Below are positions 1-24,018 of a stretch of 24,018 bases of DNA, in pieces. Each line of letters opens with the position of its first letter. Position 1 is the stretch's first letter. Position numbers and translations under genes: made by a program. The stretch comes from a virus, in IMG/VR virus record IMGVR_UViG_3300032053_000516, positions 1-24,018 of that record. One strand, given 5' to 3'. A model generated the notes under the pieces. The model ran no database searches, was not told where the DNA came from, and was given only the letters and a program-made list of their open reading frames with translations.

Positions 1-151
1 TCTTCAATTTAGCAATCTTAATCTGGTCATGATATTGAACCTGTTTCTTCTGCTCATTTTCTACATCTATTGCCTTAGACTGAACAGCTTCAAAAAGCTC
101 ATTCTCTTTCAATGGGTTAATAAATTCTTCAAATGGTGTAAGATTCTTCAT
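1..151 (-). CDS. N-terminal part of a probable virion protein, cut by the left edge
   Basis: An open frame starts at the ATG at 149-151 and runs off the left edge, leaving 50 codons. The protein begins MKNLTPFEEFINPLKENELF and continues as a charged, Gln/Lys-rich helical segment. The N-terminus resembles those of the genes at 21174-22562, 22549-23460, 23462-23737 and 19937-21172: a basic-aromatic start followed by an L-x-E site, here LKE (residues 14-16) or LFE (19-21). In T4-type phages such leaders direct internal proteins to the prohead and are removed by the prohead protease, so I infer a head protein. It lies 12 bases downstream of the 164-424 gene on the same strand. The rest is outside the window and the function is unproven. 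Confidence 0.7.
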   Translation of the reverse strand, partial: MKNLTPFEEFINPLKENELFEAVQSKAIDVENEQKKQVQYHDQIKIAKLK

Positions 152-163
152 GAACTATATATC

Positions 164-424
164 TCAGTTCACTTCTTTTTCTGCTAATTTTTCTGCTTCT
201 ACTCCAATCTCAGATTCAACTATCCTTGATAAAACTTCCTGTTCTAACATTTCACATATAAATTTCCATTTATAATAATCTTTAGCACCGTCTGGTTTAA
301 CAGGAATGTATTCTAATGGATTTTTAAGAGTTGATAATTTTTTGGTAGAAGCTTCTATTGCGAATTTCAGATCAGTTAAAGAAAAGTCACAAACTCTTAA
401 TTTGGTTTTTGAAAATTTAGACAT
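164..424 (-). CDS. Small hypothetical protein, 86 aa
   Basis: I do not recognise this protein. It is mixed-charge and probably helical, with a C-terminus rich in Glu (residues about 60-86), and has no signal peptide, membrane segment or Cys cluster. A central stretch, PVKPDGAKDYYKWKFICEML, is reminiscent of short phage proteins of unknown role, but I cannot name a family. Its ATG directly follows the stop codon of the deoxynucleotidase gene (TAA then ATG, no gap), so the two are probably translationally coupled. The partial gene at the left edge follows after 12 bases. Confidence 0.75.
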   Translation of the reverse strand: MSKFSKTKLRVCDFSLTDLKFAIEASTKKLSTLKNPLEYIPVKPDGAKDYYKWKFICEMLEQEVLSRIVESEIGVEAEKLAEKEVN

Positions 425-988
425 TTAGAAATCGGTTATTTCAGCAACAATTTTTACCACACCCTTTAGTTCGGGTTTGTCTTTTACTATCCAATTATAT
501 TTGGTATAATTATTGGATACAAGGTATGTATCTATTCCGAGGCTCAAAGCATCTATAATTCCATGTGGAGCATCATCAATCCAGAAGTCAATCTCCTTTT
601 CAATCATTACATCTTTCTTTGATTGATCCATTCCAACGAAATTAATATCCTTTATTTCTGGATATAAGCGATTAACCATTTCAATTGTTTTAGCTCTTAT
701 AGGTTCTGCTCTTGCAGTGATTAAAACAATTGTATGACCTGCATCAGACCATTGTTTTATGGTCTGCTGAGACTTCTCAATAGGTAAAGCTTGATCACAC
801 ATGTGATGTGGATCAAGAAAATGATCCATTATTTTCTTTCGAAGATCTTCTGGGAAATTAAGATGGTTCCAATGTGTTACATCTTTATTTTTGTATGGAT
901 AACCAAGTTGTTCTGATGCAACAGCAGCAGCATGTGTCTCAATAAGTGTTGAATCTAAATCTATTCCTATTATAAATTTTGTTCGCAT
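425..988 (-). CDS. 5'(3')-deoxyribonucleotidase-like HAD phosphatase
   Basis: This 187-residue HAD-superfamily phosphatase has motif I as IGIDLDSTL, with Asp10 as likely nucleophile and Asp12 as acid/base. Motif II is VLITARAE with Thr91, motif III is a Lys near 124-125, and motif IV is DFWIDDAPH with the acidic pair Asp138-Asp139. The length and the DLDSTL plus late IDDAPH arrangement fit the NT5C-type deoxyribonucleotidases that are common in phages and bacteria. The expected activity is removal of phosphate from deoxynucleoside monophosphates in the cytoplasm, which would adjust dNTP pools during phage replication. Substrate is inferred from family only. The gene overlaps the end of the upstream 970-1323 gene by 19 bases and abuts the 164-424 gene. 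Confidence 0.85.
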   Translation of the reverse strand: MRTKFIIGIDLDSTLIETHAAAVASEQLGYPYKNKDVTHWNHLNFPEDLRKKIMDHFLDPHHMCDQALPIEKSQQTIKQWSDAGHTIVLITARAEPIRAKTIEMVNRLYPEIKDINFVGMDQSKKDVMIEKEIDFWIDDAPHGIIDALSLGIDTYLVSNNYTKYNWIVKDKPELKGVVKIVAEITDF

Positions 989-1323
989 TCTTCTTCTTCT
1001 AATTGTTCACTAACTTCTGAATTAAAGTCCACAATTTCCACATCTATATTTGCAACGACAAATTGTTCCAATTTTTTCTTCGCATAATAATAACCCTGAG
1101 CAGGAATAGAAATAGTAAATAAATCATTATCACATTGTTGTATTCCATCTTTATCCCTTATAGAGATTTTAAAATGCATGTGATATATTTTTTCAGGCGA
1201 ATTCTTTGCTTCAGACTTTACCTTTTTTACTTTATATCTTTTAATTTTCCAATCTCTTAATCTCTTGATGTACTTACCAAAGAATAAATTAATGAAGAAC
1301 TTACTGTTTAATTCTATTGACAT
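970..1323 (-). CDS. Hypothetical protein, 117 aa
   Basis: I do not recognise this protein. Its N-terminal third is strongly basic (Lys/Arg-rich, residues about 14-45), followed by a beta-rich section with an HFKISIRDKDG-type strand and an acidic tail with EEEE near residue 110. There is no evident signal peptide or metal site. The start at 1323 leaves 21 bases after the stop of the upstream gene, and its end overlaps the deoxynucleotidase start by 19 bases, typical of this operon. A nucleic-acid contact through the basic section is conceivable but not shown. Confidence 0.75.
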   Translation of the reverse strand: MSIELNSKFFINLFFGKYIKRLRDWKIKRYKVKKVKSEAKNSPEKIYHMHFKISIRDKDGIQQCDNDLFTISIPAQGYYYAKKKLEQFVVANIDVEIVDFNSEVSEQLEEEECEQNL

Positions 1324-1344
1324 TCTAATTCTTCTATAACGTAG

Positions 1345-1779
1345 TTATTCAAATGTTCCGTCTAAACAAATTTCTTCTAACTCCTCGATAATAGTCCTCT
1401 CTGTTACAATCTTAACCTCATCCACATTGATTTTTGTTGTTATAGGATACTTCTTCTTTTGCTCATCTGCAAACAGTTTACATCCTTCAACTAAAAGATC
1501 AATCATTTCTTTAGTTGGATAAACTTTAAAATAAAGTTCGAAGGCATTACCATCTTTTGAAGATGCTTGAACAGGTCTCCAATAATCATCTGCACATTGT
1601 CTTCTTTCCATTGCATCCTCGAAAAGTTTTTTTACTTCTTCATCTGCTTTAAAACGATGTTCGATTCCAGTGTTGCATTGTCCTATTTGACCTGTTACAT
1701 AAGCACACAATTCTCTTTCAAATGTTGCGAACGTATTTGTTGTTATAACAACTTTATATTTTACTTCTTCAGTTCTCAT
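1345..1779 (-). CDS. Hypothetical protein, 144 aa
   Basis: I do not recognise this soluble protein. It alternates probable beta strands (KYKVVITTNTF at the N-terminus, FELYFKVYPT near 80) with helices, and ends in an acidic segment, IIEELEEICLDG. Three Cys residues lie at scattered positions and do not form a zinc motif. Its ATG overlaps the stop of the upstream YqeY gene by four bases (ATGA), so coupled translation is likely. Frame and context make it a real gene; a spurious plus-strand frame across the same bases is a shadow. Confidence 0.75.
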   Translation of the reverse strand: MRTEEVKYKVVITTNTFATFERELCAYVTGQIGQCNTGIEHRFKADEEVKKLFEDAMERRQCADDYWRPVQASSKDGNAFELYFKVYPTKEMIDLLVEGCKLFADEQKKKYPITTKINVDEVKIVTERTIIEELEEICLDGTFE

Positions 1780-2237
1780 GACAATACCGATTTTACAATT
1801 GAGCTTAACTCTTTTCCATCATACAACCCATCATAGTTTGTTTTGAAATAAGACATAACTTTTCCCATTCCAGCATTACCGGTTGCTTGAATATCCGCAT
1901 TACCATCTACAAAAGCTTTAACAGCAGCTTCTATTTCATCTTTGGTCATTTGCTTAGGTTGAACCTTTACGAGATAATCATTAATGATTGCCAATTCAAC
2001 CTCTTCTTTTTTTGCGAGATCATCGCTGCCGGCTTTCTTGAATTGCTCAATGCTATCAATTCTTTGTTTAACTAATGGCTTTAATGCTTTAGCATAATTA
2101 ACATCTCCTGGATTTTCCTTTTCAAATTTATCCAATGCTGCTTTTACTGCACGAATAGCCTCAAGCTTTCCAGCCTCCTTGTTTCTCATTGCAGACTTTA
2201 AGTCTTCGAGAACTTCTGTCTTAAGATTTGTTTCCAT
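1776..2237 (-). CDS. yqeY: GatB/YqeY domain protein
   Basis: This 153-residue protein matches the free-standing YqeY family along its full usual length. Markers are the helical N-terminus with LKSAMRNKEAGKLEAIRAVKAAL, the central RIDSIEQFKKAG-type helix, and the C-terminal half with LPKQMTKDE-like and GMGKVMSYFK segments. The C-terminal part is related to the tail domain of GatB, a subunit of the tRNA-dependent amidotransferase, and is thought to bind tRNA. The role of stand-alone YqeY is not well established. It is common in bacterial genomes, so a phage copy probably came from a host. It overlaps both neighbours by one to four bases inside the operon. Confidence 0.9.
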   Translation of the reverse strand: METNLKTEVLEDLKSAMRNKEAGKLEAIRAVKAALDKFEKENPGDVNYAKALKPLVKQRIDSIEQFKKAGSDDLAKKEEVELAIINDYLVKVQPKQMTKDEIEAAVKAFVDGNADIQATGNAGMGKVMSYFKTNYDGLYDGKELSSIVKSVLS

Positions 2238-2482
2238 TATTCCTTAATTGTTTTTATTGTTTTCTTTACTTCTTTAACTGTGATTCTTGTCTTATCCCAA
2301 AAGGTGGTAGTATCTGGTTTAATTGGTTTAATTGTATCATTCTTTTTTGACTCCTTGTATAAGGATATGCCTCCTTTAACTCCATCGCGAATTAAAGTTC
2401 CAGCTTCATGTGCTACTCCTTCTGTTTCAACTTTTACACAAGAAACTAAAAATACAGCTGATATGAATATTATTGTTCGCAT
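2237..2482 (-). CDS. Small lipoprotein
   Basis: The reading frame is open further upstream, but the ATG at 2480-2482 gives a clean lipoprotein signal: MRTIIFISAVFLVSC, with lipobox LVSC and Cys15 as the lipidated residue. The 81-residue precursor has a short mature part that is polar and lysine-rich at its C-terminus. This start overlaps the stop of the PPK2 gene as TAATG, the same coupling used elsewhere here. Function is unknown. An outer-membrane spanin subunit is possible for a small phage lipoprotein, but no partner inner-membrane spanin lies next to it, so I do not assign that role. Confidence 0.75.
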   Translation of the reverse strand: MRTIIFISAVFLVSCVKVETEGVAHEAGTLIRDGVKGGISLYKESKKNDTIKPIKPDTTTFWDKTRITVKEVKKTIKTIKE

Positions 2483-3213
2483 TATTTTATTGTGTTTGGG
2501 TATTTCATTTTTAATCCTTTCATTACTTCTACAAATTTCTTTGCAATTAAATAATCTCTGTACCACTTATCATCTGCTGGAATTATATTCCATTTAACAT
2601 CCGATTTTTTAAATATGTTTTCGTACACATCCATATACTTATCCCACTGCTTTGATTCTGCCAAATCATTGGAATTGTATTTCCACTTCTTTTCAATGTT
2701 CGTGTATCTTTCCTTAAATCTCTGTGTTTGTTCCGGCTTTGAAATATGTAAATAAAATTTAAGTACACGAGTTCCTGTATCTTGTAGCATTGATTCAAAA
2801 TCATTTATATGCTTATACCGTTTGTTTATTGTCTTTTCGTCGAATAATTTGTGTACAGTAGGCACAAGAATATCTTCATAGTGCGAGCGATTAAATAAAC
2901 AAATATGTCCTTTCGATGGAACATTATAATGTATTCTCCAAAGATACCCTTTTAAAGATTCATATTCTGTTGGAGCCTTATACGAATGTACGTATGCGGC
3001 CATTGGGAATAAACCTTTATAAAGACCACCAACAGATCCATCTTTTCCAGAAGCATCCATTCCTTGAAATACTCCAAGTATTGCATGTTTCTCTTCAGCT
3101 CTCATTGTCTTGTGCAGTTCTAATAACTCAACATACAATTTTTTCGTTGCTTCTTTAATTTTCTTCTTATCAAGACCCTTTGGCGCCTTTGTTGAAATTT
3201 TACTTAAGTCCAT
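2482..3213 (-). CDS. ppk2: Polyphosphate kinase 2 family protein (class III-like)
   Basis: This 243-residue kinase transfers phosphate from polyphosphate to nucleotides. The Walker A loop is GMDASGKDG (residues 51-59) and the Walker B region is FNRSHYEDIL (107-116). Further PPK2 signatures are the YLWRIHYNVPSKG lid-side segment, KRYKHINDFE and the LKFYLHISK strand. The FNRSHYED version is the one I associate with class III PPK2 enzymes, which act on both AMP and ADP; class assignment is by motif only. In a phage it could regenerate ATP and NTPs from host polyphosphate, in line with the nearby deoxynucleotidase. It overlaps the lipoprotein start by one base and a 47-codon upstream gene by 14 bases. 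All catalytic motifs appear intact. Confidence 0.93.
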   Translation of the reverse strand: MDLSKISTKAPKGLDKKKIKEATKKLYVELLELHKTMRAEEKHAILGVFQGMDASGKDGSVGGLYKGLFPMAAYVHSYKAPTEYESLKGYLWRIHYNVPSKGHICLFNRSHYEDILVPTVHKLFDEKTINKRYKHINDFESMLQDTGTRVLKFYLHISKPEQTQRFKERYTNIEKKWKYNSNDLAESKQWDKYMDVYENIFKKSDVKWNIIPADDKWYRDYLIAKKFVEVMKGLKMKYPNTIK

Positions 3214-3343
3214 TGTTTACAAATTTTAATTTTGAGTAATTGCATTGATACGTATTATTTCCATTAATATATTTTAAGCAATCAGATTCACTTCCAGTAA
3301 ATACTGTTTTATTAGTCCAAGTATTAAACACACTACAATTCAT
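3200..3343 (-). CDS. Very small hypothetical protein, 47 aa
   Basis: A 47-codon frame fills the otherwise empty gap between the RNA ligase and PPK2 genes. It starts at the ATG at 3341-3343, 11 bases inside the end of the ligase gene, and stops at the TAA at 3200-3202, 14 bases inside PPK2. The protein begins MNCSVFNTWTNKTVFTGSES and has Cys at residues 3, 22 and 34. A short strand, a TGSESDC turn and a helix-like DCLKYI segment resemble the compact proteins many phages encode, but I cannot name a family. The exact tiling with short overlaps on both sides supports a real gene. Confidence 0.6.
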   Translation of the reverse strand: MNCSVFNTWTNKTVFTGSESDCLKYINGNNTYQCNYSKLKFVNNGLK

Positions 3344-4355
3344 TTTCAGTTATTTTTTGTTGTGCCCAATGTCCATGTTTTATAACAAAGCCACTACTTA
3401 CAAATTTAGCTACGGATTTTCTAAACTCTCCATAAGTAAATTCATCTGCAAGTCTTACAACATAACCCTCACACTTGTTACCATTAATCTCTGGTTGGAA
3501 TAAAGCTTTAATCTTTTCTTCATCCCATATTCCTCGGTATAACACATCAACTGTTTTTAATCCAAGCAATTGTGAATATTCGAGAGTTTCATCCCATGAT
3601 AAACAAATATTCTTTTCATTCCAAATAGAAAATAATTGGAAATAACTTCCCAAGTCTTTATATGGTATTGTATGAACTGCATAAAGATTTTCACCACATA
3701 ATCTCCATCCTTCCGGAATCTCATACGCAATCTTACCCCACAATCCTTTTACCCATTTTCTAGAAGGGTGTGTTCCTGAATCCAATGATCTTGCATGAAT
3801 GTGATCATTGTACATTGTTGTATTCTCTCCATCCATCTTTACTGTAACAATAACTTCTTTTCCTTCGAAATGTTTTATTGATGGAAGAACTCTATCGTCT
3901 TTCGTCATTTTCTCACTCCATGGAAGATGCATTGTTCTTGGGTACTTGATGTATTTCGAAAACAGATCCAGAACCTTTCCTTGCGATAGAATCTTTTGGA
4001 CTGACTCATCATAGAACAGTTCTCCTCTCACTCTTGTTCCATTCGGCATGATTATGTTTCCCCATTTGTCGTAGGTATAATCATTGTCGTTGTACAGATG
4101 TGAAGGTAACACAACTTTCTTGATGCCCGTTGCCAAACGGATCTCCTCGCAGGAAAGGGTGGTCTGCTCTGCCTCAATATGGTGCAGCTGACAAAGCGAA
4201 GCACCATTGGACAAATAATATCCACCATCATCAAACAATCTACGTTCGATAATATGGTGGGCGTCTTTAGCCGGTTCTTTACAAATGACGCATTTATGGT
4301 CATCTCTTTTGAAGACACCTTCTCTAAATTCATCTCTTGTAAGTAACTTTTCCAT
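3333..4355 (-). CDS. HNH domain-RNA ligase fusion protein
   Basis: This 340-residue protein has two parts. Residues 1-75 form an HNH-type domain with Cys22-x2-Cys25, His33-His34 in DAHHII, and CQLHH (55-59), which would bind metal and may cleave nucleic acid. Residues from about 135 form a nucleotidyltransferase of the RNA ligase family: KMDGEN (motif I, Lys173 as probable AMP-accepting residue), ARSLDSGTHPSR, GENLYAVH (motif III), EGYVVR (motif IV, Glu296) and SVAKFV (motif V, Lys317). The YPRTMHLPWS lead-in to the ligase part is one I associate with this RNA ligase family. Likely role is sealing broken RNA, for example tRNA cut by host defence. Whether the HNH part is an active nuclease is unknown. 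It overlaps the upstream membrane-protein gene by one base. Confidence 0.88.
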   Translation of the reverse strand: MEKLLTRDEFREGVFKRDDHKCVICKEPAKDAHHIIERRLFDDGGYYLSNGASLCQLHHIEAEQTTLSCEEIRLATGIKKVVLPSHLYNDNDYTYDKWGNIIMPNGTRVRGELFYDESVQKILSQGKVLDLFSKYIKYPRTMHLPWSEKMTKDDRVLPSIKHFEGKEVIVTVKMDGENTTMYNDHIHARSLDSGTHPSRKWVKGLWGKIAYEIPEGWRLCGENLYAVHTIPYKDLGSYFQLFSIWNEKNICLSWDETLEYSQLLGLKTVDVLYRGIWDEEKIKALFQPEINGNKCEGYVVRLADEFTYGEFRKSVAKFVSSGFVIKHGHWAQQKITENEL

Positions 4356-4699
4356 TATTCTATTTGACTAATTGAACGGTAAATGAATCCTGTGAAGAAA
4401 CTTGCAATACATACCATGCACAAATAACTTATTCCATAATCTATACAACTTAGGTATCCATCGAAATGGTAAATTAATCTAAGCTTTCCAGCATACAAAA
4501 TAATAAACAGTACAGATGGATAAAAACTGAAACAGTATGGACAAGAAAAAAGCTCTCCAAAGAATTCGCTTTTTGATTTGATCCAAAGTCTCATTGGTTT
4601 AAACACTTTCGTTTTTGTAACGGTCAACGAAATAACCGATACAGCCATGGCGATTATCACCAGGCTGTATACAGTACTTATTACATTATTCCAATCCAT
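4355..4699 (-). CDS. DUF1360-like membrane protein
   Basis: I start this gene at the ATG at 4697-4699 (MDWNNVISTVYS), two bases after the stop of the 4702-4956 gene; an upstream GTG or ATG would add six residues. The 114-residue protein has a membrane segment at about residues 8-25, a soluble loop, then LFSCPYCFSFYPSVLFI leading into a second segment, and a third near residues 85-105. The L-x-CPYC-x-S motif directly before a membrane helix is the mark of the DUF1360 family, found in phages and bacteria with unknown function. A GGAGG lies 7 bases before this ATG, but it also encodes the end of the upstream protein. Assignment is by motif only. Confidence 0.75.
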   Translation of the reverse strand: MDWNNVISTVYSLVIIAMAVSVISLTVTKTKVFKPMRLWIKSKSEFFGELFSCPYCFSFYPSVLFIILYAGKLRLIYHFDGYLSCIDYGISYLCMVCIASFFTGFIYRSISQIE

Positions 4700-4701
4700 A
4701 A

Positions 4702-4956
4702 TTAACCTCCAAAACACCCGCAGGCATTTATATTTTTAGTTGCTGTTTTAGTTTTTGTGCTAGAATACACACCTGCAATAGTTGCGTTCTTCTCTCTTTG
4801 TTTCGATTTTCCAATTGCACCATCTAGTTCTTTCAAGATGTTTCCAGCATCTGGTGCTTCTTCAATCATTTCTTCCTCGTCATCTGAATCATTTCCAAAA
4901 GTTGTCAGCTTTGGTTCTTTAAAAGCAGATGCTTCTTTCTTTTTCTTTTCAAACAT
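4702..4956 (-). CDS. Small acidic protein with a Cys/Gly C-terminus
   Basis: I do not recognise this 84-residue protein. It has a lysine-rich start (MFEKKKKEASAF), an acidic middle with DSDDEEEMIEEAPD, a helical section with KELDGAIGKSKQ, and a Thr/Lys-rich stretch ending NACGCFGG. It is probably largely disordered. The gene sits 11 bases after the proteasomal-type AAA ATPase and 2 bases before the DUF1360-like gene, so an adaptor or regulator of the ATPase is a reasonable guess, but nothing in the sequence proves it. The terminal CGCFGG could be a metal or lipid site, or simply a flexible end. Confidence 0.7.
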   Translation of the reverse strand: MFEKKKKEASAFKEPKLTTFGNDSDDEEEMIEEAPDAGNILKELDGAIGKSKQREKNATIAGVYSSTKTKTATKNINACGCFGG

Positions 4957-4967
4957 GATAATTATTT

Positions 4968-6554
4968 TTATGCAACAACTTTAGCTTTACCTGTTTCCTT
5001 AGCAGGAATTACTGCAGCTGGTGCTGATGATTCTTCTTTTATTTTCATCGGGCGTATCTCAGAAATCTTATCATTGCTTTCTGTAGTCAACTCATAAGAT
5101 AAGTCATCAAAAAGATGTTGGTGGTTCATCCTTGAATTCTGTTTAAATGATCTTAATATAGAACTATGAACATCTTCAAGTGTAACACCTGTTGGTTTCT
5201 TAATAGCATTTGATAAGTCTCTATTGATCGCAGCAGTAATTGCATCATTAACAATGGCCGCAATCATAGCACCATTTATAATATGTTCCATACAGAACTT
5301 CATGCTTTTTCCACTTTCTAAAGAAATATCGTATAAACATAATGATTGGTCAAAGATTAACTGAGCACAGCTCTTTGCAATCTTCTTAGAATCAATTACA
5401 CAAGGTACTTTCTTTAAGTTCAGATTTAAAATCATTTCCACACTTTCTTGTGTTGGACGTGGAACTTTAATCTTCTTATCAATACGACCTTCACGAATAA
5501 TTGCACTGTCCAACATGTCAGGACGGTTTGTTGTTAATATAACAATTGCAGAGCTTTCATCTAGTCCATCCATTTCAGTTAAGAACTGAGGAACGATAGT
5601 CTTATCAACATCACTGCTCTTTCCTGAACCTCTCTTACTTAAGATTGCTTCAGCTTCATCAATGAATATAATTGCAGGACAACCGGTCTTCTTTTTAAAT
5701 TCTCTTGCTGATGCAAATATGCTTCGAATTCTTTCTTCACTTGCTCCAACGTACATGTTTAAAATCTCTGGCCCTTTGATATAAATAAATCCAGATTCCT
5801 TAGTGTTGTATAACTCGGCAACAGATGTAGCAACGGCTTTACCAATCATGGTTTTTCCATTACCTGGAGGTCCCCATAATAAAATACCTTTGGTAGGTTT
5901 TCTTCCATACAAAGAATATAATTCTGCATACTTAATTGGATTCTCGATAGCTTCAGTCATTTGTTGTTTAACATCTTCTAATCCGCCAATATCATTCCAT
6001 GAAACTCCGGTCACTGCACTAAATGTGTATTGTCCATGTTGTTTACCAAGATTCTTTACAATGATTGTTCCTGTTTCATCGAGAATAACACGACATCCTT
6101 TTTCAAGCATTTGATCTTTGTCTTTAGCATCAGAGAATAATCCAGTTAAAACAATGCGTGGAGTTCCATTTGCATCTATTTCTGCAGTGTTCTTATCAAA
6201 GATTTCTTTAATGACAACAGTCATACCAAAACTTACAGGCTCTGCTTTCTCAATAATACCTACACCTGCTTTTGTTGTTGTACATTTTACTGTATCACCA
6301 ACTTTAAGCTTTAACTTTTCGTTATAAAGAACTTCTATCTTCTGGCCATTGTGCATAATAACACAAGATGGTTCAGTAGTCTTCTCTGATGGAAGATAAT
6401 TTGATTCATCTGGTTTATCTACAATGGTTACTCTTTTTCCAAATCCAATTACAAGTCCAAATGAGAACGATTGTCCTAAAATGTTTCTTAAATACTCTTG
6501 TTGATTTGCAATAATTTCTTTTGCTTTTTCTAAAATTTCTGATTCTTTTGCCAT
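4968..6554 (-). CDS. Proteasomal ATPase-like AAA protein
   Basis: The 528-residue protein is built like PAN, ARC and Mpa, the ring ATPases that unfold proteins for proteasomes. Residues 1-30 are helical, about 35-170 look like tandem OB-type beta domains (including KLKVGDTVKC), and about 185-450 are a classical AAA domain. WNDIGGL is at 186-192, Walker A GPPGNGKT at 228-235, Walker B with Asp299-Glu300, and the second region of homology has TNRPDMLDSAIIREGRID with Arg354 and Arg357 as finger candidates. The C-terminus ends AKVVA and lacks the hydrophobic-Tyr-X motif that docks on 20S proteasomes, and no protease gene is visible. A free-standing unfoldase or remodelling role is inferred. The start codon has the leader AACAACC, shared with the ligase gene. 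Confidence 0.88.
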   Translation of the reverse strand: MAKESEILEKAKEIIANQQEYLRNILGQSFSFGLVIGFGKRVTIVDKPDESNYLPSEKTTEPSCVIMHNGQKIEVLYNEKLKLKVGDTVKCTTTKAGVGIIEKAEPVSFGMTVVIKEIFDKNTAEIDANGTPRIVLTGLFSDAKDKDQMLEKGCRVILDETGTIIVKNLGKQHGQYTFSAVTGVSWNDIGGLEDVKQQMTEAIENPIKYAELYSLYGRKPTKGILLWGPPGNGKTMIGKAVATSVAELYNTKESGFIYIKGPEILNMYVGASEERIRSIFASAREFKKKTGCPAIIFIDEAEAILSKRGSGKSSDVDKTIVPQFLTEMDGLDESSAIVILTTNRPDMLDSAIIREGRIDKKIKVPRPTQESVEMILNLNLKKVPCVIDSKKIAKSCAQLIFDQSLCLYDISLESGKSMKFCMEHIINGAMIAAIVNDAITAAINRDLSNAIKKPTGVTLEDVHSSILRSFKQNSRMNHQHLFDDLSYELTTESNDKISEIRPMKIKEESSAPAAVIPAKETGKAKVVA

Positions 6555-6588
6555 GGTTGTTTTTTCTTATATGTTACTATTTACTTTT

Positions 6589-6840
6589 TTATTTTCCTAA
6601 TACTCTTAAAATTTCTAGGATATTTGAAACTGCTTCTGAAGCTGATTTGACATCCTTGTCTTGAAACCAAGCTTCTTTTTCATCTTCATCTCCTCTTCCA
6701 CCTATTGCACCTGATATAATTGTTTTTGGTCCTTTTACTTTTACAGTTTTATCATCACCACATTCTACTGTTATAATTCCTTTTTTCGATTTGATCGAGT
6801 AAAGAATACCAGTCGGATTTGTTTGAACATCTATTTGCAT
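6589..6840 (-). CDS. Small hypothetical protein, 83 aa
   Basis: I do not recognise this protein. It starts with beta-strand-like segments (MQIDVQTNPTGILYSIKSKK, then IITVECGD and VKVKGPK), has a Gly-rich acidic loop (GGRGDEDEKE) and ends in an amphipathic helix, ASEAVSNILEILRVLG. The gene is preceded by an 84-base gap holding a TATATTTG box 22 bases upstream of the ATG, so it may be the first gene of a transcription unit that continues into the AAA ATPase gene 34 bases downstream. This pairing is the only hint about its role. Confidence 0.7.
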   Translation of the reverse strand: MQIDVQTNPTGILYSIKSKKGIITVECGDDKTVKVKGPKTIISGAIGGRGDEDEKEAWFQDKDVKSASEAVSNILEILRVLGK

Positions 6841-6861
6841 TTTTTTATCTATTGTTTAATG

Positions 6862-6869
6862 CAAATATA
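6862..6869 (-). promoter_or_regulatory. Probable promoter -7 box for the 6840 transcription unit
   Basis: On the minus strand this is TATATTTG, a full match to the Bacteroidota -7 consensus TAnnTTTG. It lies 21 bases upstream of the ATG at 6840 in one of the few gaps of this strand. The -33 region is poor: with a 20-base spacer it reads TTTA instead of TTTG. The -7 box is directly visible; promoter activity is inferred. Confidence 0.5.
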
Positions 6870-6924
6870 CTAATTTTCGGAAACACTTGTAAAAATAATT
6901 TTTGGTCCAAATGTATTGGTACCA

Positions 6925-7497
6925 TTACATTCTCTTTTCGAGAGCCATTTCTTTTAACTTAACTTCTATGATAGGTTCTCCTATCAGATCAATCTCTTTA
7001 ATTAAGGTATCGAATTCTTCTCTGCTGATAGTTTTAGCCTTTTCTATGCGATCTATTAGAACTGTAGCTTTCTTATGTCCCATTGACTTCTCTGCTTCAG
7101 ATTTTTGGTGATCTGGATTCTCCAATACTTTATATCTGATGTCATGGATGTTTGCCATGAATGTTTTAATAGGGCATGGAACAACTTCACCTTGTTCAGT
7201 TAAAACACGAACACATTCTCCAACCATATCCATTATAATATTCTGGTTTGCAGTAACTATTCTAAACTCCTCTTTTGATTTACTTGCAACAATCATGGAA
7301 ATAAGAGACTTGAGTTGTGGAACTGGCAATTCTCTTTCTGGAAAGAGGTAAGTGTTCTTAGTGTAAGGAATCTTCTTTTCAAGTTGTGCATACGTGTGAT
7401 ATGGTGCAACAAGACATTTAATAATCTTTCCTTCGTAGATCATTTCAGATGTAGCTTTCTCCTCGGGAGATAATTCGAAAAAGTTATCTAACTTCAT
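6925..7497 (-). CDS. Hypothetical protein, 190 aa
   Basis: I do not recognise this soluble protein. It appears mainly alpha-helical after a beta-rich beginning (MIYEGKIIKCLVAPYHTY), with conserved-looking segments FPERELPVPQLKSLISMIVA and CPIKTFMANIHDIRYKVLEN. There is no membrane segment, and its few Cys residues do not make a zinc motif. The ATG at 7497 lies 14 bases inside the end of the 7484-7699 gene. Downstream there is an 84-base gap with a promoter-like box, so this gene probably ends its unit. Function is unknown. Confidence 0.78.
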   Translation of the reverse strand: MKLDNFFELSPEEKATSEMIYEGKIIKCLVAPYHTYAQLEKKIPYTKNTYLFPERELPVPQLKSLISMIVASKSKEEFRIVTANQNIIMDMVGECVRVLTEQGEVVPCPIKTFMANIHDIRYKVLENPDHQKSEAEKSMGHKKATVLIDRIEKAKTISREEFDTLIKEIDLIGEPIIEVKLKEMALEKRM

Positions 7498-7699
7498 AGT
7501 TTATATCAATTACTTCATTTATTTTCTGCATGTTAATACCATCATATTTTTTCTTTCTTTCCGAAAGATCTTCCGTTGGCATTACATACACAGGATAATC
7601 ATCCCAATCAAATGTATCACACACAGATATAATATGGGTTGCTCCAATCTCTTTTGCATGTTTTTTCCATGCATCTATGTCTTCTCTTGTTGCGGCCAT
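7484..7699 (-). CDS. Small conserved phage-type protein, 71 aa
   Basis: The 71-residue protein has a pattern I recognise from small conserved hypothetical proteins of large phages: an N-terminal helix with EDIDAWKKHAKEIGATHI, then the core VCDTFDWDDYPVYV, then a helix ending with NMQKINEVID. The Cys-Asp-Thr-Phe-Asp core with several acidic residues could bind metal, but no function is established to my knowledge. It overlaps the upstream 7675-8118 gene by 25 bases and the downstream gene by 14 bases. Confidence 0.78.
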   Translation of the reverse strand: MAATREDIDAWKKHAKEIGATHIISVCDTFDWDDYPVYVMPTEDLSERKKKYDGINMQKINEVIDINYEVR

Positions 7700-8118
7700 G
7701 ATAATGATTTTATTTTTCTTATTTCACCTTCTTCAATTTTAATACCAGGACAGAAATGTTTAATTTGGTCTATTACTAATCCAAATGTTGTTCCGTCGCT
7801 TGTAACACTTACATCTGGAGTAACAAATGGAACTACAGATTTATTTTCAATTTTAATATCACCTTGTTGAACATACTGAATATGACAATATATTAAATCT
7901 TTTTCAAATTCAATTTGTGCAAAACCCAATCCTGTGTTAAAGTGAGATCTTAACTTGTCTAATGATTCATCTTCACCTTCATAGGTTAATGTATAATGCA
8001 CTTCAATTAGTTCTGCTAAAACTTTATAAGACTGAAACAAATCCGCATGTTGCATGAACTTTGTCATCTTGTCATTCTTGATAGATGCAACTCCTATTAT
8101 GTCTATTTGTTTTTTCAT
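7675..8118 (-). CDS. Hypothetical protein, 147 aa
   Basis: I do not recognise this protein. It looks soluble and beta-rich, with a first strand IDIIGVASIK, a helix around DLFQSYKVLAELI, and several later strands such as IYCHIQYVQQGDIKIENKS. It has no signal peptide, and its two Cys residues do not form an obvious motif. The ATG at 8118 is 14 bases downstream of the structured element at 8133-8247, so that element would form its leader if both are on one transcript. Its end overlaps the next gene by 25 bases, suggesting coupled translation. Confidence 0.75.
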   Translation of the reverse strand: MKKQIDIIGVASIKNDKMTKFMQHADLFQSYKVLAELIEVHYTLTYEGEDESLDKLRSHFNTGLGFAQIEFEKDLIYCHIQYVQQGDIKIENKSVVPFVTPDVSVTSDGTTFGLVIDQIKHFCPGIKIEEGEIRKIKSLSWPQQEKT

Positions 8119-8132
8119 ATTTAATGTATGTT

Positions 8133-8247
8133 GTAAATAAATCGCTATTGGTATTGTGGCGTCGAACCACCCCTCTGACTAGAAAAACGAACAAAGCGTA
8201 TCAGCGGAAACCTACCCCTTTCCTATCACAATAGCGATTTAATTTAC
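8133..8247 (-). ncRNA. Candidate structured RNA with a cloverleaf-like fold
   Basis: The gap between the TPM gene stop and the 8118 gene start is almost wholly occupied by one inverted-repeat structure. The arms 8139-8150 and 8229-8240 pair perfectly over 12 bp (minus-strand AAATCGCTATTG) and extend outward by 6 bp with one bulged base (8133-8138 with 8242-8247). Inside are three hairpins on the minus strand: GGAAA/TTTCC (8206-8223), CTGAT/GTCAG with a 20-base loop (8175-8204), and GTGG/CCAC with loop TTCGACG (8156-8170), which looks like a tRNA T-arm. A competing 7-bp pairing exists between 8152-8158 and 8227-8233. The region is richer in GC than its surroundings. It is not a canonical tRNA. 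A riboregulator, processing element, tRNA-derived relic or small mobile palindrome are alternatives. Confidence 0.6.
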
Positions 8248-8248
8248 T

Positions 8249-9916
8249 CTACCAATCCCCACTTGCACCTCCACCACTTGAACTACCACCACCAAAATCT
8301 GAACTTGATGATGACGAACTTGAACTTGATGATCTATAATCATCATCATCTCTTGATCTTGATGCTGCTAAAGCTGCTGCTGCAATAGATGCAATTCTAT
8401 CTGCTTCTCTTCTTCTTTCTCTTTCTGCATCATCAATTTCATTTTTTCCTTTTTTGATAACAGTATCTAAATCCGTTATCAATGAATGCAATTCATTATA
8501 TGCATTAAATGGATTCGCTGGCTCTCTAAACATTTCAGCTTTTGTTTTAACTGAATGGAATTTTGTTTTAGTACTAGAAGAAACATCACTATTTTTTATT
8601 ATCCTTTGTGCATCATGTATCAAAGAAACAATCTTTCCTCTGTTTGTGGAAACATATTGAACTGCATTTGTTATGATGTCTAATCTACTTACTATTACCG
8701 TTAAATGGTCAGATACCTCTTTTGTAATTTTTTGTATATCATTGAAATCTTTTTTCAATGCAGCATAATCATAAAGAGTTTTTGTTGAAGTATCCTTTAT
8801 TTTTGAAAGTGCTAATTGTGCCTGTTTAAGTTTTTCCAAGAATGTTGTTTCTGGGAATGCAACTTCAACAACATTAATTCCATAATCATTCATAATAGAA
8901 GTATAACGTTGTCTTACTTCATTTACTTTACTGCTTAATGGATTAATACTAAAAACATCTATAGAAAGTTTTAAAGCATTGAACTCGGATACTTTAACAT
9001 ACAATGGTCGTATTTTATCAATACTTATTTGTACTGTATTCTTTATTAATATTTTTTCGTCTTCTAAATATTCCACACTCAATACTCTCTTTGAGTAAAG
9101 GTCTACAACTTTCTTTGAAGCTGATTCAAAATTAGAAAGATCTGATACTGAAAAAAGCTCTTTGTTTCCATTTGCCCATGCTACTAATCTCTGCAAATCA
9201 TTTATAGAAGAATTGTTTTCGAAAATAAGCTTGTCCATTTTTTCCTTATAATCTTTCTTTTCTTTTTCAATCTTTCTTTTCTTTAATACTTCATTTCGTA
9301 TAAGAAGGAAAAGAACAATACCGGCTCCTGTTATAATACCAAACCACATTAAAAAACTTATCATTGAATCGTGGTCATCTTGTGCTTGTTGTATAATTGC
9401 TGCTTCCTGTTTCTTTTTAAGTTCAGCTCTTTGTTCCCATGAGATAGGACCAAGCTTTGTAATAAATTCATCTAACAAAGAATTGAAACCTGCATAGAAA
9501 TTATTCTTCTTAAAATTAGGAACTAATAAATCTTGACCTTTAATTTTAGCATAACCATCTGTTATGTATTCTTCTAAACCTGTTCCAACTTCGATTCTCC
9601 ATTTATGATCTGTATACGACATAAGAATCATTATTCCATTATTCAATTCTTTTTTACCTACTCCCCATTTTCTAAATAGTTCGTTTGTGTAGCTATCAAC
9701 ATCAGAACCATCTAAAGTTTTTACTGTAACAATAGTCATCTCAATGGAAGACTTCTCTTTAAACTCTCTAATTTTTATATCAAGCATCTGTTCACTTGGA
9801 TCATCAATAAGACCGGCGAAATCATTTACATAAGATGTTGTGTTTCTCTCTGGAAACTTCTGGGCGTTTGTACCTATGAATGCAAAAGCAAAAAGTACTA
9901 CTAGAATCTTTTTCAT
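8249..9916 (-). CDS. TPM-domain membrane protein with coiled coil and Ser/Gly tail
   Basis: The 555-residue protein has a cleavable-looking signal peptide (MKKILVVLFAFAFIGTNAQ, about residues 1-19), a TPM domain at about 25-155 (NDFAGLIDD, WGVGKKELNNGIMIL, WRIEVGTGLEEYITDG), one membrane helix at about 187-207, a long helical coiled-coil region at about 210-510, and a Ser-run tail ending GGGASGDW. The signal, TPM, membrane helix and SG-rich tail ending in a Trp are typical of YgcG-type proteins, though the coiled-coil part is longer than usual. The TPM domain would face the periplasm. TPM proteins often neighbour LemA, and a lemA gene lies 1.8 kb upstream on the same strand. Function of the pair is unclear; host origin is inferred. 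Confidence 0.88.
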   Translation of the reverse strand: MKKILVVLFAFAFIGTNAQKFPERNTTSYVNDFAGLIDDPSEQMLDIKIREFKEKSSIEMTIVTVKTLDGSDVDSYTNELFRKWGVGKKELNNGIMILMSYTDHKWRIEVGTGLEEYITDGYAKIKGQDLLVPNFKKNNFYAGFNSLLDEFITKLGPISWEQRAELKKKQEAAIIQQAQDDHDSMISFLMWFGIITGAGIVLFLLIRNEVLKKRKIEKEKKDYKEKMDKLIFENNSSINDLQRLVAWANGNKELFSVSDLSNFESASKKVVDLYSKRVLSVEYLEDEKILIKNTVQISIDKIRPLYVKVSEFNALKLSIDVFSINPLSSKVNEVRQRYTSIMNDYGINVVEVAFPETTFLEKLKQAQLALSKIKDTSTKTLYDYAALKKDFNDIQKITKEVSDHLTVIVSRLDIITNAVQYVSTNRGKIVSLIHDAQRIIKNSDVSSSTKTKFHSVKTKAEMFREPANPFNAYNELHSLITDLDTVIKKGKNEIDDAERERRREADRIASIAAAALAASRSRDDDDYRSSSSSSSSSSSDFGGGSSSGGGASGDW

Positions 9917-9921
9917 TTTTA

Positions 9922-10125
9922 TTAGTTAAATTTTACAATTAAATCTTTATCGTGTTCAATGTTTACGAGTATCTTAGCATTATCTTTATTCGATTTCAAC
10001 ATAACTAAAAAGTTTCCATTTCTGAAAACTCTTTCGACTATCTTTATAAATGAATAAGAATCACCATGGTTAGATACATGTTTTTTTCCATAGTTACTTT
10101 TAGCTTCAATTATTATATTATTCAT
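9922..10125 (-). CDS. Small hypothetical protein, 67 aa
   Basis: I start this gene at the ATG at 10123-10125, which overlaps the end of the DUF5606 gene by 8 bases; a longer frame from 10170 would reach 45 bases further into that gene and add a lysine/proline-rich N-terminus. The 67-residue product begins MNNIIIEAKSNYGKKHVSNH and is rich in beta-like segments, such as FLVMLKSN and AKILVNIEHDKDLIVKF. No family is recognised. It lies 5 bases before the start of the TPM gene, with which it is probably co-expressed. Confidence 0.65.
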   Translation of the reverse strand: MNNIIIEAKSNYGKKHVSNHGDSYSFIKIVERVFRNGNFLVMLKSNKDNAKILVNIEHDKDLIVKFN

Positions 10126-10582
10126 TTTCTTCGGTTTCTTCGGGTGTTGGTTCAGGATTCTCAGCAGCAAATACTTCTAATGCTTTATCGATTTCCTTAT
10201 ACCATTTGATTATCTTCGAAAGATGATATGACTTAAATTGTGCCTCATCATAATTAGGAACTATTTTATCCATCATCTTGGTCTTGTCTTCTTCAGACAT
10301 AGTTTCATAAGAATCAAGATCTTCTTTTTTCAAGTCGCCGGCAACACACATAGTCATCATAGACTCAAATATAGTCTCTAACACTATTTCTTTTCCATCT
10401 TTCAAAAAGATTCTATAGTTTTTTAATGCTACAATATCTTTCAAGTTTGTTGTAGCAAACATTGATTCATCGTTTAAATTCTGTACACGTGCCATCTTTG
10501 CAGCCGGAACATATTTAACAAGCTTCCATAAGCCTGGTTTTCCTTTAACCGTTAATAGGTCTTTAATTTCAAATGATTCCAT
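10118..10582 (-). CDS. DUF5606-like protein of Bacteroidota type
   Basis: The 154-residue product from the ATG at 10580-10582 closely follows the DUF5606 pattern I know from Bacteroidota: FEIKDLLTVKGKPGLWKLVK at the N-terminus, a middle stretch on a protein-wide beta layout (MFATTNLKDIVALKNYRIF), VLETIFESM, a PNYDEAQFKSYHLSKIIKWY segment, and an acidic Glu-rich tail. Host versions have the same order, GKPGL near the start and a late helix ending in a W-Y pair, and a similar length. Function is unknown. The start I chose places 14 bases of overlap with the upstream gene; the frame is open further upstream to 10660. A phage copy argues for a Bacteroidota host and for gene capture. Confidence 0.82.
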   Translation of the reverse strand: MESFEIKDLLTVKGKPGLWKLVKYVPAAKMARVQNLNDESMFATTNLKDIVALKNYRIFLKDGKEIVLETIFESMMTMCVAGDLKKEDLDSYETMSEEDKTKMMDKIVPNYDEAQFKSYHLSKIIKWYKEIDKALEVFAAENPEPTPEETEENE

Positions 10583-10760
10583 TATCTTCAAATCTTGATT
10601 TATAAAATGAGTTCTTTTTTCCGTTGTCATCAATGATGAAGACTTTATTTTCTTCTTCACTTATTACCTCGTAATCTTTTCCGTGTGTTAATGCTGCATT
10701 TGAATTATACAAACATTTTAATTTCACTTTTGCTTCTGTTTTTAGTTCAGCTGTTTTCAT
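10569..10760 (-). CDS. Small SH3-like phage protein, 63 aa
   Basis: The protein begins with basic residues (MKTAELKTEAKVKLKCL), then has LTHGKDYEVISEEENKVFII, a DDNGKK turn and an ending YKSRFEDNG. The pattern 'small basic start, KGKxYEV, short acidic turn, strand, DDxG, YKxRFE' is widespread in tiny phage and plasmid proteins and suggests a compact beta-barrel of unknown role. It overlaps the HNH gene and the DUF5606 gene by 14 bases each, so it is clearly part of the operon. Confidence 0.75.
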   Translation of the reverse strand: MKTAELKTEAKVKLKCLYNSNAALTHGKDYEVISEEENKVFIIDDNGKKNSFYKSRFEDNGII

Positions 10761-11685
10761 TTACTTCTGTTTCTTCTTTTAAGTTTAACTTTGTTTTAAC
10801 TATATGCCATACTAGAATGTTTACTCTATATGGATTCTTTTTCCAATACGCAAACATAGCCTTCTTGTATTTACATGTACCCAGATATAATGCGGTCTCT
10901 TTTTCTGTTTCTAACTCTTTGAATTGTGATTTGATTGTATCCATTACATTGGCATAAGCTTCGAGACATTCTTTCTCTTTACCTTTTCCCCAAGTAGGAA
11001 CATCCATCATTCGTTTTTCAATAGTGTTTGGATCTATAACCGTATAAATTGTAGAATACATGGAAGAATACATTGCAAAAACTTCTGTGTCTTTGAATTT
11101 AACTTTCCTATAGCTTTTTGAATTTGAAATAGTATGCACCATTACAGCACCTTCTCTAACCTGATTTAGGAAATTTCCATATTCAGGAAGTGTCATGCTT
11201 AATGAATACCTTTCTTGCATCCTTTTGATTACATGATTAGCATGATCAAGGTCCCAATTAAATTGTTTGCCTTGCCTCTTTGCTTCAAATTCTTTCATGA
11301 ACATGGAACCTTTCTTTGTGTTACAAGTCATGCACATTGGTTGGAGATTTTCTAAATCATCTGAACCACCATTTGATTTTGCTTTAATATGGTCTTTAGT
11401 TAACATAACCTCACGACCAAACTTATCTTTTCCATAAAGATTAAAATGCCAATTGTTGTATTTGCTTCGTCCTTTTCCAGGAGTCTTTTCAAGAGCAAAG
11501 TATTCACCCTTTACTTCGCATGTACGGCAATCAGTTCCTTTATGCTTAAATACTTTATAGCCCAATAGGCCAGACATTGCGTCTAATCCATCGAAGTCCT
11601 TCTTATTGTTTTCCGTATCTTCGTGTATAGAAGTATCAGCCCAATCAAAGACATCGTGTAATGGATATATTCCTTTGCGTATCAA
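10747..11685 (-). CDS. HNH endonuclease
   Basis: The 312-residue protein contains an HNH nuclease module: Cys53-x2-Cys56 (CRTC), then KDHIKAKSNGGSDD with His99, NLQPMC with Asn113, and the pair Cys118-x2-Cys121 followed by Asn122 and Lys124. Together these form the zinc-ribbon plus beta-beta-alpha-metal fold. The C-terminal half (about residues 135-312) is helical with many aromatic residues and I do not recognise it. It has no NUMOD-like DNA-binding repeats, so it need not be a homing enzyme; a role in DNA processing or in attack on competing DNA is possible. It starts 20 bases after the lemA stop and overlaps the next gene by 14 bases. Confidence 0.85.
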   Translation of the reverse strand: MIRKGIYPLHDVFDWADTSIHEDTENNKKDFDGLDAMSGLLGYKVFKHKGTDCRTCEVKGEYFALEKTPGKGRSKYNNWHFNLYGKDKFGREVMLTKDHIKAKSNGGSDDLENLQPMCMTCNTKKGSMFMKEFEAKRQGKQFNWDLDHANHVIKRMQERYSLSMTLPEYGNFLNQVREGAVMVHTISNSKSYRKVKFKDTEVFAMYSSMYSTIYTVIDPNTIEKRMMDVPTWGKGKEKECLEAYANVMDTIKSQFKELETEKETALYLGTCKYKKAMFAYWKKNPYRVNILVWHIVKTKLNLKEETEVNENS

Positions 11686-11705
11686 ACCTTAGTGTTTTAT
11701 TGGAT

Positions 11706-12302
11706 TTACTTAATATCGAAATTCATGTCAGGAGAATTTTGTGCACCTGAATTAGCTTGGAAATAATCTTTACGAGAATAACTGAATGCGCTAGCCCAAA
11801 GATTCTTTGGAAACACTTTGATGTATCTGTTGTAGTTTTCGACAACTTGATTAAAATCTTTTCTTGAAACTGTTATCCTATTTTCTGTACCTGCTATTTC
11901 ACTTTGAAGTGAAATGAATTGTTGGTCTGCTTTTAAATCAGGATATTTTTCTATAACTACCATCAATCGAGATAATGAACTTGATAATTGTGTTTGTGCT
12001 GCATCGAATTGCTTCATGCTTTCTGCATTCAAATTAGAAGGATCGATAGTTACCTTTGTTGCATTTGCTCTTGCATTGATAACGTCGGTTAATGTTGACT
12101 TCTCGAAATTTGCATAAGCTGAAACTGCTTTAACTAATTTAGGAATTAAATCCATTCTTCGTTGATACTGTGCTTGAACATCTCCCCAAGTACGTTCAAC
12201 TGTTTCTTCCTTTGTTGCCATGTTATTAAAGCTTGAACAGCCATTCATAAAGATTAACATGCCTATGAATCCGAAGATTCCAATTTTAATGTAATTTTTC
12301 AT
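11706..12302 (-). CDS. lemA: LemA family protein
   Basis: The 198-residue protein covers the full LemA family: an N-terminal membrane or lipoprotein signal (a hydrophobic run ending MNGC, with Cys22 as lipidation candidate), then ERTWGDVQAQYQRRMDLIPK, the VINARANATK helix, LSRLMVVIEKYPDLKADQQF, EIAGTENRITVSRKDFN and the C-terminal LWASAFSYSRKDYF segment. LemA proteins are membrane-anchored helical bundles of unclear function, common in bacteria and often next to TPM/YgcG proteins. A TPM gene lies downstream on the same strand, separated by four genes. A phage copy was probably taken from a host. The lipobox is looser than consensus, so the anchor could be an ordinary membrane helix. Confidence 0.93.
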   Translation of the reverse strand: MKNYIKIGIFGFIGMLIFMNGCSSFNNMATKEETVERTWGDVQAQYQRRMDLIPKLVKAVSAYANFEKSTLTDVINARANATKVTIDPSNLNAESMKQFDAAQTQLSSSLSRLMVVIEKYPDLKADQQFISLQSEIAGTENRITVSRKDFNQVVENYNRYIKVFPKNLWASAFSYSRKDYFQANSGAQNSPDMNFDIK

Positions 12303-12341
12303 TTGTTCTTGTTTTAGTTTACTGATATGAATTGTAAAAAT

Positions 12342-12361
12342 ACCAAAAAGGATCCAAAAAG
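12342..12361. repeat. Short direct repeat in the lemA upstream region
   Basis: The bases accaaaaag (12342-12350) and tccaaaaag (12353-12361) repeat with an 11-base period, about one helical turn, in the 64-base gap upstream of lemA. Such a tandem site could bind a regulator, but the repeat is A-rich and may be chance. Confidence 0.3.
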
Positions 12362-12366
12362 AAAAA

Positions 12367-12711
12367 TTATTTCTTAAATCTTTTGAATCTGTTTAGAATG
12401 GTAAGGCTTTTAGATAGAGAGATTGCAGTGATAATGAGTAAGATACCAATAGAAAAGAATATCTTTGAAGCAGTCATCATTTCTAGCATCCAGAATACAT
12501 TCATTAAAAGCCAGGCATTAACTGCCATTGATACTGTGATGTTTGGTGCATCCAACTTTTCAAATGCTGAAAAAATACCAAATAGAACAGTTGGAATAAT
12601 TAAGATCTTAGCAAATCCAACATGACCGAACATCCATAATGAATCCATCGAAAACCATAAGATGGAATTGATAGCTTCTATTATGATAAAATTTTTACTT
12701 CGGTTGTTCAT
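12367..12711 (-). CDS. Four-helix membrane protein
   Basis: I choose the ATG at 12709-12711 (MNNRSKNFIIIE), which gives 114 residues. A GTG at 12738 in the same frame would add nine residues. The product is almost wholly hydrophobic, with four likely membrane helices at about residues 8-27, 33-50, 57-77 and 83-101, and a basic C-terminus (LNRFKRFKK) that would face the cytoplasm. The second turn has a DSLWMFGHVG segment. No family is recognised. A 12-base palindrome (TTTTTCGAAAAA) lies just upstream. The gene sits between the double-HTH protein and lemA and shares their strand. Confidence 0.72.
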   Translation of the reverse strand: MNNRSKNFIIIEAINSILWFSMDSLWMFGHVGFAKILIIPTVLFGIFSAFEKLDAPNITVSMAVNAWLLMNVFWMLEMMTASKIFFSIGILLIITAISLSKSLTILNRFKRFKK

Positions 12712-12739
12712 AACGGTCTTTTGCTCTTGGAGAAACACA

Positions 12740-12751
12740 TTTTTCGAAAAA
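12740..12751. other. Perfect 12-base palindrome TTTTTCGAAAAA
   Basis: This perfect palindrome lies 29 bases upstream of the chosen ATG of the membrane protein gene, in the short gap after the double-HTH gene. It could be an operator, since that neighbouring gene encodes a likely DNA-binding protein, or a chance A/T-rich palindrome. Confidence 0.3.
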
Positions 12752-12773
12752 CGGATTCATCCTATTCTCGAGA

Positions 12774-13865
12774 TTACGCAGAAATATCGAGAGAGCTTTC
12801 AATTTCAATCTTAGTTTCTTCATTGTTTTTCTTTTTTAATAATGGTTTCATTAATTTTTTGTTAGCTTCTTCATTATGTTTAACCACATTTAATGGAGAA
12901 TTCTTCTGCCATATACCCGGACTAACTTCTGTACATTTATCACGCTTCACCCAAATGGTCGTCTTAGCATCTAACTTAACTGGAACCTTATCTTCTTTTG
13001 CTAATTGGATATTTGATTCTCTCATGTTCTTAGGTCTTGCTGCTTTGATCGCTTCAAACTTCCTTTCCATTTCATCTGCCTCTTGTTTCTTCTTCATTGC
13101 AATAGCATACTTTGCTGCTTTTTTAAATGCTATTGCTATTTTTTCATCTTCAGTTGCATCCAATATAGCTTCCTTCTTTGCTTTTGCTTCTTCTCGTAAT
13201 TTACGATTTGCGTCCAATATAGCTTCCTTCTTTGATTTTACTTCTGTACGTGTTTTACGAGCATCTCTGTTTTTAATATGAGCATAATAATTTCTTTTAT
13301 AAATCAATATAAGGTCATCAAAATTTCCAATATCATCTTTATAAACTAACATCTTCTTCTTTGCAGAAAACTTTCCATTGTTTAAAATCCATTTATCCCT
13401 GTGCCAACGTCTTTTTCCAATGTTAACACCATCACAGGTTTCAATCATACATGTAGCTAAACTAAGTTTTGCTGGATCTGCTTTTCCTCTTAAACCCCAA
13501 ACCTTCTTTCTCTCTTCTGCAGATCTAATGATGTTAAGTTCATTCATTTTCTTTCTAAGAGTTGCAGGATGCAATCCAAGCTTTGCTGCAAGGGCTGGAT
13601 TTGTAGTGTTAAGATAATTATCTTTGATGTATTGTATGTTCTCATCAGATAATTCCACCATAAAACAAGTCTTACGTTTGCTACATAATAATGCTGTAAT
13701 TTCTTCTGGGGTTCTTCTAAGACCAAATTCTTTCATTCTTTCATAGACCAATGATTCTTTAATTCCAATTGCTTCCGCGAGCAATCGGTTATTCATAGTC
13801 TTGTAATTCTCAGTGAGAAATTGTTTTTGTTTCCCACTGAGTTGTATCTTTACAAATTTAGCCAT
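12774..13865 (-). CDS. Double-HTH protein with a degenerate HNH-like domain
   Basis: The 363-residue protein begins with two similar helix-turn-helix units, at about residues 8-55 and 71-118. Each starts with 'LS', contains a Tyr-rich helix, then LAEAIGIKESLVYERM or LAAKLGLHPATLRKKM, and ends with R(T/S)xEE. Residues about 150-200 (KRRWHRDKWILNNG to NFDDLILIYK) follow the layout of an HNH_3 domain, 'HRxxW...NG...GNxxD-L-L', but the catalytic His-His pair is replaced (VYKDD). It is therefore probably an inactive nuclease relic that binds DNA. A long Lys/Ala/Glu-rich helix (about 200-290) includes a duplicated 18-residue unit. Function is likely DNA binding or regulation. It lies 7 bases after the DNA ligase gene. 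Confidence 0.75.
   Translation of the reverse strand: MAKFVKIQLSGKQKQFLTENYKTMNNRLLAEAIGIKESLVYERMKEFGLRRTPEEITALLCSKRKTCFMVELSDENIQYIKDNYLNTTNPALAAKLGLHPATLRKKMNELNIIRSAEERKKVWGLRGKADPAKLSLATCMIETCDGVNIGKRRWHRDKWILNNGKFSAKKKMLVYKDDIGNFDDLILIYKRNYYAHIKNRDARKTRTEVKSKKEAILDANRKLREEAKAKKEAILDATEDEKIAIAFKKAAKYAIAMKKKQEADEMERKFEAIKAARPKNMRESNIQLAKEDKVPVKLDAKTTIWVKRDKCTEVSPGIWQKNSPLNVVKHNEEANKKLMKPLLKKKNNEETKIEIESSLDISA
13156..13260 (-). repeat. Tandem 54-base duplication inside the double-HTH gene
   Basis: Bases 13156-13206 and 13210-13260 are nearly the same 51-base sequence, with a period of 54 bases and a few mismatches. In frame this gives two copies of an 18-residue unit ending KKEAILDA(N/T), within a charged helix. 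The duplication keeps the frame and probably changes helix length. Confidence 0.7.
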
Positions 13866-13872
13866 AAAATTA

Positions 13873-15321
13873 TTATTTTACTGTTGCTGTTTTTACTTTT
13901 GATGTTGCTGTAGGCAATGCTTTTGCTGCAGCTTCGATGTCCTTAATAGATTGTAATGAATCACAAGTTGTTTTATCATCTCTAAATGAAGACAAATCAC
14001 CTTTAGCAAGTCTTGGATGTAACAATGAATAGTTTCCAGTAGAATCATTTGATAATCCACTGCATGTTACTTCTAAAATAGTTCCTAATAATTTAGATTG
14101 ATTTGCAGTAACATGTTTCATAACAGATTCTTTCATTCCACAAGGACTTGTTTTTACTAAACCATCTGAAGACTCAACATCAATAGATGAAATAAGTTGT
14201 GCATTCTTTCCTGTACCATAATTAAAACCAGTTATGCGCATATCAACATGCATTTCTAATTTCATCTTCACTTGCCATTTTGGTTTATTATCTTCCCAAG
14301 TTCCCATAGAAGCTTTAAGAATAGTTCCCTCTTGACCTTCATTTAAGTTTTCTTGGAAATGTACCAATGCTTGTTCAAAGCTATAAACCTTTTTTGTTTT
14401 AATGAATGAAACCATTGTAGGATTAGCTGGTTTTAAAATCTTACTAAGATTAACTAACCTGTCATGGTAAGGAGTATTTGATACACATGCAAAATATTCA
14501 TCCACTTTAATAGTGTCCCAAACAGTAAAACGAATTGAGTCCAATGCTTTTTGATAACCCATTTTCTTTTTCTTTTCAAATTCTCTTATTTCAGATACAA
14601 CATCTTCACCAAGATTCTTTTTAGATCCAATGCTTACCAATGATGCAATAATTCCATTACTGTCATATCTTGAAACACCATCCATTGTAAGTTCACCATT
14701 AAGAACACAATCAGCAAATGTTGCAAGTTCTTTTAAGAATTTTGCACCACCAACATAAGTTGGATTACCTTCGCGGCTCTCTAATAATACTTCACCATCA
14801 CGAACAATTGCATTGCAATATCTTCCGTCCATTTTAATTTGGCTATAAGCATAACCAGCATTTTTTGGATCAGCAAAAATTGCCTGAGCAGTTTCTTTCT
14901 TATAAGGTACTGCTCCCATATAAGGAGTATTCTCTATAAGAGACATAAAGATTTTATTAATGTTGGTTGTTCCCATGCCAAGCTTGCAATCTTTCTCTAT
15001 AATCCTTTCAATGATATGAGCATCATTCGGAGATACAGAAGCAAGTATATTTGCGAGATGATCAATTCCAGATTGGCCAGATACTTTTCTATCGCTTAAA
15101 TCAATAAGCATTTCGATTGCATCTTTTAAAGGAATGTTTTTTCCGTTTGTAGTATAAGCTGGTATTTGCTTAATATAGAATTTTATTCTTTTTGAATTAG
15201 CAAGATATAATACTCTTTCTAATACAACACTATGCGGTCCAGCTTTATGAACTGCAAGTATTTCCATTTTCCTGTTTGTTCCTGGCTCATTTGAGATTTC
15301 TTCGAAGATTGATTTTATCAT
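13873..15321 (-). CDS. ATP-dependent DNA ligase, T4 gp30-like
   Basis: The 482-residue ligase is close to the length of T4 gp30. It has an N-terminal helical DNA-binding part (about 1-135), then the adenylation domain with motif I QIKMDGRYC (Lys163 as AMP-accepting residue), LESREGNP, LNGELTM (motif III), EGQEGTILK (motif IV) and KWQVKMK (motif V), and a C-terminal OB domain with GFNYGTGKN. It would seal nicks in the phage genome during replication and repair, using ATP rather than the NAD used by bacterial LigA. The start has the leader AACAACC directly before the ATG, as in the AAA ATPase gene. The 69-base gap upstream could hold a promoter; I see TATATTAG, one mismatch from the -7 consensus. 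Confidence 0.93.
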   Translation of the reverse strand: MIKSIFEEISNEPGTNRKMEILAVHKAGPHSVVLERVLYLANSKRIKFYIKQIPAYTTNGKNIPLKDAIEMLIDLSDRKVSGQSGIDHLANILASVSPNDAHIIERIIEKDCKLGMGTTNINKIFMSLIENTPYMGAVPYKKETAQAIFADPKNAGYAYSQIKMDGRYCNAIVRDGEVLLESREGNPTYVGGAKFLKELATFADCVLNGELTMDGVSRYDSNGIIASLVSIGSKKNLGEDVVSEIREFEKKKKMGYQKALDSIRFTVWDTIKVDEYFACVSNTPYHDRLVNLSKILKPANPTMVSFIKTKKVYSFEQALVHFQENLNEGQEGTILKASMGTWEDNKPKWQVKMKLEMHVDMRITGFNYGTGKNAQLISSIDVESSDGLVKTSPCGMKESVMKHVTANQSKLLGTILEVTCSGLSNDSTGNYSLLHPRLAKGDLSSFRDDKTTCDSLQSIKDIEAAAKALPTATSKVKTATVK

Positions 15322-15390
15322 GGTTGTTTTATTTTAATTGTTACTGATAGATTTATTTTTATTTACGCTAATATAATTAATTAATTTGAA

Positions 15391-16005
15391 TTATTCACAG
15401 TCACATCCTGCTTCAGGTCCAAAGTATTTTTCAAGTGTTGGCCATTCATCGAAATTAGCAAAACGACATCCGAAGCAAGTATATTCGGTTTCATCTACTT
15501 GAGCCCAACCAATATCAATACAACGCAACACCATATCTTTACCTGTGAATGAGTGATTTTTAATTATGATAACATCACCTACAGAAGTGGAACGCAGATT
15601 AAAAAAATTAGCCACGATTTTTTCATTTTTTGTTGGCCATTTTATTTCTGTCCAGGATTCATCAATGTTTTGTGTATTTTTAAAAATCCAATCTGGCATA
15701 ACATCTTTCTTAAAGATCTCTGCTACAAATTCATAATTATCTGGAATGAATTTAGGATGACCACCAATTCCAAATGTAGGTTTCTTTGCATGGAATAAAA
15801 ATGCAGTTGGATTTTTTATATTCATTTCACCTGCATATTTTAAATTAATTGATTCATCTTTAAGAGGACAGTCATCATGTACTTTGTTATCAATATCTCC
15901 ACGATCTAATTCCATACCTTTATTAGGTACATTACAAGTGCATTCCCAGTTTTCGTCCATTTTCATAAATGGACACATTGAACAAAACGTTATTTCTATT
16001 TTCAT
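15391..16005 (-). CDS. Cys-rich hypothetical protein, 204 aa
   Basis: The N-terminal 50 residues carry a metal-site-like pattern: Cys8-x2-Cys11 followed by Pro-Phe, Cys22-x-Cys24, a spacer and Cys46-Pro-Leu. Short proteins with 'FCSxCPF...CxC...CPL' occur in phages and are probably zinc binding. The C-terminal part is different: a VGDVIIIKNHSFTG beta section followed by CFGC and a final GCDCE. The function is unknown. The two halves may be separate domains fused together. The gene follows the zinc-finger gene by three bases and its start has the leader AAACC, and a 69-base gap separates it from the DNA ligase gene downstream. Confidence 0.75.
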   Translation of the reverse strand: MKIEITFCSMCPFMKMDENWECTCNVPNKGMELDRGDIDNKVHDDCPLKDESINLKYAGEMNIKNPTAFLFHAKKPTFGIGGHPKFIPDNYEFVAEIFKKDVMPDWIFKNTQNIDESWTEIKWPTKNEKIVANFFNLRSTSVGDVIIIKNHSFTGKDMVLRCIDIGWAQVDETEYTCFGCRFANFDEWPTLEKYFGPEAGCDCE

Positions 16006-16008
16006 GGT

Positions 16009-16473
16009 TTATGGTTTTAATTTTAAAGTTAATTGTGGAACTATTATATTTTTTGTTTGAGTACATTTCGGAAAATTGCTGCATCCCATAAATACATGAT
16101 CATGCTTTGAAGTTCTTTGTATCATAACTCCACCGCAAGAACATTTATGAGCTCTAACATGTTTGTATAATTCTCTGCATCTTGCGCGAGTATTAACTAA
16201 TGCTGAAGCAGTTCTATGAACTCTTTTTTCAAGCTTAAGTATTTTGTTATTCACTGTATCGTATATCATACATCTAATTGCATCAGAACCACTTCCTCTG
16301 CTCACCGTTTCATTAATACTTATCGTACTATAGATACGGATTTGAAAGTTGGTATTCTTAATTGCATATACCCAAACACGTTCGAATGTTCCATCTATTT
16401 GTACTTCGTTGAAACTCATGGTGTCCATTAGCTCTTTAAATTTGCTGTAGTTTATTTGTACGTATCTGCTCAT
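16009..16473 (-). CDS. Topoisomerase-type zinc-finger protein
   Basis: The 154-residue protein has an N-terminal beta-rich domain with VWVYAIKNTNFQIRIYST, SRGSGSDAIRC and KRVHRTASALVNTR, and a C-terminal topoisomerase C4 zinc finger: Cys111-x-Cys113-Gly-Gly, then FMGCSNFPKC with Cys131 and Cys137. The N-terminal pattern with SRGxGxDAIR and KRVHRT is one I know from widespread phage proteins that carry this zinc finger and no catalytic topoisomerase domain. It probably binds single-stranded DNA or assists DNA processing; function is not proven. It is one base downstream of the 16475-16696 gene and three bases before the Cys-rich gene. Confidence 0.82.
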   Translation of the reverse strand: MSRYVQINYSKFKELMDTMSFNEVQIDGTFERVWVYAIKNTNFQIRIYSTISINETVSRGSGSDAIRCMIYDTVNNKILKLEKRVHRTASALVNTRARCRELYKHVRAHKCSCGGVMIQRTSKHDHVFMGCSNFPKCTQTKNIIVPQLTLKLKP

Positions 16474-16474
16474 A

Positions 16475-16696
16475 TTATTTTATTTTAACGTATTTAGATA
16501 ATCTAATTGACTTGCATACTTCTGGAATATATCCGTTAGGCAATTTTGCTTCTTGTATTGTTTCTTTGATTCCAACTTTTTGTATATCTTCGCCGTTCTC
16601 TATGCAAAATAACATTACAGAAAGTAGTTTTTCTTTTTTTAGAGCTTTTTCATAAACGGTTGAAAGCTCCTGTCCTAATTGTTCTAGTGTTCTCAT
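16475..16696 (-). CDS. Small helical protein, 73 aa
   Basis: This 73-residue protein is wholly helical, with a first helix QLGQELSTVYEKALKKEK, a second SVMLFCIENGEDIQKVGI, and a final part LPNGYIPEVCKSIRLSKYVK. The pattern 'LFxIxNGxDI...KETIxEAxLPxGYxxEVxKxIxLxKYV' is similar to small helical HTH-like phage segments that end in 'KYV', but I cannot name a family. It lies between the helicase gene (3 bases away) and the zinc-finger gene (1 base away), so a role in DNA metabolism is possible. Confidence 0.75.
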   Translation of the reverse strand: MRTLEQLGQELSTVYEKALKKEKLLSVMLFCIENGEDIQKVGIKETIQEAKLPNGYIPEVCKSIRLSKYVKIK

Positions 16697-16699
16697 ATT

Positions 16700-18238
16700 T
16701 TATTTTGTTAAGTTTAAATCAGAAATTGCTTTAGTAAGGTATGGCATTTTAGTTGTATCAGAAATCCAATCATTAACGTAGATAAGATTTTTCTTTGCAC
16801 GTGTTCTAGCAACATACATCAAGTTATATTCTTGTTCAATTTGCCATTGTTGCATTGCATAAAAAGCTGGACATAATTGAGCTTCGATAATAAACACATT
16901 ATCAGCTTCTAATCCTTTTGATTTGTGCATGGTACTTAATACAATACCAGTTGCTTCGTCAGAAAAAATAGTTGTTATTGTATTAATCATCTCTTCAGTA
17001 GATTTTGTTCTAGACTCATTAGCGATGGCTCTAAGAGCACCAATCTTATCTGACATGTTAACTACTGTAGAAACTTTTTCAGGATCTTTACCTGGATAAA
17101 CCACTTTAGTTTTTTCAACTAACTTGTTGTATTCTTTTTCAAGTGAATTGAATAATGCATCATGAGTTTTTGCTTTAGATTTCTTAATCATGTTGATTAA
17201 GTTCTTTCCAATATCACCACCTTTAATTGTTGCTTTACGACCTTCAGAAATAAACTTCATACACATTGCAACTAATGGGCGAGTGTTACGACATAAAACG
17301 AAATCACCATCTTGTATCTCTTTAAAAGAACCTTCGCGAACACAACCTTCAGAAGCAGTTGGAGAAGGAAGAATATCAGAAACAATTTCTTGAGCATGGG
17401 TGATTATTTTAGAACCACAACGATAAGAGAAAGATAAAGGAAGTTCAATAGTATTTGGAAGCAAAGTACGTAAGTTATTAAATGACTCAACGTCTGCTCC
17501 AGCAAAACCGTAAATAGATTGGTTAGGATCACCAACTGCAATTAAACGACCACCATTAGAATCAACCAATCTTAAAAGCATCTCATGTTGAGCACGGTTT
17601 AAATCTTGACACTCATCAATAAAAACATTTTTGAATTTTCTTAATCTCATGTTCTTATTAGTAGCAGGAACATAAATCATATCGATAAAATCGAAAGTGG
17701 TAGTATCTTTTCTGCAAGCAAGTAAAACTTCTTTAGCACGTTCAATTTCACCATTCATTAATTCAATCTCATGCTTTTCGCAAAGCTCTAAAACTTCTTC
17801 CATTGATTGCGGTAAAGCAAATCTAAACATATCAACTAATTTACCAACACGACTAATATAAGAAGTAACTTCATCTTCTTCGATATTCCAAGCTGGTATC
17901 ATTGATTTGATTATCTTATAAACTTTAGACTCATCAACCTTAACTGAATTACCAAATTTGTAAACAAGTTCTTTCATTCCCCAACTGTGTAAAGTTGCAA
18001 CTTTAACGTGGCTTGGAAGTTTAGGTTCCAATTCGCGAACAATTGATTTGTTGAAAGCAAGAAAAATAGTAAGTTCATTTTGAGGAATTAAATTTGACGC
18101 GCGAACAATAGTTGTAGTTTTTCCGCTACCAGCTTTCGCATTGATTAAAAGATTTCTTCTGTGAATGTTTTGAAGTTCAGAAAAAATAGCAGTTTGATAA
18201 ATTGAATCTTGAAAAATTTTGGTTGGTTGGTTTTCCAT
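16700..18238 (-). CDS. UvrD-like superfamily 1 DNA helicase
   Basis: The 512-residue helicase contains the SF1A motifs: Walker A NAKAGSGKTT (residues 33-42), Ia near LAFNKSIVREL, Walker B VFIDECQD (Asp208-Glu209), motif III AVGDPNQSIYGF (234-245), motif IV near LSFSYRCG, motif V STMHKSKGLEADN and motif VI YVARTRAKK. It is shorter than UvrD or PcrA (about 700 residues), with reduced accessory domains, as in phage helicases. It would translocate on single-stranded DNA during replication, recombination or repair. It is the first gene of the minus-strand run that follows the terminator at 18360, and its ATG has the leader AATCAACC. The small helical gene follows after three bases. Confidence 0.93.
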   Translation of the reverse strand: MENQPTKIFQDSIYQTAIFSELQNIHRRNLLINAKAGSGKTTTIVRASNLIPQNELTIFLAFNKSIVRELEPKLPSHVKVATLHSWGMKELVYKFGNSVKVDESKVYKIIKSMIPAWNIEEDEVTSYISRVGKLVDMFRFALPQSMEEVLELCEKHEIELMNGEIERAKEVLLACRKDTTTFDFIDMIYVPATNKNMRLRKFKNVFIDECQDLNRAQHEMLLRLVDSNGGRLIAVGDPNQSIYGFAGADVESFNNLRTLLPNTIELPLSFSYRCGSKIITHAQEIVSDILPSPTASEGCVREGSFKEIQDGDFVLCRNTRPLVAMCMKFISEGRKATIKGGDIGKNLINMIKKSKAKTHDALFNSLEKEYNKLVEKTKVVYPGKDPEKVSTVVNMSDKIGALRAIANESRTKSTEEMINTITTIFSDEATGIVLSTMHKSKGLEADNVFIIEAQLCPAFYAMQQWQIEQEYNLMYVARTRAKKNLIYVNDWISDTTKMPYLTKAISDLNLTK

Positions 18239-18258
18239 GGTTGATTAGTTTTATACAG

Positions 18259-18266
18259 TAAATTTA
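18259..18266 (-). promoter_or_regulatory. Possible helicase promoter -7 box
   Basis: TAAATTTA on the minus strand differs from the TAnnTTTG consensus only in the last base and lies 20 bases upstream of the helicase ATG. With a 19-base spacer the -33 site would be TTTT. It is the best candidate in the 167-base gap between the terminator and the helicase gene, but weak. Confidence 0.3.
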
Positions 18267-18305
18267 CTAACTTTATTCCAAACAGAAAAATAATTAGAAA
18301 AATAA

Positions 18306-18377
18306 ATGGAAATACAACTTATTGATAATCAACAGGTTACATATAATGTTAATAACGAGAAGAGCCCGATCTATTAA
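18306..18377 (+). other. Possible plus-strand leader or micro-ORF, 23 codons
   Basis: A short plus-strand frame beginning MEIQLIDNQQVTYNV lies between a promoter-like TAACTTTA (18268-18275; one mismatch from TAnnTTTG, with TTAG 19 bases upstream) and the hairpin terminator whose loop contains its stop codon. This looks like a small self-contained unit opposite to its neighbours, but the frame is too short to be certain and may be chance. Confidence 0.25.
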
Positions 18378-18391
18378 ATCGGGCTCTTTTT
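18360..18391. terminator. Rho-independent terminator, usable on both strands
   Basis: An 11-bp perfect stem, AAGAGCCCGAT (18360-18370) and ATCGGGCTCTT (18378-18388), encloses a 7-base loop and is followed on the plus strand by a T-run to 18391. It begins 15 bases after the stop of the zinc-ribbon gene on the minus strand, whose transcript it probably ends, although the T-run is better in the plus direction. Confidence 0.85.
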
Positions 18392-18405
18392 AATAGAAAA
18401 TAAAC

Positions 18406-19320
18406 TTAATCTAAAGTTTCACCGCATGATGGACAAAACTTCCAAGATGCTTTTTTTATACGAACTCTGCAACCTGGACAATACTGTCTCAAGTCTTTTA
18501 CCTCAATTGGTTTTTGAGATTCAGGTAGGAGGTTATACTCTGTTGTTGCAAAATAATATGATTCAAAATCACCATAGTAATTTCCAAATGATTGAGCAGA
18601 AACATCTCCCTTTTCAATTCTACCTGTCTCAACAGTTTTAGGTGAAGCAGATAAATCAGCGGTTGAAGTTACTATTGGTTGTGTAGATAAATCAATTGGT
18701 CCAGTGTGACAATAATTTGTAGAAGTTCCTACAATATTATTTGAGGATGTTAATGTTGTGCCAGTTGAAAAAGTGTTTACAATTCCAGAACTTGTTCCTG
18801 CAATTCCAACACATCCACTAGATCCTGAAATACCACTACCAAAATAAAGTGATGGAGTTCCAATTGTTATTGTTCCAGGAGTTGTGTAATTATAGTAAGG
18901 ATAAGTAAACGTGTTATACGTATTTACGATTCCTGTTCCACTGTTGAATAATAATCCACTGGTTGGAGCTTTCTCATTAAAGAATTCAATCTTTATTCCA
19001 CCATTGTTTTTGATTGCTTCTTTTGTCTCTTTGGAATCTTCAACAGTGTACGTTTCGAAAACGAATTTTCTGTTTGTGTCAAGATACCTTTCAAGATAAG
19101 ATCTTTCACCTGGTTTAAGAATCAAAAGACTATTCGAAATGGGCGAACCATTTATCGAGATCTTTGCTCCTATTGTTTTTGTTGTGGGATTGAAGAGTTC
19201 GATTTGAAATTCTTCACCGTCTTTTAAGAAGACGTTTTTGTTGCCGTAGATTTTTAAACGGCTCTTGTTTTTGCTCACTGAGATATAAGCCTCAGGCAAG
19301 CGTGCGCTTGTGTAGTTCAT
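18406..19320 (-). CDS. Zinc-ribbon protein with a phage-type N-terminal beta domain
   Basis: The 304-residue protein has three parts. Residues about 10-125 form a beta-rich domain with VFLKDGEEFQIELFNPTTK, an ISINGSPIS strand and LKPGERSYLERYLD. I recall this pattern from proteins of large phages and some giant viruses with no settled function. Residues 130-215 are Gly/Ser/Thr/Tyr-rich and low complexity, as in exposed virion proteins. The C-terminus is a zinc ribbon: Cys281-x2-Cys284 and Cys296-x2-Cys299. The gene has its own strong promoter and a structured leader of about 130 bases, and ends at a terminator, so it is a separate and apparently well-expressed unit. A virion role is inferred from composition and expression. 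Confidence 0.8.
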   Translation of the reverse strand: MNYTSARLPEAYISVSKNKSRLKIYGNKNVFLKDGEEFQIELFNPTTKTIGAKISINGSPISNSLLILKPGERSYLERYLDTNRKFVFETYTVEDSKETKEAIKNNGGIKIEFFNEKAPTSGLLFNSGTGIVNTYNTFTYPYYNYTTPGTITIGTPSLYFGSGISGSSGCVGIAGTSSGIVNTFSTGTTLTSSNNIVGTSTNYCHTGPIDLSTQPIVTSTADLSASPKTVETGRIEKGDVSAQSFGNYYGDFESYYFATTEYNLLPESQKPIEVKDLRQYCPGCRVRIKKASWKFCPSCGETLD

Positions 19321-19361
19321 GATTTAACTTTGTTATTTTTAATATTCGTGCTAATGTTATT

Positions 19362-19415
19362 GTTGCCCGGGACAACTCAACAGCCTTTGCAGACTGAACA
19401 CTAACCCGACGGGTT
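19362..19415 (-). promoter_or_regulatory. Structured 5' leader with three hairpins
   Basis: On the minus strand the leader of the zinc-ribbon gene folds into AACCC/GGGTT (19403-19415), CAGTC/GGCTG around TGCAAA (19381-19396) and GTTG/CAAC with an inner C-G pair and loop CCGG (19362-19376). An ACAAC to GTTGT alternative pairing joins the first and last parts, so two folds compete. Together with the 13-codon frame that ends in the first hairpin, this resembles an attenuation or translation-control leader. It matches no riboswitch class I know. Confidence 0.5.
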
Positions 19416-19442
19416 GTAAATCGTTATATTATATACTTCCAT
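19401..19442 (-). other. Possible leader peptide, 13 codons
   Basis: An ATG at 19440-19442 lies about 14 bases after the expected transcript start and opens a frame MEVYNITIYNPSG, stopping at TAG in the first hairpin of the leader. Such a uORF ending in a hairpin could link translation to folding of the leader. Its shortness makes chance possible. Confidence 0.3.
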
Positions 19443-19460
19443 GTGGAAATTGTTTCAACG

Positions 19461-19491
19461 CAAATATATAGATCAAATAAACTTTCACAAA
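19461..19491 (-). promoter_or_regulatory. Consensus Bacteroidota promoter for the zinc-ribbon gene
   Basis: On the minus strand the -33 box TTTG (19488-19491) is separated by exactly 19 bases from the -7 box TATATTTG (19461-19468). This fits the published Bacteroidota consensus TTTG-N19-TAnnTTTG at every defined position. The -33 box sits directly before the ATG of the plus-strand lysozyme, so the two genes diverge from one region. It implies transcription by the host primary sigma factor. Confidence 0.8.
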
Positions 19492-19492
19492 C

Positions 19493-19936
19493 ATGAAACT
19501 AGGATGCGGTGTAAACTTGATTAAGGAATCAGAAGGATTCAGAGCTAAGATGTATTATGATGCCAATCATTTACCTACAATAGGTTATGGCACATTAATC
19601 GACACCAAAGAAGAAGAGTGGTTAAAAACTGCTACTATCACAGAAGAGCAAGCTGTGGAATTCTTAAGACATGATTGCGAAGTTTTTGAAAGAGCAGTAA
19701 CAAAAATGGTCCAAGTACCCTTGAACCAAAATCAGTTTGACGCTTTAATATCTTTAGTTTATAATATCGGACCTAACAACTTCCAGAAATCTTCAGTCCT
19801 TGGTTCTATCAACAAGAAATCTTCTGTTGAAGAAATAAAAAAGAACTGGGCATTATGGTGCAGAGCTGATGGAAAAGTATTAAAAGGATTAGTAACAAGG
19901 AGACAAAAAGAAATTGATCTCTTTTTTAAACCTTAA
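19493..19936 (+). CDS. Phage lysozyme, glycoside hydrolase family 24
   Basis: The 147-residue endolysin hydrolyses the MurNAc-GlcNAc bond of peptidoglycan. The GH24 triad is intact: Glu14, Asp23 and Thr29, with the usual E-x8-D-x5-T spacing in the segment ESEGFRAKMYYDANHLPTIG. Further markers are FDALISLVYNIGPNNF and the C-terminal GLVTRRQKEIDLFF. No signal peptide is present, so release would need a holin, which I cannot identify here. It is the only clear plus-strand gene in the window and its stop codon abuts the stop of the convergent ATPase gene, with no terminator between. The start at 19493 follows an A-rich leader. Confidence 0.95.
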   Translation: MKLGCGVNLIKESEGFRAKMYYDANHLPTIGYGTLIDTKEEEWLKTATITEEQAVEFLRHDCEVFERAVTKMVQVPLNQNQFDALISLVYNIGPNNFQKSSVLGSINKKSSVEEIKKNWALWCRADGKVLKGLVTRRQKEIDLFFKP

Positions 19937-21172
19937 TTACTTATAAGAACACTGTGATACAATCATTCTCTTAGCATCCTCTAAGTCATCAACCTCTTTT
20001 AAGATCTTTAAAGCCTTAAGCAATGTTCTAACATTCAATTGAACCTTCTTGTTTGAAGCTGCAACACTTTTAATTGTGTTCATTGCACTTCTCTTTAATG
20101 ACATAGGTTCTTCTTTTGCAACATTAGGGAGTAATCCCTCAACGTACTTAATCATATCAGGAGGAGATAATGCAACCTCAATAACGAATGCTCTAGATTT
20201 AATAGCTGTATCAATACTCTTTTGTGCTTTATTACTGATGAATATAACACGACCGTTGAATTCGAATTTATTTGGAATCTTATTTCCAGTCTGTGGATCA
20301 ATGATTGGCTTCGCAGAACCCCATGAAATTTCTCTTTCTTCTTCAGAAGAATCAAGAGCACCTTTCAACATGTTCATTGCATTGTCATCTTTGAATATGC
20401 TATCACAATCATCATAAATAATAAGCTTTCCATTATTAACAAATAATGAAATGTACATACCTGCTGCAGTAGTTTTACCTTTAATCTTAACCCAATCTTT
20501 CTCTTTAACTAATCCTGCTTTCTTGATCTCATCACCTACAACAAATGACTTACCAACACCAGGTCCACCTGTTATTAATAAAGAAGATTGAATTCCTTTT
20601 ATAACCATCTTTGTGTACTTTCTCAAGTCATCAAATATAGTATCAGGATTTTGATATTCATATTCTGGAATTTCATCATCAATGTCATCCAATTTTTTAA
20701 TACCAGTTGTCTCTTCGAAATGTGTTGGCTTTACTAATGTGATGGGCTTAGTTGATTCCTTTGGTTTAGCTTCTTTCTTTGCAGGTTTTTCAAGTACTAA
20801 TTTTTTCTCATCAACAATACTTTCTTTAACACCTGGTTCAGGATTTTTCATCAACTCGGGTAATTTTGCAATTACATCGTCTAAGTTATTATCTTTCAAA
20901 TATAAAGTTGAAGCAGGTTTAGTTGCATCCGGCTTCCAAAAATCAATACTAAATAATTCACCATTGTTTGTGAAGTTTAAAGTAAATGTATGTCCAGCTT
21001 TGTCAGCAAACAAATTTACAGTCTGATCAGGTTCTCCTGGTCTATGTAATTGTTTAAAGTTGGGGATAAAATAAATATCGCCAACTGTGTCTTTTACACG
21101 TTTTATTATCGCTGACTGATTGTTCTCTGATTCATACAAAGACTCCCACAGTTTAAATTTTAATAAATCCAT
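19937..21172 (-). CDS. AAA-type ATPase with a capsid-leader-like N-terminus
   Basis: The frame is open from 21205, but I choose the ATG at 21170-21172, one base after the stop of the upstream gene (TAAAATG), giving 411 residues. It begins MDLLKFKLWESLYESE, with L-x-E sites at residues 8-10 and 12-14, as in the neighbouring head-type genes. Residues about 28-110 form a small beta domain (IYFIPNFKQL, HTFTLNFTNNGELFSIDFW), 115-175 is a charged linker, and 180-350 an AAA-type P-loop domain with Walker A GGPGVGKS (202-209) and Walker B LIIYDDCD (250-257), followed by SNKAQKSIDTAIKSRAF near 313-329. Family detail is not certain. A virion-linked ATPase is inferred from the leader and from the block of head-type genes. 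Confidence 0.82.
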   Translation of the reverse strand: MDLLKFKLWESLYESENNQSAIIKRVKDTVGDIYFIPNFKQLHRPGEPDQTVNLFADKAGHTFTLNFTNNGELFSIDFWKPDATKPASTLYLKDNNLDDVIAKLPELMKNPEPGVKESIVDEKKLVLEKPAKKEAKPKESTKPITLVKPTHFEETTGIKKLDDIDDEIPEYEYQNPDTIFDDLRKYTKMVIKGIQSSLLITGGPGVGKSFVVGDEIKKAGLVKEKDWVKIKGKTTAAGMYISLFVNNGKLIIYDDCDSIFKDDNAMNMLKGALDSSEEEREISWGSAKPIIDPQTGNKIPNKFEFNGRVIFISNKAQKSIDTAIKSRAFVIEVALSPPDMIKYVEGLLPNVAKEEPMSLKRSAMNTIKSVAASNKKVQLNVRTLLKALKILKEVDDLEDAKRMIVSQCSYK

Positions 21173-21173
21173 T

Positions 21174-22562
21174 TTACTTTTCGTATTTGTCAAATTGTTT
21201 TTCAAGTTCAGCAGAACTTAAATCTTTGTTAAGCAAGTTATTGCTTGCTTTGAATTTATAAAGCTGTGTAGCAAAATCTATAAGACCAAATTCCATAGTT
21301 TTAGATGGGACATTCTTATTTAGCTTTGTATAAAAGAAAACAAGCTTACCGTATAAAGCTATCAAATCGTTTTTTAAATGTTTATATGCTTCAGCATCTA
21401 TCTTAGTTCCCACTGCTTCTTCTATAGTTCCTTTTGCATTCTCAAAATTCTTTTTAACCTGATCAGTAATTACCATTTCTACTTTTTCAGTACTTGGCTT
21501 TGATACTTCTGCTGCTTGTGCAATTGCAGTTACAACAGCTTTATCTGTACCTTCAGTTCCAAGTTCTTTCTTTGTAATGTCAGTTACAATCTCAGGATTA
21601 GATTTTATATCTTGTTTAATTCCTTTAGAAGAAAGAATAAGTTGATCGATGTAATCAGCCTTAGTCTGTAAATTATCAATTATGAATTTTACTTTCTTAG
21701 TGATGTCTTCGATCTCTTTATTTTGTTGTGCTTTATCTCCATGAGACTTTGCGCTTCTAATATCATCTTCTCTTTGATCTTTGATCTTCTTTAATTCCTT
21801 TTCAATGAATTTTAAAACATCTTCAAGTCTATCTGACGTAAGTTCTTTTAATTTTCCTTGTACTGAATTTAATGGCTTAGAAATTAAATCTTGAATTTTT
21901 ATTCCAGCAACACTTAAATCAGATTCTTCTGGTGGAGCTTGATCAAAAAATGAGCCAGATGAAAGAGTACCATATTTAGCTTTAAATTCAGCGTCTTTTT
22001 GTTTTGCAATTTTTGCAGCTCTTTGAATTTGAGTATCGAATAAATCATGAATGGTATCATTGTCTGTAGACTTTTTAACTTCATCAAATGATTCTTTTGC
22101 AACATCTTCATCTATTGCAGCTTTCTTCATCTCCCAATAATCCTTTAGTCTCTCACTATCTTTAATGATGAGAGTTGCTTGTCTTACCAAAGCATCATTT
22201 ACATTATTTCTTCTTTCTTCAACCTGAGTTTCTAACTTTTTAAGTCTTTCAAGCTGTTCAGTATATTTCATTTTTTGGACAGGATCTGATTTTGCTTCCT
22301 TTGATAAAACTTCTGCTTCAGCAATTCTTCCACGAGTATCTGCCCAATTAGTCCAATAGTCTAATTCGTTATCTTTATACTTGTTAATTATCTTATCAAG
22401 CTTTGCAACACCACCACCTAACATACGAGAAAAGAAATTTGTGATTGAAGAAAGAATTCCCTCATCTAAATTTTCAGACTCATTGATTATAGCAATGTGT
22501 TCTCCTCTTTCAATAGCACCTATAGAAAGACTTTCAAATAATTTGAATTTATTTATTATCAT
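21174..22562 (-). CDS. Coiled-coil protein, probable prohead-core or internal head protein
   Basis: The 462-residue protein starts MIINKFKLFESLSIGAIE, with L-x-E at LFE (residues 8-10), INE (26-28) and LDE (32-34). After this comes GILSSITNFFSRMLGGGVAK and KLDKIINKYKDNE, then a long Lys/Glu/Asp/Gln-rich helical body (about 70-420). The same layout, 'leader, (L/I)xEG, short hydrophobic Gly section, K(L/V)D-x-I-x-K-YKD', is in the next gene upstream, so the two are paralogues in their first part. T4-type scaffold and internal head proteins are similarly acidic-basic, helical and cut at L-x-E or I-x-E. Role is inferred from these features. It overlaps the upstream gene by 14 bases. Confidence 0.82.
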   Translation of the reverse strand: MIINKFKLFESLSIGAIERGEHIAIINESENLDEGILSSITNFFSRMLGGGVAKLDKIINKYKDNELDYWTNWADTRGRIAEAEVLSKEAKSDPVQKMKYTEQLERLKKLETQVEERRNNVNDALVRQATLIIKDSERLKDYWEMKKAAIDEDVAKESFDEVKKSTDNDTIHDLFDTQIQRAAKIAKQKDAEFKAKYGTLSSGSFFDQAPPEESDLSVAGIKIQDLISKPLNSVQGKLKELTSDRLEDVLKFIEKELKKIKDQREDDIRSAKSHGDKAQQNKEIEDITKKVKFIIDNLQTKADYIDQLILSSKGIKQDIKSNPEIVTDITKKELGTEGTDKAVVTAIAQAAEVSKPSTEKVEMVITDQVKKNFENAKGTIEEAVGTKIDAEAYKHLKNDLIALYGKLVFFYTKLNKNVPSKTMEFGLIDFATQLYKFKASNNLLNKDLSSAELEKQFDKYEK

Positions 22563-23460
22563 TTTGTACCTTTTTTAATCTATCTGGTTTTGCTGAAATA
22601 TAAGCACCACTTGGAATAAGTTTAATTCCTATTCTGTCTGCACCTTTCTTTTTTGCTTCTTCTTGATCTTTTGCAATTGCAGCTTTTTTTACTTTTCCAG
22701 CATCATCAGTATATTCAAATTCATCGCCTGCTTTTGCATTAGCTGGATCATTAGCTTTTTTACTTGCTTCAGAATCTTTTTTCTCTTTATTCTTAGCTTT
22801 ATCAGTTTCAGATTGTTTTTTACTTGCTTCTTTTTTTGATGCTTCATCTTGTATTATTTTAGCAGCAGCATCTTTTTTATCTTTAGCTTCCTTAACAGCA
22901 GCTTCTAACTTATCAAGTTGTTCTTCACTTGCATTATCTTCAGCATCTTTTAATTGCTTGTTAGCAACATCTTCTTGTATTTGTGCTAATTGTAAATCAA
23001 TATAATTCTTTACAATATCACTTTTATCTTTTGATACAATACCTAGTTTTGTTTTGATTGCGTCAAGTTTACTTTTACTTGCTGCTTCAATTGCTTCAAT
23101 TGCTTTTTCAGATCTTGTAATCTGCTCTTTATTTCTTGGACTTTCCTTATCATCTAAAGAAGCCTTAAATATTTTATCTCTTTCTTTTGCAGTCTTATCG
23201 GAGATAGCTAATTTAGTGTCCTTATATTCTTTTAATATAGCATCAACTTTCTTAAGTACTGAACCTGGAACTGCTTTTAAAATCTTTTCTTTAAGACCTT
23301 TAAATAATCCACCAAAGATGTCTCCAAGAAGACCTTCGTTAATAGTTTCAATATCTTCACGAGTTAAATTATTCTCTAACAATACAGCATCGCTAATTGA
23401 TTCAGGAGAATTTTCTAATAAAGTAGTAGCTGCTTCGAACTGTTTGAATGTCAATTTCAT
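22549..23460 (-). CDS. Lysine/alanine-rich coiled-coil protein, probable internal head protein
   Basis: I choose the ATG at 23458-23460 (one base after the upstream stop, TAAAATG), giving 303 residues; the frame is open up to 23484. The N-terminus MKLTFKQFEAATTLLEN carries L-x-E sites LLE (residues 14-16 and 27-29) and INE (40-42), then GLLGDIFGGLFKG and VLKKVDAILKEYKD, matching the paralogue at 21174-22562. Residues about 75-240 are Lys/Ala/Glu/Asp-rich and repetitive (KDAAAKIIQDEASKKEASKK), probably a long coiled coil. The C-terminal 60 residues differ, with GDEFEYTDDAGKVKKAAIA and a basic end. No other homology is recognised. Confidence 0.8.
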   Translation of the reverse strand: MKLTFKQFEAATTLLENSPESISDAVLLENNLTREDIETINEGLLGDIFGGLFKGLKEKILKAVPGSVLKKVDAILKEYKDTKLAISDKTAKERDKIFKASLDDKESPRNKEQITRSEKAIEAIEAASKSKLDAIKTKLGIVSKDKSDIVKNYIDLQLAQIQEDVANKQLKDAEDNASEEQLDKLEAAVKEAKDKKDAAAKIIQDEASKKEASKKQSETDKAKNKEKKDSEASKKANDPANAKAGDEFEYTDDAGKVKKAAIAKDQEEAKKKGADRIGIKLIPSGAYISAKPDRLKKVQNDNK

Positions 23461-23461
23461 T

Positions 23462-23737
23462 TTATTTAATATTATATTTTGCAATTAAGTCTTTAATCTC
23501 TTTTGTATTGTCATGATACTTAGAATAAAATCCAATCATGCTTCTTAATATATCGAGATTCTTGTTTTTGAATTCATCACTCTTACATTGCTTGTCAAAA
23601 TCTTTTATCACAGTTAATAAAGTCTCTGGATATAAATTCAACAATACAACTTTAGCAGTAACTCCTTCAAGACCTTTCTCTTCGTAGTTTTCCGCTTCTG
23701 CATTTGCGTATTCATTTAAGGGCTTAATGAATTTCAT
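23462..23737 (-). CDS. Small helical protein with a head-type leader, 91 aa
   Basis: The ATG at 23735-23737 is one base after the upstream stop (TAATATG) and gives 91 residues; an ATG at 23746 in the same frame would add three. The protein begins MKFIKPLNEYANAEAENYEE, with L-N-E at residues 7-9, like the leaders of its downstream neighbours. The body is helical with VVLLNLYPETLLTVIKDFD and ILRSMIGFYSKYH. No family is recognised. Its position in the block of coiled-coil genes, and the leader, suggest an internal virion protein. Confidence 0.72.
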   Translation of the reverse strand: MKFIKPLNEYANAEAENYEEKGLEGVTAKVVLLNLYPETLLTVIKDFDKQCKSDEFKNKNLDILRSMIGFYSKYHDNTKEIKDLIAKYNIK

Positions 23738-23738
23738 A

Positions 23739-24018
23739 TTATGCACCTTTCTTTTTAATGAAGCCTGCTTTTAAACGTTGTAAATTTCTTTCCAAACGTG
23801 AAGCATTATCTATCATACCTGTTTTTGCACCAGGTGTTTCTTTCTTTTTCAAAGCACCAATCATATTATCAATATTGCTTTTCATGTTATTGATTGCATC
23901 CATTGATTCACGATCTAAATTGTCATAAGACAATTTTAATGCGATTATCTCGTCACTCATTTCATTTAAGAGCTGATGTACGTCGATAAGAGTTTTTTGT
24001 ATTTTAGAAACCTTTTTT
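23739..24018 (-). CDS. Coiled-coil protein, cut by the right edge
   Basis: The ATG at 23960 would give 73 residues (MSDEIIALKLSYDNLDRESM), but the frame stays open without a stop to the window edge, coding KKVSKIQKTLIDVHQLLNE before that Met. The true start may therefore lie outside the window. The visible part is a heptad-like helix with a basic end (LKAGFIKKKGA). No family is recognised. It is the first visible gene of the run that continues into the three coiled-coil and leader-bearing genes. Confidence 0.65.
   Translation of the reverse strand, partial: KKVSKIQKTLIDVHQLLNEMSDEIIALKLSYDNLDRESMDAINNMKSNIDNMIGALKKKETPGAKTGMIDNASRLERNLQRLKAGFIKKKGA

Follow-up and report, generated by a model that had tools for sequence, protein, structure and literature searches.

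Strong stems in the gaps between cistrons commonly act as barriers at the 3' end of an mRNA, or as sites of its processing. The early mRNA of bacteriophage T7 carries RNase III processing stems between its genes, and REP-type hairpins are intercistronic stems that stabilise mRNA. Strong stems can also be neutral, or be features of the DNA. Here we compare with these systems an inverted-repeat element that lies in an operon gap of a phage from an IMG/VR virus record, IMGVR_UViG_3300032053_000516 (positions 1-24,018). These 24,018 bases are referred to throughout as the window.

The phage and the locus

The main genes of the window form tight operons on the minus strand, the exception being a lysozyme-like gene (19493-19936) on the plus strand; they include genes for a TPM-domain protein, a LemA protein, an HNH protein, an AAA ATPase and a DNA ligase, the last of these with its nearest counterparts in Cellulophaga phages phi17:2 and phi4:1 (48% identity). 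A DUF6852 domain is also encoded, and promoter boxes of the TAnnTTTG type are present in the gap 6841-6924 and in the counterpart gap of the related contig L003. The domain and the boxes would fit a Bacteroidota host, and the source is probably a giant phage of Bacteroidota type. TPM and LemA are usually membrane-associated proteins of cells. Their genes (8249-9916 and 11706-12302) are near each other in the window and in the two syntenic relatives described below, and are immediate neighbours in LR745206, a phage of 634 kb; TPM relatives occur in other huge phage records too. Another G+C-rich, strongly folding gap, with hairpins AACCCGTCGGGTT and GTTGTCCCGGGCAAC, lies between divergent genes at 19321-19492, and gave no match in Rfam.

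The syntenic relatives are L003 (IMG/VR contig 3300037010_002556) and G005 (the whole of contig 3300028558_000016, also L017, 482,156 bases); the collinearity with G005 extends over almost all of the window, at protein identities of about 38-86%. The features of the locus are as follows.

8249-9916, minus strand: TPM-domain protein gene (PF04536), upstream neighbour of the element; 46-48% identical in L003 and G005
8133-8247, minus strand: the closed element in its entirety, an inverted-repeat hairpin filling the gap from the TPM gene to ORF 7675-8118, assessed by pair probabilities and shuffles; missing in L003 and G005
8229-8247, minus strand: 5' arm of the 18-bp outer stem, with one bulged U at 8241/8242
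8206-8223, minus strand: D-arm-like hairpin GGAAA-GGGGTAGG-TTTCC; weak
8175-8204, minus strand: middle arm CTGAT...GTCAG with a 20-base loop; outside the minimum-energy fold
8156-8170, minus strand: T-arm-like hairpin GTGG-TTCGACG-CCAC; a 5-bp variant is favoured
8133-8150, minus strand: 3' arm of the 18-bp outer stem
7675-8118, minus strand: orphan ORF of 147 aa, its last codons overlapping the next gene; coding by codon usage, missing in both syntenic relatives
7484-7699, minus strand: conserved 71-aa gene, downstream; directly after the TPM gene in L003 and G005

A solid outer stem and a loose interior

The initial annotation saw in the gap a structured element resembling a cloverleaf, with a 12-bp perfect stem, extended by six base pairs and one bulge, that enclosed three hairpins. 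The outer part of this description is borne out: positions 8139-8150 pair with 8229-8240, and 8133-8138 with 8242-8247, leaving a bulged U at 8241 or 8242. Nearly all pairs of the resulting 18-bp stem (12 + 6) have a probability of at least 0.92 on the transcribed strand, which is the minus strand. The element fits the gap between the two same-strand genes of the operon exactly: it reaches from one base past the TPM stop codon at 8249-8251 (the annotation had counted two) to 14 bases ahead of the ATG at 8118, as originally stated. Dinucleotide shuffling of the gap (8119-8248), repeated 20,000 times, gave stems of at least 12 bp with P = 0.0012 and none of 15 bp or more. Shuffles of the whole window often contain a bare 12-bp inverted repeat (95 of 200, falling to 30 of 200 with at least four G+C per arm). 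When intergenic stems enclosing 25-140 nt were compared across the window, L003's contig, the 482-kb G005 and three other loci (about 45 kb of non-coding DNA), the element's stem was the longest, the runners-up having 14 and 13 bp. The outer stem is real, and chance is far too weak to give a stem of such length in this gap.

Folding of the element as a whole is less striking. On the transcribed strand it is modestly better than that of shuffles (z = -2.09, 6 of 200; z = -1.54 with flanks), and the non-transcribed strand folds better than the transcribed one (z = -3.11). Within the stem the cloverleaf proves to be overdrawn: at -30.5 kcal/mol it lies 3.8 kcal/mol above the minimum-energy fold (-34.3), so that the three-hairpin interior is unsupported as a defined fold. 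The hairpin taken for a D-arm has a probability of only about 0.27, and in place of the proposed T-arm with its 7-nt T-loop a 5-bp stem with the loop UCGAC is preferred (probability about 0.6). The 78-nt interior folded alone is not more stable than shuffles (z = +0.95), and the G+C content inside the element is 49%, versus 32% for the window. A second 7-bp pairing, TATTGTG/CACAATA (8227-8233 with 8152-8158), had been noticed as a possible competitor of the outer stem. The pairing is there, but a fold constrained to contain it is about 6 kcal/mol less stable (-28.2 versus -34.3), and the data therefore do not favour a switch. The suggestion of a riboregulator is likewise left without support, given the cost of the rival pairing, the lack of any homologue from which covariation could be read and the absence of the element from both syntenic relatives.

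No sequence homologue of the element was found by BLAST against phages and plasmids or by exact patterns in IMG/VR, and no structural homologue by a one-sequence covariance model run over 0.6 Mb and ten whole records; a second copy was not found in the window, G005 (482 kb), L003's contig or LR745206. Comparison with Rfam gave nothing at the gathering score or at E<=10, and the element belongs to no riboswitch or cis-regulatory family known there. The element is thus known from a single sequence, so that an RNA role draws no support from covariation or conservation.

A probable lineage-specific insertion

In both L003 and G005 a stretch of 17-19 AT-rich bases separates the TPM stop codon from the start of the orthologue of gene 7484-7699. 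The same junction in the window spans 549 bases, about 530 more than in the relatives, and holds the element and ORF 7675-8118, both of which are missing from the relatives' junctions. Eight more phage loci carry an orthologue of gene 7484-7699 with no TPM gene beside it, and are therefore uninformative on the junction; in LR745206 another gene lies directly 3' of the TPM gene, and a scan of genome contigs found nothing for gene 7484-7699 or for the orphan ORF. Two empty sites show the difference itself; its direction, a gain of the extra 530 bases or so in the lineage of the source phage, is inferred. G005 has an extra gene of its own at a nearby junction, where no inverted repeat of this kind was seen. 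The locus also serves as a caution, in that a cloverleaf drawn from one sequence became, after syntenic comparison, a solid outer stem, a loose interior and a lineage-specific insertion.

ORF 7675-8118 is coding by codon usage, with a score of 0.349 against a mean of 0.366, while the other forward frames score -0.095 and -0.147. No relative of its product was found in Pfam, PHROGs, PADLOC, the phage collection, IMG/VR or GTDB genomes, nor in G005, LR745206 and eight further phage records, and the structure prediction for the protein is poor (mean pLDDT 54.5).

An intercistronic stem proposed to act in cis

Our preferred reading, which we hold tentatively at a probability of roughly 0.4, is that the element and ORF 7675-8118 together form an accessory insertion, and that the stem is a cis-acting punctuation mark in the intercistronic mRNA. 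The two, about 530 bases in all, would have been gained as accessory material between the TPM gene and gene 7484-7699. Starting one base after the TPM stop codon, the 18-bp stem would act in cis on the operon transcript to block 3'-to-5' decay of the TPM message, and might also, or instead, serve as a cleavage site for RNase III or another double-strand-specific RNase; in this way it would separate expression of TPM from that of the new ORF. The element has what is expected of an intercistronic stem for RNA processing or stability, namely a long stem that the transcribed strand forms within an operon gap. In favour of the cis reading we also count the length of the stem beyond chance, the exact filling of the gap, the coding neighbour ORF, the two empty sites, and the absence of any listed promoter or terminator in the gap: a scan of 7400-10200 listed neither a terminator within the gap nor promoter-like sites on the transcribed strand. 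The element is not itself an intrinsic terminator, which has a G+C-rich short-loop stem followed by a run of U; its loop is of 78 nt and its tail AUUUAC. Against the cis reading stand the single sequence, the modest folding of the transcribed strand and the better folding of the opposite one. Of the initial annotation, the structured element between operon genes survives, and so does the suggested role as an RNA processing site; a role in cis is plausible but unproven. If it were true, a newly gained gene would have been slotted into a tight phage operon together with its own RNA boundary. Most likely the element punctuates the mRNA locally or is the scar of an insertion, rather than being a new conserved riboregulator.

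Alternative explanations

The main rival to the cis-acting reading is that the inverted repeat matters as DNA: a small non-autonomous mobile element, or a single-gene cassette that brought the ORF along, would have left it as a footprint or used it for recombination, and any RNA fold would be incidental. Unlikely as we consider this, the presence of the insertion in the window and its absence from the two relatives speak for it, as does the G+C-rich interior. L003 supplies a further parallel at L003:13366-14630, where an insertion interrupts the RNA-ligase orthologue after codon 24. The first part of this insertion is an imperfect inverted repeat, about 30 bases long; a methyltransferase-like gene, which seems to be broken too, comes next. 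The similarity of this repeat to the element is not significant, however (score 28, against a shuffle 95% point of 31). The element is moreover single-copy in the four records searched, no target duplication was seen at its ends and no further terminal repeat beyond the ORF, and no such repeat was seen at the extra gene of G005. It therefore shows neither the multiple copies nor the target-site duplication of MITE-like elements in the window, G005, L003's contig or LR745206. Nor is it an integron attC site: the core boxes RYYYAAC ... GTTRRRY are missing from its ends on both strands, the nearest sequence being GTTGTAA, with one mismatch and no partner box.

Somewhat less probable again is that the element is functionless debris of the insertion, an inverted repeat that arose by chance or is now decaying. 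Its restriction to one contig, its absence from the relatives and its unstructured interior are all as such debris would have them, but an 18-bp near-perfect stem is far beyond the chance expectation for the gap, and in phages, whose intergenic space is short, useless sequence tends to go.

It is improbable that the element gives rise to a distinct small RNA that works in trans, whether released from the operon transcript or driven by its own promoter: a structured, G+C-rich stretch within an A+T-rich genome might suggest it, but neither a terminator-like site nor, on the transcribed strand, a promoter-like one is listed for the gap, and no Rfam match or homologue was found. More speculative still is an undescribed cassette system in this group of large Bacteroidota phages, in which single genes would travel behind structured inverted repeats serving as recombination sites and the insertions in the window and in L003 would be two independent instances; we regard it as very improbable.

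The least probable reading, that the element is a tRNA, a decayed tRNA or a tRNA mimic, is largely refuted. Its loops do contain TTCGA and GG, and ARAGORN in a relaxed run returned a tRNA-Ser(gct) shape, but this reached only about 79% of the threshold, a level equalled by 11 of 500 shuffles (2.2%); at an 80% threshold the program gives 13 hits over the whole window, and the acceptor of the relaxed call contains mismatches. ARAGORN at normal thresholds finds no tRNA gene at the element, and RF00005 gives nothing there at E<=10. Since G005 has 55 tRNAs called by ARAGORN, odd ones included and several with unusual long variable arms, a covariance model (R1) was trained on 17 of its own long-armed tRNAs. 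In the searched pieces this model gave its training members 48-71 bits and other odd G005 tRNAs down to 26 bits; over the element, with filters off, it had no match. No 7-bp acceptor compatible with the T-arm and with the position of a 3' CCA was found in the element, the T-like hairpin and the pairing of 8152-8158 with 8227-8233 compete for one CCAC strand, and the would-be acceptor end is buried inside a long perfect duplex. We accordingly reject the tRNA, tmRNA and intron-bearing tRNA readings, and with them the proposed mimicry. The sole match to the T-arm pattern, in L004, is a different sequence: L004:528-597, on a prophage contig downstream of a terminator, is tRNA-like without a normal anticodon arm, and its scores are marginal for both tRNA-Sec (18.8 bits) and R1 (14.7 bits).

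The tRNA set of G005 looks more unusual than the element itself. It comprises at least 55 tRNAs, with ordinary copies beside forms of 84-92 nt that have a long variable arm. By anticodon the long-armed forms are Lys, Asn (twice), Met, Glu, Gln, Trp and His, isotypes that are normally short-armed; three tRNAs have the anticodon CTA. The odd tRNAs lie at L020:7373-7464, L020:5778-5869, L020:6974-7059, L026:4757-4843, L039:6605-6692, L039:7507-7591, L040:13915-13998 and L040:14375-14464. Wide-loop intergenic stems of G005, of 14 bp at L039:6238-6308 (386238-386308) and of 13 bp at L026:3587-3643 (123587-123643), stand shortly upstream of tRNA clusters, and the former is followed by a terminator-like hairpin.

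Comparison with known systems

With tRNA (RF00005) the element shares TTCGA- and GG-containing hairpins inside a closing stem; it differs in having no covariance-model match, no workable acceptor end and no anticodon arm of normal size. MITE-like elements and attC-type cassette sites resemble it as short inverted-repeat elements next to a lineage-specific gene, whereas the element has no other copies, no target duplication and no attC core boxes at its ends. Unlike the REP-type hairpins, which form a repeated family, it is single-copy in everything searched, yet like them it is a strong stem just 3' of a coding sequence and could block 3'-to-5' decay. From the RNase III stems of T7 it is set apart by its lack of homology, its large, G+C-rich interior of 78 nt, its occurrence in one genome and a cleavage that is here putative; in common with them, it is a long imperfect stem in a phage operon gap, placed right after a stop codon.
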